Shown here in pieces: positions 1 to 59,339 of a stretch of DNA of 59,339 bases (positions within the stretch are counted from its first letter, which is position 1; each line of letters begins with the position of its first letter). The DNA is from Streptantibioticus rubrisoli (GTDB lineage: Bacteria; Actinomycetota; Actinomycetes; Streptomycetales; Streptomycetaceae): positions 1 through 59,339 of the forward strand of contig NZ_JANFNH010000045.1 in assembly GCF_024436055.1 (NCBI RefSeq), written 5' to 3'. Under the pieces are notes generated by a model, which did no database searches, was not told the origin of the DNA, and saw only the letters and a program-made list of their open reading frames with translations. A program made the position numbers and the translations under genes.

Positions 1-272
1 GGGGCGGGGTGCCGGGCGGAGGCGGTGTCGGCGGCTGAGGCGGTGCTGGGGCGGGGGCCGGTGTGCGGCAGCTGGACCGCGTAGCCGATGGCGGTGGCCA
101 GCACCAGCAGGGCGGCGGCGGCGCGGAACGCCACCGGGCGGTAGTCGGCGGGGAGTTCGTACACCCGGCCGCTGCGCTCGGCGGACCAGCGCAGCGCGGC
201 GGCGCGGGCGAGCAGCACCGCCACGACGGCGAGTGCCGCGAGCGGCGCCGTACTCAGCAGGGCAGAATCCAC
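1..272 (-). CDS. Start of a secreted alpha/beta-hydrolase-type peptidase (partial, N-terminal 90 residues)
   Basis: The minus strand is open from a GTG at 272 to the window edge. The translation starts VDSALLSTAPLAALAV, has a hydrophobic segment in residues 3-25, a basic patch and a second hydrophobic segment near residues 50-65, then an Ala/Thr/Pro-rich linker. No catalytic domain is inside the window. In Streptomyces a secreted alpha/beta hydrolase (tripeptidyl aminopeptidase type) follows holB, so I infer that identity from gene order only. No strong ribosome binding site precedes the GTG, so the exact start is uncertain. Confidence 0.55.
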   Translation of the reverse strand, partial: MDSALLSTAPLAALAVVAVLLARAAALRWSAERSGRVYELPADYRPVAFRAAAALLVLATAIGYAVQLPHTGPRPSTASAADTASARHPA

Positions 273-418
273 CGGCGCACCAACTTGGGGGACGACGCGG
301 GCCGTGCGGCCCGGGGCAGCGTGCAAGGCTTCCCCCCGCCGGGTGCGCCGCCAACCGCGCGACGCCCGAGGATCACCCGAAGGCACCAAGCGGCCGACGG
401 CTGGTCGGGGCGCCCCGG

Positions 419-1642
419 TCAGCCCGCGCGCAGCGCCATCGTCATCGCCTCCACCGCGAGCAGCGGCGCCACATTGCCGTCCAGCGCCTCGCGACAGGCC
501 AGTACCGCCTCTATGCGGCGCAGGGTGTTCTCCGGGCGGCCGGACGCCGCCACGCGGCGGATGGCGTCGCTCACCTCGGCGTTGGCGATCGGCCTGGACG
601 TGCCCAACTGGACAACCAGTACGTCGCGGTAGAAACCGGCGAGATCGGTCAGCGCCTGGTCCAGGGTGTCCCGCTGGGTACGGGTGGCGCGGCGCTTCTG
701 GCGGTCGGCCAGCTCCTTCATGGCGCCCGCCGTGCCACGCGGCATCCGGCCGCCGGTACCGGCCGCGGCGCCCAGCGCGGCGCGCAGTTCCTCGGTCTCC
801 TTGGCGTCGACCTCCTCCGCGACCTGCTTGGCGTCCTCGGTGGCCGAGTCCACCAACGTCTGCGCGGCCTTCAAACAGCCACCTATGTCGTCGAGTTGGA
901 GCGGCAGCCGCAGTACGGCGGCGCGGCGCTCCCTCGCCCGCTCATCGGTCGCCAGCCGCCGCGCCCAGTCGATGTGGCCCTGGGTGGCGCGGGCGACGGT
1001 CGCGGCCAGTTCGGGTTCGATGCCGTCGCGGCGGACCAGGACGTCGGCGACCGCGTCCACCGGCGGGGTGCGCAGATTCAGGTGGCGGCAGCGGGAGCGG
1101 ATGGTCGGCAGCACGTCCTCGATGGACGGCGCGCACAGCAGCCACACCGTGCGGGGGGCGGGCTCCTCGACCGCCTTGAGCAGGACGTTTCCGGCGCCCT
1201 CGGTGAGGCGGTCGGCGTCCGCCAGGACGATCACCTGCCAGCGGCCGTTGGCCGGGGACATCGAGGAGCGGCGCACCAGGTCGCGGGTGTCCTTCACGCC
1301 GATCGAGAGTTGGTCGGTGGCGACGACCTCCACGTCGGCGTGCGTGCCGACCAGGGTCGTATGGCACCCCTCGCAGAATCCGCAGCCGGGCGCGCCACCG
1401 AGCGCGCGGTCCGGACTGACGCACTGCAGGGCGGCGGCGAAGGCGCGGGCGACGGTGGTGCGGCCGGAGCCGGGGGGGCCGGTGAACAGCCAGGCGTGCG
1501 TCATCTTCGATGACGCACGCGGCGGGGCGGGTTCGCCTGCGGCGGGCTGGGCAGCGGTGACCAGCGCGTCCGCGTCGCGCGCGGCGGCGGTGAGCTGCGC
1601 TACGACGGGGTCCTGACCGATCAGGTCGTCCCAGACTGCCAT
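419..1642 (-). CDS. holB: DNA polymerase III subunit delta-prime
   Basis: This 407-residue AAA+ protein is the delta-prime subunit of the clamp loader that opens and loads the beta clamp at the replication fork. It starts MAVWDDLIGQ. The P-loop GPPGSGRT lies at residues 55-62, zinc-ligand cysteines at 74, 87, 90 and 93, and the clamp-loader SRC motif at 183-185. The C-terminal third is helical, as in the collar domain. It is encoded downstream of tmk on the same strand, the usual order in high-GC Gram-positives, separated by about 210 bp holding short GC repeats. Confidence 0.95.
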   Translation of the reverse strand: MAVWDDLIGQDPVVAQLTAAARDADALVTAAQPAAGEPAPPRASSKMTHAWLFTGPPGSGRTTVARAFAAALQCVSPDRALGGAPGCGFCEGCHTTLVGTHADVEVVATDQLSIGVKDTRDLVRRSSMSPANGRWQVIVLADADRLTEGAGNVLLKAVEEPAPRTVWLLCAPSIEDVLPTIRSRCRHLNLRTPPVDAVADVLVRRDGIEPELAATVARATQGHIDWARRLATDERARERRAAVLRLPLQLDDIGGCLKAAQTLVDSATEDAKQVAEEVDAKETEELRAALGAAAGTGGRMPRGTAGAMKELADRQKRRATRTQRDTLDQALTDLAGFYRDVLVVQLGTSRPIANAEVSDAIRRVAASGRPENTLRRIEAVLACREALDGNVAPLLAVEAMTMALRAG

Positions 1643-1742
1643 GGGTGCGCCTTTCCCTGCGGTGCGTGCGTTTTCATTTTGCGGGATGGGTCTGACAGGG
1701 CGGCTTTTCCCACCCGTCCGCCCTTTTCCGGTTTCCGGGGGC

Positions 1743-1820
1743 GCGGTCCCGGGGACGCGGTCCCGGGGAGGCCGGGGGTCAGGTGAGGCGGGGGTCAGGT
1801 GAGGCGGGGTCGGGTGAGGC
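1743..1820. repeat. Short GC-rich tandem repeats between tmk and holB
   Basis: Two 14-bp units (gcggtcccggggac/g) lie at 1743-1770. Two perfect 16-bp units (gggggtcaggtgaggc) follow at 1774-1805, with a third, one base shorter and altered, at 1806-1820. They fill most of the tmk-holB gap. The function is unknown; slippage-prone spacer DNA is the simplest reading. Confidence 0.8.
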
Positions 1821-1853
1821 GGGGGCCCCGGAGGCCAGGAGCCCGGGAGCCCC

Positions 1854-4800
1854 CTACCGCTTGCCCCCGCCCCTTCGGTCGTCCGGGTCCTCCTCCCGGG
1901 GGCCGAGCAGTTCGTCCGCCAGCGAGGGCAGGTCGTCCAGCGGGGTCTCCTCCGCCCAGCTCGGGCGGGGGCGCTTGCGGGGTTGCGGGTCTTGTGGGTC
2001 TTGCGGGTCCAGCTGCGGGAGTTCGCGGGTGCGTTCCTCGTCGCGGAAAAGCCACGGCGGAACGCGGTGCGTGGGGTCGGCCTCGGGGCGTACCGGAGGT
2101 AGTACCGCGGTCTCGTCCTGCGCGGACTCCGGCCGTACGGGAGGCAGTACCGCCGTCTCCTCAGCGTCCGAGGGGTATGCGGAGGGCAGGACGGTCGTCT
2201 CCTCAGCCTCGGAAGGCCGTGCCGCAGGCAGGACGGTTGTCTCCTCCGCGTCCGGGTGGCGGGGGACCTCGACGGTGCGGGTGGCCTCCGAGTCGGGGTG
2301 CGAGGTCTCCACCGTCGGCGTCTCGACCGTCTTCTCGGCGGCGGCAGCCGCCTCCGCCGCCTGCCGGGCCCGTTCCGCGCGCAGCAGGGCCTCCTCGGCC
2401 TCGCGCTGCTTCTCCCGGCGGCGTTCCTCCGCCTCGGCGCGCAGCCGGTCCTGCTCCTCCTTCTGGCGGCGCAGCCGCTCCTGCTCCTCGGCCCGGGCGC
2501 GTTCCTCCGCCTCGGCGCGCAGCCGGTCCTGCTCCTCCTTCTGGCGGCGCAGCCGCTCCTGCTCCTCGGCCCGGGCGCGTTCCTCCGCCTCCTTCCGGGC
2601 CCGCTCCTCCTCGGCCCGCCTGCGGGCCTCCTCCGCCTGGCGCTCGGCCTCCTCGCGGCGGCGCTGCTCCTCGGCGAGGCGCTTGCGCTCCTCCTCCTCG
2701 GCGCGTAGCCGGGCCAACTGCTCCTGCCGTTCGCGCTCCTTGCGCTCCTCCTCGGCCTTGCGGGCGGCTTCCTCCTCGGCCCGCCTGCGGGCCTCCTCCG
2801 CGGCCTTGCGCTCGGCCTCGGCGCGGGCCTGGACCTCCTGCGCGGACAACGGCAGCAGTTGGTCGAGCCGGTGCCGCACGACCCGCGTCACCGTCTCCGG
2901 CTCCTGACCGGCGTCGACCACCAGGTAGCGCGCCGGGTCCGCCGCGGCCAGCGTCAAGAAGCCCTTGCGCACCCGCTCGTGGAACTCCACCGGCTCGGAC
3001 TCCAGCCGGTCCGGCGCCTCCGTGAACCGCTCCCGCGCCGTCTGAGGCGAGACGTCGAGCAGCACCGTCAGATGCGGCACCAGCCCGTTGGTCGCCCAGC
3101 GGGAGATGCGGGCGATCTCGGTCGGCGACAGGTCGCGCCCCGCCCCCTGGTAGGCCACCGAGGAGTCGATGTACCGGTCGGAGATCACGACGGCGCCGCG
3201 CTCCAGCGCCGGGCGGACCACCGTGTCGATGTGCTCGGCGCGGTCCGCGGCGTACAGCAGCGCCTCGGCGCGGTGCGAGATGCCGGTGCTGGAGACGTCC
3301 AGCAGGATCGACCGCAGCCGCTTGCCGATGGCGGTGGCGCCCGGCTCGCGGGTCACGACGACCTCATGGCCCTTGCCGCGGATCCACTCCGCGAGCGCCT
3401 CCACCTGGGTGGACTTGCCCGCGCCGTCACCGCCCTCGACCACCAGGAAGAAGCCGCTGGCGGTCGGCGCCTGCTCAGGCTCACCGCCGAGCAGCGCCTC
3501 GCGCAGGTCGCGCCGGAGCGACACGCCCTGCCGGTCGTCCAGCTTGCCCAGTACCAGCGCGGCCACCGGCAGCAGCAGCGCGCCGACCAGCATCAGGGTG
3601 TAGGCGGCACCGCCGTGGTCGAAGGTGAAGTGCCCGGTGACCACCCGGTGCGGCCCGATCGCTCCGGCGACCACCGGTGCGATGACGACCGCGGCGCCCA
3701 CCGCGACCCGTGCCACCGCGTGCAGGTGCTCGGTGGTGCGGGCCCGGCGCGGCTCCTCGGCCTCCTGGTCGATCAGCGCGTGGCCGGTGTTGGCGGCGAC
3801 CCCGGCCGCGTAGCCCGCGAGCAGTGTGAGCAACAGCACCGTGGTGGCGTCCGGCACCAACCCGGCGAGCAGCAGCGCGATCCCGCTCACCGCGATGGCC
3901 AGGCCGAGCAGTCGGCGCCGGGACAGGGCGGGCAGCACCCGGGTCGCGGTGCGCACCCCCACTACCGGCGCGGCGGTGAGCGCCAGCACCAGCAGCCCGA
4001 ACTCGACCGGTCCGCCGTCCAGGTCGGCGGCGTGCAGCACGGCGAGCGACACCGCCGCCGCTATGGCCCCGGCGACCGCGCCGCAGGCCAGCACGAGGGT
4101 GGGCAGCGCACCGGTGCGTCCGCGCTCGGCGCCCGCCAAGCCCCTGGGCAGCCGCAGGCCCTCCAGCGGCGAACGCGGCCGGGGCGTGCTGCCCCCGGGC
4201 AGTTCGAGGAAGTACAGCACCGCGACGGACGCGGCGAACAGCCCGGCCGCGACGTACGAGGAGAGCGCGACGGAGTGCAGGGAGAACCATTCGACGCCAA
4301 GCGCCAGCACGTTGTTGATCAACGTGACGACGACCAGGGCGGCCGCCGCGACCGGCAGCGCGACGAATCCGGTGCGCAGGTTCAACCGGCGCAGCGCGTC
4401 GAGATGGTCCGGGGCGGGCCGCACCGCGCCGCCGTCGGTCGGTGGCGCGGGCAGCAGTGCCGGGGCGGCGGCGTCCTTGGCGACCTTCCAGAAGCGTTCC
4501 GCCACCCCGGTGACGAAGGCCGTCATCAGCAGCCAGGCCAGCGCGCTGTTCGGCAGCCACTCGATCCACAGCGGGGCGACGACGAACAGCGCGAGCCGTA
4601 CCCCGTCCGCGCCGATCATGGTCCAGCGCCGGTCCAGCACCCCGGAGGACGCGGTGAGCGCCGACAGCGGGCCGAGCAGTACCGCGCCGAAGACGAGCGT
4701 GGCCAGCAGCCGCAGCCCGAAGACGGCGGCCAGCGCGAAGGCCACCCCGCGGTAGCCGCCGCCGAAGCTCTGCGCCTCGTCGGCCGCCTGGACCGCGAGC

Positions 4801-4985
4801 ACCAACAGCACCAGCAGTCCCAGTCGGTCGCCGATGGCTCCGGTGAACTGGGCGGTCCACAGCTTTCGCAGGGTCGGAATACGCAACAGCGAGGACACGG
4901 CACGCTCGCGGGAGTCCGCGGCGAGTGCTTCCGTGAAGTCGGTGGAACCGTGGGCCTCGCCCGTTGGCTGCTCGGCACGCGTCAT
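1854..4985 (-). CDS. tmk: Thymidylate kinase fused to an N-terminal MFS-like membrane domain and a long coiled-coil tail
   Basis: The 1043-residue product combines three parts. Residues 1 to about 480 contain roughly a dozen hydrophobic segments resembling a major-facilitator transporter. Residues about 510-725 are a complete dTMP kinase with P-loop EGGDGAGKST near 513-523, the DRYIDSSVAYQG motif and the TREPG motif. Residues about 725-870 form an Ala/Glu/Arg-rich coiled coil, and the rest is an acidic, Thr/Pro-rich tail. The kinase phosphorylates dTMP to dTDP, and the architecture would place it at the membrane. Ordinary bacterial Tmk is about 210 residues. This fusion is characteristic of streptomycetes, and whether the membrane half still transports anything is unknown. 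A 78-bp tandem duplication lies in the coiled coil. Confidence 0.93.
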   Translation of the reverse strand: MTRAEQPTGEAHGSTDFTEALAADSRERAVSSLLRIPTLRKLWTAQFTGAIGDRLGLLVLLVLAVQAADEAQSFGGGYRGVAFALAAVFGLRLLATLVFGAVLLGPLSALTASSGVLDRRWTMIGADGVRLALFVVAPLWIEWLPNSALAWLLMTAFVTGVAERFWKVAKDAAAPALLPAPPTDGGAVRPAPDHLDALRRLNLRTGFVALPVAAAALVVVTLINNVLALGVEWFSLHSVALSSYVAAGLFAASVAVLYFLELPGGSTPRPRSPLEGLRLPRGLAGAERGRTGALPTLVLACGAVAGAIAAAVSLAVLHAADLDGGPVEFGLLVLALTAAPVVGVRTATRVLPALSRRRLLGLAIAVSGIALLLAGLVPDATTVLLLTLLAGYAAGVAANTGHALIDQEAEEPRRARTTEHLHAVARVAVGAAVVIAPVVAGAIGPHRVVTGHFTFDHGGAAYTLMLVGALLLPVAALVLGKLDDRQGVSLRRDLREALLGGEPEQAPTASGFFLVVEGGDGAGKSTQVEALAEWIRGKGHEVVVTREPGATAIGKRLRSILLDVSSTGISHRAEALLYAADRAEHIDTVVRPALERGAVVISDRYIDSSVAYQGAGRDLSPTEIARISRWATNGLVPHLTVLLDVSPQTARERFTEAPDRLESEPVEFHERVRKGFLTLAAADPARYLVVDAGQEPETVTRVVRHRLDQLLPLSAQEVQARAEAERKAAEEARRRAEEEAARKAEEERKERERQEQLARLRAEEEERKRLAEEQRRREEAERQAEEARRRAEEERARKEAEERARAEEQERLRRQKEEQDRLRAEAEERARAEEQERLRRQKEEQDRLRAEAEERRREKQREAEEALLRAERARQAAEAAAAAEKTVETPTVETSHPDSEATRTVEVPRHPDAEETTVLPAARPSEAEETTVLPSAYPSDAEETAVLPPVRPESAQDETAVLPPVRPEADPTHRVPPWLFRDEERTRELPQLDPQDPQDPQPRKRPRPSWAEETPLDDLPSLADELLGPREEDPDDRRGGGKR
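2421..2591 (-). repeat. 78-bp perfect tandem duplication inside the tmk coiled coil
   Basis: Bases 2421-2498 and 2499-2576 are identical, and a third copy begins at 2577 but diverges after 15 bases. Because 78 is a multiple of three, the protein gains 26 residues (RAEEQERLRRQKEEQDRLRA followed by EAEERA) without a frameshift. 26 is not a multiple of the seven-residue heptad. Confidence 0.92.
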
Positions 4986-5103
4986 CCTGCCAGCCTAACC
5001 GCACGGACCCCGCCCGAACCGCCCCAGCCGAGGGGCCGTCCGGGGCGGTTGCGGAGTCGTAACGGAACGATCATCCGCCGATCGAAACGCCTTCCGGCCG
5101 GGG

Positions 5104-7950
5104 CTACTCGGGCTGCTCCGCGACAGCCGCCTTCTTCGCCGCCGTTGTCTTGGCCGCGGCCTTCTTGGTGGTCGTCTTCTTGGCGGCGGTCTTCTTCGCC
5201 GCCGTGGTCTTCTTCGCGGTGGTGGTCTTCTTGGCGGCCGTCTTCTTGGCCGCGGTCTTCTTCGCCGGGGCCTTCTTGGCGGTCTTCTTCGCCGGTCCCT
5301 TGGCGCGCTTCTCCGCGAGCAGCTCGAAACCGCGGTCCGGCGTGATCGTCTCCACGTCGTCCTCGCGACGCAGCGTCGCGTTGGTCTCGCCGTCGGTGAC
5401 GTACGGGCCGAACCGGCCGTCCTTGACCACCACCGGGCGCCCGCTGGTCGGGTCGGTGCCCAGCTCCTTCAGCGGGGGCTTGGCGGCGGCCCGGCCGCGC
5501 TGCTTGGGCTGCGCGTAGATGGCCAGCGCCTCATCCAGGGTGATGGTGAACAACTGCTCCTCGCGCTCCAGCGAGCGCGAGTCGGTGCCCTTCTTCAGGT
5601 ACGGGCCGTAGCGGCCGTTCTGCGCGGTGATCTCGGTGCCGGACTCCGGGTCAGTGCCCACGACGCGCGGCAGCGACATCAGCTTCAGCGCGTCCTGGAG
5701 CGTCACGGTGTCCAGCGCCATCGACTTGAACAGCGAGGCGGTACGCGGCTTCACCGCGTTCTTGCCGGTCTTCGGAGTGTCCTCGGGCAGCACCTCGGTG
5801 ACGTACGGACCGTAGCGGCCGTCCTTGGCGACGATCATCCGGCCGGTCTGCGGGTCGGTGCCCAGCTCGACGTCGCCGCTGGGCTTGGCCAGCAGTTGCT
5901 CGGCGAGCTCGACGGTCAGCTCGTCAGGGGGCAGGTCCGCGGGCACGTCGGCGCGCTGGCTGCCCTCCTCGCCCTTCGCGCCTCTTTCGACGTACGGCCC
6001 GTACCGGCCGACGCGCAGCACGATGCCTTCGCCGACGGGGAAGGACGAGACCTCCCGTGCGTCGATCGCGCCGAGGTCGGTGACGAGTTCCTTCAGGCCG
6101 CCGAGGTGGTCGCCGTCGCCGTTGCCCGCCTCGGCGGCGCCGCCCGCGGTGCCCTCGCCGAAGTAGAAGCGCCTCAGCCACGGCACGGCCTGGGCCTCAC
6201 CACGGGCGATGCGGTCGAGGTCGTCCTCCATCTTGGCGGTGAAGTCGTAGTCGACCAGCCGCCCGAAGTGCTTCTCCAGCAGGCCGACCACGGCGAAGCT
6301 CAGGAACGACGGGACGAGCGCGGTGCCCTTCTTGAAGACGTAACCGCGGTCCAGGATCGTGCCGATGATCGACGCGTAGGTGGACGGGCGGCCGATCTCG
6401 CGGTCTTCCAGCTCCTTGACCAGCGACGCCTCGGTGTAGCGGGCCGGGGGCTTGGTGGCGTGACCGTCGGCCTCGATCCGCTCGGCGGTCAGCGGGTCGC
6501 CCTCGGCGACCTGCGGCAGCCTGCGCTCACGGTCGTCCAACTCGGCGTTGGGGTCGTCGGCGCCCTCGACGTAGGCCTTCATGAAGCCGTGGAACGTGAT
6601 GATCTTGCCGGAGGCGGAGAACTCGGCGTCCCGACCGTCGGAGGAGCGGCCACCCACCTTGACGGTGACCGACTGGCCGACGGCGTCCTTCATCTGGGAG
6701 GCGACGGTGCGCATCCAGATCAGCTCGTAGAGCCGGAACTGGTCGCCGGTCAGCCCGGTCTCGGCCGGGGTGCGGAAGCGGTCGCCGGAGGGGCGGATCG
6801 CCTCGTGCGCCTCCTGGGCGTTCTTGACCTTGGAGGCGTAGGTGCGCGGCTTGTCCGGCAGGTAGTCGGCGCCGTACAGCTCGGTGACCTGCGAGCGGGC
6901 GGCGGCGATCGCGGTGTCCGACAGCGTGGTGGAGTCGGTTCGCATGTACGTGATGAAGCCGTTCTCGTACAGCTTCTGCGCCACCTGCATGGTCACCTTG
7001 GCGCCCATGCCCAGCTTCCGGCTGGCCTCCTGCTGCAGCGTGGTGGTACGGAACGGGGCGTACGGGGAGCGGCGGTACGGCTTGGACTCGACGGACCGCA
7101 CGGTGAACCGGCTGTCCGCCAGCGCGGCGGCCAGCGCCCGGGCGCCCGCCTCGTCCAGGTGGAGTACATCGACGCCCCGCTTGAGCTGACCGTTCGGGCC
7201 GAAGTCCCGGCCCTGGGCGACTCTTCGGCCGTCCACGCTGGTCAGCCGGGCGCCGAAGGTGCCGGGGTCGGTCTGGTCGCCGTCGCGGCCGGTGCCGAAG
7301 GTGCCGGTGAGGTCCCAGTACTCGGCGGAGCTGAAGGCGATCCGCTCCCGCTCGCGCTCGACCACCAGACGGGTGGCGACGGACTGCACCCGGCCCGCCG
7401 ACAGCCGCGGCATGACCTTCTTCCACAGCACCGGGGAGACCTCGTAGCCGTATAGCCGGTCGAGGATGCGGCGGGTCTCCTGGGCGTCGACCAGCCGCTG
7501 GTTCAGCTCGCGCGGGTTGGCCACCGCCTCCTGGATGGCCTGCTTGGTGATCTCGTGGAAGACCATCCGGCGCACCGGCACCTTGGGCTTGAGCACCTCC
7601 TGCAGGTGCCAGGCGATGGCCTCGCCCTCGCGGTCCTCATCGGTGGCCAGCAGGAGTTCGTCGGCTTCGGCGAGGAGTTCCTTGAGCTTCTTGACCTGGC
7701 TCTTCTTGTCGCTGTTGACGACGTAGACGGGCTGGAAGTCGTGCTCGACGTCGACGCCGAGGCGGCGGACCTCGCCGGTGTACTTGTCGGGCACCTCGGC
7801 GGCGCCGTTCGGCAGGTCGCGGATGTGCCCCACGCTCGCCTCAACCACGTAGCCGGGGCCGAGGTAGCCCTTGATCGTCTTCGCCTTGGCAGGCGACTCG
7901 ACGATGACTAGGCGGTGGCCGCCCTGCGTGGTGTCGGTGGTCGGGGACAA
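5104..7950 (-). CDS. topA: DNA topoisomerase I (type IA)
   Basis: The 948-residue enzyme relaxes negative supercoils by transient single-strand cleavage. The N-terminal Toprim domain starts at LVIVESPAKAKTIKGYL and carries the acidic DEDREGEAIAW motif. The catalytic tyrosine sits in GFITYMRTDST near residue 335. Four copies of a FGPYV/YGPYL-type C-terminal repeat follow, then a tail of about 60 residues made of Lys/Ala/Thr runs. The first codon is TTG (7948-7950), giving MSPTTDTTQ, with a GA-rich stretch just upstream. The tail resembles actinobacterial topoisomerase tails that aid processivity. The cysteine zinc fingers of the E. coli enzyme are absent, as is usual in this phylum. Confidence 0.97.
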   Translation of the reverse strand: MSPTTDTTQGGHRLVIVESPAKAKTIKGYLGPGYVVEASVGHIRDLPNGAAEVPDKYTGEVRRLGVDVEHDFQPVYVVNSDKKSQVKKLKELLAEADELLLATDEDREGEAIAWHLQEVLKPKVPVRRMVFHEITKQAIQEAVANPRELNQRLVDAQETRRILDRLYGYEVSPVLWKKVMPRLSAGRVQSVATRLVVERERERIAFSSAEYWDLTGTFGTGRDGDQTDPGTFGARLTSVDGRRVAQGRDFGPNGQLKRGVDVLHLDEAGARALAAALADSRFTVRSVESKPYRRSPYAPFRTTTLQQEASRKLGMGAKVTMQVAQKLYENGFITYMRTDSTTLSDTAIAAARSQVTELYGADYLPDKPRTYASKVKNAQEAHEAIRPSGDRFRTPAETGLTGDQFRLYELIWMRTVASQMKDAVGQSVTVKVGGRSSDGRDAEFSASGKIITFHGFMKAYVEGADDPNAELDDRERRLPQVAEGDPLTAERIEADGHATKPPARYTEASLVKELEDREIGRPSTYASIIGTILDRGYVFKKGTALVPSFLSFAVVGLLEKHFGRLVDYDFTAKMEDDLDRIARGEAQAVPWLRRFYFGEGTAGGAAEAGNGDGDHLGGLKELVTDLGAIDAREVSSFPVGEGIVLRVGRYGPYVERGAKGEEGSQRADVPADLPPDELTVELAEQLLAKPSGDVELGTDPQTGRMIVAKDGRYGPYVTEVLPEDTPKTGKNAVKPRTASLFKSMALDTVTLQDALKLMSLPRVVGTDPESGTEITAQNGRYGPYLKKGTDSRSLEREEQLFTITLDEALAIYAQPKQRGRAAAKPPLKELGTDPTSGRPVVVKDGRFGPYVTDGETNATLRREDDVETITPDRGFELLAEKRAKGPAKKTAKKAPAKKTAAKKTAAKKTTTAKKTTAAKKTAAKKTTTKKAAAKTTAAKKAAVAEQPE

Positions 7951-8128
7951 CTTCGGCTCTCTCTCCGGATCGAAAGGGTGACGCTGCGGAGTGTGACCGT
8001 AACCCAGCCCCCCGTGTCAAACGGGAAAAGTCCACAACGCCACTCGAACGGTAACCCGACAGTCGGGCTTTCTGCCCCACGGCCCACCCGGTCGGTTCGC
8101 TTCCGGCCGTGCCACCGTGCCGCCCCGG

Positions 8129-9676
8129 TCAGTCCACCGGTTCGATAAATCCCTGTTCAACGAGGAGGCGGATGGCGGCCGGGGTGCGGTCGCGCAGCAC
8201 GACGGGGTCCTCGCCGAGCAGTCGTGCGATCGCGTCCAGAATGCGACCGGCGCTCAGCGACCCGTCGCAGACCCCGGCGAAACCGGCGCCGACCGTGTCC
8301 ACCTTGGTAGCCCGACGCATACCCCGGTTCGACCGGAGCACAACATGCTCGGGGTCCTCCGAGCCGGGCAGTCCGACCTGCTCCTGCACCACCTCGTCGG
8401 CCAGCCGGAAACAGGTCGCGAGCAGCGCCGCGTCGTCGTGGGCGCGCAGGAAGTCCTGGCGTTCGAACCACTTCCTGATCTCCGGACCGAGCGGCTGCTC
8501 CACCGGGTGTGGCCACTCTTCCGCTGTGACGGACGGCATAGCGGAACCGGAGTTGCGCAGCGTGATCCAGCCGAATCCGACGCCCTTGACCCGACGGTGT
8601 TCGAACTCATCCAGCCATTCGTCGTAACGGGCGGCGTAGCTGGCCGGATCGGAGCGGTGGTCGCCGCCGTCGCGCAACCACAGCTCGGCGTACTGCGCCG
8701 GGTCCTGCACCTCGCGCTGGACGATCCACGCGTCGCAGCCGGACGGCACCCAGGAGGTGACGCGCTCCCGCCAGTCCTCGCCGTCCACGTGCTCCCAGTT
8801 GGCCAGCAGCTGGCAGTAGCCGCCCTCGGTGAGGTGGTCCGCGGCCCGCTGCACCAGGGTGCGGCACAGGTCGTCGCCCGCCATGCCGCCGTCGCGGTAG
8901 ACGAAGCGCTCACCCGGGGAGATCACGAACGGCGGATTGGAGACGATCAGGTCGAACCGCTCCCCGCTGACCGGTTCGAACAGGGTGCCCTGGCGCAGGT
9001 CCGCCTCGCGCGCCCCGGACAGCGCGAGGGTGAGCCGGGCGAAGTGCAGGGCGCGCGGGTTGACGTCGGTCGCGGTGACCCGGGAGGCGTGCGCACCGGC
9101 GTGCAGCGCCTGGATGCCGGAGCCGGTGCCCAGGTCCAGGACGCGGGAGACGGGCTCGCGGATGGTGATCCCGGCGAGCGTCGTGGAGGCGCCGCCGACG
9201 CCCAGCACCAGCTGGGAGCGGTCGAGGGTGGGGGAGAAACCGGCGCCGATCCCTCCCGCACCGCCCACCGCGCACCCCAGGTCGGAGACGATCCACCAGT
9301 CCTCGCCGGACTCCCCCGCGTACGGCCGGACATCCACGGTGGCCCGAACGGTGGCGTCGTCCGCACCGCGCAGCCAGCCGTCGGCGAGGGCGTCGTCCAG
9401 CGGGAGCGCGGCGCGGGCCTGCTCCGTGGTGACCGGCCGCTGCAGCAGGAACAGCCGGATCAGCGTCTGCAACGGGCTACCGCCACGGGTGGCGCGCAGC
9501 GCCGGAACGGTCTCGCTACGGGACAGCGCCGCGTAGGCCGTGGCGCCCAACAGATCCAGGCAGCCGTCGGCGGTGAACGCGGCGGCGCGCAGCGCGGCGC
9601 GCAGCCGGGCGGTGCGGTCGGGGTCCGCGGTGGGGAGGCCGGGGACGCTGCTGGCGGTGGGGCTGTTCTGGCTCAC
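8129..9676 (-). CDS. Class I SAM-dependent methyltransferase with NPPF motif
   Basis: The protein has 515 residues from a GTG at 9676, chosen because GGGAG lies eight bases upstream; the frame stays open to an alternative start at 9727. The SAM-binding loop VLDLGTGSGIQAL is followed by an acidic TDVNPRAL and by VSNPPFVIS, the NPPF signature of methyltransferases acting on planar nitrogens such as RNA or DNA bases and glutamine. About 150 N-terminal residues resemble a winged-helix or dimerisation region, and the C-terminal 150 residues are of unknown role. It sits between topA and a lipoprotein gene, all on the minus strand. The substrate is not predictable from the sequence; an RNA base is my best guess. 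Confidence 0.8.
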   Translation of the reverse strand: MSQNSPTASSVPGLPTADPDRTARLRAALRAAAFTADGCLDLLGATAYAALSRSETVPALRATRGGSPLQTLIRLFLLQRPVTTEQARAALPLDDALADGWLRGADDATVRATVDVRPYAGESGEDWWIVSDLGCAVGGAGGIGAGFSPTLDRSQLVLGVGGASTTLAGITIREPVSRVLDLGTGSGIQALHAGAHASRVTATDVNPRALHFARLTLALSGAREADLRQGTLFEPVSGERFDLIVSNPPFVISPGERFVYRDGGMAGDDLCRTLVQRAADHLTEGGYCQLLANWEHVDGEDWRERVTSWVPSGCDAWIVQREVQDPAQYAELWLRDGGDHRSDPASYAARYDEWLDEFEHRRVKGVGFGWITLRNSGSAMPSVTAEEWPHPVEQPLGPEIRKWFERQDFLRAHDDAALLATCFRLADEVVQEQVGLPGSEDPEHVVLRSNRGMRRATKVDTVGAGFAGVCDGSLSAGRILDAIARLLGEDPVVLRDRTPAAIRLLVEQGFIEPVD

Positions 9677-9758
9677 GGGGTCATTCTCCCGGACTTGGGC
9701 CCGGCCGGACGCCCCTGATCGGGTCACCCGGCCGGGCCGCGGTCAGCGCGCTCGGCCC

Positions 9759-10475
9759 TCAGCTCGACTTGGACGCCGACGGGGAGGCCGAACCCGACGG
9801 CTTCCCGGACGATTTCGCCGACGAACCCGCCGACGGCTTCGCCGAGGAGCCGCGCGACGGCTTCCCGGACGGCGCCTGGGAGTCGCCCGGGTTACCGCCC
9901 GCCGCACCGGACGCCGACGGGGAGTTGGCCGAGGAGGGCTTCTGGCAGCCGCGCTGCTTGGCCATCGCCTTGCCGATGTCGCCAGACTGCAGGTTGTTCA
10001 GCGCGTCGGCACCGATCTTGCCCGCATTGGTGAGTTGGCTGATCATGCCCTTGAGTCCATCGGCGAACTTGCCTTGGTCGCCGGTGTTCAGACCGTCCGT
10101 GTCCTGCTTGAGCTTGGCGTAGGCGGCTGCCGCGTCGTTCAGTTGCTTGACCGTGTTCTGCCGCAGCGTCGCGCCGTCCTTGACGGGTGGGTCGCCGGCC
10201 TTGTCCACCGCGTCGGCAAGGGCCTTGTAAGCGGAGGAATCCTGCTGGAACGCCGCCGAGTCGGTGCTCTTGACGTCTTCCGGCTTGTGGTCGCCGTTGG
10301 AGACCGACGCGATGGAGTTGCTGGCGTCCGTGATCTTCTTCAGCTGCGGCTGCACCTGGTCGCAGACCGACTTGGCGTACTTGTCGACCTTGTCGTTCGA
10401 GCTGCTGCTGCACCCCGCGAGCGCCAGCGTCAAAGTCGCCGCACCGGTCGTCACGGCCATGAGCTTCTTGTTCAC
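9759..10475 (-). CDS. Small secreted lipoprotein of unknown function
   Basis: From the GTG at 10475 (AGGGA upstream) the protein has 238 residues: a basic N-terminus NKKLMAV, a hydrophobic segment and a lipobox LALAGC, so it should be lipidated and anchored outside the membrane. The mature part is helical and lysine/glutamine-rich (KSVCDQVQPQLKKITDASNS and after), with one further Cys late in the chain. The last 50 residues are a Ser/Gly/Lys/Pro low-complexity tail. No enzymatic motif is visible. Bases 10476-10679 separate it from hppA and hold nothing I recognise. Confidence 0.78.
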   Translation of the reverse strand: MNKKLMAVTTGAATLTLALAGCSSSSNDKVDKYAKSVCDQVQPQLKKITDASNSIASVSNGDHKPEDVKSTDSAAFQQDSSAYKALADAVDKAGDPPVKDGATLRQNTVKQLNDAAAAYAKLKQDTDGLNTGDQGKFADGLKGMISQLTNAGKIGADALNNLQSGDIGKAMAKQRGCQKPSSANSPSASGAAGGNPGDSQAPSGKPSRGSSAKPSAGSSAKSSGKPSGSASPSASKSS

Positions 10476-10679
10476 CGGGTGAGTCCCTTCCGTGGCTCTA
10501 CGGCCCCGGAACATACACGCAGAACCAGGAGCGTTCGCGAGTCGATCAACCGTTACGACCGGGAATTGGGCCAATTGCACCACGCCCCGGCCGACACGTG
10601 ACGCTTCTCGCACCGGGGCGGGCGGCGCGCCCAACGCACGCCGTCCGCCCCAGTATTGACGCTGTGTCGGGTCCCGCTG

Positions 10680-13082
10680 CTACGACACCACCGCCGGGTC
10701 GGCTGATCGGGCCGCCTTCTCGCTGTTGTCTTCGTCACCCACGGCGATCCCGCGCCGCTTGGAGACGTAGACCGCGCCGATGATCACGGCCAGCGCGAGC
10801 ACCGCGACCGCGACGCGCAGCGGCAGGCTCGCCTTGTCACCGTAGGAGTAGGTGACGATGGCCTGTGCGATCAGCAGCGAGACCAGGTTCATCACCTTCA
10901 GCAGCGGGTTGATGGCCGGTCCCGCGGTGTCCTTGAACGGGTCGCCGACTGTGTCGCCGATCACGGTGGCGGCATGGGCGTCGCTGCCCTTGCCGCCGTG
11001 GTGGCCGTCCTCGACCAGCTTCTTGGCGTTGTCCCAGGCGCCACCGGAGTTGGCGAGGAAGACCGCCATCAGCGTGCCCGCGCCGATCGCGCCCGCGAGG
11101 TAGGAGCCGAGTGAGCCGACGCCGAGCGCGAAGCCGACCGCGATCGGCGCCAGCACCGCCAGCAGGCCCGGCGTGGCCAGTTCGCGCAGCGCGTCCTTGG
11201 TGCAGATGTCCACCACCCGGCCGTACTCCGGCTTCTCGCTGTAGTCCATGATCCCCGGGTGCTCGCGGAACTGGCGGCGCACCTCGAAGACCACTGAACC
11301 CGCCGACCGCGAAACGGCGTTGATGGCGAGCCCCGAGAAGAGGAAGACGACCGCCGCGCCGAGCAGCAGCCCGACGAGGTTGTTCGGCTGCGAGATGTCC
11401 AGGCTCAGGGCCAGCCCGTGCGCGGCCGGGCCGACGCTCGCCTTCGCCGAGCTGATGGCGTCGGTGAACGAACCGAACAGCGCGGTGGCGGCGAGCACCG
11501 CGGTGGCGATGGCGATGCCCTTGGTGATGGCCTTGGTGGTGTTGCCGACCGCGTCGAGGTTGGTGAGCACCTGGGCGCCCTCGCCCTCGACGTCACCGGA
11601 CATCTCCGCGATGCCCTGGGCGTTGTCGGAGACCGGGCCGAAGGTGTCCATCGCCACGATCACGCCGACGGTGGTGAGCAGACCGGTACCGGCCAGCGCC
11701 ACCGCGAACAGCGCGAGTGTCAGCGAGCCGCTGCCGAGCAGGAACGCGCCGTAGACGGCGAGGCCGATCAGCACCGCCGAGTACACCGCGGACTCCAGGC
11801 CCAGCGAGACCCCGGAGAGCACCACGGTGGCCGGGCCGGTGAGCGAGGTCTTGCCGACGTCCCGTACCGGGCGCCGGTTGGTCTCGGTGAAGTAGCCGGT
11901 GAGCTGTTGGATGAGGGCGGCGAGCACGATGCCGATGGCGACGGCGACCAGGGCCAGGATCCGCGGGTTGCCGCTGTGGCTGGTGATCGACGCCGGAACA
12001 CCCTTCAGATCGGCGAAGTGCCCGGGCAGATAGACGAATACCGCGGCCACCACGAGCGCCAGCGAGATCGTGGCCGAGATGAAGAATCCCCGGTTGATCG
12101 CGGTCATTCCACTGCGGTCACGCCTGCGCGGCGCGACCGCGAAGATTCCGATCATCGCAGTGATCACACCGATTGCCGGGACGAGCAGCGGAAATGCCAG
12201 TCCGGAATTACCGAAGGCGGCCTTGCCCAGGATCAGCGCGGCGACCAGGGTCACCGCGTAACTCTCGAACAGGTCGGCCGCCATACCGGCACAGTCGCCA
12301 ACGTTGTCACCCACGTTGTCCGCGATGGTCGCGGCATTGCGCGGGTCGTCCTCGGGGATGCCCTGCTCGACCTTTCCGACCAGGTCGGCGCCGACGTCCG
12401 CGGCCTTGGTGAAGATGCCGCCGCCGACCCTCATGAACATCGCGAGCAGCGCGGCTCCGAAACCGAAGCCCTCCAGCACCTTCGGGGCGTCCGCCTTGTA
12501 GACCAGCACGACCACGGACGCGCCGAGCAGGCCGAGGCCGACGGTGCACATGCCGACCACGCCGCCGGTGCGGAAGGCGATCTTCATGGCGCGGTGCGAC
12601 ACGGTCGTCAGGTCGGCCGCGGGGGCGTCGGCGCTCGGGGTCGCGGCCCGGGCGGCGGCGGCCACGCGGACGTTGCTGCGCACCGCCAGCCACATGCCGA
12701 GGTAACCGGTGGACGCCGAGAAGACGGCACCCACCAGGAAGAACACCGAACGTCCGATGCGCTGCGTCCAGTTGTCCGCGGGCAGCAGCATCAGCAGGAA
12801 GAAGACCACCACGGCGAACACGCCGAGGGTGCGCAACTGCCGCTTGAGATAGGCGTTCGCGCCCTCCTGCACGGCGGCGGCGATCCGCTTCATGGCCTCG
12901 GTGCCCTCGTCGGCGGCGAGCACCTGGCGGACCAGGGCGATCGCGACGAGCAGCGCGACCACGGCGACGGCGGCGATGACGAGCACGAGGTTGCGGTTGC
13001 CGCCGGTCAGTACGGCCGCCGCTGCGAGCGGTTGGTGAAGCTGTGTTGGGTCCAGCACGTGAGGGGTGAGAGGCCCCGCCAT
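10680..13082 (-). CDS. hppA: Membrane-bound proton-pumping pyrophosphatase
   Basis: The 800-residue integral membrane protein (about 16 hydrophobic segments) hydrolyses pyrophosphate and pumps H+. The start at 13082 (MAGPLTPHVL) has GGAGG eight bases upstream. The catalytic stretches DVGADLVGKVEQGIPEDDPRN (near residue 228) and DNVGDNVGDCAGMAADLFE (near 257) are intact. The sequence GNTTKAITKG near residue 515 has Lys where potassium-dependent enzymes have Ala (GNTTAA), so by family rules this is a K+-independent H+ pump. The C-terminus has the second acidic motif VIGDTVGDPFKDTAGPAINPLLK. Confidence 0.95.
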   Translation of the reverse strand: MAGPLTPHVLDPTQLHQPLAAAAVLTGGNRNLVLVIAAVAVVALLVAIALVRQVLAADEGTEAMKRIAAAVQEGANAYLKRQLRTLGVFAVVVFFLLMLLPADNWTQRIGRSVFFLVGAVFSASTGYLGMWLAVRSNVRVAAAARAATPSADAPAADLTTVSHRAMKIAFRTGGVVGMCTVGLGLLGASVVVLVYKADAPKVLEGFGFGAALLAMFMRVGGGIFTKAADVGADLVGKVEQGIPEDDPRNAATIADNVGDNVGDCAGMAADLFESYAVTLVAALILGKAAFGNSGLAFPLLVPAIGVITAMIGIFAVAPRRRDRSGMTAINRGFFISATISLALVVAAVFVYLPGHFADLKGVPASITSHSGNPRILALVAVAIGIVLAALIQQLTGYFTETNRRPVRDVGKTSLTGPATVVLSGVSLGLESAVYSAVLIGLAVYGAFLLGSGSLTLALFAVALAGTGLLTTVGVIVAMDTFGPVSDNAQGIAEMSGDVEGEGAQVLTNLDAVGNTTKAITKGIAIATAVLAATALFGSFTDAISSAKASVGPAAHGLALSLDISQPNNLVGLLLGAAVVFLFSGLAINAVSRSAGSVVFEVRRQFREHPGIMDYSEKPEYGRVVDICTKDALRELATPGLLAVLAPIAVGFALGVGSLGSYLAGAIGAGTLMAVFLANSGGAWDNAKKLVEDGHHGGKGSDAHAATVIGDTVGDPFKDTAGPAINPLLKVMNLVSLLIAQAIVTYSYGDKASLPLRVAVAVLALAVIIGAVYVSKRRGIAVGDEDNSEKAARSADPAVVS

Positions 13083-13356
13083 TCGTCCTCCTTGACGTTT
13101 GGCACGTGGGCGCGCGGCTCCTGCGACTGCAACAGCCGCGGCGCTCAGGCTGCTTGAGCTAACTGAGCAAAGATGGACGGATTGTAGGTAGCGGGAACGG
13201 ATCAAAACAGAGTGCGTGAACGAGAATTGGCCGGTGACACGCGTGTGGAACGGGTTCGCAAATTCCGTGACCGTTCCAGAAATCACCGATTACGGTGAAC
13301 CGCGAGGCGCGCGGTAGACCCCGAATTGATCATTGGCATTGATCAAGGAGTTGACC

Positions 13357-13467
13357 GTGGAGATCATTTGGCAGTCTCGGTGTGTGAAAGCCGGGGCTGA
13401 TGAGGCTTTTGGTACCGGCGGCGGAGCTGAGCGCCCGCGCCGCGCGTACGTGGTGCTTGGGGCGTGA
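13357..13467 (+). CDS. Candidate 36-residue small ORF
   Basis: A GTG at 13357 is preceded by AAGGAG at ideal spacing and opens a 36-codon frame (VEIIWQSRCVKAGADEAFGT and on) ending at TGA 13465-13467, just before the bldG-operon terminator. The strong ribosome binding site is the only support. Codon use is mixed and no family is recognised, so it could equally be chance. Confidence 0.22.
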   Translation: MEIIWQSRCVKAGADEAFGTGGGAERPRRAYVVLGA

Positions 13468-13490
13468 AAAAGGCGCCCCGCGGGGCGCCT
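13467..13490 (-). terminator. Rho-independent terminator of the bldG operon
   Basis: The perfect 20-bp palindrome aggcgccccgcggggcgcct (13471-13490) is followed, reading the minus strand, by a T run. It lies 26 bp past the stop codon of the anti-sigma gene. Confidence 0.75.
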
Positions 13491-13516
13491 GGAGATCGGT
13501 GAGCGGTGCCGCCCGG

Positions 13517-13981
13517 TTACGGCAGCTCGACCGTCGGCGTGGTCGGCCAGCTCATGCGGATGGTGCCGCCGCCCGGACCGGAGGTGACCTCGACGTCGTC
13601 CACCAGGCCGCTGATCACCGCGAGGCCCATCGTGCCCTCGTCCTCGGCCTCCTCGGTCCCGGACTCCCCGGAAGCCACCGGGTGCCCGGCAGCCTCGTCA
13701 GCGGTCCGCGCACCGGGACCGGAGGGTGTCTCCGGCACCTCGTCCCCGACCTCGATGGAGAACTTCTTCTCCTCCTCGGTCAGCACCACGCGCACCGGCA
13801 TGTCGACCCCGTTGCTGCGGTGCAGCCCGACGGCGCGCGAGCAGGCCTCGCCCACGGCGAGCCGGACCTCGTCGAGCGCGGCCTCGTCCACCCCTGCCCG
13901 ACGCGCCACCGCGGCCGCCACCAGCCGTGCGGTGCGGACGTGCTCAGGCAGGGCGCTGAAGCGCAGTTCAACGGTGGCCAT
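13517..13981 (-). CDS. BldG-associated anti-sigma factor / serine-kinase-like ATPase (RsbW/SpoIIAB family)
   Basis: The 154-residue protein, from an ATG at 13981 (AAGGGGGAGG upstream; the frame is open to 14062), has a GHKL-type ATPase fold as in anti-sigma factors. It follows bldG on the same strand, the arrangement in which this protein is the known interaction partner of BldG in Streptomyces. Within residues 41-55 the N-box reads AVGEACSRAVGLH. The Asn that coordinates Mg-ATP in SpoIIAB/RsbW is Arg49 here, and the G1-box region reads EDEGTMGLAVI. An acidic Ser/Gly/Glu insert of about 35 residues precedes that G1 box. Kinase activity is therefore doubtful, though binding to BldG or a sigma factor may persist. 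Confidence 0.85.
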   Translation of the reverse strand: MATVELRFSALPEHVRTARLVAAAVARRAGVDEAALDEVRLAVGEACSRAVGLHRSNGVDMPVRVVLTEEEKKFSIEVGDEVPETPSGPGARTADEAAGHPVASGESGTEEAEDEGTMGLAVISGLVDDVEVTSGPGGGTIRMSWPTTPTVELP

Positions 13982-14099
13982 GGCCTCCCCCTTGGGCAAA
14001 CGCGGGCGTGCTTGACAGGGGTCCGGGCTACTGCCGGGCCCGGTACCCCCGTGCTCGGTCAATCACGGAGCTGACACTGACGACGCTACGCCGTCAGAC

Positions 14100-14441
14100 T
14101 CAGTCCGTGGCGTTGACAGCCTCGTCCACCGTGGTGTGGATGGGGAACACCTTGGTCAGACCAGTGATACGGAAAATCTTCAGGATGCGCTCCTGGTTGC
14201 ACACCAGTCGCAACGAGCCCTCGTGGGCGCGCACCCTCTTGAGCCCACCAACGAGCACACCAAGGCCGGTGGAGTCGAGGAAGTCCACGTGCTCCATGTC
14301 CACGACCAAGTGGTAGCTGCCGTCGTTGACGAGCTCGACCAGTTGCTCGCGCAGCTTGGGCGCGGTGTATACATCAATCTCGCCACCGACCTCGACGACC
14401 GTACGGTCGCCAACGGTCCGGGTCGACAGGGACAGGTCCAC
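14100..14441 (-). CDS. bldG: Anti-anti-sigma factor BldG (STAS domain)
   Basis: The 113-residue protein starts at GTG 14441 ([11 protein letters not shown]) with GGAGG seven bases upstream, matching the length of S. coelicolor BldG. The single STAS domain contains [14 protein letters not shown] with the phosphorylatable serine at position 57. In Streptomyces, BldG is needed for aerial growth and antibiotic production and works by partner switching with anti-sigma factors. The next gene downstream (119 bp away) encodes its partner, and the helicase gene diverges from it; the 129-bp gap between them must carry both promoters. Confidence 0.97.
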
Positions 14442-14570
14442 GGATCCTCCAGCACCTTGCATCGAGCGGTCGCCCCCCATGGATCGGCAGCCGCGATGGC
14501 ATTCAATCACTTACCACCGGGCCAAGACGACGCCTTGAAGCGATTGTCCGTCATGCCGGTGACACACTGA

Positions 14571-16943
14571 GTGCCGATGGCCCACGATGATCCACCGCAG
14601 CCCGAGCACGGCCGCCCAACCCCAGCAACGGTCCTGCACCGACTCGCCACAGGGGCGGGCCGCGCCGCGCGTGTCACTCATACGGAGCACTTGCCCCCTA
14701 GGACCGGTCGGCATGCCGATTGGCCTGATCAGATCCGCTCCGAAGTGATCAACGCGATCCGCGCGGCCGGTATCGCCCGCCCCTGGGAACACCAGGCCGA
14801 GGCCGCCCGGCGCGCCCTGCGCGGCGAATCCGTGGTGGTCGCCACCGGAACCGCGTCCGGAAAGTCACTCGGCTATCTGGCCCCTGTCCTGAGCACGCTG
14901 CTGACCGGCTCCGAGGCGCCCAACGGACGGGGCGCCACCGCGCTGTACCTCGCCCCCACCAAAGCGCTCGCCGCCGACCAACGACGCGCCGTGGCGGAGC
15001 TGGCCGCCCCGCTCGGCACCGCCGTCAGGCCCGCGGTCTACGACGGCGACACGCCGTTCGAGGAGCGCGAGTGGGTCCGCCAGTACGCGACGTATGTGCT
15101 CACCAACCCCGACATGCTGCACCGCGGCATCCTGCCCGGCCATCCCCGCTGGTCCTCCTTCCTGCGCCAACTGGCGTACGTGGTGATCGACGAGTGCCAC
15201 ACCTACCGGGGCGTCTTCGGCTCGCACGTCGCCCAGGTACTGCGTCGGCTGCGCCGCGTCTGCGCTCGCTACGGAGCGGATCCGGTCTTCCTGCTCGCCT
15301 CGGCCACCGCGGCCGACCCCGCGGCCGCCGCGGGACGGCTCACCGGCGTACCGGTGAGCGAGATCACCGAGGACGCCTCCCCGCGCGGCGAACTGGTCTT
15401 CGCCCTGTGGGAACCGCCGCTGACCGAGTTGAGCGGGGAGCGCGGCGCCCCGGTACGCCGGACCGCGACCGCGGAGTCGGCCGACCTGCTGACCGACCTG
15501 GTGGTCCAGGGCACCCGCACGGTGGCCTTCGTACGGTCCCGGCGCGCCGCCGAGCTGATCGCGCTGCTCGCCCAGGACAAGCTCGCCGCGGTCGACCGCT
15601 CGCTGCCCGGCCGGGTCGGCGCCTATCGCGGCGGTTATCTGCCCGAGGAGCGCCGGGCGATCGAGCGGGAGCTGCACAGCGGCCGACTGCTCGGCCTCGC
15701 CTCGACCACCGCCTTGGAGCTGGGCGTGGACATCTCCGGCCTCGACGCCGTGCTGCTGGCCGGGTATCCGGGCACCCGGGCCTCGCTGTGGCAGCAGGCG
15801 GGCCGGGCCGGGCGGGCCGGTCAGGGGGCGCTGGCGGTGCTCATCGCCCGCGACGATCCGCTGGACACCTATCTCGTGCACCACCCAGAGGCGCTGTTCG
15901 ACCGGCCGGTGGAGTCCACCGTGCTGGACCCGGACAACCCCTATGTCCTCGCGCCCCACTTGTGCGCGGCCGCCGCCGAACTCCCGCTCACCGAGGCGGA
16001 CCTGGCGCTGTTCGGTCCCGAAGCCCCCGAGCTGATACCGCAGTTGGAAAGGCGCGGACTGCTGCGGCGCCGTGGGCGCTCGTGGTACTGGACCCGGCGG
16101 GAGCGCGCCGCCGACCTCACCGACATCCGCGGCGAGGGCGGCCGTCCCATCCAGGTCGTCGAGGCCGCGACCGGGCGGCTGCTGGGCACCGTGGACCAGT
16201 CCGCCGCGCACGCCACCGTCCACGACGGCGCGGTCCACCTCCACCAGGGCCGCACCTATTTGGTGAGCCGCCTCGACCTGGACGACAACGTGGCGCTGGT
16301 CGAGGAGGCCGATCCGCCGTACTCCACGATGGCCCGCGACACCACCGCCATCACCATCCTCGGCACGGAGACCGAGCAGCCGTGGGGTGAGGCCAGGTTG
16401 AGCTTCGGCTCGGTCGAGGTGACCCACCAGGTCGTGTCGTATCTGCGCCGCAAGCTGATCACCGGCGAGGTGCTCGGCGAGACCAAGCTCGACCTGCCGC
16501 CGCGCACACTGCGCACCCGGGCGGTGTGGTGGACCCTGACCGAGGACCAGCTTGCGGAGGCCCGCCTTCACCCGGAGGAACTGCCGGGGGCCCTGCACGC
16601 GGCCGAGCACGCCTCGATCGGCATCCTGCCGCTGTTCGCGACCTGCGACCGCTGGGACATCGGCGGGGTCTCCTTCCCGCTGCACCCCGACACGGGTCTG
16701 CCGACCGTATTCGTCTACGACGGCCACCCGGGCGGTGCGGGCTTCGCCGAGCGGGCCTACCGCACGGCGCGGGCCTGGCTGACGGCGACGCGCGAGGCGA
16801 TCGCCGCGTGCGAGTGCGAGTTCGGCTGTCCTTCGTGCATCCAGTCGCCCAAGTGCGGGAACGGCAACGATCCGTTGGACAAGCTGGCCGCGGTCCGCCT
16901 GCTGGACTGCCTGCTGGCCGCCGCCACCGACGACCACGGCTGA
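14571..16943 (+). CDS. DEAD/DECH-box helicase with C-terminal DUF1998 zinc region (MrfA/YprA-like)
   Basis: The 790-residue SF2 helicase has Walker A ATGTASGKS (near 95-103), motif II DECH (near 206) in VVIDECHTYRGVFGSHVAQV, SAT motif LLASATAADP and motif VI QQAGRAGRAGQG. The C-terminus has a four-cysteine cluster in CECEFGCPSCIQSPKCG (about 747-763), typical of DUF1998. The closest family I know is B. subtilis MrfA/YprA, a mitomycin-repair helicase. In actinobacteria this gene characteristically adjoins the Tad-like locus (the helicase/secretion neighborhood). It may start at GTG 14571 or ATG 14577; neither has a clear ribosome binding site. Confidence 0.92.
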   Translation: MPMAHDDPPQPEHGRPTPATVLHRLATGAGRAARVTHTEHLPPRTGRHADWPDQIRSEVINAIRAAGIARPWEHQAEAARRALRGESVVVATGTASGKSLGYLAPVLSTLLTGSEAPNGRGATALYLAPTKALAADQRRAVAELAAPLGTAVRPAVYDGDTPFEEREWVRQYATYVLTNPDMLHRGILPGHPRWSSFLRQLAYVVIDECHTYRGVFGSHVAQVLRRLRRVCARYGADPVFLLASATAADPAAAAGRLTGVPVSEITEDASPRGELVFALWEPPLTELSGERGAPVRRTATAESADLLTDLVVQGTRTVAFVRSRRAAELIALLAQDKLAAVDRSLPGRVGAYRGGYLPEERRAIERELHSGRLLGLASTTALELGVDISGLDAVLLAGYPGTRASLWQQAGRAGRAGQGALAVLIARDDPLDTYLVHHPEALFDRPVESTVLDPDNPYVLAPHLCAAAAELPLTEADLALFGPEAPELIPQLERRGLLRRRGRSWYWTRRERAADLTDIRGEGGRPIQVVEAATGRLLGTVDQSAAHATVHDGAVHLHQGRTYLVSRLDLDDNVALVEEADPPYSTMARDTTAITILGTETEQPWGEARLSFGSVEVTHQVVSYLRRKLITGEVLGETKLDLPPRTLRTRAVWWTLTEDQLAEARLHPEELPGALHAAEHASIGILPLFATCDRWDIGGVSFPLHPDTGLPTVFVYDGHPGGAGFAERAYRTARAWLTATREAIAACECEFGCPSCIQSPKCGNGNDPLDKLAAVRLLDCLLAAATDDHG

Positions 16944-17282
16944 CGGCGGCCCCGCACGAGCCCGCACCCGGGCCGGCCCCATCAGCAGCAGTCGCCCGCC
17001 GCCCGACACCTCCGCCACCACGTCGGCCACCTCGCCCCGCACCGAGCAGGACACCAGCCGCGCGCCCTGCGCATGGGCGACCCGCTCCGCGCACCGGCAC
17101 GCCGACCGTTGACCGTCCAGCGCGTGGTCCGCCGCGGCGAGTGCCGCCAGGTCGGCGGCCCCGCCCGCCCGGTGGCGCACCACGACCGCCTGGCCAAGTG
17201 CGAGCAGGGCGGCGAAGACCGTGCACAGCGCTCCGATGAGCACCAGCGCCCAGATGGTGGCCGACCCCCGGTCCCGGCTCAT
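16944..17282 (-). CDS. TadE-like membrane protein of the helicase/secretion neighborhood; no stop codon before it enters the helicase gene
   Basis: An ATG at 17282 overlaps the TGA of the preceding TadE gene (ATGA). The product starts MSRDRGSATIWALVLIGAL, has one hydrophobic segment (about 8-32) and the RHRAGGAADLAALAAADHA motif typical of this small family, followed by four cysteines. About 113 codons fit before the convergent helicase stop at 16943, close to the family's usual size. The frame has no stop there and stays open, antisense to the helicase, until 14865. I give the conserved part only; the true 3' end is uncertain. Confidence 0.75.
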
Positions 17283-17650
17283 CGGACCGTCTCCTCTGCC
17301 AGTGCCGCCGCCTCGGCGTGGACCGTCGCCGACAGCATCCCGGCCAGCCGTCCCGGCCCCAGCGACCGTGCGGTCACCCACACCCGCACCAGGTCGCCCT
17401 CGCGCCGTAGGTCGACGACCGCCCCATGGGGTGCGGCTGCCGCCGCCGCGGCCAGCGCGACGGTCCGCGGCTCGGACCGTGCGGCGGCCCGTGCCCCGGC
17501 TCTCGCGGCGTCCACGCAGCGGATCTGCGCGACCGCCGTCATCAGGCCCCACAGCAGCATCGCGGTGACCATCACCAGCACCGGGACGACCACCGCCGCC
17601 TCGGCGGTCACATAGCCGCCGTCCGGAGAGCCCCGCTCAGAAGGAGACAT
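17279..17650 (-). CDS. TadE family pilus-assembly-like protein
   Basis: The 123-residue protein has a short hydrophilic N-terminus, then GGYVTAEAAVVVPVLVMVTAMLL, the TadE signature with a Glu ahead of a hydrophobic segment as in Flp prepilins, then RCVDAARAGARAAARSE. The rest would be extracytoplasmic. It overlaps its upstream neighbour by 14 bases and its downstream neighbour by four, so all are likely translated together. It is probably a pseudopilin of the Tad-like apparatus. Confidence 0.85.
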   Translation of the reverse strand: MSPSERGSPDGGYVTAEAAVVVPVLVMVTAMLLWGLMTAVAQIRCVDAARAGARAAARSEPRTVALAAAAAAAPHGAVVDLRREGDLVRVWVTARSLGPGRLAGMLSATVHAEAAALAEETVR

Positions 17651-17870
17651 CGAGTGCCCTCTTGATCATCCCGCTGAGCGCCGAACTCACCTCGCCACTG
17701 GTGACGACCTTGTACAGCACGGCCGCGAAGGCACAGGCCGCCAGCGTTCCCACCGCGTACTCCGCGGTGCTCATTCCGGCGTCGGTGGCGGCCGCACGCA
17801 CGGCGCGCCATCGGCCGCGCAGCCCTCGGCTGACGCCTGCGTTCTCCGGTGCGTGTCGCGTTGCGAACAT
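17637..17870 (-). CDS. DUF4244 protein, candidate Flp-type pilin
   Basis: This 77-residue protein has an excellent AGGAGGA ribosome binding site before the ATG at 17870. After a basic N-terminus it reads DAGMSTAEYAVGTLAACAF, which resembles the processed region of Flp pilins (G followed by a Thr/Ala-Glu-Tyr motif and a hydrophobic helix). In the Tad-like locus it is the most plausible major structural subunit. No prepilin peptidase gene is in the window. The 95-bp gap before it and the strong ribosome binding site suggest higher expression than its coupled neighbours. Confidence 0.85.
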   Translation of the reverse strand: MFATRHAPENAGVSRGLRGRWRAVRAAATDAGMSTAEYAVGTLAACAFAAVLYKVVTSGEVSSALSGMIKRALDVSF

Positions 17871-17965
17871 CTTTCCTCCTGAGGTGCGTTGTGTCGCGTA
17901 TGGCTTATGTGTTCTGTGCGGATGGCGAGTTGTCTTCCTCACCGACATCTCCGTGTTCCAGTGCC

Positions 17966-18748
17966 TCACCTCGCCCGTGTCATCGCCTGCGCCAGCCCGA
18001 TCACCACCGGCACCACACCGACCACCAGGAAGGCCGGAAGGAAGCACAGCCCCAGCGGTGCGGTCGCCAGCACTCCAGCGCGGCGCGCCCTGCCGTTGGC
18101 TGAGCGGGCCCGTTCGGCGCGGTACTCGGTGGCGAGCCGGGAGACGGCGGCGACCGGCGGCACCCCGGTGGTGGCGGCACGCGCCATCCAGCGGCCAAGT
18201 CCGGCCGTTCCGGGCAGCGTTCCCAGCCGGGTCCAGCACTGGACCGGATCCGCGCCGAGCCGCAGTTCCGCAGCGACCCTGCGCAACGCACCGCCCAACT
18301 GCCCGTCGAGGGTGCGGCCCACGACGTCGGCGGCGTCCGCGGGGGCGGCGCCCGCCATCAGGCAGGCGGCCAGCAGGTCGGCGGCGAGCGGGAGTTGGCG
18401 GCTCGTACCGGATCCCTCGTGGCGGGTTGATGGTCTGGGCCTTCGCTGCCAGCGGCGTATGCCGTACGCCCCGGCGAGTCCGGCCACGCCCCCGGCCGGG
18501 CCGCCCACCAGGGCCGTGAGCACTATCCCGGCGGCCACCGGCGGCGCCCACTCGCGAAGCTCGCGCCGGGCGGCCAGGCGCAGACCGGGCCAGCGGTCCG
18601 GCCGGGCGGGCTCGATGCCCAGCAGCCACTCGCGGCGCCGTCTGGCGGTCCGCTGGCGGTGCGCCGACACCAGTGCCACGACGGTGCACAGGGCGGCCAC
18701 CAAGAGCACCCCCGTCATCCCCAGCCTGTGGACAGCGTTTCCGCTCAT
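17966..18748 (-). CDS. TadC-like type II/IV secretion system inner-membrane protein (T2SSF)
   Basis: The 260-residue protein from the ATG at 18748 overlaps the upstream TGA by ATGA. Hydrophobic segments lie at the N-terminus, mid-protein and C-terminus (GVLATAPLGLCFLPAFLVVGVVPV), flanking a cytoplasmic helical stretch (LPLAADLLAACLMAGAAPADAADVVG) typical of the GspF/TadC fold. It should form the membrane platform together with the upstream TadB-like protein. Confidence 0.85.
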   Translation of the reverse strand: MSGNAVHRLGMTGVLLVAALCTVVALVSAHRQRTARRRREWLLGIEPARPDRWPGLRLAARRELREWAPPVAAGIVLTALVGGPAGGVAGLAGAYGIRRWQRRPRPSTRHEGSGTSRQLPLAADLLAACLMAGAAPADAADVVGRTLDGQLGGALRRVAAELRLGADPVQCWTRLGTLPGTAGLGRWMARAATTGVPPVAAVSRLATEYRAERARSANGRARRAGVLATAPLGLCFLPAFLVVGVVPVVIGLAQAMTRAR

Positions 18749-19677
18749 GTCGCCTCCTGTGCGGCGCCGACGATGCGGGCGGTCCATGCCAGTCCGGCCC
18801 ACTCCAACGCACCGCCGACCAGCAGGCAGCCGAGCCCGGTGGGGGTGCGCAGCAGCACCCGCAGCGGATCAGCGCCGAGGGTTGCGCCCAGCACCACCCC
18901 GAAGACCGGCAGCAGAGCGAGCATCACCGCGGTCGAGCGCGGCCCCGCCAACTGAGCGCGCAGATCCTCGCGTTGGTCCCGCTCGGCCCGTAGCGCGGCG
19001 GCCACCCGGTCAAGGCCGTCGGCGAGACCGGCGCCGCCGTCCACCGACACCTCCCAGCACGCGGCGACACCGGCCAGCCCCTGCGCACCCGGTCTGGCGG
19101 CCGCCTGCCGCAGCGCGCCCGGCACGTCCCCGCCGAAACGGGCCGCAGCCAGCACGGGCGTCACGCCCTCCGCTCCGTCGGGGCCGTCCGGACCGCGCAG
19201 CCCTTCCACGGCCTCGACCAGCGCGGCGTCCGGCGGTCGGCCCGCGCGCAGGTCTCCGGCGACCGTCACACACAGACCGACCACCACCTCCTGCCACCGC
19301 TCGGCCGTGCGCCGCCGGGCACGGACCCGCAGCACGCGGCGGACGTACGGGGTGGCGAGCGCTGCGACCAGCGCCGGGACCGGCGAGTGGGCGAGCAGCG
19401 CCAGCACCGTCCCGGCCACCGGGCACCACACCTCGTGGCCGAACCGGAACCCCAACCGGTGCTCGGCGCGCGCCCTGCCCCGCCGCAGCGCCTCCCGCGC
19501 CCGATCGCACAACGCCCTCCAGCGCGGCCCGACTTGGGGAACCGCCTCGGCCCGACCGCCGCCCGCGAGCATCAGCCGTGCCCTGCGCACCGCCTCGTCC
19601 TGCCGGTGCAGCCGCCACACCGCGCCAGCCGCGCAGACCGCCGCACACCACACCGTGAGCAGTTCCGCGTCCCTCAT
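18745..19677 (-). CDS. TadB-like type II/IV secretion system inner-membrane protein (T2SSF)
   Basis: The 310-residue protein starts at ATG 19677 (MRDAELLTVW), overlapping the TadA stop codon by ATGA. Hydrophobic segments lie at the N-terminus, near residues 95-115 and in the last 60 residues. The central WQEVVVGLCVTVAGDLRAGRPP region matches the cytoplasmic GspF-like domain. It pairs with the following TadC-like gene as the two-protein platform of a Tad apparatus. Confidence 0.85.
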   Translation of the reverse strand: MRDAELLTVWCAAVCAAGAVWRLHRQDEAVRRARLMLAGGGRAEAVPQVGPRWRALCDRAREALRRGRARAEHRLGFRFGHEVWCPVAGTVLALLAHSPVPALVAALATPYVRRVLRVRARRRTAERWQEVVVGLCVTVAGDLRAGRPPDAALVEAVEGLRGPDGPDGAEGVTPVLAAARFGGDVPGALRQAAARPGAQGLAGVAACWEVSVDGGAGLADGLDRVAAALRAERDQREDLRAQLAGPRSTAVMLALLPVFGVVLGATLGADPLRVLLRTPTGLGCLLVGGALEWAGLAWTARIVGAAQEAT

Positions 19678-20870
19678 AGGGCACCTCGCTCGCACAGCGC
19701 GGCCAACCGTGGCCAACCGCGCTCTCGCCCGTAGCGCCCGTCGGCGTCCCGCACCACGGCCGGAACAGTGCTGACCAGACCGCCGCCGTCCCGCTCCAGC
19801 ACATGGATCTCGGCGACCCGGCGCCGCCCCGAGCGGTCCCTGGCCAGATGGACGACGACCGAGAGCGCGGCGGCGAGTTGGCTGTGCAGCGCCGCACGCC
19901 CCAACCCGGCCGTCGACCCCAGCGCCTCCAGCCTCGCGGGCACATCGCAGGCCGCGTTGGCGTGCACGGTGCCGCAGCCGCCCTCATGTCCGGTGTTGAG
20001 CGCGGCGAGCAGGTCCAGCACCTCGGGACCGCGCACCTCGCCGACCACCAGGCGGTCGGGGCGCATCCGCAGCGCCTGCCGGACGAGGTCCCGCAACGTC
20101 ACGGTGCCGACGCCCTCTTGATTGGCGGGCCGGGTCTCCAGCCGCACCACATGCGGGTGTTCGGGGCGCAGTTCCGCCGAGTCCTCGGCGAGCACGATCC
20201 GTTCGCCTGCGCCGACCAGTCCGAGTAGCGTGCTCAGCAGCGTTGTCTTGCCGCAACCCGTCCCACCACTGACCAGAAACGACAACCGAGCGTCGACCAC
20301 CGCCCGCAGCAGCCGCGCCACCTCACCGTCCACGCTGCCCGCCTCGACCAGTTCGGCAAGGGTGAAGGCCCGGGTCCGCACCACCCGCAGGGACAGGCAC
20401 GGCGCGCCGATCGCGACGGGTGGCAGCACCGCGTGCAGCCGGGTGCCGTCCGGAAGCCGGGCGTCGACCCAGGGGCGGGCGTCATCCAGGCGGCGGCCAG
20501 CGGCCGTCGCCAGACGCTGTGCGAGCTTGCGGACGGCCGCGGCGTCGCGGAAGCGGATACCGGTCCGCTCCAGGCCCGAGCCGCGGTCCACCCACACCTC
20601 GTCCGGTCCGTTGACCAGGACGTCGGTCACCCCGGGTTCAGCCAGCAGCGGCTCAAGCAACCCGGCTCCGACCATCTCCGAGCGCAGTGCCCTGACCACG
20701 CCGAGCACGGCGGTGTCGCCGAGCAGCCGCCCTTGGGCGCGCAGCGCGGCGGCGACCGCCGACGCGGTGGGCTCGCTCCCGGTCTCGGCCAGCGTGAGCC
20801 GTACCGCGTCGAGCAGCGCCGCACGGTCGGCGGGGCCAGTGCGCTGGCGCCGGGTGTCGACGGCGTTCAT
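19674..20870 (-). CDS. TadA/CpaF-type secretion ATPase
   Basis: The 398-residue hexameric ATPase would power pilus assembly or secretion. It has Walker A GGTGCGKTT, an Asp box VLAEDSAEL, Walker B LVVGEVRGPEVLDLL and the HANAA motif typical of PilT/TadA ATPases. The N-terminal region includes LAEPGVTDVLVNGPDEVWVDR. The start at 20870 overlaps the CpaE-like TGA (ATGA). This corresponds to the heli_sec_ATPase subtype described for actinobacteria. Confidence 0.93.
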   Translation of the reverse strand: MNAVDTRRQRTGPADRAALLDAVRLTLAETGSEPTASAVAAALRAQGRLLGDTAVLGVVRALRSEMVGAGLLEPLLAEPGVTDVLVNGPDEVWVDRGSGLERTGIRFRDAAAVRKLAQRLATAAGRRLDDARPWVDARLPDGTRLHAVLPPVAIGAPCLSLRVVRTRAFTLAELVEAGSVDGEVARLLRAVVDARLSFLVSGGTGCGKTTLLSTLLGLVGAGERIVLAEDSAELRPEHPHVVRLETRPANQEGVGTVTLRDLVRQALRMRPDRLVVGEVRGPEVLDLLAALNTGHEGGCGTVHANAACDVPARLEALGSTAGLGRAALHSQLAAALSVVVHLARDRSGRRRVAEIHVLERDGGGLVSTVPAVVRDADGRYGRERGWPRLAALCERGAL

Positions 20871-23044
20871 ACGGCAACACTCCCGCCGCTGGGCAGTGCC
20901 TCGGCGAGGAACGCCGTACAGAACCTGGCGAGCGGTCCGCGGCCGTTGCCGCCGGGTGGTTTGCCACCGTTGACGGCCTCCAACAGGCCGTTCTCCGGCG
21001 GCAGTTCACCAGCCAGCCGCAGCCCCAGCAGCCGGGCGATCTCATGGTCGTCAAGGCCGGAGGGGTAGGGGCCGCGGGCCACCACCCGCAGGTCGGGCAG
21101 GATCATGCCGATTCTGGACGCCACCCGGTCCGCCGCCGCGACGGCCCGCAACTCGGCGGGGACGACGAGCAGTCCGATGTCGGTCTGGGACAGCGCCTCT
21201 ACCACGCTGTCGTCCACCCGGCGCGGTAGGTCCACCACGACCACCCCACCGCGCCGCCGGGCGGCACCAAGGACCGAGCGCATCGCCTCCGGAGTGATGA
21301 CCACGGAATCGCCACGGTCCCAACTCAGGACACTGAGATCGTGCAGTCGGGGCAGGGACTCCTCCAACGCGCCGCTGCTGACCCGGCCCTGGGACTCGGC
21401 GAGGTCGGGCCAGCGCAGGCCCGCGGAGCGCTCGCCGCCAAGCAGTACGTCCAGTCCGCCGCCGAGTGGATCGCCGTCGATCAGCATCGTGCGGCGGCCA
21501 CCGCGCGCCGCGGTGACGGCGAGCGCGCAGGCCAGGGTGCTGGCCCCGGCGCCGCCTCTGCCACCGACCACGCCGATGGTCAGTGCCGGTTCCCCGACGC
21601 CCTCCGCGGCGTCGGCGATCCGGTCGACAAGCCAGGCCTCGGCGTCGGGCAGGAACAGCACATGGTCGGCGCCGATGCCCACGGCGCGGCGCCACACGTC
21701 CTGGTCATCGAGGTCGCGTCCGATCAGCAGGACGCCGGAACGGCGCTGCACGCCCCTCAGGGCCGCCGAGCGGTCGTCGCCGACCAGGACCAACGGCGCT
21801 GCCTCCCAACTGCCCGGGCTGGTCGGCGGGCCGTAGCTGACCACCGGCTCCACTCCCGCGGCGGCGCACAGCCTCAGCAGGTCGTCCAGCAGGTCCTCGT
21901 CCTCGGTGACGATCAGGGGGACGCCTGCTCTGGGAGCCCGGGGGATGCGGCTCGGCCGAGGTTCCGCCCCGGCGCGGCCGATCCGGACGCCCCGGTTTCG
22001 GCGCTCCTCCGCCGCCGGTTCCGCCTCCGGCTCCCGCGCGCCGTCAGGCCCCGGGTCCCGGCCACCGCTGCCCCGGCCCTGCGGTGCGGCGCCCGGACCC
22101 GGCACCGGCAGCTCGCCGCTCGGGGCTGCGTCTCCTTGGCCAAGGCCGCCCGATGTCAGACCCGAGGCCTGCGTGGCCGCAGCCGAGCTTCCGTCTCCCG
22201 GGACTCGGTCGCGCGACCCCGGATCAAAGCCCCCGTCCTCCACTTCGCCGCCCGGGCCTCCGTCTGCTGGACCGCGGCCACATGGCACCGGTGCCGAATC
22301 CACGTTCGCTGAGCGCCCGGCTGGGCCCGTGCCCAGCTGGCCGCGGGTCGCCAGGCCCGGCTCCTCGGCCGACACTCCGTCTCCCCGGCCTGGGCCACGT
22401 ACTGTGCCCCAGCCTTCCTGCCCTCCGGCCGCGTCCCTGCCCCCACCGGGTGCCGGATCCGTGCCCCGGTCCGCCGCCCCGCCCGGGCCCGCGTCGGCAC
22501 GGAACCAGCCACGCGACACCTTGCCCGAGCGGGCCTCCTCCGGCTCCCCTACCTCCCAGCCCCACCTGGGCCGTGCTCCAGCGGAACCCAGAGCCTCCGG
22601 CCCGGCACCCGGTCCACCGAACTCAGCGCCCCGCCCACGCGACCCAACGCTGGGGCCCAACTCCCCACTCAGGCCCCCCGTTTCGCGGAACGAGCCACCC
22701 GGCACCGCCCCCACGTCCGGCTCCTTCGGCCTCGCGACGGGGCCAGCGGCATCCACACGCCGTGCCCACGACGGCACCGCACCGGAACCAGGATCGTCCG
22801 GCCCGCCAACCCGACCGCGCAGCACCGCACCCGAACCCGGCCCCTCCAGAGCGCCGCCCAGGCCGCTCGGCACCGCATCCCACCCCGGTCGCTCTGGCCT
22901 CCCTTCCAACCGCCACGTCTCCCGGGGCTGGCTCTGGGAGCCCTCGGGGCCGGAGTGCATTTCGTTCGCCGTTTGGCCCGGCTGTCCAGTCCGTCCGTTC
23001 CTGCCGGGCCGTTCTGGAGTGCCCGGTGAGATGGATTCGGTCAT
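20867..23044 (-). CDS. CpaE/MinD-like ATPase (septum-site-determining protein family) with a long disordered N-terminal extension
   Basis: The 725-residue product is encoded by the first gene of the Tad-like operon. The recognisable part begins near residue 373 at VPLIVTEDEDLLDDLLRLC, a pseudo-receiver domain, followed by a MinD/ParA-like ATPase with deviant P-loop GGRGGAGAST, DGDPLGGGLDVLLG and VVVDLPRR. Homologues I recall are about 350-400 residues. The first 373 residues are Gly/Pro/Arg/Ser/Asp-rich with no predicted fold. The start at 23044 has GAGG upstream (MTESISPGTPERPG). The M. tuberculosis relative is Ssd (Rv3660c), linked to septum regulation. A role in localising the secretion apparatus is the usual inference. 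Confidence 0.85.
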   Translation of the reverse strand: MTESISPGTPERPGRNGRTGQPGQTANEMHSGPEGSQSQPRETWRLEGRPERPGWDAVPSGLGGALEGPGSGAVLRGRVGGPDDPGSGAVPSWARRVDAAGPVARPKEPDVGAVPGGSFRETGGLSGELGPSVGSRGRGAEFGGPGAGPEALGSAGARPRWGWEVGEPEEARSGKVSRGWFRADAGPGGAADRGTDPAPGGGRDAAGGQEGWGTVRGPGRGDGVSAEEPGLATRGQLGTGPAGRSANVDSAPVPCGRGPADGGPGGEVEDGGFDPGSRDRVPGDGSSAAATQASGLTSGGLGQGDAAPSGELPVPGPGAAPQGRGSGGRDPGPDGAREPEAEPAAEERRNRGVRIGRAGAEPRPSRIPRAPRAGVPLIVTEDEDLLDDLLRLCAAAGVEPVVSYGPPTSPGSWEAAPLVLVGDDRSAALRGVQRRSGVLLIGRDLDDQDVWRRAVGIGADHVLFLPDAEAWLVDRIADAAEGVGEPALTIGVVGGRGGAGASTLACALAVTAARGGRRTMLIDGDPLGGGLDVLLGGERSAGLRWPDLAESQGRVSSGALEESLPRLHDLSVLSWDRGDSVVITPEAMRSVLGAARRRGGVVVVDLPRRVDDSVVEALSQTDIGLLVVPAELRAVAAADRVASRIGMILPDLRVVARGPYPSGLDDHEIARLLGLRLAGELPPENGLLEAVNGGKPPGGNGRGPLARFCTAFLAEALPSGGSVAV

Positions 23045-23515
23045 GGCCCCCTCACTTCCCTCGCTGATACCGCGTACCTCGCGGGCCTTCTTGCCTCGCG
23101 GTTCTTCACGGTGGAGGAAGACCAGGAATCGAGTGGATCTTGGTCAAAAACAGGGGATAACTCGACGGTTGTGGATAACTCCGCCACTCACACGGGTGAC
23201 TTCTCGGCGATAGCGCAACGATTACGTACGGTCACGCGTCGTACGTGTCACCAAGCGGGAAGGGGCAAGGAAATGATCATGAAAAAGATGGCGGCACAAC
23301 CGGCCACGGGGTACGAAATGTGTCCGGACATGCGACGACCCCCGCCGGGGGGGAGAGCGGGGGTCGTCCCCACGGCCGACTCGGGGGGGGAGGAGCCGGA
23401 CCGGGTTAGCACGGTCGCGAACGATCCGTGACTTCCATGGTGTACCCGAAGGCCTTCTCAGGCAAACCCACGCGCCTGAGCTTACGCCGAATGGTGGGTG
23501 CCTATGCTCGTCTCC
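23045..23515. other. Divergent promoter region between the Tad-like operon and the HAD phosphatase, with a GC hairpin
   Basis: About 470 bp with no convincing gene. A 12-bp perfect inverted repeat gacgacccccgc / gcgggggtcgtc (23334-23345 and 23357-23368) is the strongest structure, without a T run on either strand. The region near 23130-23220 is relatively AT-rich and probably holds the tad-operon promoter. Confidence 0.5.
23503..23508 (+). promoter_or_regulatory. Candidate -10 hexamer of a leaderless HAD transcript
   Basis: TATGCT ends seven bases before the in-frame GTG at 23516, which would put the transcription start at the start codon. No ribosome binding site is present, and this supports choosing GTG 23516. 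Confidence 0.45.
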
Positions 23516-24328
23516 GTGGAAAACCACTCCTTGCCGCGAACAGCCGCCTTCTTCGACCTCGACAAGACGGTCATCGCGAAGTCGAGCACTCTGGCCTTCA
23601 GCAAGTCCTTCTATCAAGGCGGACTGATCAACCGCCGGGCCGTGCTGCGCACTGCTTATGCCCAGTTCGTCTATCTACTCGGCGGTGCTGACCACGATCA
23701 AATGGAACGCATGCGGGAGTATCTGTCGGCGCTCTGCCGGGGCTGGAACGTCCAGCAGGTCCGGGAGATCGTCGCGGAGACCCTGCACGACCTGATCGAT
23801 CCGCTGATCTACGACGAGGCCGCCTCACTGATCGAGGAGCACCACGCCGCCGGTCGCGACGTGGTCATCGTCAGCACCTCGGGCGCCGAGGTCGTGGAGC
23901 CGATCGGCGCGATCCTCGGGGCTGATCACGTGGTCGCCACCCGGATGGTGGTCGAGGACGGCCGCTACACCGGGGAGATCGAGTACTACGCCTACGCCGA
24001 CACGAAGGCGAAGGCGATCGCCGAGCTGGCCGAGAACGAGGGATACGACCTCTCCCGCTGCTACGCGTACAGCGACTCGGCGACCGACATTCCGATGCTG
24101 GAGTCGGTGGGACATCCGTACGCGGTCAACCCGGACCGTGCGCTGCGCCGCGAGGCGATCGCGCGGGAATGGCCGGTGCTGACGTTCAGCCGACCGGTTC
24201 GGCTGCGTCAGCGCATTCCGTCGATGCCGAGCCGTCCGGTGCTCGCGGCGGCCGCCGCGGTGGCAGCCGTCGCCACGGCGGGTCTCGTCTGGTACGCGTC
24301 GCGTCGCCGTCGACCAGTAATGTCCTAA
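23516..24328 (+). CDS. HAD-IB family phosphatase with C-terminal membrane anchor
   Basis: The 270-residue protein from GTG 23516 begins MENHSLPRTAAFFDLDKTVI; the nucleophile motif DxDxT gives Asp14 and Asp16. Later motifs are VIVSTSGAE (motif II), DTKAKA (Lys) and YSDSATDIPMLESVG (metal-binding Asp pair). This is the SerB-like subclass IB, whose substrates include phosphoserine, phospholipids and lysophosphatidates. A C-terminal segment AAAAAVAAVATAGLVWYASRRRR would anchor it in the membrane. The conserved place beside the Tad-like operon matches Rv3661. In-frame alternative starts exist at 23498 and 23504. Confidence 0.85.
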   Translation: MENHSLPRTAAFFDLDKTVIAKSSTLAFSKSFYQGGLINRRAVLRTAYAQFVYLLGGADHDQMERMREYLSALCRGWNVQQVREIVAETLHDLIDPLIYDEAASLIEEHHAAGRDVVIVSTSGAEVVEPIGAILGADHVVATRMVVEDGRYTGEIEYYAYADTKAKAIAELAENEGYDLSRCYAYSDSATDIPMLESVGHPYAVNPDRALRREAIAREWPVLTFSRPVRLRQRIPSMPSRPVLAAAAAVAAVATAGLVWYASRRRRPVMS

Positions 24329-24986
24329 GACGCGCCATTAGTTGTTGATTGAGGCTAAAAGTAAAAGAACTGCGGCCAGGGGTTCCGCTTGCTGGTGGCG
24401 CGGAGTAGAAAGGAATTGACGGCCCGCGAGACCACGGATATCCGAGAGGAACCCCGTTGTATCAGGCCCCACGGACCGAAGCACGCACGTCGGGCACCCA
24501 CGCGAAGCCAGCCCGCTGACCGGGCCAGCAGCACCAGGTGACGGGCGAAGTTCCCGACCTGATGGGCCAAGAGAGTGCACGCATGGTCACCCGGCGGACG
24601 TGCCAGCGGTGGCACCTGCGGGTGCCACCGCACATTTTTGCCCGCACGTACCGCGAGCGGCGCCGCAACCCGGCCTTCGGCCGCGCGTGATTGCCGTGCG
24701 GCGGATCGGCCGGGTCGCGCAGCGCCTGCGGCCGAAGCGGGTGCGTGCGCCGCCCGAACGGCGACGTCCGCCAGCGGGTCATAGCGGTGACGGTGGCGTG
24801 CGCCCGTAGCCGTAGCCCCCGCGAAGCCACTGCCCCGCCCCGACACGAGCCCCCACCCGGGCGCGCCCCGACCCGCCAAACCCCGCCACGAACCCGCGAA
24901 CCCCACGCCACAACACCCCCCGCCGCGCCCCCCCCCCGAACCCCCCGCCGCGAAGCCCGCCGCAACGCCCCCGCCGGAGGCGCCCC
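24329..24986. other. Gene-poor stretch with a possible transposase remnant
   Basis: I see no intact gene in these 658 bp. On the minus strand, a frame ending at 24355 contains LLAHQVGNFARHLVLLARSA, which faintly resembles the C-terminal region of some IS4/IS1380-type transposases. It merges upstream, without a start, into obviously non-coding G-rich sequence. The AT content near 24340-24440 is higher than the surroundings. The remnant reading is weak. Confidence 0.3.
24608..24629 (+). terminator. Hairpin with downstream T run
   Basis: ggtggcacc-tgcg-ggtgccacc is a perfect 9-bp stem followed five bases later by TTTTT. It lies 280 bp past the HAD stop, so it may end that transcript, or belong to a decayed element. 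Confidence 0.4.
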
Positions 24987-25844
24987 TCAGGCCGCTCCGC
25001 GTTGGAGCGCCTCGCACACAGCGGTGCTTTCCCGCACCCCGAGCCGTACCGCCTCCGCGCAGTGCGCGATCCACTGGGCCATGCCCTGCGGCGTCCCTGA
25101 CATGTACCCCTCCAGAGCCTTGAGGTACTCGGCGCGGCCGAGTTCCGCGTGGCCCACCTCCGCCGGGCAGATCGACTTCGGGTCGAGCCCGCTGCCCACC
25201 AGGACGATGCGCTGTGCCGCCCGCGCCACCGGGCCGTTGAAGGAGCCGAACGGGCGCAGCGCCAGCAGCTCGCCGTGCACCACGGCGGCGACCACCAGCG
25301 CGGGCGCCGAGCTTCCGGCCAGCAATAGCCCGGCCAGCCCTTCCAGCCGCGCCGCGACCTCCGCCGCATCGGGGAGCGGCAGTTCGGCCCACTGCTCATC
25401 GGCCACCGACTCACCCGCCCGGCGCGGCCGCCCCACGGTGTCGTCCGGTGCCACACCGCCCGCCGCGACCAGGTGCAGCCGCGCCAGCGCCTGCAGCGGT
25501 GACTGCCGCCAGACACTGAGGAGTTGACCGGACTCGGCGGTCAACCGCAGCGCCGCGCCCACCATGCGGGCCTGCTCGTCGGCCCCGAAGTCGCTGCGTC
25601 GACGCACCTCTTCCAACGGCCAGTCGGCCCCGGACAACGCGGCGGAAGCCCGCGCTCCGCGCAGTGCCGCCTCCGAGGTGATCTCGTTCGAGCGGCGGCG
25701 CATCACCCGGTGCCCGTAGACCCGGTCCACGGCCTGGCGCACCGAGTCCACCGAGTCGGCCACCCCGGGCAACGTGCCCAGTACGGCAAGCGGATCGGAG
25801 GACGCCGGGGATTCGGGGGCCGCCCCCCGGGAGAACGCAGTCAT
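24987..25844 (-). CDS. Fic-fold protein with degenerate active-site motif
   Basis: The 285-residue protein starts at ATG 25844 (MTAFSRGAAPES). An all-helical fold with RASAALSGADWPLEEVRR (inhibitory/first Fic helix region) and VVHGELLALRPFGSFNGPVAR near 187-207 aligns with the Fic core HPFxxGNGR. Here the catalytic His is Arg, and GNGR is replaced by FNGPVAR. The family is often mis-annotated as oxidoreductase in Streptomyces. By position it matches Rv3662c. AMP transfer seems unlikely, and a binding or scaffold role is more plausible. It diverges from the CooC-like ATPase gene across 101 bp. Confidence 0.7.
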   Translation of the reverse strand: MTAFSRGAAPESPASSDPLAVLGTLPGVADSVDSVRQAVDRVYGHRVMRRRSNEITSEAALRGARASAALSGADWPLEEVRRRSDFGADEQARMVGAALRLTAESGQLLSVWRQSPLQALARLHLVAAGGVAPDDTVGRPRRAGESVADEQWAELPLPDAAEVAARLEGLAGLLLAGSSAPALVVAAVVHGELLALRPFGSFNGPVARAAQRIVLVGSGLDPKSICPAEVGHAELGRAEYLKALEGYMSGTPQGMAQWIAHCAEAVRLGVRESTAVCEALQRGAA

Positions 25845-25932
25845 GGATACGACCCTACGCACCCATGGCCGCGTACCCCTCGTTGGAGTGGTGTTCTTCA
25901 CTTCAGTGAGGGGCGGTGAGCGGACCGACCAC

Positions 25933-25938
25933 TATCTT
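25933..25938 (+). promoter_or_regulatory. Candidate -10 hexamer of a leaderless transcript
   Basis: TATCTT ends seven bases before ATG 25946, and no ribosome binding site is visible, consistent with a transcript beginning at the start codon. Confidence 0.4.
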
Positions 25939-25945
25939 GTTGAAC

Positions 25946-26962
25946 ATGAAGATCGCTTTCGTTGGAAAGGGCGGGAGCGGCAAGACCACGCTCTCCTCCC
26001 TGTTCATCCGACACCTCGCCGCCGCCGGGCTCCCGGTCATCGCGGTGGACGCGGACATCAACCAGCACCTCGGCCCGGCCCTGGGCCTGGACGAAGCGGA
26101 GGCCGCCGCGCTACCGGCGCTGGGCGCCCATCTGCCGGAGATCAAGGAGTACCTGCGGGGCGCCAATCCGCGGATCGCCTCGGCCGAGACCATGATCAAG
26201 ACCACCCCGCCCGGGCACGGCTCACGGCTGTTGCGGGTGACAGCGGAGAACCCGGTCTACGCGGCGTGCGCCCGGACCGTGGAACTCGACGGCGGTACGG
26301 TGCGGTTGATGGCGACCGGCCCGTTCAACGAGTCGGACCTGGGCGTCGCCTGCTACCACTCAAAGGTCGGCGCGGTCGAACTCTGCCTGAACCACCTGGT
26401 GGACGGGCGCGACGAGTACGTCGTGGTCGACATGACGGCGGGCAGCGACTCCTTCGCCTCGGGCATGTTCACCCGCTTCGACATGACGTTCCTGGTGGCC
26501 GAGCCGACCCGCAAGGGGGTCGCCGTGTACCGCCAGTACAAGGAGTACGCACGGGACTTTGAAGTGAACCTGCGCGTGGTGGGCAACAAGGTGCAAAGCC
26601 AGGACGACATCTCTTTCCTGCGCGACGAGGTGGGTGACGACCTGTTCACCACCGTCGGCCACTCCGACTGGGTGCGCGCGATGGAGAAGGGCCGCCCACC
26701 GCGGTTCGAGCTGCTGGAGCCGCCCAACCGCCAGGCGCTGCAGGCGCTTCACGAGGTCGCGGACGCCTCCTACGAGCGGCGGGACTGGCAGCGGTACACC
26801 CGTCAGATGGTGCAGTTCCACCTGAAGAACGCGGAGAGTTGGGGCAACGAGAAGACCGGCGCCGACCTCGCCGCGCAGGTCGATCCGTCCTTCGTGCTGA
26901 GCGAGGACGCGCTCGCCGCGCGGCCGCTGCCGGAGTACGCCGGGGTGGCTGGCGGCACCTGA
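25946..26962 (+). CDS. CooC/MinD-like P-loop ATPase
   Basis: The 338-residue SIMIBI NTPase starts MKIAFVGKGGSGKTT, with a deviant Walker A at residues 7-15, switch I-like DADINQHL and Walker B-type VVVDMTAGSD. The family includes CooC (nickel insertion for CO dehydrogenase) and related maturation ATPases, but no CO dehydrogenase or hydrogenase gene is nearby, so the client is unknown. A perfect terminator follows. The gene stands alone, divergent from the Fic-like gene. Confidence 0.85.
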   Translation: MKIAFVGKGGSGKTTLSSLFIRHLAAAGLPVIAVDADINQHLGPALGLDEAEAAALPALGAHLPEIKEYLRGANPRIASAETMIKTTPPGHGSRLLRVTAENPVYAACARTVELDGGTVRLMATGPFNESDLGVACYHSKVGAVELCLNHLVDGRDEYVVVDMTAGSDSFASGMFTRFDMTFLVAEPTRKGVAVYRQYKEYARDFEVNLRVVGNKVQSQDDISFLRDEVGDDLFTTVGHSDWVRAMEKGRPPRFELLEPPNRQALQALHEVADASYERRDWQRYTRQMVQFHLKNAESWGNEKTGADLAAQVDPSFVLSEDALAARPLPEYAGVAGGT

Positions 26963-26970
26963 GGCGGAGG

Positions 26971-27014
26971 GGCGCCCGCGAAGCAATCGACTAGCCATAT
27001 CGCGGGCGCCTTTT
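26971..27014 (+). terminator. Terminator of the CooC-like gene
   Basis: ggcgcccgcga (26971-26981) pairs perfectly with tcgcgggcgcc (27000-27010) and is followed by TTTT. It lies nine bases after the stop codon. Confidence 0.85.
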
Positions 27015-27180
27015 CAAGGACTCCCGACCCACTTCACCCGATAGGGGCAAATACGGTCGGTCCGGCCTGTTCGCCCTTCCCAGGGGCGTTGAGCGTCCAT
27101 TACTCTCCATTTACCGATCCTTGAAATAACGGAGTCACACACTCCGCGACCGACGCTCTGCCGGCCCGCTGGAGACCCAG

Positions 27181-27957
27181 ATGCCCGAACCGCACGCCTA
27201 CTCCCCCTGGACGCCCTGGCACCACCACCGCTGCACTCATCCACGGTCCGCCCCGCATGGAAGGAGTCAACTCCTCGGCGGCGTAAGGGCGTTCCAGAGC
27301 CACACGGCACCGCTGGTGCGGGACGAGCTGGCCCGGCTCGCCCGTGAAGGGCAGCGCCCCACCCACACCTTCCTGACCTGCGCGGACTCCCGCCTGGTCA
27401 CCAGCATGATCACCGCAAGCGGCCCCGGGGACCTGTTCACCGTGCGCAACGTCGGCAACCTGGTCCCACCGCCAGGCGCCGAGGGAGCGTGCGACTCGGT
27501 GGCCGCCGCCATCGAGTACGCCGTGGAGGTGCTACGGGTCGACTCCATCACGGTCTGCGGCCACTCCGGCTGCGGAGCGATGCAGGCGCTGCTCGCATCG
27601 GCCACCACCGGGGCGGCAGCAGAGGCCGACCAACCAGCCAGCGCGCAGACCCCGTTGGCCCGCTGGCTGCGGCACGGGCGGCCGAGCCTGGACCGCCTCA
27701 CGTCGGTCCGGTATGAACCGCTCGCCGACCGGGCGGTGGCCGACGAGGTGGAACGGCTCTGCCTCGTCAACATCACACAGCAGTTGGATCACCTGATCGC
27801 GCACAGTTGCGTGGCACGACATGCAGAGGAGGGAAGACTGAAGCTGTACGGGATGTACTTCCATGTCGGCGAGGCCCAGGCGTACCTGCTCGACAGCGGG
27901 TCGGGCGTCTTCCACGCCGTACGCCCCGAAGCGCGCCCACACACCGCACAGGTCTAA
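27181..27957 (+). CDS. Beta-class carbonic anhydrase
   Basis: The 258-residue enzyme interconverts CO2 and bicarbonate. Zinc ligands are Cys67 and Asp69 (TCADSR), His128 and Cys131 (CGHSGCGAM). GGAG lies eight bases before ATG 27181. The sequence from residue 30 onward, including TSMITASGPGDLFTVRNVGNLVPP, resembles the cytoplasmic enzyme domain fused to SulP-type bicarbonate transporters, but no transporter is encoded upstream, and the first 28 residues are His/Pro-rich and unique. It may be a free-standing derivative of such a fusion. Confidence 0.9.
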   Translation: MPEPHAYSPWTPWHHHRCTHPRSAPHGRSQLLGGVRAFQSHTAPLVRDELARLAREGQRPTHTFLTCADSRLVTSMITASGPGDLFTVRNVGNLVPPPGAEGACDSVAAAIEYAVEVLRVDSITVCGHSGCGAMQALLASATTGAAAEADQPASAQTPLARWLRHGRPSLDRLTSVRYEPLADRAVADEVERLCLVNITQQLDHLIAHSCVARHAEEGRLKLYGMYFHVGEAQAYLLDSGSGVFHAVRPEARPHTAQV

Positions 27958-28076
27958 ACCAATATCCGGCAGGTAACCCTTGTCAGCGCGCTTGTGGGCT
28001 GATGAGCTATGCGAAGGGACACATGGGGCATCCCCCCAGGGACATCCTGCGGCCAAGCGGATAAAGGGAGATGGGC

Positions 28077-30041
28077 GTGAGCAGCAACGAGAGCCTGGCC
28101 AACCTGTTGAAGGAGGAGCGGCGTTTCGCGCCTCCGGCGGAGTTGGCGGCGGCCGCGAATGTCACCGCTGAGGCCTACAAGAAGGCGGCGGCGGACCGGC
28201 TGGAGTTCTGGGCCACCCAGGCCCGTCGGCTGACCTGGGACATCGCGCCCACCGAGACACTGGACTGGTCGAACCCGCCGTTCGCCAAGTGGTTCGCGGA
28301 CGGCAAGCTGAACGTGGCGTACAACTGCGTCGACCGGCATGTCGAGGCCGGGCACGGCGACCGGGTCGCGCTGCACTTCGAGGGCGAGCCCGGCGACGGC
28401 CGCACCGTCAGCTACGCCGAGCTGAAGGACGAGGTGTGCCGAGCGGCCAACGCGCTGATCGAACTCGGTGTCAAGGCGGGCGACCGGGTAGCCATCTACC
28501 TGCCGATGATCCCCGAGGCGGTCATCGCGATGCTGGCCTGCGCCCGTATCGGCGCCCCCCATTCAGTGGTCTTCGGCGGCTTCTCCGCCGACGCGCTGGC
28601 CACCCGTATCGCGGACGCCGACGCGCGCGTGGTCATCACCGCCGACGGCGGCTACCGGCGCGGCAAGCCCTCGGCGCTCAAGCCCGCCGTGGACGAGGCA
28701 CTGACCCGGCCCGGCACCGAGAAGGTGCGCAACGTCCTGGTCGTCCGCCGCACCGGCCAGGAGACCGCGTGGACCGAGGGCCGCGACCTGTGGTGGCACG
28801 ACCTCGTGCCACGGCAGTCGGAGCAGCACACCCCGCAGGCGTTCGACGCGGAGCACCCGCTGTTCATCCTGTACACCTCCGGCACCACCGGAAAGCCGAA
28901 GGGCATCCTGCACACCACGGGCGGCTATCTGACCCAGACGTCCTACACCGTGCACGCCGTCTTCGACCTGAAGCCGGAGACCGACGTCTTCTGGTGCACA
29001 GCGGACGTCGGCTGGGTCACCGGCCACTCGTACATCGTGTACGGACCGCTGTCCAACGGCGCCACCCAGGTCCTCTACGAAGGCACCCCGGACACTCCGC
29101 ACCAGGGCCGCTGGTGGGAGATCATCCAGAAGTACCGCGTCTCGATCCTCTACACCGCCCCCACCGCGATCCGCACCTGTATGAAGTGGGGCGAGGACAT
29201 CCCGGCCAAGTTCGACCTGTCCAGCCTGCGGCTGCTGGGTTCGGTGGGCGAGCCGATCAACCCCGAGGCATGGGTCTGGTACCGCAAGTACATCGGCGCC
29301 GACCGCACCCCCATCGTGGACACCTGGTGGCAGACGGAGACCGGCGCCATCATGATCAGCCCGCTGCCGGGCGTCACCACCACCAAGCCCGGTTCCGCGC
29401 AGCACCCGTTGCCTGGCGTCGCCGCCACCGTGATCGACGACGAGGGCAACGAGGTGCCCAACGGCTCCGGCGGCTACCTGGTGCTCACCGAGCCGTGGCC
29501 GTCGATGCTGCGCACCATCTGGGGTGATGAACAGCGCTACCTCGACACGTACTGGTCGCGGTTCGAGAACCGGTACTTCGCGGGCGACGGCGCCAAGAAG
29601 GACGAGGACGGCGACATCTGGCTGCTGGGCCGGGTGGACGACGTCATGCTGGTCTCCGGGCACAACATCTCGACCACCGAGGTCGAGTCCGCCCTGGTCT
29701 CCCACCCCAAGGTGGCCGAGGCGGCGGTGGTCGGCGCCGCCGACCCCACCACCGGTCAGGCCATCGCCGCGTTCGTCATCCTGCGCGGTTCCGCCACCGA
29801 GGAGGAGGGCCTGATCGAGGAGCTGCGCGCCCATGTCGCCAGGGAACTGGGCCCGATCGCCAAGCCCAAGCGGATCCTGGCGGTCGCGGAGCTGCCCAAG
29901 ACCCGCTCCGGCAAGATCATGCGCCGACTGCTGCGCGACGTGGCGGAGAACCGGCAACTCGGTGATGTCACCACGCTCACCGACAGCACCGTGATGGAGC
30001 TGATCCAGTCCAAGCTCCCGGCCGCGCCCAGCGAGGACTGA
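28077..30041 (+). CDS. acsA: Acetyl-CoA synthetase (AMP-forming)
   Basis: The 654-residue enzyme activates acetate to acetyl-CoA via acetyl-AMP. GTG 28077 ([14 protein letters not shown]) is preferred over ATG 28071 because GGGAG sits at proper spacing only for the GTG. The P-loop-like motif [11 protein letters not shown] is near 266-276, DTWWQTETG is the adenylate-binding motif, and the catalytic, acetylation-prone lysine lies in TRSGKIMRR near 612. Full family length. It is followed by a long perfect hairpin. Confidence 0.97.
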
Positions 30042-30067
30042 GCCCGCCGAAGGACCACACACGCCAT

Positions 30068-30100
30068 GAGGGGCGCCCGGCAACATGCCGGGCGCCCCTC
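30068..30100. terminator. Strong bidirectional-type hairpin after acsA
   Basis: gaggggcgcccggc and gccgggcgcccctc form a perfect 14-bp stem with a five-base loop, 27 bp past the acsA stop. There is no T run, as is common for Streptomyces terminators. Confidence 0.65.
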
Positions 30101-30258
30101 GTGCACTTACTGTAACGATCAGCGGCCAACCCGTTCGAGGTCACGCGGTAAAGTGGCTGATGCGTCAAGAAAGCGCAAAATTTTCGGGTGTGCCGGGAAG
30201 TCTGGTCGGCGGATGCGACAGCCGTATCCAGCCACCGAGCCAGACCGGAGGACATCTC

Positions 30259-31653
30259 GTGACCCAGCCACGCCGCCGTTCCGTCTTCCTCGGCCGCCTG
30301 CCACTGCCCGAGCGGAACTACGTGGCGGACGCGCTGCGCACCGAGACCGTCGGCGGTGTGCTGCTGCTGGTAGCCGCCGTGGTGGCGCTGATCCTGGCCA
30401 ACACCCCGGCGAATAGCGGCTATGTGGCCCTGCGGGACTTCCAGTTGGGACCGGCCGGGCTGCACCTCAACCTGTCCGTGGCCGACTGGGCCAAGGACGG
30501 CCTGCTCACGGTTTTCTTCTTCGTGGCCGGCATCGAGCTGAAACGTGAACTGGTCGCGGGTGAACTGCGCTCCCCGTCGGCCGCCGCGCTTCCGGTGGTC
30601 GCCGCCGTGTGCGGCATGGCACTGCCCGCGCTGGTGTACGCCACGGTGAGCCTGAGCGGCGGCGGCGACATCCGCGGTTGGGCGGTGCCCACGGCCACCG
30701 ACATCGCCTTCGCACTCGCCGTGCTGGCGGTGATCGGCACCTCCCTGCCGTCCGCGCTACGGGCGTTCCTGCTCACCCTCGCGGTGGTGGACGACCTCTT
30801 CGCCATCCTGATCATCGCGGTCTTCTACAGCGCCAGGATCGACTTTCCGGCGCTCGGCCTCGCCGTGCTCGGCCTGTTCGTCTTCTGGCTACTGCTGCGC
30901 AGGCGGGTCCACGGCTGGTACGTCTACGTACCGCTGGCCCTGGTCATCTGGGCGCTGATGCACGTCAGCGGGGTGCACTCCACCATCGCGGGCGTGGCCA
31001 TGGGACTGATGCTGCGCTGCGCCAAGGACGCCGGAGAAGACGTTTCTCCGGCCGAGCGCATCGAGCATGTGGTGCGTCCGCTCTCCGCCGGGATCGCGGT
31101 TCCGCTGTTCGCGCTGTTCGCCGCCGGGGTCCCGCTCTCCGGTGGCGCGATGCGGGGCGTCTTCACCAACCCCGAGACGCTCGGCGTGGTCCTCGGCCTG
31201 TTCCTGGGCAAGGCGGCCGGGGTCTTCGGCGGTGCCTGGTTCGCCGCCCGGTTCACCAGGGCGGAGCTCAACCCGGAACTGGCCTGGGCGGACGTGGGCG
31301 CCGTCGCGTGCCTGGGCGGCATCGGGTTCACCGTCTCACTGCTGATCGGCGAACTGGCCTTCGCCGGCAGTCCGGTGCTCGCCGGGGAGGTCAAAGCGGC
31401 GGTGCTGCTCGGCTCGCTGATTTCCGCGGTGGTCGCGGCAGCGCTGCTGAAGCTGCGCAACCGCAAGTACCGCGCGCTGTGCGACGAGGAGGAGCGCGAC
31501 GACGACCACGACGGCATCCCCGACGTCTACGAGAAGGACGACCCCGAGTACCACCTGCGGATGGCCGCCATCTTCGAGGCGAAGGCTGCGGAGCACCGCA
31601 GACTCGCAGAACTGGCCCGCAGCGGAACTAACGGGGACCATGGTTCAACATGA
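30259..31653 (+). CDS. nhaA: Na+/H+ antiporter NhaA
   Basis: The 464-residue, about 12-segment membrane protein exports Na+ in exchange for H+. The start is GTG 30259 with GGAGG eight bases upstream. Conserved stretches are FFFVAGIELKREL, PTATDIAFALAVLAV and LTLAVVDDLFAILIIA, with the paired Asp of the ion-binding site. A hydrophilic tail of about 55 residues (DDHDGIPDVYEKDDPEYHLR and on) is longer than in E. coli NhaA. Confidence 0.95.
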   Translation: MTQPRRRSVFLGRLPLPERNYVADALRTETVGGVLLLVAAVVALILANTPANSGYVALRDFQLGPAGLHLNLSVADWAKDGLLTVFFFVAGIELKRELVAGELRSPSAAALPVVAAVCGMALPALVYATVSLSGGGDIRGWAVPTATDIAFALAVLAVIGTSLPSALRAFLLTLAVVDDLFAILIIAVFYSARIDFPALGLAVLGLFVFWLLLRRRVHGWYVYVPLALVIWALMHVSGVHSTIAGVAMGLMLRCAKDAGEDVSPAERIEHVVRPLSAGIAVPLFALFAAGVPLSGGAMRGVFTNPETLGVVLGLFLGKAAGVFGGAWFAARFTRAELNPELAWADVGAVACLGGIGFTVSLLIGELAFAGSPVLAGEVKAAVLLGSLISAVVAAALLKLRNRKYRALCDEEERDDDHDGIPDVYEKDDPEYHLRMAAIFEAKAAEHRRLAELARSGTNGDHGST

Positions 31654-31724
31654 ATCCGGCATGATCGAACGTGACGGAGCACCGATCCACTACCGGACAC
31701 GAACCGAATACGACGGAGGACGCG

Positions 31725-32165
31725 ATGAGCGCAGTCGAACGGACCGATGAGCGGAGCCTCGGCCAACTGGTCGCGACGGCCACGGCCGAGTTGTCCGCAC
31801 TCGTCCACGACGAGATCGCGCTCGCCAAGGCAGAACTGCGGGAGGACGCCAAGCGCGCTGGCATCGGCGGCGGCGCGATCGCCGGAGCGGGGGTCTTCGC
31901 GCTCTTCGCGTTGCCGGTGCTGAGCTTCGCGGCCGCGTACGGCATCCACAACCTCGGTCTGGGGCTCGCCTGGTCGTTCCTGATCGTGGGCGCCGCGTAC
32001 CTGGTCCTCGCGGCGGTGTTGGGCGTCTTCGCACGGTCGAAGTTCAAGAAGGTCAAGCCGCCGGAGCGGTCGATCGCCTCCGCCAAGGAGACCGCCGCCG
32101 TGCTCCAGGGCGTCAAGCCGCATCCCCGCTCCCCCGCCGACCAGACGTCGTCGGGCCAAATGTGA
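31725..32165 (+). CDS. Phage-holin-like small membrane protein (Actinobacterial holin-X type)
   Basis: The 146-residue protein starts at ATG 31725 after GGAGG. A helical N-terminus SLGQLVATATAELSALVHDEIALAKAELRED precedes two hydrophobic segments (about 47-70 and 78-105) and a basic C-terminus. It belongs to a widespread actinobacterial family named after holins, though it is a chromosomal housekeeping gene with no lysis cassette nearby; Rv3669 occupies the same place in M. tuberculosis. The actual function is unknown. It lies 13 bp ahead of the hydrolase gene and is probably cotranscribed. Confidence 0.82.
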   Translation: MSAVERTDERSLGQLVATATAELSALVHDEIALAKAELREDAKRAGIGGGAIAGAGVFALFALPVLSFAAAYGIHNLGLGLAWSFLIVGAAYLVLAAVLGVFARSKFKKVKPPERSIASAKETAAVLQGVKPHPRSPADQTSSGQM

Positions 32166-32178
32166 CAGTCTCTCGGAC

Positions 32179-33099
32179 ATGACGGTCGCTGACTCAACAG
32201 GTGTGCGCCTCGACGGCCCCTGGACCCACCGGGACGTCGCCGCCAACGGCGCCCGGTTCCATATCGCCGAGATCGGCGACGGCCCGCTGGTCTTGCTGCT
32301 GCACGGCTTCCCGCAGTTCTGGTGGGCCTGGCGGCGCCAGCTCACCGCGCTGGCCGACGCGGGGTTCCGGGCGGTCGCGATGGACCTGCGCGGCGTCGGC
32401 GGCAGCGACCGCACCCCGCGCGGTTACGACCCGGGCAACCTGGCGCTGGACGTCACCGGTGTGATCCGCTCGCTCGGCGAGCCGGACGCCGCGCTCGTCG
32501 GCCATGACCTGGGCGGCTATCTGGCCTGGACGGCCGCGGTGATGCGCCCGAAGCTGGTGCGCAGGCTGGCGGTCTGCTCGATGCCGCATCCACGGCGCTG
32601 GCGCTCCGCGATGCTGGCGGACTTCCGGCAGACCGCCGACAGCTCCTACATCTGGGGCTTCCAACGGCCCTGGCTGCCCGAGCGCCAGCTGGTCGCGGAT
32701 GACGCGGCGCTGGTCGGACGGCTGATCCGGGAGTGGTCCGGGCCGCGGCTACCGGACGACGAGGCCGTGGAAACGTATCAGCGGGCGATGCGGATCCCGT
32801 CCACCGCGCACTGCTCGATCGAGCCCTACCGCTGGCTGGTGCGGTCGATGGCGCGGCCGGACGGGGTGCAGTTCTACCGGCGGATGAAGCGGCCGGTGCG
32901 GGTGCCGACGCTGCATCTGCACGGCTCGCTGGACCCGGTGCTGCGCACCCGCAGCGCGGCGGGGTCCGGGGAGTACGTGGAGGCGCCGTACCGCTGGCGG
33001 CTGTTCGACGGGCTCGGGCACTTCCCGCACGAGGAGGACCCGGTGGCGTTCTCCACCGAGTTGATCAACTGGCTGAAGGACCCCGAACCGGACAGGTGA
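32179..33099 (+). CDS. Epoxide hydrolase-like alpha/beta hydrolase
   Basis: The 306-residue alpha/beta hydrolase has the oxyanion motif HGFPQFWW and the nucleophile elbow VGHDLGGYLAW, with Asp as nucleophile. This marks the epoxide hydrolase/dehalogenase branch rather than Ser esterases. The acid is probably the Asp in HLHGSLDPVL, and the His is in FDGLGHFPHEED. By position it corresponds to EphE (Rv3670). The natural substrate is unknown. Confidence 0.88.
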   Translation: MTVADSTGVRLDGPWTHRDVAANGARFHIAEIGDGPLVLLLHGFPQFWWAWRRQLTALADAGFRAVAMDLRGVGGSDRTPRGYDPGNLALDVTGVIRSLGEPDAALVGHDLGGYLAWTAAVMRPKLVRRLAVCSMPHPRRWRSAMLADFRQTADSSYIWGFQRPWLPERQLVADDAALVGRLIREWSGPRLPDDEAVETYQRAMRIPSTAHCSIEPYRWLVRSMARPDGVQFYRRMKRPVRVPTLHLHGSLDPVLRTRSAAGSGEYVEAPYRWRLFDGLGHFPHEEDPVAFSTELINWLKDPEPDR

Positions 33100-33504
33100 C
33101 GCACCGGACGGGTGATGCGCCAGAGTCCACTGGAGTCCTACTTTCTGACGATCGGCCAAATGCCGGGCGCATAGACCAATTGGGCGAGCACGGAGTGGTT
33201 ACCGACCTTGCGGCGCGGGCACGTAGCTCGGTATGGGCTGGACGCACGACTACCGTGACGTATCACGCGACCACCGCGACACCACCGCTACGGGCCGCTC
33301 GGCGCCCACGGCGGCGCTGCGCCACCGGGCACAACTGTTGCCGCTGCCACGCATCCTGGGCCGCCGCGCCCGGTGGGTGGGCGCCCGGCTGCGCCATTCC
33401 GCGCGCAGTTGACGGCGGCACACCGCCTGAACACCGACAACCGCCAGATACCGGACCGCCTTCAGGCCCGAGACCGACCCCTACCCGCGGCCGAAAACAG
33501 ACGG
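33100..33504. other. Region between convergent hydrolase and protease genes
   Basis: Of these 405 bp, 33233-33412 may encode a 59-residue protein. The remainder shows no gene and no hairpin with a T run. Confidence 0.4.
33233..33412 (+). CDS. Candidate small basic protein (59 residues)
   Basis: The ORF ATG 33233 to TGA 33412 gives MGWTHDYRDVSRDHRDTTAT, then an Arg/Leu-rich second half with pI clearly basic. Third-position GC is about 85 percent by hand count, which fits a coding frame but is a little below neighbours. No clear ribosome binding site precedes it. I recognise no family. Confidence 0.4.
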   Translation: MGWTHDYRDVSRDHRDTTATGRSAPTAALRHRAQLLPLPRILGRRARWVGARLRHSARS

Positions 33505-34704
33505 CTACAGGGCGCACTCCTGCGTGCCCACCGCCCGTACCGCGCCGCGGCCCGCGGTGACGTCCTGGGCCACCTCGTGTGCCGTCAGGGCGTACCCGGT
33601 CGAGTCGTCGTCAAGTGACTTGGCGAAGACCACCCCGTAGACCTTGCCGTCCGGAGTGAGCAGCGGGCCACCGGAGTTGCCCTGCCGCACCTCGGTGTAG
33701 AGCGAGTACACATCGCGGCTGACGCTGCCGCGCCGGTAGATGTCCGGCCCGTGCGCCTGGATACGGGCCCGCACCCGGGCGGCGCGCACGTCGTAGCCGC
33801 CGTTCTCCGGGAAACCGGCGACGATGGCGCCGTCGCCGCTGTGCCCCGAGTGGTTGACGAAGTCCAAGGCGGGCGCGTCAAGTGACGGAACGTCGAGTAC
33901 CGCGATGTCGCGCTGCCAGTCGTAGAGCACCACCCTGGCGTCGTACTGCCTGCCCTGACCTCCGATCTGCACCGTCGGGTCCTTCACCCCGCCCACCACA
34001 TGCGCGTTGGTCATCACCCGGTGCGAGGCGAAGACGAAGCCCGAGCCCTCCAGCACCTTGCCGCAACTCGGCGCCGTACCAACGACCTTGACGATGCTGC
34101 GCTCCGCGGTGGTCGCCGTGGCGCTGGAGGCCAGCTTCGGGTCGGGCGGACGCACAGAGGTGATCGGCTCGCTGGAGAACGGCGTGAAGACCTGCGGGAA
34201 GCCGTTCTGGGCGAGCACCGAGGAGAAGTCCGCGAACCACATGTCGGCGCGCTGCGGGATCAGCCGCGACACACCGGTGAGGACCTTGGAGGCCCGCACC
34301 TCACGGCCGATGGTGGGCAGCGCGGTACCGGCCAGCGCCGAGCCGATCAGCCAGGCGACCAGCAGCATCGCCAGCACGTTCACCAGCGCGCCGCCGGTCG
34401 CGTCGACGGCCCGCGCGGGCGACCAGGTGATGTGCGTTCTCAGCCGGTTGCCCAGATGAGTGGTGAACGCCTGTCCCACGGAGGCGCAGACGATCACCAC
34501 GGCGACGGCGGCGATCGCGCCGAACGTGCCCGGTGGGGCGTTGCCCGTCGCCTGGTCCCAGACCAGCGGGAGGACGTAGACGGCGATCAGCCCGCCACCG
34601 AGGAAGCCGAGCACGGAGAGGATGCCGACCACGAATCCCTGCCGGTAGCCGACAACGGCGAACCACACGGCGGCCAGCAGCAGCAGGATATCCAGCGCGT
34701 TCAC
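33505..34704 (-). CDS. MarP-like membrane serine protease (CvpA + trypsin-like domain)
   Basis: The 399-residue protein has four N-terminal hydrophobic segments of the CvpA/colicin V production type (residues 1-130), a linker and a chymotrypsin-fold protease. The triad is His near 233 (MTNAHVV), Asp near 265 (RDIAVLD) and Ser near 342 (GNSGGPLL). The architecture equals M. tuberculosis MarP (Rv3671c), which protects against acid and oxidative stress and processes a cell-wall hydrolase. GTG start at 34704. The CoA-Nudix and nth genes precede it on the same strand in the order nth-nudT-marP. Confidence 0.93.
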   Translation of the reverse strand: MNALDILLLLAAVWFAVVGYRQGFVVGILSVLGFLGGGLIAVYVLPLVWDQATGNAPPGTFGAIAAVAVVIVCASVGQAFTTHLGNRLRTHITWSPARAVDATGGALVNVLAMLLVAWLIGSALAGTALPTIGREVRASKVLTGVSRLIPQRADMWFADFSSVLAQNGFPQVFTPFSSEPITSVRPPDPKLASSATATTAERSIVKVVGTAPSCGKVLEGSGFVFASHRVMTNAHVVGGVKDPTVQIGGQGRQYDARVVLYDWQRDIAVLDVPSLDAPALDFVNHSGHSGDGAIVAGFPENGGYDVRAARVRARIQAHGPDIYRRGSVSRDVYSLYTEVRQGNSGGPLLTPDGKVYGVVFAKSLDDDSTGYALTAHEVAQDVTAGRGAVRAVGTQECAL

Positions 34705-34716
34705 CGGGATACCGTC

Positions 34717-35388
34717 TCACGCGTGGGCGCTGAGCGGGACTTCCCTGGCGCGGTCCCACGGCTGTTCCCACCCGGAGAAGTGCAGGATGCGGTCGATCAA
34801 TCCGGCCGTGAACCCCCAGACCAGGACATCCGACACCAGGAACGCGGGGCCGCGGAAGCCGCTCGGATGCGTGACGGTCCGCCTGTTCGCCGGATCCACC
34901 AGATCGGCCAGCGGAACGCTGAACACCCGCGCGGTCTCCGCCGGATCCACCGGCCGCACCGGAGAGGGCTCCCGCCACCAGCCGAGCACCGGTGTCACCA
35001 CGAAACCGCTCACCGGGATGTACAGCCGCGGCAGGACGCCGAAGATCTGCACGCCGAGCGGGTCAAGGCCGGTCTCCTCCTGCGCCTCGCGCAGCGCGGC
35101 GCGCAGCGGACCGTCGCCTTCCGGGTCGCCGTCCACCGGATCGACGGCGCCACCGGGGAAGGACGGCTGCCCGGCGTGCGAACGCAACTGCCGGGCGCGC
35201 TCCATCAACAGCAGCTCGGGACCGCGCTCCCCCTCGCCGAACAGGACCAGCACCGCGGAGGGCCTACCGCCCGAGGCGGGCGGCAGGAAGCGGCTCAACT
35301 GCTCCGGCCGTATGCTCGGCGCCATCTTCGCCATCGGAGCGAGCCAGTCCGGCAGTTCGCTCAGCGACACCTCCGGCGCATCCGTCAT
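34717..35388 (-). CDS. Nudix hydrolase, CoA pyrophosphatase type
   Basis: The 223-residue enzyme has Nudix box [31 protein letters not shown] (residues within about 75-105) and the preceding [19 protein letters not shown] motif typical of the NUDT7/CoA diphosphatase branch. It would cleave CoA or acyl-CoA to phosphopantetheine and 3',5'-ADP. Its ATG overlaps the nth stop (ATGA), and marP follows 12 bp later, so the three form one unit. Confidence 0.88.
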
Positions 35389-36551
35389 TCCGCCCCCAGC
35401 GCGGGCGCGGGCTTGCCGGGGAAGTCCGGCGGCGGTTTGAGGCGCTGTCCCGGCCCGCCGCCCAACTCGTACTTGAGCAGCTTGGCGGCCTTGGCCGGAT
35501 CCGTCTCACCCTCGCCGTACGAGGGGCACAGCGGCGCGATCGGGCAGGCGCCGCAGGCGGGGCGGCGCGAGTGGCAGACGCGACGGCCGTGGAAGATCAA
35601 CCGGTGCGAGAGCATGGTCCACTCGCTCTTGGGAAACAGCGAGCCGACCTCCTCCTCGATCTTCACCGGGTCCTCGGAAGTCGTCCAGCCGAAGCGGCGG
35701 GCCAGCCGACCGAAGTGCGTGTCGACCGTTATCCCAGGGACGCCGAACGCGTTGCCCAGAACGACGTTCGCCGTCTTCCGCCCCACCCCGGGCAGGGTGA
35801 CCAGGTCCTCCAGCCTGTTGGGCACCTCACCACCGAAGCGGTCGCGGATGGCCGCCGACAGGCCCAGGCACGACTTGGCCTTCGCCCGGAAGAACCCGGT
35901 CGGCCGCAGCAACTGCTCCAGCTCCTCGGGGTCGGCCGCCGCCATCGCCTCCGGCGTCGGGTACTTGGCGAACAGCGCGGGCGTCGTCTGGTTGACGCGC
36001 AGGTCCGTGGTCTGCGCGGACAGGACGGTGGCGATCAGCAGCTGGAAGGGGTTCTCGAAGTCCAGCTCGGGGTGGGCGTACGGGTACGCCTCGGCGAGCT
36101 CGCGGTTGATACGCCGGGCACGCCGCACCAACGCGACCCGAGACTCCGGCTTGGCGGGGGCCGCCTTGGCGGGGGGCTTCTTCGCCGCCGTCGTTTTGGC
36201 CGTGGCCTTGGCGGGGGCCGCCTTGGTGGGGGCCGCCTTGGTGGGGGCCGCCTTGGTGGGGGCGGGCTTGGTGGGGGGCTTCTTCGCCGCCGCCGTCTTG
36301 GCCGTGGCCTTGGTGGGGGGCTTCTTCGCCGCGTTCTTGGCGGTCGCCTTGGCGACCATCTTCGCGGCGGCGTCCTCGGCCGCCTTGGACGTGACCTTGC
36401 CGGACCTCCTGGACGCGGCTCTTCCGGACGCCTTGGCTCCGGGCGCGGCCGTACGGGCGGCTTGTTCGCTCACAGCGGAATCGGGGTCCTGGGTCCCCCG
36501 TACGGACCCTCCACCCTGCAGCTTCTTGCGCGCACTTGGCGTATCAGGCAC
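35385..36551 (-). CDS. nth: Endonuclease III with a histone-like N-terminal tail
   Basis: The 388-residue bifunctional DNA glycosylase/AP lyase repairs oxidised pyrimidines. The helix-hairpin-helix [12 protein letters not shown] holds the catalytic Lys (near 258), VDTHFGR the catalytic Asp (near 276), and [17 protein letters not shown] the [4Fe-4S] ligands (C-X6-C-X2-C-X5-C). A typical enzyme is about 215-250 residues. Here about 135 extra N-terminal residues are Lys/Ala/Pro/Thr-rich with AAPTK repeats, resembling histone H1 or the TopA tail. The start at 36551 ([10 protein letters not shown]) keeps the whole tail; a shorter product from an internal start cannot be excluded. Confidence 0.93.
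36208..36278 (-). repeat. 15-bp tandem repeats in nth tail
   Basis: Four units of ttggtgggggccgcc and close variants lie at 36208-36267, and a partial fifth runs to 36278. They encode repeated AAPTK. The array is in-frame and slippage-prone. Confidence 0.85.
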
Positions 36552-36646
36552 CCGGCCAGCCTAAGCCTCAGCACCGACATCCGCCCTTGACCATCACGAT
36601 TCGCGGCACAATCCGACCCCGAAGGACACCGGCGCGGCACTATAGG

Positions 36647-36658
36647 TCACACTTGTGA
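36647..36658. promoter_or_regulatory. Palindrome upstream of crp
   Basis: TCACACTTGTGA is a perfect palindrome 73 bp before the crp start, next to a TATAGG (36641-36646). Its half-sites TCACA and TGTGA are those of Crp sites but in everted order with a two-base centre, so autoregulation is only a suggestion. Confidence 0.35.
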
Positions 36659-36731
36659 TCGATAGCACTGTTTTACCGTCCGGCATTATGGGGACTGGAC
36701 ACGGTCGGTGAAATCAACAAGGAGAGACCTC

Positions 36732-37406
36732 GTGGACGACGTTCTGCGGCGCGCTCCGCTGTTCGCGGCGCTAGACGATGAGCAGGCCGCTGAGCTGCGC
36801 GCCTCCATGACGGAGGTCACCCTCGCGCGCGGTGACTCCCTCTTCCACGAGGGCGATCCGGGCGACCGGCTCTACGTGGTCACCGAGGGCAAGGTGAAGC
36901 TGCACCGCACCTCGCCGGACGGCCGGGAGAACATGCTCGCGGTGCTGGGGCCCGCCGAGATGATCGGCGAGCTGTCCCTCTTCGACCCCGGACCGCGCAC
37001 CGCCACCGCGACCGCGCTGACCGAGGTCAAGCTGCTCGGCCTGGGCCACGGTGACCTCCAGGTGTGGATCAACGCCCGGCCCGAGGTCTCGGTCGCGCTG
37101 CTGCGCGCCGTCGCCCGTCGGCTGCGCCGCACCAACGACAACATGTCCGACCTGGTCTTCTCCGACGTGCCCGGCCGGGTGGCCAAGGCGCTCTTGGACC
37201 TGTCGCGCCGGTTCGGTGTGCAGTCCGATGAGGGAATCCACGTCGTGCATGACCTGACGCAGGAGGAGCTGGCCCAACTGGTCGGCGCCTCGCGCGAGAC
37301 GGTCAACAAGGCGCTCGCCGACTTCGCGGGTCGCGGCTGGCTGCGTCTGGAGGCGCGAGCGGTGATCCTGCTGGATGTCGAGCGGCTGGCCAAGCGGTCG
37401 CGCTGA
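36732..37406 (+). CDS. crp: Crp/Fnr-family cAMP-binding transcription regulator
   Basis: The 224-residue protein starts at GTG 36732 (VDDVLRRAPLFAALDDEQ) with AAGGAGAG upstream; this agrees with Streptomyces Crp length. The cyclic-nucleotide domain contains GDRLYVVTEGKVKLHR and IGELSLFDPGPRTATATA, with Glu and Arg of the cAMP pocket. The C-terminal helix-turn-helix is QEELAQLVGASRETVNKAL (about 176-195). In S. coelicolor, Crp affects germination and antibiotic production. It diverges from nth. Confidence 0.96.
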   Translation: MDDVLRRAPLFAALDDEQAAELRASMTEVTLARGDSLFHEGDPGDRLYVVTEGKVKLHRTSPDGRENMLAVLGPAEMIGELSLFDPGPRTATATALTEVKLLGLGHGDLQVWINARPEVSVALLRAVARRLRRTNDNMSDLVFSDVPGRVAKALLDLSRRFGVQSDEGIHVVHDLTQEELAQLVGASRETVNKALADFAGRGWLRLEARAVILLDVERLAKRSR

Positions 37407-37851
37407 CGCTTGGTCTTCAGGGGGTTGATGTGCGGGGGCTTCGCCCCCGCCCCCCGGGGTGTGGCTGAGGTTGCGTTATCCCGGGGGCTTCGCCCCCGGA
37501 CCCCCTGCGGGGCTGCGCCCCTGCCCCGTTGGGCTGCGCGTCGGCTCTCCGTGCGGTGGTGGCCTCTTTGGGGCTGCGCCTCGGCCTTCGTTGGGCTGCG
37601 CGTCGGTCTTTCTTGCGGTGCGGCCTGGGTTCCTTGGTGCTGCGCCCCGGCCTTCGTTGGGGCTACGTCCCGCATCCGTTGGGGCCTCGGGCCCTGACCC
37701 TGCGCTCTTGGGGCTGCGCGTCACGTGCGCGGTTGGGATGCGTCCCGGCGCCCCGGCGCACACCCCCGCACGCGGTTGCGGCTGCCCTGGCACGTCCGTT
37801 GGGGCGTCGGCCCCGCACTGTCGCGGCTTCGGGCCTGCCCCCTGCGGTCCC
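37407..37851. repeat. Gene-free stretch of degenerate GC repeats downstream of crp
   Basis: After two hairpins (gcgggggc-ttc-gcccccgc at 37432-37450 and cgggggc-ttc-gcccccg around 37483-37499) follow about ten degenerate copies of a unit like GTTGGGGCTGCGCGTCGGCC, spaced 25-50 bp, up to 37840. Open frames across it translate to Gly/Ala/Pro/Arg nonsense and are not genes. The hairpins may end the crp transcript. Confidence 0.7.
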
Positions 37852-38676
37852 TCAGATGAGGCCGTGTTCGCGTAGGTAGTCGAGTTGGGCCCGTACGGAC
37901 AGTTCCGCGGCGGGCCACAGGCTGCGGTCGACGTCCGCGTAGACGTGTGCGACGACCTGCGCGGGCGTGGTGTGGCCCTGTTCCACCGCCGTCTCGACCT
38001 GGGCGAGCCGGTGGGCGCGGTGCGCCAGGTAGTACTCGACGGCGCCCCGCGCATCCGACAGCACCGGCCCGTGCCCGGGCAGAATCGTTTCCACCGAGCC
38101 GTCAGCGGTGAGCGCCCGCAGGTGGCGCAGCGAGTCCAGGTAGTCGCCGAGACGCCCGTCGGGGTAGGCAACCACGGTCGTGCCGCGTCCGAGCACGGTG
38201 TCTCCGGTCAACACCGCGCGGTCCGCAGACAGTTGGAAGCAGAGCGAATCCGCCGTGTGGCCCGGCGTCGGCACCACCCGCAGTTCCAGCCCGCCGGTGG
38301 TGATCACGTCACCGGCGGCCAGGCCCTCGTCGCCGAGCCGCAGCGCCGGGTCCAGCGCGCGGACGTTGGTACCGGTCAACTCGGCGAACCGGGCGGCACC
38401 CGCGGCGTGGTCGGGATGGCCGTGGGTCAGCAGGGTGAGCGCGACGCGCTTGCCCAGTCGCTCGGCGACGGCCAGCACGTTGCGCAGATGCGCCTCGTCC
38501 TGCGGCCCCGGGTCGATCGCCACCGCGAGGTCCGAGTCCGGCTCGGAGACCAGCCAGGTGTTCGTGCCGTCCAGCGTCATGGGGGACGGGTTCGGCGCCA
38601 GGACGCACACCGCGCGCGCGGTCGCGGGCCCGCCAACGGAGGGCTGGGGGGCGCCGGGCAGTATCGCGGCGGTCAT
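37852..38676 (-). CDS. Metallo-beta-lactamase-fold hydrolase
   Basis: The 274-residue enzyme has metal-binding motif THGHPDHAAG, then VVPTPGHTADS, LTGDTVLGRG and ILPGHGPV, the LACTB2/glyoxalase II-like layout. The start at 38676 overlaps the upstream Nudix TGA by one base (TGATG), implying coupled translation. It resembles Rv3677c, neighbour of crp in M. tuberculosis. It could be a thioester hydrolase or an RNase; the sequence does not decide. Confidence 0.9.
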   Translation of the reverse strand: MTAAILPGAPQPSVGGPATARAVCVLAPNPSPMTLDGTNTWLVSEPDSDLAVAIDPGPQDEAHLRNVLAVAERLGKRVALTLLTHGHPDHAAGAARFAELTGTNVRALDPALRLGDEGLAAGDVITTGGLELRVVPTPGHTADSLCFQLSADRAVLTGDTVLGRGTTVVAYPDGRLGDYLDSLRHLRALTADGSVETILPGHGPVLSDARGAVEYYLAHRAHRLAQVETAVEQGHTTPAQVVAHVYADVDRSLWPAAELSVRAQLDYLREHGLI

Positions 38677-39593
38677 CACTCGGCTCCTGGGGTGTCGCCC
38701 GCGGCGACGTTCTCGGACGGCCGCCTCGGTATGCGTCGGGTGAACTCGTCGTGCCCCGGCCAGCTCAACACGATCTCCTCGCCGTCGAGTTGGGCGCGCG
38801 CCAGGACGGGGGTCAGGTCGCGGCTGCCGCAGTCCGCGTGGGCGGCGGCGACCGACCCGTACCGGGTCAGCGGCCGCAGCGTGGCGATGGTCGGCGGCAT
38901 CATCAGCAACTCGCCCCGGTCGTAGCCGGATGCCGCGTCCCGGGGCAGCAGCCACTCGGTGCGGTCGGCCTCACCGGAGACGTCGCGGGTGCGCTGACCC
39001 TCGGGCAGCGCCGCGAGGAAGAACCACGTGTCGTAGCGCCGCTCCTCGAACTCCGGGGTGATCCAGCGTGCCCAGGGCCCCAGCAGGTCGGAACGGAGCA
39101 CCAGGTCGCGGCGGGCCAGGAACTCGGCGAACGAGGACTCACGCCTGACCAGCGCCTGCCGGTCCGCCTCCCAGTCCTCGCCCGTGGTGTCCGCGACGAC
39201 CGAGTCGGCGTCCGGCCCGGCGAGCAGCACCCCGGACTCCTCGAACGTCTCCCGTACCGCCGCGCACACGATGGCCTGGGCGGCCGCCGCGGAATCGCCG
39301 TCCGGCAGCAGTCCGAGCCGTTCGGCCCACATCTGCGGGGAGGGCCCGGCCCAGCCGACGGGGCGCTCGTCGCGCGGGTCGACACCGCCGCCCGGATACG
39401 CGTACGCGCCTCCGGCGAAGGCCATGGAGACGCGTCTGCGCAGCATGTGGACCTGCGGTCCGGCCGCGGAGTCCCGCAACAGCAGGACGGTCGCGGCACG
39501 GCGCGGTGGTACGGGCGTGAGCGCGCCGCCCGCGAGGGCACGGATCTGGTCCGGCCAGGTCGACGGGAACCACTGCCCGTTGGTCGTGGTCAT
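38676..39593 (-). CDS. Nudix hydrolase-like protein (NUDT19-like)
   Basis: The 305-residue protein has FAGGAYAYPGGGVDP and a downstream CAAVRETFEESGVLL, so the Nudix box is split by an insert of about 40 residues (DERPVGWAGPSPQMWAERLG and on), as in the NUDT19/CoA diphosphatase-like group. The order with RidA, MBL and crp is conserved in the phylum. Its stop overlaps the MBL start. The substrate is unknown. Confidence 0.85.
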   Translation of the reverse strand: MTTTNGQWFPSTWPDQIRALAGGALTPVPPRRAATVLLLRDSAAGPQVHMLRRRVSMAFAGGAYAYPGGGVDPRDERPVGWAGPSPQMWAERLGLLPDGDSAAAAQAIVCAAVRETFEESGVLLAGPDADSVVADTTGEDWEADRQALVRRESSFAEFLARRDLVLRSDLLGPWARWITPEFEERRYDTWFFLAALPEGQRTRDVSGEADRTEWLLPRDAASGYDRGELLMMPPTIATLRPLTRYGSVAAAHADCGSRDLTPVLARAQLDGEEIVLSWPGHDEFTRRIPRRPSENVAAGDTPGAE

Positions 39594-39757
39594 GCCGTAA
39601 CGCTATCGCTCGATGTCCGCTATTTCTCCCCCGCCCGCCCACCCGTTCGCCCTCGGCCTTCACCTGCCGTCGCGCCCTGTCCCGTGGTGCGGGTCGAGGA
39701 CGCGTCGTCGCGAACAGGATGGGCGTGAGCAACCCGCGTGCGGCTACGGCCGGGCGG

Positions 39758-40219
39758 CTACTCGACCTCGACCTGGATCTCCACCTCGACCGGCGCGTCG
39801 AGCGGCAGCACCGCCACGCCCACCGCGCTGCGGGCGTGCACGCCCTTGTCGCCCAGGACCTCGCCCAGCAGCTCGCTGGCACCGTTGAGCACGCCCGGCT
39901 GGCCGGTGAAGTCCGGTGCGGAGGCGACGAAGCCGACCACCTTCACGACCCGCTTGATCCGGTCCAGGTCGCCGATCACCGACTTGACCGCGGCCAGCGC
40001 GTTGAGCGCGCAGGTGCGGGCCAGGTCCTTGGCCTCCTCAGCGGTGACCTCCGCGCCCACCTTGCCGGTGGTCGGAAGGGTGCCGTTCACCATCGGAAGC
40101 TGGCCCGCGGTGAAGACGTAGTCACCGGACCGGACGGCGGGCTGGTAGGCGGCCAGCGGAGGAACGACGTCCGGAAGCTTCAGGCCGAGCGAGGCGATCT
40201 TCTCCTCAACCGCGCTCAT
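39758..40219 (-). CDS. RidA/YjgF family protein
   Basis: The 153-residue protein, from the ATG at 40219 (MSAVEEKIASLGLKLP), is a member of the Rid superfamily, with GDYVFTAGQLPMVNG and a C-terminal RSAVGVAVLPLDAPVEVEIQV. Canonical RidA uses a conserved Arg near the C-terminus to hydrolyse reactive enamines. Here the corresponding region reads KGVHARSAVGV, with an Arg preceding Ser, so activity is plausible but not assured. It overlaps the DUF4177 gene by ATGA. Confidence 0.88.
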   Translation of the reverse strand: MSAVEEKIASLGLKLPDVVPPLAAYQPAVRSGDYVFTAGQLPMVNGTLPTTGKVGAEVTAEEAKDLARTCALNALAAVKSVIGDLDRIKRVVKVVGFVASAPDFTGQPGVLNGASELLGEVLGDKGVHARSAVGVAVLPLDAPVEVEIQVEVE

Positions 40220-40374
40220 CCCTGCTTCTCCCTCTTGAGGTAGGCCACCAGCTGCTCGGTGTTCGGCCCGGGGACGACCTGGACGAGCTCCCACCCGTCC
40301 TCGCCCCAGGTGTCCAGGATCTGCTTCGTGGCGTGCACGAGCAGCGGCACAGTCGCGTATTCCCACTTGGTCAT
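40216..40374 (-). CDS. DUF4177-type small protein (52 residues)
   Basis: ATG 40374 opens MTKWEYATVPLLVHATKQIL, followed by DTWGEDGWELVQVV, the core signature of DUF4177. It ends in ATGA overlapping the RidA start. A short conserved protein, probably a single beta-alpha-beta fold; function unknown. It diverges from the ArsA-like gene across 103 bp. Confidence 0.85.
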   Translation of the reverse strand: MTKWEYATVPLLVHATKQILDTWGEDGWELVQVVPGPNTEQLVAYLKREKQG

Positions 40375-40464
40375 GGCTGCGACTGTAATGCCTCAACCCG
40401 GCGGCACCGCCGCCAGACCGCCACAAGCCGCCCGGCCCGGTGCGTAGATCCAGAACCGACTGGT

Positions 40465-40470
40465 TAGGCT
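40465..40470 (+). promoter_or_regulatory. Candidate -10 hexamer of a leaderless ArsA-operon transcript
   Basis: TAGGCT ends seven bases before GTG 40478, and no ribosome binding site is visible. Confidence 0.45.
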
Positions 40471-40477
40471 CACAAGG

Positions 40478-41521
40478 GTGAGCGCCCAACACTCAGCCGC
40501 GCCGTCGGCGCCCCGGCTCCACATCGTGACGGGCAAGGGCGGGACCGGGAAGACCACGGTCGCCGCCGCCCTCGCGCTCGCCCTCGCGGACGAGGGGAAG
40601 CGCACCCTCCTGGTCGAGGTCGAGGGGCGCGGCGGCATCGCCCAACTCTTCGAGACCGAAGCGCTGCCCTACGAGGAGCGCAAGATCGCCGTGGCCCCCG
40701 GCGGCGGGGACGTCCACGCGCTGGCGATCGACCCCGAGTTGGCGCTGCTCGACTACCTGGACATGTTCTACAAGCTGGGCCGAGCGGGCCGGGCGCTCAA
40801 GAAGCTCGGCGCGATCGACTTCGCGACCACCATCGCCCCCGGCCTGCGGGACGTCCTGCTGACCGGCAAGGCGTGCGAGGCGGTGCGCCGCAAGGGCGCC
40901 TCCGGCGGACGGGCCTATGACGCGGTGGTGATGGACGCACCGCCGACCGGCCGGATCACCCGCTTCCTCAACGTCAACGACGAGGTGGCGGGCCTGGCCC
41001 GGTTCGGCCCGATATACAACCAGGCGCAGGCCGTCATGAGGGTGCTCAAATCGGCCGAGACCGCGGTGCACCTGGTGACGCTGCTGGAGGAGATGCCGGT
41101 CCAGGAGACCGTGGACGGCGTCGCCGAACTGCGCGCCGCCGGGCTGCCGGTGGGGGCCGTGGTGGTCAACATGCTGCGGCCCGCGGTACTGGACGAGGCG
41201 GCGGTGCGCATCGCCGCCAGCACTCAGCGGCGCGGTCAGCGTGCGGCGGTGGCCAAGGCGCTGTCGCAGGCAGGCCTCGGCGGCGCGCGCCGCGGCGGGC
41301 TGGCGGAACGGCTGGTGGACCCGCTACTGGAGCAGGCGCGCGAGCACGCCGAGCGGGTGGCGCTGGAGCGCCGGGAACGCGCCGAGATCGAGGAGCTGGG
41401 CCTGCCGACCTACGAACTGGAACTACTAGGCGACGGCATCGAGGTGGGCGGGCTGTACCGGCTGGCCAACTCGCTGCGGGAGCAAGGAATTTCGGGCACC
41501 CAGAGGGAGGGCGGGCGATGA
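40478..41521 (+). CDS. ArsA/GET3-like ATPase, first of a pair
   Basis: The 347-residue P-loop ATPase has Walker A GKGGTGKTT at residues 19-27, VEVEGRGGIAQLF as the A-prime region and VVMDAPPTGRITRFL as Walker B. It lacks a duplicated second half, so it should dimerise, presumably with the next gene's product. The pair corresponds to Rv3679-Rv3680, annotated as anion-transporting ATPases. No arsenite efflux (ArsB) gene is present, so arsenic resistance is not implied. ATGA overlap with the next gene. Confidence 0.9.
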   Translation: MSAQHSAAPSAPRLHIVTGKGGTGKTTVAAALALALADEGKRTLLVEVEGRGGIAQLFETEALPYEERKIAVAPGGGDVHALAIDPELALLDYLDMFYKLGRAGRALKKLGAIDFATTIAPGLRDVLLTGKACEAVRRKGASGGRAYDAVVMDAPPTGRITRFLNVNDEVAGLARFGPIYNQAQAVMRVLKSAETAVHLVTLLEEMPVQETVDGVAELRAAGLPVGAVVVNMLRPAVLDEAAVRIAASTQRRGQRAAVAKALSQAGLGGARRGGLAERLVDPLLEQAREHAERVALERRERAEIEELGLPTYELELLGDGIEVGGLYRLANSLREQGISGTQREGGR

Positions 41522-42855
41522 GCTGGCAGACACCGTCGCTCGACATCGATCCGCTGCTCGACGACCGCACGACGCGGATCATCGTGTGCTGCGGGTCGGG
41601 CGGGGTGGGCAAGACCACGACGGCCGCGGCGCTGGGGCTGCGCGCGGCCGAGCGCGGCCGAACCGTCGTGGTGCTGACCATCGACCCGGCGCGGCGTCTG
41701 GCGCAGTCGATGGGGCTCACCGAGCTGGACAACACACCGCGCCGGGTCGCGGGCATTGACGAGTCCGCGGGCGGTCAACTGCACGCGATGATGCTGGACA
41801 TGAAGCGGACGTTCGACGACATCGTCGTCCAGCACGCCGATCCGGAGCGCGCCCAAGCGATCTTGGAGAACCCTTTCTACCAGTCGCTTTCCGCCGGTTT
41901 CGCGGGCACGCAGGAGTACATGGCCATGGAGAAGCTGGGCCAGCTGCGGGCGCGCGACGAGTGGGACCTGATCATCGTGGACACCCCGCCGAGCCGCTCC
42001 GCGCTGGATTTCCTGGACGCTCCCAAGCGGCTCGGCTCGTTCCTCGACGGCAGGTTCATCAAGCTGCTGATGGCCCCGGCGAAGGCGGGCGGGCGTGCCG
42101 GGATGAAGTTCCTCAACGTCGGCCTGTCGATGATGACCGGTGCGCTGGACAAGGTGGTCGGCGCGCATCTGCTGCGGGACGTGCAGACGTTCGTGGCGGC
42201 GATGGACACGATGTTCGGCGGGTTCCGCAAGCGCGCGGACGCCACCTACCGGCTGCTGCAGGCCCCCGGTACGGCGTTCCTCGTGGTGGCGGCGCCGGAG
42301 CGGGACGCGCTGCGCGAGGCCTCGTACTTCGTGGAGCGGCTGGCGGCGGAGAGCATGCCGCTGGCCGGACTGGTGCTCAACCGGGTGCACGTCAGCGGTG
42401 CCGCGCGGTTGACGGCGGAACGGGCGCTGGCCGCAGCCGAGGCGTTGGAGGATCTGGCGGCGGAGTGGCCAGGCGCCGGAGATCCGGCGCCAAGTGCCGC
42501 CAGTGACACGGAAGTTGGGGATCCGGTGGACTGCCCCGCCGTAGAAAATCTTACCGACGACCGGATTGCCGATCGCGACACAGGGAAAGCTGAGGGCAAG
42601 ACCTTCACCGACGAGGTTTCGCTCACCGAGCCGGACGGGCTGCCCGCGGAGAGCCTGGCGGCGGGCCTGCTGCGGCTGCACGCGGAGCGGATGCAGGTGG
42701 TGGCCCGGGAGAGCCGCACCCGCGACCGTTTCGCCTCAGTGCATCCCGACGTGGCCGTCGCCGAAGTGGCCGCGCTGCCCGGTGACGTACACGACCTGGA
42801 GGGGCTACGTGCGGTGGGAGAGCGGCTGGCGAAGGGTCAGCCGGCCGCCGCGTAG
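41518..42855 (+). CDS. ArsA/GET3-like ATPase, second of a pair
   Basis: The 445-residue paralogue has Walker A CGSGGVGKTTTAAAL, LTIDPARRLAQSMGL and IVDTPPSRSALDFLD. A hydrophilic insert of about 45 residues (SAASDTEVGDPVDCPAVENL and on) interrupts the C-terminal third and is richer in A/T than its surroundings. The 3' end overlaps the 3' end of wblA by 19 bases on the opposite strand. It likely forms a heterodimer with the preceding protein. Confidence 0.9.
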   Translation: MSWQTPSLDIDPLLDDRTTRIIVCCGSGGVGKTTTAAALGLRAAERGRTVVVLTIDPARRLAQSMGLTELDNTPRRVAGIDESAGGQLHAMMLDMKRTFDDIVVQHADPERAQAILENPFYQSLSAGFAGTQEYMAMEKLGQLRARDEWDLIIVDTPPSRSALDFLDAPKRLGSFLDGRFIKLLMAPAKAGGRAGMKFLNVGLSMMTGALDKVVGAHLLRDVQTFVAAMDTMFGGFRKRADATYRLLQAPGTAFLVVAAPERDALREASYFVERLAAESMPLAGLVLNRVHVSGAARLTAERALAAAEALEDLAAEWPGAGDPAPSAASDTEVGDPVDCPAVENLTDDRIADRDTGKAEGKTFTDEVSLTEPDGLPAESLAAGLLRLHAERMQVVARESRTRDRFASVHPDVAVAEVAALPGDVHDLEGLRAVGERLAKGQPAAA

Positions 42856-43166
42856 TCCTCTTCCACGTCGCCGGTCAGCAGGCCCATGCTGCGCTCGTAC
42901 TCGTGGCGCGCTGTCTCCAGCAGTCTGCGCCAGGAGGTGACCGTCGGGCGGCGTCGCAGCAGTGCCCTGCGCTCGCGCTCGGTCATCCCACCCCAGACGC
43001 CGAACTCCACGCGGTTGTCGAGCGCGTCCGCCAGGCATTCGGTACGCACCGGACATCCCGTGCACACCGCCTTGGCCCTGTTCTGAGCCGCCCCCTGGAC
43101 GAACAGTTCGTCCGGATCTGTGGTGCGGCACGCGGCCTGCGCGCTCCAGTCGGTAACCCAGCTCAT
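42837..43166 (-). CDS. wblA: WhiB-family iron-sulfur regulator WblA
   Basis: The 109-residue protein from ATG 43166 (MSWVTDWSAQAACRTTDPDE) has AGGACGG about ten bases upstream; the frame continues to 43223 without another plausible ribosome binding site. The four [4Fe-4S] cysteines are Cys13, 35, 38 and 44 (C-X21-C-X2-C-X5-C), followed by the GVWGG turn and the basic ERRALLRRRP. In Streptomyces WblA controls sporulation and represses antibiotic production; the M. tuberculosis counterpart is WhiB4, next to the same ArsA pair and PBP. Confidence 0.95.
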   Translation of the reverse strand: MSWVTDWSAQAACRTTDPDELFVQGAAQNRAKAVCTGCPVRTECLADALDNRVEFGVWGGMTERERRALLRRRPTVTSWRRLLETARHEYERSMGLLTGDVEEDYAAAG

Positions 43167-43560
43167 GCTGGCGCCGTCCTCTCCCGAATCGGGGCTCCCC
43201 CACGGCGGCAGCGGCATATTCACCGTCGCCAGTTGAGGACGTTACGGAAGGAGGACACGACACAACAGCCCTTTCAGGCCCAATCTTGAATGGCCCGAAT
43301 GGACTATGCGTGCGCAACAGATCACCCAACGGAGTGAGCGTCTTTCAGAGCCGCTTCAAAGGTGACAACTCTGGGCATAACGGTCAGATTGCCAGGGATA
43401 TCACTCAAGTCCCCTGGCATATGCCGGAATCAGGACAGTTCTCATCACCCACAAGAGTGATGATGAGAGACAAACGCCGAACTCGCTGGTGTGTCGCCTT
43501 CCACAGATTAGGCGAACAGGTGGGCGTACGTCCTCAGAATCGACACGTAGGCTGCTCCTC
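43167..43560. promoter_or_regulatory. Divergent control region between wblA and the PBP gene
   Basis: These 394 bp have no gene and are relatively AT-rich, as expected for a heavily regulated developmental promoter. Two imperfect inverted repeats stand out: gccaggga / tcccctggc (43391-43418) and ctcatcac / gtgatgatgag (about 43441-43469). TAGGCT (43548-43553) ends seven bases before the PBP start codon. Binding proteins cannot be named from sequence alone. Confidence 0.55.
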
Positions 43561-45774
43561 ATGGCCTACAAGCGCTCCGGCGGGGGTCTGGCAACGACCC
43601 GGCAAGCCGCCAAGTTCCTCGGTGTCAGTGTGCTGTCCGGGGTGGTGCTGGCAGGCATCGCACTGCCCGCCACCGGCGCCATCGGGCTGTCCGCCAAGGG
43701 TACGGTGGCGGACTTCAACGCGCTGCCCGGCGAGCTCAAGCGCCCGCCGCTGAGCCAGGCGACCAAGATCCTGGACGCCAACGGAGGCCTGATCGCCACC
43801 GTCTATTCGCGCGACCGCACCTCGGTACCGCTCAGCGACATCAACCCCACCATGCAGCAGGCGATCGTCGCCATCGAGGACTCGCGCTACTGGCAGCACG
43901 GCGCGATCGACGTGAAGGGCATTCTGCGCGCGCTCAACACCAACGCGGCGTCCGGAGGCGTCTCCCAGGGCGCCTCCACGCTAACCCAGCAGTACGTCAA
44001 GAATGTGTTCATCGAGGAGGCCGGTGACGACCCGGACAAGGTCGCACAGGCCACCCAGCAGACCATCGGCCGCAAGATCAAGGAACTGAAGTACGCGATC
44101 CAGGTCGAGAAGGAACTGGGCAAGAAGCAGATCCTGGAGAACTACCTCAACATCACGTTCTTCGGCGAACAGGCGTACGGCATTCAAGCGGCTGCCCAGC
44201 GGTACTTCAGCACGGACGCCAAGGATCTGACCCTCGATGAAGCGGCCATGTTGGCCGGAATCGTTCAGTCACCCACCCACTACGACCCGCTCACCTATCC
44301 CAAGGAAGCGATCGAGCGCCGGAACACGGTGCTCAAGCGGATGGCCGAGCTCGGCGACATCACCCGGGCACAAGCCACCGAAGCCCAGGCCAAGCCGCTC
44401 GGGCTGAAGCCCAGCACCCCGAAGAACGGCTGCATCACCGCGGTCAGCGGCGCGGGCTTCTTCTGCGACTACGTGCGCGAGACGTTCCTGAACAACCCGG
44501 TCTTCGGCAAGACCCGGGAAGAGCGCGCCAAGCGCTGGACCACCGGCGGCATGACGATCAAGACCACGCTGGACCCGCAGGCCCAGCAGTCCGTCCAGGC
44601 CTCCATCAACAAGCACGTCTACCAGACCGACCAGGTGGCCACCGCCGTGACCCTGGTGCAGCCCGGCACCGGCAAGATCGTGGCGATGGGCCAGTCGCGG
44701 CCGTACGGGTTCGGGCAGAACGAGACCCAGATCAACTACAGCGTGGACCAGTCGATGGGCGGCGGCCGGGGCTTCCAGTCCGGTTCGACGTTCAAGCCCA
44801 TCACAGCCGCGGCGGCGATCGACGGCGGCACCGACCCCAACACCGTCTATCCGTCGCCGTATTCGATGCCCTACCCGAGCCCGGTCAACACCTGCGGCAA
44901 GCCCTGGGTCAACACCGACGGCTCGACGCTGTCCAACGAGGACAAGTCCGAGGTCGGGCCGATGAACATGCAGAAGGCCACGGCCCTTTCGGTCAACACC
45001 TACTACGTGCAGCTCATCAGCGACATCGGGGTCTGCCCGGTGACGACGATGGCGGGGAAGATGGGCGTGCACCGCGCGGACGGCAACCGGCTCGCCCAGG
45101 TGCCGTCGATCACCCTGGGCACCCAGGAGGTCAGCCCGCTGACGATGGCCGCGGCGTACGCCACCTTCGCCAACCACGGCGTCTACTGCACGCCGATCGC
45201 GATCGAGTCGATCACGGACGCCAACGGCAAGTCACTGCCGGTGCCGCAGAGTTCGTGCACCCAGGCCATGTCGGACAAGACCGCCGCGACGCTCAACACC
45301 CTCCTCAAGGGCGTGGTCGAGGACGGCACCGGCAAGCAGGCGGGGCTCTCCGACCGGGACAGCGCGGGCAAGACCGGTACCACGGACAGCCGTTACGCCG
45401 CCTGGTTCGTCGGCTACACCTCGAACATGGCCGGGGCGGTCTGGGTCGGCAGCCCCACGAAGAACCTGTCGATGACCAACATCACCATCGGTGGCGTCTA
45501 CCACGACAAGGTCTTCGGCGCCGACACCCCCGGTCCGATCTGGAAGGACGCCATGAGCGGCGCCCTGACGGGCACCCCGGCCGGGACGCTGCCCACCGTC
45601 CCGCTGGCAAGCAGCAACCCGCCGGGCGGCAACCAGAGCCCCAGCCCGAACCCCGGCAACCCGGGGGGCGACCAAGGGAAGGGCAAGGGGCACGGCCATG
45701 GCAACCCGTTCCCATGGCCGACGTTCAGCCTGCCGCCGGGACTGCTGGGCGGCGGCCAGAACGGCGGCAACTGA
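43561..45774 (+). CDS. Class A penicillin-binding protein (bifunctional transglycosylase/transpeptidase)
   Basis: The 737-residue envelope enzyme has one N-terminal hydrophobic anchor (about 20-42). The GT51 domain has AIEDSRYWQHGAIDVKGILR (catalytic Glu near 106), GASTLTQQ and the GEQAYGIQAAAQRYF stretch. The transpeptidase has SGSTFKP (Ser near 410), SVNTY and KTGTTDS (near 603). The C-terminal 60 residues are Pro/Gly/Asn/His-rich; there is no PASTA domain, unlike M. tuberculosis PonA2. ATG 43561 has no ribosome binding site but a -10-like hexamer at leaderless distance; the frame is open upstream to 43489. Confidence 0.95.
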   Translation: MAYKRSGGGLATTRQAAKFLGVSVLSGVVLAGIALPATGAIGLSAKGTVADFNALPGELKRPPLSQATKILDANGGLIATVYSRDRTSVPLSDINPTMQQAIVAIEDSRYWQHGAIDVKGILRALNTNAASGGVSQGASTLTQQYVKNVFIEEAGDDPDKVAQATQQTIGRKIKELKYAIQVEKELGKKQILENYLNITFFGEQAYGIQAAAQRYFSTDAKDLTLDEAAMLAGIVQSPTHYDPLTYPKEAIERRNTVLKRMAELGDITRAQATEAQAKPLGLKPSTPKNGCITAVSGAGFFCDYVRETFLNNPVFGKTREERAKRWTTGGMTIKTTLDPQAQQSVQASINKHVYQTDQVATAVTLVQPGTGKIVAMGQSRPYGFGQNETQINYSVDQSMGGGRGFQSGSTFKPITAAAAIDGGTDPNTVYPSPYSMPYPSPVNTCGKPWVNTDGSTLSNEDKSEVGPMNMQKATALSVNTYYVQLISDIGVCPVTTMAGKMGVHRADGNRLAQVPSITLGTQEVSPLTMAAAYATFANHGVYCTPIAIESITDANGKSLPVPQSSCTQAMSDKTAATLNTLLKGVVEDGTGKQAGLSDRDSAGKTGTTDSRYAAWFVGYTSNMAGAVWVGSPTKNLSMTNITIGGVYHDKVFGADTPGPIWKDAMSGALTGTPAGTLPTVPLASSNPPGGNQSPSPNPGNPGGDQGKGKGHGHGNPFPWPTFSLPPGLLGGGQNGGN

Positions 45775-45796
45775 CCGTGGGAGCGGGAGCTGTGGT

Positions 45797-45814
45797 GTGT
45801 TTCACGTGAAACAC
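45797..45814. promoter_or_regulatory. parS chromosome-partitioning site
   Basis: GTGTTTCACGTGAAACAC is a perfect 18-bp palindrome containing the ParB recognition sequence TGTTTCACGTGAAACA (45798-45813) without mismatch. It lies in the short gap between the convergent PBP and yqeY genes. Streptomyces chromosomes carry about 20 such sites around oriC that load ParB for segregation during sporulation. I found no second copy in the window. Confidence 0.95.
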
Positions 45815-45830
45815 GCGTTCTAACGGCGTG

Positions 45831-45861
45831 TGGGGCGCCCCCGGAGTCCGGGGGCGCCCCA
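45831..45861. terminator. Bidirectional terminator between PBP and yqeY genes
   Basis: tggggcgcccccgga and tccgggggcgcccca form a perfect 15-bp stem with essentially no loop, placed between converging genes and 16 bp from parS. Confidence 0.75.
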
Positions 45862-45879
45862 CCGCTTCTCGAAGTCGGA

Positions 45880-46344
45880 TCAGCTGCCCAGGTGCCGCTT
45901 GACCTCGGCGGCCACCCGGCCGCCCTCGGCACGACCGGCGACCTTCTGGTTGGCCAGCTTCATGATCGCGCCCATCGCGCGCGGCCCCTCGTTGCCCTGC
46001 GCGGCGGCCTCGGCCACCGCTTCGGCGACCACGGTGGCCAACTCCTCGTCGCTGAGCGGCTTGGGCAGGTACTCGGCGAGCACCTCGCCCTCCGCTCGCT
46101 CCCGCTCGGCGGACTCCGCACGACCGCCCTTGTCGAAGGCCTCGGCCGCCTCACGGCGCTTCTTGGCCTCGCGGGCGATCACCTTCTCCACCTCGGCGTC
46201 GGACAGCTCACGGGCCTCGGTACCCGCGACCTCTTCCTTGTGAACGGCGGTGATGGTGAGGCGGAGCGTGGACGCGCGCAGTTCGTCGCGCGTCTTGATG
46301 GCCGCGGTGAGATCTTCCTGGAGCCGGGCTTTGAGCGTGGTCAT
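45880..46344 (-). CDS. GatB/YqeY domain protein
   Basis: This 154-residue helical protein starts MTTLKARLQEDLTAAIKTRD and contains LRLTITAVHKEEVAG, YLPKPLSDEEL and GAIMKLANQKVAGRAEGG, matching the YqeY family (related to the tail domain of GatB, a tRNA-amidotransferase subunit). Its cellular role is not established. It is divergent from the metallophosphoesterase across about 77 bp. Confidence 0.92.
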   Translation of the reverse strand: MTTLKARLQEDLTAAIKTRDELRASTLRLTITAVHKEEVAGTEARELSDAEVEKVIAREAKKRREAAEAFDKGGRAESAERERAEGEVLAEYLPKPLSDEELATVVAEAVAEAAAQGNEGPRAMGAIMKLANQKVAGRAEGGRVAAEVKRHLGS

Positions 46345-46409
46345 ACCGTGAGTCTGCCATGGGCATGGGGAAGACCGCCGGAAGATTTCCAGCGCTGCCG
46401 GGCGTCTGC

Positions 46410-46415
46410 CACGAT
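46410..46415 (+). promoter_or_regulatory. Candidate -10 hexamer of a leaderless transcript
   Basis: CACGAT ends six bases before ATG 46422; there is no ribosome binding site. Confidence 0.3.
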
Positions 46416-46421
46416 GGGCGC

Positions 46422-47351
46422 ATGCGCGCTCGTTATGGGATCCCGCTGGGAATTACGGCAGTCGGCGCGGCCTCGGTGGCGTACGCCGCGGGCTTCGAAG
46501 TCCGTTCCTTCCGCCTGCGACGGGTCGAGGTTCCCGTCCTGCCGCCGGGGATGCGGCCGTTGCGCGTGCTCCAGGTCTCCGACATCCACATGGTGAGCGG
46601 TCAGAACAAGAAGCGCCGCTGGCTGCAGTCGCTGGCCGGGCTGCGGCCCGACTTCGTGATCAACACCGGCGACAACCTCTCGGACCCCGAGGCGGTGCCC
46701 GAGGTGCTGGACGCGCTCGGCCCGCTGATGGATGTGCCGGGCGCGTACGTCTTCGGCTCGAACGACTACTACGGGCCCAAGCTGCGCAATCCGGCCCGCT
46801 ACCTGGTGGAGCGGGCGCGCGGCAGGCACGGGCTCAACGGCAACCCCCCGGTGCGCGGCGCGATCCACAACCCGTGGCAGGAGCTGCGCGACAGCTTCGA
46901 CGCGGCGGGCTGGATCGGCCTGAACAACACCCGCGGTCGGCTCAAGCTGAGCGACGGCACGGAGATCGCGCTCACCGGACTGGACGACCCGCACATCAAG
47001 CGCGACCGGTACGGGATGGTGGCGGGCGGCCCGTCCGCCGACGCCGACCTGTCCCTCGCCGTGGTGCACGCCCCGTACCTGCGCGTCCTCGACGCCTTCA
47101 CGGCCGACGGCTACCCGCTGATCCTGGCCGGACACACCCACGGCGGCCAGCTGTGCGTGCCCTTCTACGGCGCCCTGGTCACCAACTGCGACCTGGACGC
47201 TCGCCGGGTCAAGGGCCTGTCCACCCATCGCGCGGGCGGTCGCACCGCCTATATGCACGTTTCCGCAGGCTGCGGCACGAACCGGTACACCCCGGTACGT
47301 TTCGCCTGCCCGCCCGAGGCCACCCTGCTCACCCTGACCCCCGGCTCCTGA
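46422..47351 (+). CDS. Membrane-anchored metallophosphoesterase
   Basis: The 309-residue protein, from ATG 46422 (MRARYGIPLGITAVGAASVA), has an N-terminal hydrophobic segment (7-22). Calcineurin-like metal motifs are QVSDIHM, VINTGDNL, FGSNDYY (GNHD variant), AVVHAP and AGHTHGGQL. It matches Rv3683, which follows ponA2 in M. tuberculosis. The substrate is unknown; related YkuE-type enzymes act at the envelope. Confidence 0.9.
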   Translation: MRARYGIPLGITAVGAASVAYAAGFEVRSFRLRRVEVPVLPPGMRPLRVLQVSDIHMVSGQNKKRRWLQSLAGLRPDFVINTGDNLSDPEAVPEVLDALGPLMDVPGAYVFGSNDYYGPKLRNPARYLVERARGRHGLNGNPPVRGAIHNPWQELRDSFDAAGWIGLNNTRGRLKLSDGTEIALTGLDDPHIKRDRYGMVAGGPSADADLSLAVVHAPYLRVLDAFTADGYPLILAGHTHGGQLCVPFYGALVTNCDLDARRVKGLSTHRAGGRTAYMHVSAGCGTNRYTPVRFACPPEATLLTLTPGS

Positions 47352-47411
47352 CCCCGGCGGAATCGGATTTCGCCTCCGGTCACGAGTCCGCTAGAGTAGA
47401 GCCCGTTGCAC

Positions 47412-47485
47412 CGGGGTGTAGCGCAGCTTGGCAGCGCGCTTCGTTCGGGACGAAGAGGCCGTGGGTTCAAATCCCGCCACCCCGA
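47412..47485 (+). tRNA. tRNA-Pro, anticodon CGG
   Basis: The 74-nt gene folds as a cloverleaf: acceptor stem CGGGGTG/CACCCCG, D-arm with GCGCAGCTTGGCAGCGC, anticodon stem CTTCG/CGAAG with loop TTCGGGA (anticodon CGG), T-arm GTGGGTTCAAATCCCGC and discriminator A. CCA is not encoded. A TAGAGT at 47392-47397 is a likely -10. It reads CCG, a very common Pro codon in this genome. Confidence 0.97.
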
Positions 47486-47503
47486 CTGGTGAAACACCTG
47501 ATC

Positions 47504-47536
47504 AGGGCCAGTCTCCTCTCGCGTGGGACTGGCCCT
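47504..47536 (+). terminator. Terminator after tRNA-Pro
   Basis: agggccagtc and gactggccct form a perfect 10-bp stem 18 bp downstream of the tRNA; only a weak T-rich tail follows. Confidence 0.65.
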
Positions 47537-48168
47537 GGGTCGTTTCTGGGGGCCGCTGGTGTGGCAACCGTCGCTGAGGGCCCTTCGGCTGCGGGAACGC
47601 CCAGGGCGTCCGGCAGTTGGGTAGCTTCCGTCCGCTCGCCGGGTGAACGACCGACCCAGCAGACAGTGTTGGGAGGCACCCGGCAGGCGCGGCGAGGGTG
47701 TCGGCGGGGAGCGGGGTGGCCGGGGCCGTTCGTTTCACGGTGATCGACCCCGCCGCCGCCAACAGTGGCGGTAGCCGCCCTCACCGGTCGACAAGATCGA
47801 GATCGTGCGGCCCTCCGCCACTGGGGCCACGCCGTGCGTCGTTGACCGGTACCGGGTGCCAGGCCGCGGCGTAGCGGGCGGAGGTGATCGGCTGGCAGGG
47901 CACGTCGGCCGGGACACGTCACAGCAGGCTCAGGCGTGGGGTGTCGCCGTCGGAGCGCGCCTCGCCCCCAGGTGTCGACGGCCCGCGCTCCAGGAGCCCG
48001 CGGGTGCGGCCTGGGACTGGGCAGCCGCGGCGGCGGTATGCGGGACGGCGGCCGTCCCCGCGGTCGGGGCCCTGCGGCCGGGGCCCCGCGGTCTCGGGGC
48101 GACGCCGTCGGAGCGTGGCCCGCCCGGCCAGAGTCCATATGTCGGTTTTGCACCGATATGCTAGGCGC
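47537..48168. other. Gene-poor stretch between tRNA-Pro and the PP2C phosphatase
   Basis: These 632 bp contain open frames on both strands but none with a ribosome binding site, recognisable domain or convincing codon pattern. No repeat of the tRNA 3' end is visible, so there is no direct evidence for an attachment-site duplication. Confidence 0.5.
48157..48162 (+). promoter_or_regulatory. Candidate -10 hexamer of a leaderless phosphatase transcript
   Basis: TATGCT ends six bases before ATG 48169, which lacks a ribosome binding site. Confidence 0.4.
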
Positions 48169-49299
48169 ATGATCGAGTTTGGGCGGCTACGGCTCCGCCG
48201 TCGTCCCCACGGCCGGTTGCCCGCTGAGATGATGCTGCCGGTGATGGCGGCCATCCTCATCGCCAGCCTGGCCTTCGCCACGCCCAGGAGCGTCGCCATC
48301 AGCCGCTTCCTGCCCGCGGTGCCCGCCCTCGCCGCCTCCATGTGGCCCGTGCTCCCCACCATCTTGCTGGGCACCTTCTGCCTGCTGCTCATGATCGGCC
48401 TCAGCTTCGAGTTCCCCGACCTGGGGACCTGGTACACCGCCGGTGGAATCGTCGCGGTCACCGTGGCGGCCGCGTACGGAAGCCATGTCCGGCTGCAGCG
48501 GGAGCAGACCCTCTTCCAGGTCCGGCTCGTCGCCGACGCGGCGCAGCAGGTGGTGCTGAGCCCGATGGCGCGCTGCTTCGGGGGCGTGGAGGTCGAGTCG
48601 CTGTACATCGCGGCCGCGGCGGAGGCCCGTATCGGCGGCGACTTCTACGAGGTGGCCGAGACGCGGTTCGGGGTGCGGCTGCTCATCGGTGATGTGCGGG
48701 GCAAGGGCCTGCCCGCGGTCGGGGCGGCCGCGGCCGTGGTCAACTCCTTTCGGGAGGCGGCCTACGACCATCCCGACCTGTGCGACCTGGCGCGTCGGCT
48801 GGAGTCCAGCAGCGCCCGGTACACCGCCGCGTTTCCCCCCGACGACCTGGTGGAGCGCTTCGCCACCGCCCTGCTGGTGGAGATCCCGTACGAGGGCGGC
48901 CACATCAAGATCCTCAACTGCGGACACCCCCCGCCACTGCTGCTGGGCCACGGGCGACTACGTGTCCTGAGACCCAGCGATCCCTCGCCGCTGCTCAACC
49001 TCCGTGAGCTGATCGGCGATCAGTACACCGTCGACACGGTCACCTTCGGCCCCGGCGACCAGTTGCTCCTCTACACCGACGGTGTCACCGAGGCCCGCGA
49101 CCACGCCGGGGAGTTCTTCCCGCTGGCGGAGTGGATGGAGCGGCAGACCGCGACGCGGCCGCGCGAACTGCTCGACGCGCTGCACCACGACCTGCTGCAC
49201 CACAGCAGCGGAGGCCTCGACGACGACATCGCCGCCCTGGCCGTCCGCTGGAACGAGGACGCGGCCCCGTACACCGGCCAGAGGGGCCGCGCCGCGTGA
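48169..49299 (+). CDS. Membrane PP2C-type (SpoIIE family) serine phosphatase
   Basis: The 376-residue protein has three N-terminal hydrophobic segments (about 19-110), then a SpoIIE-type PP2C domain with EARIGGDFYEV, LIGDVRGKGLPAV, LNCGHPPPLLL, LLYTDGVTEARD and GLDDDIAALAVRW containing the metal-binding aspartates. Such phosphatases dephosphorylate anti-anti-sigma factors of the BldG/SpoIIAA kind. No partner gene is adjacent, and BldG is 34 kb away. Streptomyces have dozens of these, so the client cannot be named. Confidence 0.92.
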   Translation: MIEFGRLRLRRRPHGRLPAEMMLPVMAAILIASLAFATPRSVAISRFLPAVPALAASMWPVLPTILLGTFCLLLMIGLSFEFPDLGTWYTAGGIVAVTVAAAYGSHVRLQREQTLFQVRLVADAAQQVVLSPMARCFGGVEVESLYIAAAAEARIGGDFYEVAETRFGVRLLIGDVRGKGLPAVGAAAAVVNSFREAAYDHPDLCDLARRLESSSARYTAAFPPDDLVERFATALLVEIPYEGGHIKILNCGHPPPLLLGHGRLRVLRPSDPSPLLNLRELIGDQYTVDTVTFGPGDQLLLYTDGVTEARDHAGEFFPLAEWMERQTATRPRELLDALHHDLLHHSSGGLDDDIAALAVRWNEDAAPYTGQRGRAA

Positions 49300-49352
49300 A
49301 CCCGTCGCACGGCGGGATACCGCCGGTTCGGATGCCGGGCGGTCAGGTTTGA

Positions 49353-51146
49353 ATGGAAGGCATGAGTGATGTCTTCGCTGGCATGCCGGACTGGGAGAAG
49401 CGCTTCCGGGCGCCGCGCGTGGGGTTGCCGGAGTGGGCGCAGGACGCGCCGCACCGTTCGCTGTACGTGTCCAACGCCACGGGCACGTACGAGCTGTACG
49501 CCTGGGACCGGAGGACCGGTGAGCGGCGGCAGGTCACCGACCGGCCGAACGGCACCACGGACGGGACGCTGAGCCCGGACGGGGAGTGGATCTGGTGGTT
49601 CTCGGACACCGACGGGGACGAGTTCGGGGTCTGGATGCGCCAGCCGTTCGCCGGTGGAGACGACGAGCCGGGGGTGCCGGATCTCGCACCGTCGTATCCG
49701 GCAGGGCTCGCCCTGGGACGGGACGGCACGGCGGTGGTCGGCCGGTCACTGGACGACGAGGGCACCTCGATCCACGTGGCCAGGCCCGGCCGGCCGGCCG
49801 AGACGGTCTACCAGCACCCGCAGTCAGCGGGCGTCGGCGACCTCAGCGAGGACGGCACACTGCTCGCCGTCGAGCACACCGAGCACGGTGACGCCATGCA
49901 CGCGTCGCTGCGGGTGATGACGCTGGACGGCGCGACCGTCGCCGAGCTGGACGACACCGCGGGCGGTGTGCGGGAGCTGGGCCTTGAGTGCCTGGGGTTC
50001 GCCCCGGTCGCCGGTGACAGCCGACTGCTCGTCGCCCACCAGCGGCGCGGCCGATGGGAGCCGATGATCTGGGACGTCGCCACCGGCCAGCAGAGCGAGC
50101 TGGCGATCGGCCTGCCCGGCGACGTGGCCGCCGAGTGGTTCCCGGACGGCTCCGCCCTGCTGGTCGAGCACACCTACCAGGGCCGCAGCGAGCTGTGGCG
50201 GTACGGGTTCGCCGACGGCGCGCTGACCCGGGTCCCCACCGACCCCGGCACGATCAGCGCGGCGACGGCCCGCCCGGACGGCACGGTGGAGTTCCTGTGG
50301 TCGTCGGCCGCGCTGCCGCCCACCGTACGGTCCAGCACCGGCGCGACCGTGCTGGAGGTCCCCGGCTTCACGGCACCGCCGTCGGTGCCCGCCCGGGACG
50401 TGTGGGTCGACGGGCCGGGCGGCCGGATCCACGCCTTCGTCCAACAGCCGCACGGCGACGGGCCGTTCCCGACGGTGTTCGACATCCACGGCGGCCCGGC
50501 CTGGCACGACAGTGACGCGTTCGCGGCGGCTCCGGCGGCCTGGATCGACCACGGCATCGCGGTGGTACGGGTCAACTACCGCGGCTCGACCGGGTATGGG
50601 CGGGAGTGGACGGACGCGCTCAAGCACCGGGTCGGGCTGATCGAGCTGGAGGACATCGCGGCGGTACGGGACTGGGCCGTCGCCTCCGGGCTCGCGGATC
50701 CGGCCAAACTGGTGCTGGCGGGCGGCTCCTGGGGCGGCTACCTCACCCTGCTCGGGCTCGGCACCCAGCCGGAGGCGTGGGCCGCGGGCATCGCGGCGGT
50801 CCCGGTGGCGGACTACCTGGCCAGCTACGAGGACGAGATGGAGGCGCTCAAGGCGCTGGACCGCACGCTGTTCGGCGGCTCACCGCAGGAGGTGCCGGAA
50901 CGGTACGCGGCCTCGTCACCGCTGACGTACGTGGAGCAGGTGCGGGCGCCGGTGTTCATCTCGGCCGGGATGAACGATCCGCGCTGCCCGATACGGCAGA
51001 TCGACAACTACATCGAGCGGTTGGCGAGCCTGGGCAAGGTGCACGAGGTGTACCGGTACGACGCCGGTCACGGGTCGCTGGTGGTCGAGGAGCGGATCAA
51101 GCAGCTCCGGCTGGAGATCTCGTTCGCACTCGGCGTTCTGGGGTGA
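49353..51146 (+). CDS. S9 family prolyl oligopeptidase-type peptidase
   Basis: The 597-residue protein has an N-terminal beta-propeller of WD/TolB-like repeats (LYAWDRRTGERRQVTD, LSPDGEWIWWFSD and others) and a C-terminal alpha/beta hydrolase. Ser near 458 is in GGSWGGYLT, Asp near 541 in NDPRCP and His near 572 in DAGHGSLV, the acylaminoacyl/dipeptidyl-peptidase layout. No signal peptide, so cytoplasmic. An in-frame ATG at 49362 is an equally possible start. Confidence 0.92.
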   Translation: MEGMSDVFAGMPDWEKRFRAPRVGLPEWAQDAPHRSLYVSNATGTYELYAWDRRTGERRQVTDRPNGTTDGTLSPDGEWIWWFSDTDGDEFGVWMRQPFAGGDDEPGVPDLAPSYPAGLALGRDGTAVVGRSLDDEGTSIHVARPGRPAETVYQHPQSAGVGDLSEDGTLLAVEHTEHGDAMHASLRVMTLDGATVAELDDTAGGVRELGLECLGFAPVAGDSRLLVAHQRRGRWEPMIWDVATGQQSELAIGLPGDVAAEWFPDGSALLVEHTYQGRSELWRYGFADGALTRVPTDPGTISAATARPDGTVEFLWSSAALPPTVRSSTGATVLEVPGFTAPPSVPARDVWVDGPGGRIHAFVQQPHGDGPFPTVFDIHGGPAWHDSDAFAAAPAAWIDHGIAVVRVNYRGSTGYGREWTDALKHRVGLIELEDIAAVRDWAVASGLADPAKLVLAGGSWGGYLTLLGLGTQPEAWAAGIAAVPVADYLASYEDEMEALKALDRTLFGGSPQEVPERYAASSPLTYVEQVRAPVFISAGMNDPRCPIRQIDNYIERLASLGKVHEVYRYDAGHGSLVVEERIKQLRLEISFALGVLG

Positions 51147-51199
51147 TCGCCAGCCCCTCGCCCGTCCCTTCGCCGTCGGCCTCCGCTCGCCGTCGCGCC

Positions 51200-51997
51200 C
51201 TACCGCGCTGTGGCTGGCTCCTCGGGGACCAGCCCCAGCGCCAGGTCGCGCTGGACCTCAGCCTCCCGGCGGACCAGCCGGATCCAGATGAAGACCACGA
51301 AGCCCGCGAAGACAAACCACTCGCCGGTGTAGCCCAGGTTCTGGAACGCCCGCATGTCCAGCCCGGTGTTGGGCGCGGCGGCGGGCGGCACCGGCTTCAT
51401 CGGCGCCGGGCTCTGCGCCAGGGTGACCCAGCCGTCGTAGACCGGGTACGGCACGAGATTGACCAGGGAGGCGGCGCTGATCATGCCGAGCTGACCGGCC
51501 GGCAGCCCGCCACCGGAGTCGACGCCGTTGTCGCCGACCCCCTCCGACGCCTGGAGCGTCCCGCGCACCGTGGTCTGCCCGCTCGGGGCGGGAGGGATCG
51601 CACCGGGCGCGGAGGCGTTGCCGGGCATCCAGCCGCGCACCACCGCCAGCGCGCCGCCTGACGTGCGCAGCGGGGTGAGGACGTAGAAGCCCTGCCTGCC
51701 GTCGAGCGTCCGGCCCGGTACCAGCAGCTGGTGCGCGCTGTCGTAGTGACCGGTGGCGGTGACCGTGCGGCCCGCGGAGGCCTCGGTGACCTGCGCCTTG
51801 ACGTTCGGCAGCAGGTCGGGCAGCGCGACCGCGTCGGCGGCCGAGGGCTTGGGCGCCTGCTCGGCCGCGTGGTGCTGGGCGACCCGTGCGTCGAACCGGC
51901 CGAGCTGCCACGTGCCCATGAAGACGCAGAACGGGATGGCGAGCAGGACGAACAGGTGGATCCCCAGCCAGCGGGGGGTCAGCAGGAACCGGTACAC
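51200..51997 (-). CDS. SURF1 family cytochrome oxidase assembly protein
   Basis: The 265-residue protein has two hydrophobic segments, near residues 10-30 (GIHLFVLLAIPFCVFMGTWQLGR) and near the C-terminus (EWFVFAGFVVFIWIRLVRR), flanking an extracytoplasmic domain with VPGRTLDGRQGFYVLTPL and VVRGWMPG. This is the SURF1/Shy1 topology needed for aa3-type oxidase assembly. GTG start at 51997. Oxidase genes are not in the window. Confidence 0.92.
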   Translation of the reverse strand: MYRFLLTPRWLGIHLFVLLAIPFCVFMGTWQLGRFDARVAQHHAAEQAPKPSAADAVALPDLLPNVKAQVTEASAGRTVTATGHYDSAHQLLVPGRTLDGRQGFYVLTPLRTSGGALAVVRGWMPGNASAPGAIPPAPSGQTTVRGTLQASEGVGDNGVDSGGGLPAGQLGMISAASLVNLVPYPVYDGWVTLAQSPAPMKPVPPAAAPNTGLDMRAFQNLGYTGEWFVFAGFVVFIWIRLVRREAEVQRDLALGLVPEEPATAR

Positions 51998-52046
51998 CCC
52001 ATCAACGGTACGGGCAGTTCGCAGGCCGCCAGAACCCGGCCCCGGG

Positions 52047-53180
52047 CTACGAGGCGGGCAGCGCGGGCGTGCGGTAGACCGTGCCCGCGCAGGCCCCGTT
52101 GATGGTGGTCGAGGCGGTGCTGGGGGGACCGGAGTCGGGAATGTTGGACAGCGTGATGCCGCCCGCCGCCGGGGGCGAGGTGGGCGTACCGCCGCCCGAC
52201 GAGGAGTCGGCGGGCGCCTGGGCGTTGCCGGTGGCAGGGGTGTTGCCCGAGGTACCGGCGTCGGTGGTGCTCGGCCCGGTGTTGCCGGAACTGGTGGTTC
52301 CGGCTGAGCCGCCGCCGGTGGTGGACCCGCCGGTCGAGGGCGCGGCGCAGCCGGAGGCGCCGCCGCCCGCGGCCGGGATCCAGGCGAAGTCCACCTGGTA
52401 CGCCTTGCCCGGGGGCAGCGTCACGCTGTCCGGCGCGGTGGCCGGGTCGGGGAGCAGGCCGCTGGCCGGGTCACCCGCGGTGTGGTCCACCACCTGGATC
52501 CTGCTGGGGTCGGTGGAACCCTGGGCGGTGACCGAGATCTGGCCCTCGCCGGAGACGGTACAGCTGGTGTTGGAGACGTTGACGACCCGGAACGAGCCGT
52601 AGACCCGGCCCTCCTGGTCGGGCGCGCCGGTCTGTGCGCTGCCCCGGCCGAGCTGGCCGCGGGCGCAGGTCGGCGAGGCGACGGTCATCAGGCCCCCGGT
52701 CGGCGCGGTGCTGCCGCGGCTGCCGGAGCGGCTGGCCGAGGGCAGCGGGCTGGGCCGCGCCGTGCTGCCGCCGCCCGCTCCGCCGCCGGTGACCGTACCG
52801 GCCGGGTCCGACGTGCCGCCGCCGGTGCCCGGACCGCCCAGGGCGCCCGGGCTGCTGACAGCGGTGTGGCTGCTGGCGTTGGCCGCGCCCACGGTGTCGG
52901 TGCCGCCGGTGGTGGCGGCGTGCAGTACGGCGGGGACGGCGGTGCCGACCAGCAGAACTCCGGCGGCGGCGCCGACCATGGCCTGACGGCGGCGGGTGCG
53001 GCGGGCCGGGATCGCGTGGCGCAGCCGGTCGAGCGCTTCGGGGCCGGGCTCCAGGTCCCGTACCGCGTCCCGCATCAGTCGGCGCAGCGCGAGCTCGTCG
53101 AAGGCGTCGGCGGTGTTGTCGGGGTGGTTGTGTTCAGGCATTCCGTCGGGGACATCGGGATCGGAAGGGTGCTGGGTCAT
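52047..53180 (-). CDS. Single-pass membrane protein coupled to an ECF sigma factor, probable regulator
   Basis: The 377-residue protein overlaps the sigma-factor stop by ATGA. The N-terminal cytoplasmic part (about 65 residues) contains LRRLMRDAVRDLEPGPEALDRL, then an Arg-rich stop and one membrane helix. The outside has a Gly/Thr/Ser/Pro linker, a cysteine-containing beta domain (SPTCARG through SNTSCTV, reminiscent of DUF4232) and a long Gly/Ser/Thr tail. The zinc-binding HxxxCxxC anti-sigma motif is absent. Anti-sigma function is inferred from operon position and topology only. Confidence 0.75.
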   Translation of the reverse strand: MTQHPSDPDVPDGMPEHNHPDNTADAFDELALRRLMRDAVRDLEPGPEALDRLRHAIPARRTRRRQAMVGAAAGVLLVGTAVPAVLHAATTGGTDTVGAANASSHTAVSSPGALGGPGTGGGTSDPAGTVTGGGAGGGSTARPSPLPSASRSGSRGSTAPTGGLMTVASPTCARGQLGRGSAQTGAPDQEGRVYGSFRVVNVSNTSCTVSGEGQISVTAQGSTDPSRIQVVDHTAGDPASGLLPDPATAPDSVTLPPGKAYQVDFAWIPAAGGGASGCAAPSTGGSTTGGGSAGTTSSGNTGPSTTDAGTSGNTPATGNAQAPADSSSGGGTPTSPPAAGGITLSNIPDSGPPSTASTTINGACAGTVYRTPALPAS

Positions 53181-53863
53181 GCCGGCGCCTCCATGGCGAC
53201 GCGGAGCGCGGCGATGCCGCGGGAGCCGTACGCCTTGACGGAGCCGATCGATATGCCGAGCGTCTCGGCGACCTGCGCCTCGGTCATGTCCGCGAAGTAG
53301 CGCAGCACGAGCACCTCGCGCTGGCGGCGCTGCAACCCCCGCATGGAGCGGATGAGTTGGTCACGCTCCAACTGCTCGTAGGCGCCCTCCTCCGCGCTGG
53401 CCATGTCCGGCATCGGCTTGGACAGCAGCTTCAGTCCGAGGATGCGGCGGCGCAGCGCGGAACGGGAGAGGTTGACGACGGTCTGGCGCAGGTAGGCGAG
53501 GGTCTTCTCGGGTTCACGGACCCTGCTACGGGCCGAGTGGACCCGGATGAAGGCCTCTTGGACCACGTCCTCGCAGGAGGCGGTGTCATCAAGGAGCAGT
53601 GCGGCGAGGCCGAGCAGCGACCGGTAGTGGGCCCGGTAGGTCTCGGTGAGGTGGTCGACCGTGGTACCAGCGGCCATGGCGCCCTCAGCGCCCACGGCCT
53701 CGGAGGGCAACTTGGCGACCGGCCATGGCGCGATCACCGGCAGACCGCCGGGCGCCGAGGGGCGCTTTGCACGCGTGCTCGCGGGTTTGCCGAGTGCGGG
53801 GGCGTCGCCCACGGCCCCCCAGGTTGCGATCCCGACTGCCTCTGCCACGACTGTTGGACGCAC
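53177..53863 (-). CDS. ECF sigma factor (SigE/sigma-70 family)
   Basis: The 228-residue protein starts at GTG 53863 with AGGGG just upstream. Region 2 is YRSLLGLAALLLDDTASCEDVVQEAFIRVH (-10 recognition), and region 4 is LQRRQREVLVLRYFADMTEAQVAETLGISIGSVKAY (helix-turn-helix for -35). About 65 residues precede region 2. An internal start at MAAGTTVDHL is possible, but the extension is clearly codon-biased. Its coupled downstream gene encodes the presumed membrane regulator. Confidence 0.93.
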   Translation of the reverse strand: MRPTVVAEAVGIATWGAVGDAPALGKPASTRAKRPSAPGGLPVIAPWPVAKLPSEAVGAEGAMAAGTTVDHLTETYRAHYRSLLGLAALLLDDTASCEDVVQEAFIRVHSARSRVREPEKTLAYLRQTVVNLSRSALRRRILGLKLLSKPMPDMASAEEGAYEQLERDQLIRSMRGLQRRQREVLVLRYFADMTEAQVAETLGISIGSVKAYGSRGIAALRVAMEAPA

Positions 53864-53974
53864 ATCCCCTGGCCAGGGTTGTACGGCTTCCCCATGCGTA
53901 CCAACTCATCCCCACTGTCCCGGTTTTCCCGATCCCCGACGAGTCGCGTCTGTGGCAGGGCACTGACACAAAGA

Positions 53975-54014
53975 CGCTCCCCGCCAACTGCCGGTTGCGG
54001 CAAGGCGGGGAGCG
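53975..54014 (-). terminator. Terminator of the ask-asd operon
   Basis: cgctccccgcc and ggcggggagcg form a perfect 11-bp stem with an 18-base loop, about 105 bp past the asd stop; on the minus strand it is followed by TCTTT. Confidence 0.65.
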
Positions 54015-54118
54015 AAATTGTCGAACGCGGTGAGTCTCCGCATCAAGCGGTACAGACCATCAGGTTCGTCACAGGTTCTTCACAAACAGGCGGGGTTGGC
54101 GGCCAGGCCCCCGAACCC

Positions 54119-55192
54119 CTAGGCCGCCGAGGTCAGTTCGGCCGCGACCAGTTCGGCGATCTGCGCGGTGTTCAGCGCCGCGCCCTTGCGCAGGTTGTCG
54201 CCGCACAGGAACAGGTCCAGCGCGTACGGGTCGTCCAGCGCCCGGCGCACCCGGCCCACCCAAGTGGGGTCGGTGCCCACCACGTCGGCGGGGGTCGGGA
54301 ACTCGCCCTCCGCCGGGTTGTCGCAGACCACGACGCCCGGCGCGCTGCCCAGGATCTCGTGCGCCCTGGTCACCGTCACCTCGTTCTCGAACCGCGCGTG
54401 CACGGAGAGCGAGTGGGTGGTGATCACCGGCACCCGCACACAGGTGGCGTTCACCCGCAGGTTGGGCAGACCGAGGATCTTGCGCGACTCGTTGCGCACC
54501 TTCAGCTCCTCGGACGACCAGCCCTCGTCCTTCAACGACCCGGCCCACGGCACGACGTTGAGCGCCAGCGGCGCCGGGAACGGCCCGAACTCGCCCACCG
54601 CGCGGCGGACATCGCCCGGCTGGGTACCCAGGTTCGTACCGCCGACCTTGCTGATCTGCTCGCGCAGCGTGTCGATCCCCGGCTGCCCGGCGCCGGACGC
54701 CGCCTGGTACGAGGAGACCACCAGCTCGGTCAGCCCGAACTCGGCGTGCAGCGCGCCCATCGCGACGATCATCGACAGCGTGGTGCAGTTGGGGTTGGAG
54801 ATGATGCCGCGCGGCCGCAGCCGGGCGGCGTGCGCGTTCACCTCCGGGACGACGAGCGGAACGTCCGGATCCATGCGGAACGCACCGGAGTTGTCGACGG
54901 CGACCGCGCCCTTGCTGGCGGCGATCGGCGCCCACTGCGCGGAGACCTCGTCCGGTACGTCGAACATCGCCACGTCGACGCCCTCGAAGGCCTCCTCGCT
55001 CAGCGCGATGACCTCGACCTCCTCACCCCGCACCACGAGCTTGCGGCCCGCCGAGCGCGGCGAGGCGATCAGCCGGATCTCGCCCCAGACGTCCTCACGG
55101 GACGACAGGATGCCCAGCATCACGGTGCCCACGGCACCGGTGGCGCCGACCACGGCCAGGGTCGGCTTGTCCTTGCGGTCGGTGGCGGTCAT
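54119..55192 (-). CDS. asd: Aspartate-semialdehyde dehydrogenase
   Basis: The 357-residue NADPH enzyme makes aspartate semialdehyde from aspartyl phosphate for lysine, threonine, methionine and diaminopimelate. It has the Rossmann loop [13 protein letters not shown], the catalytic Cys in SNPNCTTLS (near 136) and the His/Arg region [17 protein letters not shown]. Its ATG overlaps the ask stop (ATGA), so the first two pathway steps are translated together. Confidence 0.97.
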
Positions 55193-56460
55193 CGGCCGGT
55201 ACCTCCGTAGACCACGGCCTCGTCGCTCTCGCTGTCCAGGCCGAACGCGGTGTGCACGGCGCGCACCGCCTCGTTGACGTCGTCGGCGCGGGTGACCACC
55301 GAGATGCGGATCTCCGAGGTGGAGATCAGCTCGATGTTGACCCCGGCGTTGGACAGCGCTTCGAAGAAGCTCGCGGTGACTCCCGGGTTGGTCTTCATGC
55401 CCGCGCCGACCAGCGAGATCTTGGCGATCTGGTCGTCGTAGCGCAGCGACTCGAAGCCGACGGCGCCCTTGGTCTTCTCCAGCGCCTCAAGGGCCTTGCG
55501 GCCGTCGGTCTTGGGCAGCGTGAAGGAGATGTCGGTCAGACCGGTGGACGCGGCGGAGACGTTCTGCACCACCATGTCGATGTTGATCTGGGCGTCCGCG
55601 ATGGCACGGAAGATCGTCGCGGCCTCGCCCGGCTTGTCCGGCACCCCGACGACCGTGACCTTGGCCTCGGACGTGTCGTGGGCAACCCCCGAGATGATCG
55701 CCTGCTCCATCGGCTGGTCCCCTTGCGGTTCGCTACTGACCCAGGTCCCCTTCAGCCCGGAGAAGGACGAGCGGACGTGGATCGGGATGTTGTATCGGCG
55801 TGCGTACTCGACGCACCGGTGCAGCAGCACCTTTGAGCCGGAGCTTGCCAGCTCCAGCATGTCCTCGAACGAGATCCAGTCGATCTTGCGGGCCTTCTTC
55901 ACCACCCGCGGGTCGGCGGTGAAGACACCGTCGACATCGGTGTAGATCTCGCACACCTCGGCGTCCAGCGCGGCGGCGAGGGCCACCGCGGTGGTGTCGG
56001 AGCCGCCCCGGCCCAGGGTAGTGATGTCCTTCTTGTCCTGGGACACCCCCTGGAAACCGGCCACGATGGCGATGTTGCCCTCGTCGATGGCGGTCCGGAT
56101 CCGGCCCGGCGTGACGTCGATGATCCGCGCTTTGTTGTGGACCGAGTCGGTGATGACTCCCGCCTGGCTGCCGGTGAACGACTGTGCCTCGTGTCCGAGG
56201 TTTTTGATCGCCATCGCCAGCAGTGCCATGGAGATCCGCTCTCCGGCGGTCAGCAGCATGTCGAACTCGCGACCGGCAGGGATCGGAGAAACCTGCTGCG
56301 CCAGATCGATCAGCTCGTCCGTCGTGTCACCCATCGCCGAGACCACGACGACCACCTGGTGGCCGCTCTTCTTGGCATCGACGATCCGCTTGGCGACGCG
56401 CTTGATGCCCTCGGCATCCGCAACGGAGGAGCCGCCGTACTTCTGCACGACAAGGCCCAC
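55189..56460 (-). CDS. ask: Aspartate kinase (alpha subunit, with internal start for beta)
   Basis: The 423-residue kinase starts at GTG 56460 ([18 protein letters not shown]) with GAGGAG seven bases upstream. Catalytic motifs are [17 protein letters not shown] and [15 protein letters not shown]. Two ACT domains follow for allosteric control by Lys and Thr. An ATG at 55710 ([15 protein letters not shown]) is preceded by AAGGGGA at proper spacing and would give a 173-residue beta subunit, as in the alpha2beta2 enzymes of Corynebacterium. Confidence 0.97.
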
Positions 56461-56680
56461 GTGCGCTCCTCGCAACTGTGTCTTCTGGGGGCTGCCCCAG
56501 ATCCCCGTTTCGGGGTATGCGTTCGGCTCAGTCTAACGAGCGGGCGGAATCCACCGCGTATGTATCAAAGTGTGAGACGCAAGGCTCACTCCATGATCAG
56601 CCGCTCAGCCGCTTGCGCCGCGAGCCTGCCCGCTACGCGGCGGCCCACACGAAGACGTGCCCTACCTCACAAATCGTCCG

Positions 56681-57358
56681 TCAGCCCTCACGCCCGCCGA
56701 GCTCGGCGGCCATGACCTTCCCGGCCTCCTCGGCGAGCTGCTCCTCGCCGACGGAGTCGTCCGTGTCCAGCCCGTCCAACTCGTCCAGCGGCGAATCCAG
56801 CCGGACATGGGCGACCAGCGACTGCAGCGCACGCAACGAGGCGCTGGCGGTCGGCCCCCAGTTGGACAGGTAGGAGAACTGCCACCACCACAGCGCCTCG
56901 CTGACCCGGCCCTCCCGGTAGTGCGCCAGACCGTGGTTGAGGTCGGTGACCACGTCCGCCAGGTCGTCGGAGATCCGGCAGGCCACCGGCATGCTGCGCG
57001 GCACGTACGGATCGAAGACCTCGGAGTAGACGTCCACCGGTTCCAGCAGGGCGGCCAGCCGCTCCCGCAGCTCGTCGGCGTCCGGCTCCGGGCCGACGTC
57101 CGGCTCATAGCGCTCGTCCGGAACGATGTCCTCATGAGCGCCCAGGCGGCCTCCGGCGAGCATCAGCTGGGAGACCTCAAGGAGCAGGAACGGTACGGCG
57201 CTGTCCGGTTCGTCGCCCTTGGCCACTTCACGGACCGCGACGATGAAGCTCTCGATCTGGTCGGCGATCTGGACCGCGAAGTCACCGGGATCCCCGGACT
57301 GCTTCGGGTCGCGCCCCTTCAACCGGCCGCCGCCGTTGCGTACTGCGGTGTCAGACAT
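56681..57358 (-). CDS. DUF5063 protein
   Basis: The 225-residue acidic protein, from the ATG at 57358 (MSDTAVRNGGGRLKGRDPKQ) with GGGAG about ten bases upstream, contains FAVQIADQIESFIVAVREVA, LLEVSQLMLAGGRLGA and ALWWWQFSYLSNWG; the last four regions are helical. No catalytic motif. It lies between recR and ask as in other streptomycetes. Its start codon and ribosome binding site sit in a copy of the recR 3' end. Confidence 0.85.
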   Translation of the reverse strand: MSDTAVRNGGGRLKGRDPKQSGDPGDFAVQIADQIESFIVAVREVAKGDEPDSAVPFLLLEVSQLMLAGGRLGAHEDIVPDERYEPDVGPEPDADELRERLAALLEPVDVYSEVFDPYVPRSMPVACRISDDLADVVTDLNHGLAHYREGRVSEALWWWQFSYLSNWGPTASASLRALQSLVAHVRLDSPLDELDGLDTDDSVGEEQLAEEAGKVMAAELGGREG

Positions 57359-57406
57359 CGAACAGTCGTCTCCCTTCGAAGGCACGCCCAACGTGACCTC
57401 GTCGGC
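57355..57406 (-). repeat. Diverged duplicate of the recR 3' end
   Basis: Bases 57355-57406 align with 57487-57539, the last codons of recR, at about 42 of 53 positions with one gap (hand count). The protein echo is ADEVTLG in both. The copy includes the ribosome binding site and start codon of the DUF5063 gene. Confidence 0.75.
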
Positions 57407-57482
57407 AGCAGTATGTTCCGCGTCCCCCGCACCGCTCGACCCCGGGGGGTTTACGCGTCGCTGAACGCTCCCTGGCATGACA

Positions 57483-58082
57483 TCACACATCGAGCAGCCG
57501 CCTCCCCTCGAAGGCCCGGCCCAGTGTCACCTCGTCCGCGTACTCCAGGTCGCCGCCCACCGGCAGACCACTGGCCAGCCGGGTCACCTTCAGGCCCATC
57601 GGCTTGACCATACGGGCCAGATAGGTGGCGGTGGCCTCGCCTTCGAGGTTCGGGTCGGTGGCCAGGATCAGCTCGGTCACCGTGCCGTCCGCGAGCCGGG
57701 CCAGCAGCTCCCGTATCCGCAGGTCGTCCGGGCCGACGCCCTCGATCGGGCTGATCGCGCCGCCGAGCACGTGGTAACGGCCCCGGAACTCCCGGGTCCG
57801 CTCGATCGCGACCACGTCCTTGGGCTCCTCGACCACACAGATCACCGCGCGGTCGCGGCGCGGATCCTGACAGACCCGGCACTGCTCGCTCTGCGCGACG
57901 TTGCCGCAGACCGAGCAGAACCGCACCTTCTCCTTGACCTCGGTCAGCGCGTGGGCGAGCCGCCGCACGTCCGTGGGGTCGGCCTGGAGGATGTGGAAGG
58001 CGATCCGCTGGGCGCTCTTGGGACCGACGCCGGGCAGCCTGCCCAGCTCGTCGATGAGGTCCTGGACCACGCCTTCGTACAC
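57483..58082 (-). CDS. recR: Recombination mediator RecR
   Basis: The 199-residue protein has a helix-hairpin-helix [17 protein letters not shown] (16-32), zinc cysteines 56, 59, 68 and 71 ([16 protein letters not shown]), and a Toprim domain with [17 protein letters not shown]. With RecF and RecO it loads RecA on gapped DNA. It is encoded downstream of ybaB and dnaX, the classic bacterial order. The complete C-terminus [19 protein letters not shown] is intact. Confidence 0.97.
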
Positions 58083-58125
58083 GGAACGCCTTCTCTCTAC
58101 GGTGTGCGGTTGTGCGGGCCTGCGA

Positions 58126-58461
58126 TCAGAAGGGCAGGCCCGGGATGCCGCCGCCCAGGCCCTGGGCGAGCGGGCCGAGCTTGGCCTGCTGCAGTTCCTG
58201 CGCCTTGCCGTTGCCGTCCCGCACGGCGGCCAGGATCAGGTCGGCGAGGGTCTCGGTGTCCTCCGGGTCCACCGCCTGCGGGTCGATGACCAGGCCGCGC
58301 AGTTCACCGGCGCCGCTGATCGTGGCCTTCACCAGACCGCCGCCAGCGGTTCCCTCCACCTCGGCCTCGGCCAGTTCTGCCTGGGCCGCGGCGAGGTCCT
58401 GCTGCATCTTCTGCGCCTGCTGCAGCAGCTGTTGCATGTTCGGCTGACCACCGGGGATCAC
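58126..58461 (-). CDS. YbaB/EbfC nucleoid-associated protein
   Basis: The 111-residue protein begins [20 protein letters not shown] with a long Gln-rich helix, then [32 protein letters not shown], the family core. It binds DNA as a dimer. It lies between dnaX and recR, an order conserved across bacteria. Confidence 0.95.
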
Positions 58462-58622
58462 GGGTTCGCTCCTGCCGTCCGTACGACTACCTCTTACGTA
58501 TGCGCGAGCCTACGTGCTCGAACGGCGCAGCGCGCTACGCCGTGCGGAGGACGCGCGTGGCGGCGCGCGCCCGCCTCAGCACCACGCTTTCACGGCTCGC
58601 GCGATGGCGAAACCGCTGCCGC

Positions 58623-59339
58623 TCACTCGTTGGTGATCTCCTCGATCACCGTGGCGCCCAGCTCGCGCACGATCAGGTCGTGCCCGCTGAGCGCGGTGTC
58701 GTCGAGATCGGGGTCGTCCTCCTCGGGGATGTCGTCCTCGATGGCGACTCGCGGCGGCGCCTCCGGCGCGGGCGCGGCGGGCGGTGCGGCGGGCGCCGGG
58801 GCGGCGGGGGCCGCCGGAGCCGCGGGCCGCGCCGGTGCCGGGGCGGGCGGTGCGGGGCGCTGGCCACCGCCGAAGCCGCCGCCGGACGGGCTGGCGGGCG
58901 CGCCGCCACCCGAACCGCCGAAGCCGCCCGAACCGCCTGGGGAGGCTGGGCCGCCCGCGCCTCCGGACGGGTCGACGATCGCCTCGATCTTCCACTGCAC
59001 GCCCAGCGCGTCGCTGACCGCCTGCCGCAGCACCTCGTCACTGCCGCCGTTCACAAAGCTGTCGCGGGCGCCGGGGTTGGCGAAGCCGAGTTGGAGCGTG
59101 GTGCCGTCGAAGCCGACGACCTGGGCGTTCTGGCTGAGCAAGATCCAGGTGAAGCGGCGCCGGTTCTTCACCGCCTCCAGGATGTCCGGCCACAGCTGCC
59201 GCACCCGGGACGGATCGCCCACCGGCGCGGTCCCGGAAGCCGCCGCGGGCTGCGGGGCGGGCGGCTGGGCGGCGGGGGCCGCCGGAGCGGGCGGTGCCGC
59301 CGCGGTGGGCCAGGCGCCGGGGCGGGCGCCCGCGGCGGG
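58623..59339 (-). CDS. dnaX: DNA polymerase III subunit gamma/tau, C-terminal part
   Basis: The frame enters from the right edge and stops at 58623. The visible 238 residues comprise an Ala/Pro/Gly-rich linker, then a folded module VRQLWPDILEAVKNRRRFTWILLSQNAQVVGFDGTTLQLGFAN followed by DSFVNGGSDEVLRQAVSDALGVQWKIEAIVD, typical of the DnaX C-terminal domain. A second Pro/Ala/Gly linker and an acidic end DDIPEEDDPDLDD follow. The ATPase core lies outside the window. Confidence 0.93.
   Translation of the reverse strand, partial: PAAGARPGAWPTAAAPPAPAAPAAQPPAPQPAAASGTAPVGDPSRVRQLWPDILEAVKNRRRFTWILLSQNAQVVGFDGTTLQLGFANPGARDSFVNGGSDEVLRQAVSDALGVQWKIEAIVDPSGGAGGPASPGGSGGFGGSGGGAPASPSGGGFGGGQRPAPPAPAPARPAAPAAPAAPAPAAPPAAPAPEAPPRVAIEDDIPEEDDPDLDDTALSGHDLIVRELGATVIEEITNE

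What the first reader, a model, noticed from the sequence alone, without database searches (positions are those of the whole stretch)
45797..45814. Perfect parS site between two convergent genes
The 18-bp palindrome matches the ParB site with no mismatch and lies in an intergenic gap, 16 bp from a strong 15-bp terminator hairpin. It is the only copy in 59 kb. It marks the window as part of the origin-proximal segregation domain and shows that a ParB load point can sit inside a terminator-flanked convergent gap.
Basis: partly seen in the sequence, partly recalled or inferred. Interest (0 to 1): 0.7.

Follow-up and report, generated by a model that had tools for sequence, protein, structure and literature searches.

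The report
Outlying chromosome-segregation site near a terminator
A short DNA landmark that bacteria use to pull their chromosomes apart sits, intact and conserved in the three known genomes of one small genus, in the gap between two genes probably about 200 kb from the replication origin; it looks like an ordinary site of a well-known system in a recently acquired place.

Summary
An 18-bp perfect palindrome with the canonical ParB site GTTTCACGTGAAAC lies at 45797-45814, once in the window, between convergent penicillin-binding-protein and yqeY-like genes, 15 bp from a long hairpin. The genome has 15 perfect sites, none with one mismatch, none of the reversed control. Twelve lie 4-53 kb from dnaA on its parAB side. 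In the closest genome with both on one contig this site is about 208 kb from oriC, on the side opposite the cluster: an outlier, not part of the origin core. All three held genomes of the genus have exactly 15 sites, at matching places. The hairpin gap is old (69 of 77 gaps), but 74 of 76 evaluable gaps in named relatives lack parS; the two that have it belong to the genus. So a lineage-specific parS was most likely gained inside an old terminator gap. Over 183 sites parS looked enriched in convergent gaps, but a test fixed beforehand on fresh genomes missed its threshold (5 of 14 units, p 0.05-0.09; 2 of 8 at new places). A new member of a known kind; ordinary, with one weak general hint. ParB binding here is inferred.

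The parts
45797..45814 (.). 18-bp perfect palindrome containing the parS site
   Evidence: Direct read and search
45799..45812 (.). 14-bp parS core GTTTCACGTGAAAC
   Evidence: 15 perfect copies in the genome, 0 with one mismatch; orthologous site in 3 of 3 genomes of the genus; core 14/14 in the three pairwise comparisons while ungapped columns of the rest of the gap are 67-84% identical
45815..45825 (.). 11-bp block next to parS, invariant in the three genomes of the genus; meaning unknown
   Evidence: Alignment A1; in 77 gaps exact only in own, L018 and L019, with L017 and L094 at 2 mismatches and no other at 2 or fewer
45830..45862 (.). Strong hairpin, presumed bidirectional transcription terminator without T-run
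   Evidence: Gap folds with z -5.76; both arms differ together in S. ferralitis; hairpin in 69 of 77 orthologous gaps; terminator scan negative
43630..45774 (+). Penicillin-binding protein with transglycosylase and transpeptidase domains (left convergent gene; start may be upstream, 43489)
   Evidence: Pfam Transgly and Transpeptidase; NCBIfam PBP1A family, below its cut-off
45880..46344 (-). YqeY-like protein (right convergent gene)
   Evidence: Pfam YqeY, E 6.9e-42
42837..43223 (-). WhiB-family regulator; ORF start about 2.6 kb from parS (position like wblA of S. coelicolor: recalled)
   Evidence: Pfam Whib, E 8.4e-26; no NCBIfam match

Best explanation
It is a functional, origin-distal ('satellite') parS site of the chromosomal ParABS system in a member of the GTDB genus that also holds Streptantibioticus ferralitis (Streptomycetaceae). 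A CTP-bound ParB dimer recognises the palindrome, closes into a clamp and slides a few kb to either side, adding a small ParB patch, and perhaps an SMC loading point, on the chromosome arm opposite the main parS cluster. The site most likely arose in the ancestor of the genus inside a pre-existing convergent terminator gap, where it costs neither coding sequence nor promoter. Shown here: the sequence, its rarity, clustering of the set, parA and parB in the same genome, orthologous conservation in three genomes, absence in the outgroup gaps examined, wide occurrence of the hairpin. Inferred from established ParB biology: binding, sliding, SMC loading, contribution to segregation.
For: 15 perfect cores in 7.26 Mb, 0 with one mismatch, 0 reversed controls at zero mismatches. 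12 of 15 on the dnaA contig, 4-53 kb from dnaA. ParB with N-terminal, HTH and dimerisation domains, ParA beside it; ParB matches solved ParB/Spo0J chains. Each of the 3 held genus genomes has exactly 15 sites; grouped by flanking or containing gene, 13 of the 15 match on both flanks and 2 on one flank. Core 14/14 against 76/91, 60/90 and 70/90 for the rest of the gap. Window collinear with G002:C74:30181-88370 in 11 blocks at 90-94%; site there at 75177, dnaA-dnaN gap at 283219-284036. Outgroups: 78 of 80 YqeY loci have no match within 3 mismatches in the 600 bases after the YqeY stop, three of them cut short by a contig end; the 24-mer with its flank is exact in 3 of 297 family genomes, all of this genus.
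Against: No binding data exist for this organism. The invariant block beyond the core (45815-45825) is not explained by parS. The genus is represented by three genomes only. The distance to oriC is read in a relative, because the window is a whole separate contig. Seven more places in the genome have two mismatches, close to the five of the reversed control, so weak sites cannot be told from chance.
Confidence: 0.88

Rival explanations
1. The palindrome is only a second RNA hairpin, i.e. the terminator of the PBP gene, that happens to spell parS.
For: It lies 24 nt after the PBP stop codon and folds into a stem of up to 9 pairs in the predicted RNA.
Against: A terminator should conserve pairing, not letters: the neighbouring hairpin differs on both arms together in S. 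ferralitis while the parS core does not differ at all. The same 14 letters occur 15 times, 12 of them near dnaA. A strong hairpin 15 bp away already serves the gap.
Confidence: 0.05
2. A neutral relic: a parS that ParB no longer needs.
For: It is far from the cluster and absent from nearly all relatives examined; site numbers vary widely in the family (0-33).
Against: The core is intact in 3 of 3 genomes while 16-33% of the compared rest of the gap differs; absence in 74 of 76 outgroup gaps speaks for gain, not decay.
Confidence: 0.06
3. The site mainly regulates neighbours: ParB spreading from it reaches the WhiB-family gene about 2.6 kb away and tunes it during sporulation.
For: S. venezuelae ParB signal extends up to 2.5-3 kb from parS (PMC12511625, passages); ParB represses promoters next to parS in P. 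aeruginosa (PMC7022226, passages).
Against: The WhiB ORF start is at the limit of that range; relatives keep the PBP-YqeY gap without parS; no expression data.
Confidence: 0.06

Closest known systems
Origin-proximal parS sites of Streptomyces coelicolor and S. venezuelae
   Same: Same kind of 14-bp palindrome, many sites per chromosome, most near oriC, bound by ParB in ChIP-seq in S. venezuelae (PMC4852455 and PMC12511625, passages)
   Different: This site is about 208 kb out (measured in a relative) on the side opposite the cluster and was found in one small genus only
Minority left-arm parS sites of streptomycetes
   Same: 20.14% of predicted parS lie left of oriC in 20 closed genomes (PMC8743542, section 16 read)
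   Different: The section and passages read do not describe this gap or the age of single sites; its supplement was not read
Origin-distal Spo0J sites of Bacillus subtilis
   Same: Chromosomal ParB sites far from the origin (title seen in a reference list)
   Different: Different phylum; sites not compared here

Membership tests
Chromosomal parS (ParABS) | Match to the palindromic core GTTTCACGTGAAAC | tested here: met
   Exact
Chromosomal parS (ParABS) | More copies than chance, clustered near oriC in the same genome | tested here: met
   15 copies, 12 within 53 kb of dnaA; reversed control 0
Chromosomal parS (ParABS) | This individual site is close to oriC (typical, not required of every site) | tested here: not met
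   About 208 kb in collinear G002. This refutes 'part of the origin core', not 'is a parS'
Chromosomal parS (ParABS) | ParB and ParA genes in the genome | tested here: met
   ParB_N, HTH_ParB, ParB_C; AAA_31 ParA beside it
Chromosomal parS (ParABS) | Conserved at the orthologous place | tested here: met
   3 of 3 genus genomes; not in the 74 other evaluable gaps of named relatives
Chromosomal parS (ParABS) | ParB binds it in vivo | not testable with these tools
   Needs ChIP-seq
Intrinsic terminator (neighbouring hairpin) | Stable GC-rich hairpin after both stop codons, kept as a structure | tested here: met
   (69 of 77 gaps with a stem of 9 bp or more, one mismatch allowed; 68 of 77 above all 20 mononucleotide shuffles)
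Intrinsic terminator (neighbouring hairpin) | T-run after the stem | tested here: not met
   0 found. That actinobacterial terminators often lack it is recalled; so I call it only a presumed terminator

The most novel reading that the evidence does not exclude
Streptomycetaceae preferentially keep or gain ParB loading sites in convergent, terminator-bearing gaps, so that centromere placement follows transcription direction; the present site would be a dated example (an old terminator gap, a parS new in one genus).
Probability: 0.17. Interest if true: 0.5.

Novelty: new member of a known kind. Interest (0 to 1): 0.2.

Why it matters
It offers a natural before-and-after comparison: the same convergent terminator gap with parS (one genus) and without (its relatives). 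That makes it possible to ask what a single satellite parS on the other chromosome arm does to ParB and SMC distribution. It also shows that a parS in a contig does not by itself place that contig in the origin core. If parS sites really prefer convergent gaps, centromere placement would be tied to transcription direction; the evidence for that is weak so far.

Tried and rejected
Origin-core membership of the window: rejected by the 208 kb distance and opposite side in G002. In five near-complete Streptomyces chromosomes the YqeY locus is 268-374 kb from oriC, on the side opposite parB in 4 of 5 and on the same side in one (G009) (YqeY places, dnaA, dnaN and parB places).

General rule that parS prefers convergent gaps. 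Discovery set: 183 sites in 18 genomes, joined by shared flanking genes into 37 neighbourhood units labelled by majority: 15 co-directional, 10 convergent (one of them a 1:1 tie), 9 intragenic, 3 divergent. Convergent share 10 of 28 intergenic units, against 9.9% of intergenic bases (p 2e-4), 9.0% of low-GC 14-mers (p 1e-4) or 16.1% of gaps (p 0.009). Without the window's genus and the two outgroup genomes: 7 of 18 (p 0.003, 0.001, 0.016); with the strictest gene-calling threshold: 7 of 23 (p 0.015, 0.003, 0.059). This test was devised after seeing the window's genome. A replication rule was then written down before its data were fetched: 5 of 14 units (p 0.051, 0.094, 0.087), 2 of 8 at places new to the set, and divergent gaps not avoided (4 of 14): not replicated. 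Pooled 10 of 33 (p 0.002, 0.002, 0.035). Genes were called by a home-made GC-frame script, not by a published caller. Dropped rows: of the seven genomes, G004 (3 of 11 sites listed) and G008 (none of 9 listed) were left out; in the replication only 3 of the 33 sites of G178 were used; of the genomes listed only ten were fetched for the discovery set. Two palindrome rows were discarded because runs of N counted as palindromes; the low-GC null was redone without N.

L271 (one mismatch to the 24-mer) holds no PBP or YqeY match and is not the orthologous gap. Of 80 relatives 4 gaps could not be judged: three contigs end there (L027, L079, L085) and L033 shows no PBP beside YqeY. The listing was capped, so the exact 24-mer was counted again at zero mismatches. 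Jakimowicz 2002 and Livny 2007 are not held. Rfam found only a tRNA.

Full report
Observation. Its core begins 24 bp after the stop of a penicillin-binding protein gene (+) and ends 67 bp before the stop of a yqeY-like gene (-). A 33-base hairpin at 45830-45862 stands 15 bp to the right, between parS and yqeY; the gap folds far better than its shuffles (z -5.76). No T-run follows it and the terminator scan finds nothing.

What it is. The whole genome (7.26 Mb, 103 contigs; the window is contig C44) holds 15 exact cores, none with one mismatch, and seven with two mismatches; the reversed control gives five places at the same tolerance. At zero mismatches the reversed control is 0 in every genome row. 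Twelve of the 15 lie on contig C60, 4-53 kb from dnaA and all on one side of it, with parA and parB among them. The ParB has three ParB domains and matches solved ParB/Spo0J chains. So the site is a parS by the sequence tests available; binding was not tested.

Place on the chromosome. The window is collinear with 58 kb of a 483-kb contig of genome G002, in 11 blocks. There the orthologous site is at 75177 and the dnaA-dnaN gap at 283219-284036: about 208 kb. The parB gene and a 12-site cluster are at 289.8-338 kb, on the other side of oriC. The site is therefore an outlier on the minority arm. A survey of 20 closed streptomycete chromosomes found 20.14% of predicted parS left of oriC and 79.86% right (PMC8743542, section 16 read). 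S. venezuelae has 16 parS within about 200 kb; S. coelicolor has 23 central and one near an end (PMC4852455, passages).

Age. Grouped by flanking or containing genes, 13 of the 15 match on both flanks and 2 on one flank. In the orthologous gap the core is 14/14 in each pair, while the ungapped rest is 76/91, 60/90 and 70/90 identical. Among 80 named YqeY loci, 78 show nothing within three mismatches near the YqeY stop (three are cut short by a contig end); the other two are the same two genus members. The 24-mer with its flank is exact in 3 of 297 family genomes, all in the genus. The hairpin, by contrast, is widespread: 69 of 77 gaps, the window's own included, have a stem of at least 9 bp, 68 of 77 above all 20 shuffles. 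In S. ferralitis both arms differ together. The simplest history is a parS gained inside an existing terminator gap in the ancestor of the genus. An 11-bp block beside it (45815-45825) is also invariant in the three genomes, and in the other gaps comes no nearer than 2 mismatches; I cannot explain it.

How it works. From established knowledge, ParB-CTP nucleates at parS, closes into a clamp and slides; in S. venezuelae the signal extends up to 2.5-3 kb to each side and is nearly lost without SMC (PMC12511625, passages). Here such a patch would cover the PBP and yqeY genes and end near the start of a WhiB-family gene about 2.6 kb away. That the gap shows no sigma-70-type promoter match and lies at gene ends makes it a harmless place for a new site; this is inference. 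Workers place tracking parS cassettes in convergent gaps for that reason (PMC9712426 gives the reason; PMC6315104 does it; passages). Against a further benefit: in Borrelia, ParB binding falls when the bound genes are transcribed against the direction of spread (PMC9712426, passages), and here both neighbours are transcribed toward the site.

Is the convergent gap special? In this genome 8 of 15 sites, in 5 gaps, are in convergent gaps (one of the eight overlaps a called gene end by 11 bases). Over 183 sites in 18 genomes the convergent share of intergenic neighbourhood units was 10 of 28, about three and a half times its share of intergenic bases, and held at most settings. A replication with a rule fixed beforehand gave 5 of 14, p 0.05-0.09, only 2 of 8 at new places, and no avoidance of divergent gaps. 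I therefore do not claim the rule. Three searches of the held library with convergent-gene terms (listings) gave no paper that states it in what I saw; I looked at passages of four of the papers they list and not at the others. The library lacks the key 2002 paper.

Verdict. Real, correctly read as parS, over-read as a marker of the origin core. A new member of a known kind, with a tidy evolutionary history and one weak general hint.

Noticed in passing
GTDB genus g69 of Streptomycetaceae (G161, G164, G170, G176, G184, G188): Six of the 13 genomes of this genus have no perfect GTTTCACGTGAAAC while the other seven have 2-13; they are the only 6 of 101 family genomes without one. A diverged parS or ParB is possible.
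   Followed up: no
G000:C7:388 (L111), G001:C45:44537 (L109), G002:C74:208104 (L098): A perfect parS lies inside a coding sequence in all three genus genomes, the containing proteins being related; in G000 it is a 2-oxoacid dehydrogenase E2 component.
   Followed up: partly
window 45815-45825: An 11-bp block immediately beside parS is invariant in the three genus genomes and found in no other gap within one mismatch.
   Followed up: partly
G009 (record of S. himastatinicus ATCC 53653): The YqeY locus lies on the same side of oriC as parB, unlike in the four other Streptomyces chromosomes measured: an inversion about the origin or an assembly matter. It also has no convergent-gap parS among its 9 sites.
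   Followed up: no
window 40478-42855: Pair of ArsA/Get3-like ATPases matching NCBIfam BagA and BagB above cut-off, next to the WhiB-family gene.
   Followed up: no
window 47412-47486: tRNA-Pro (CGG) gene.
   Followed up: no
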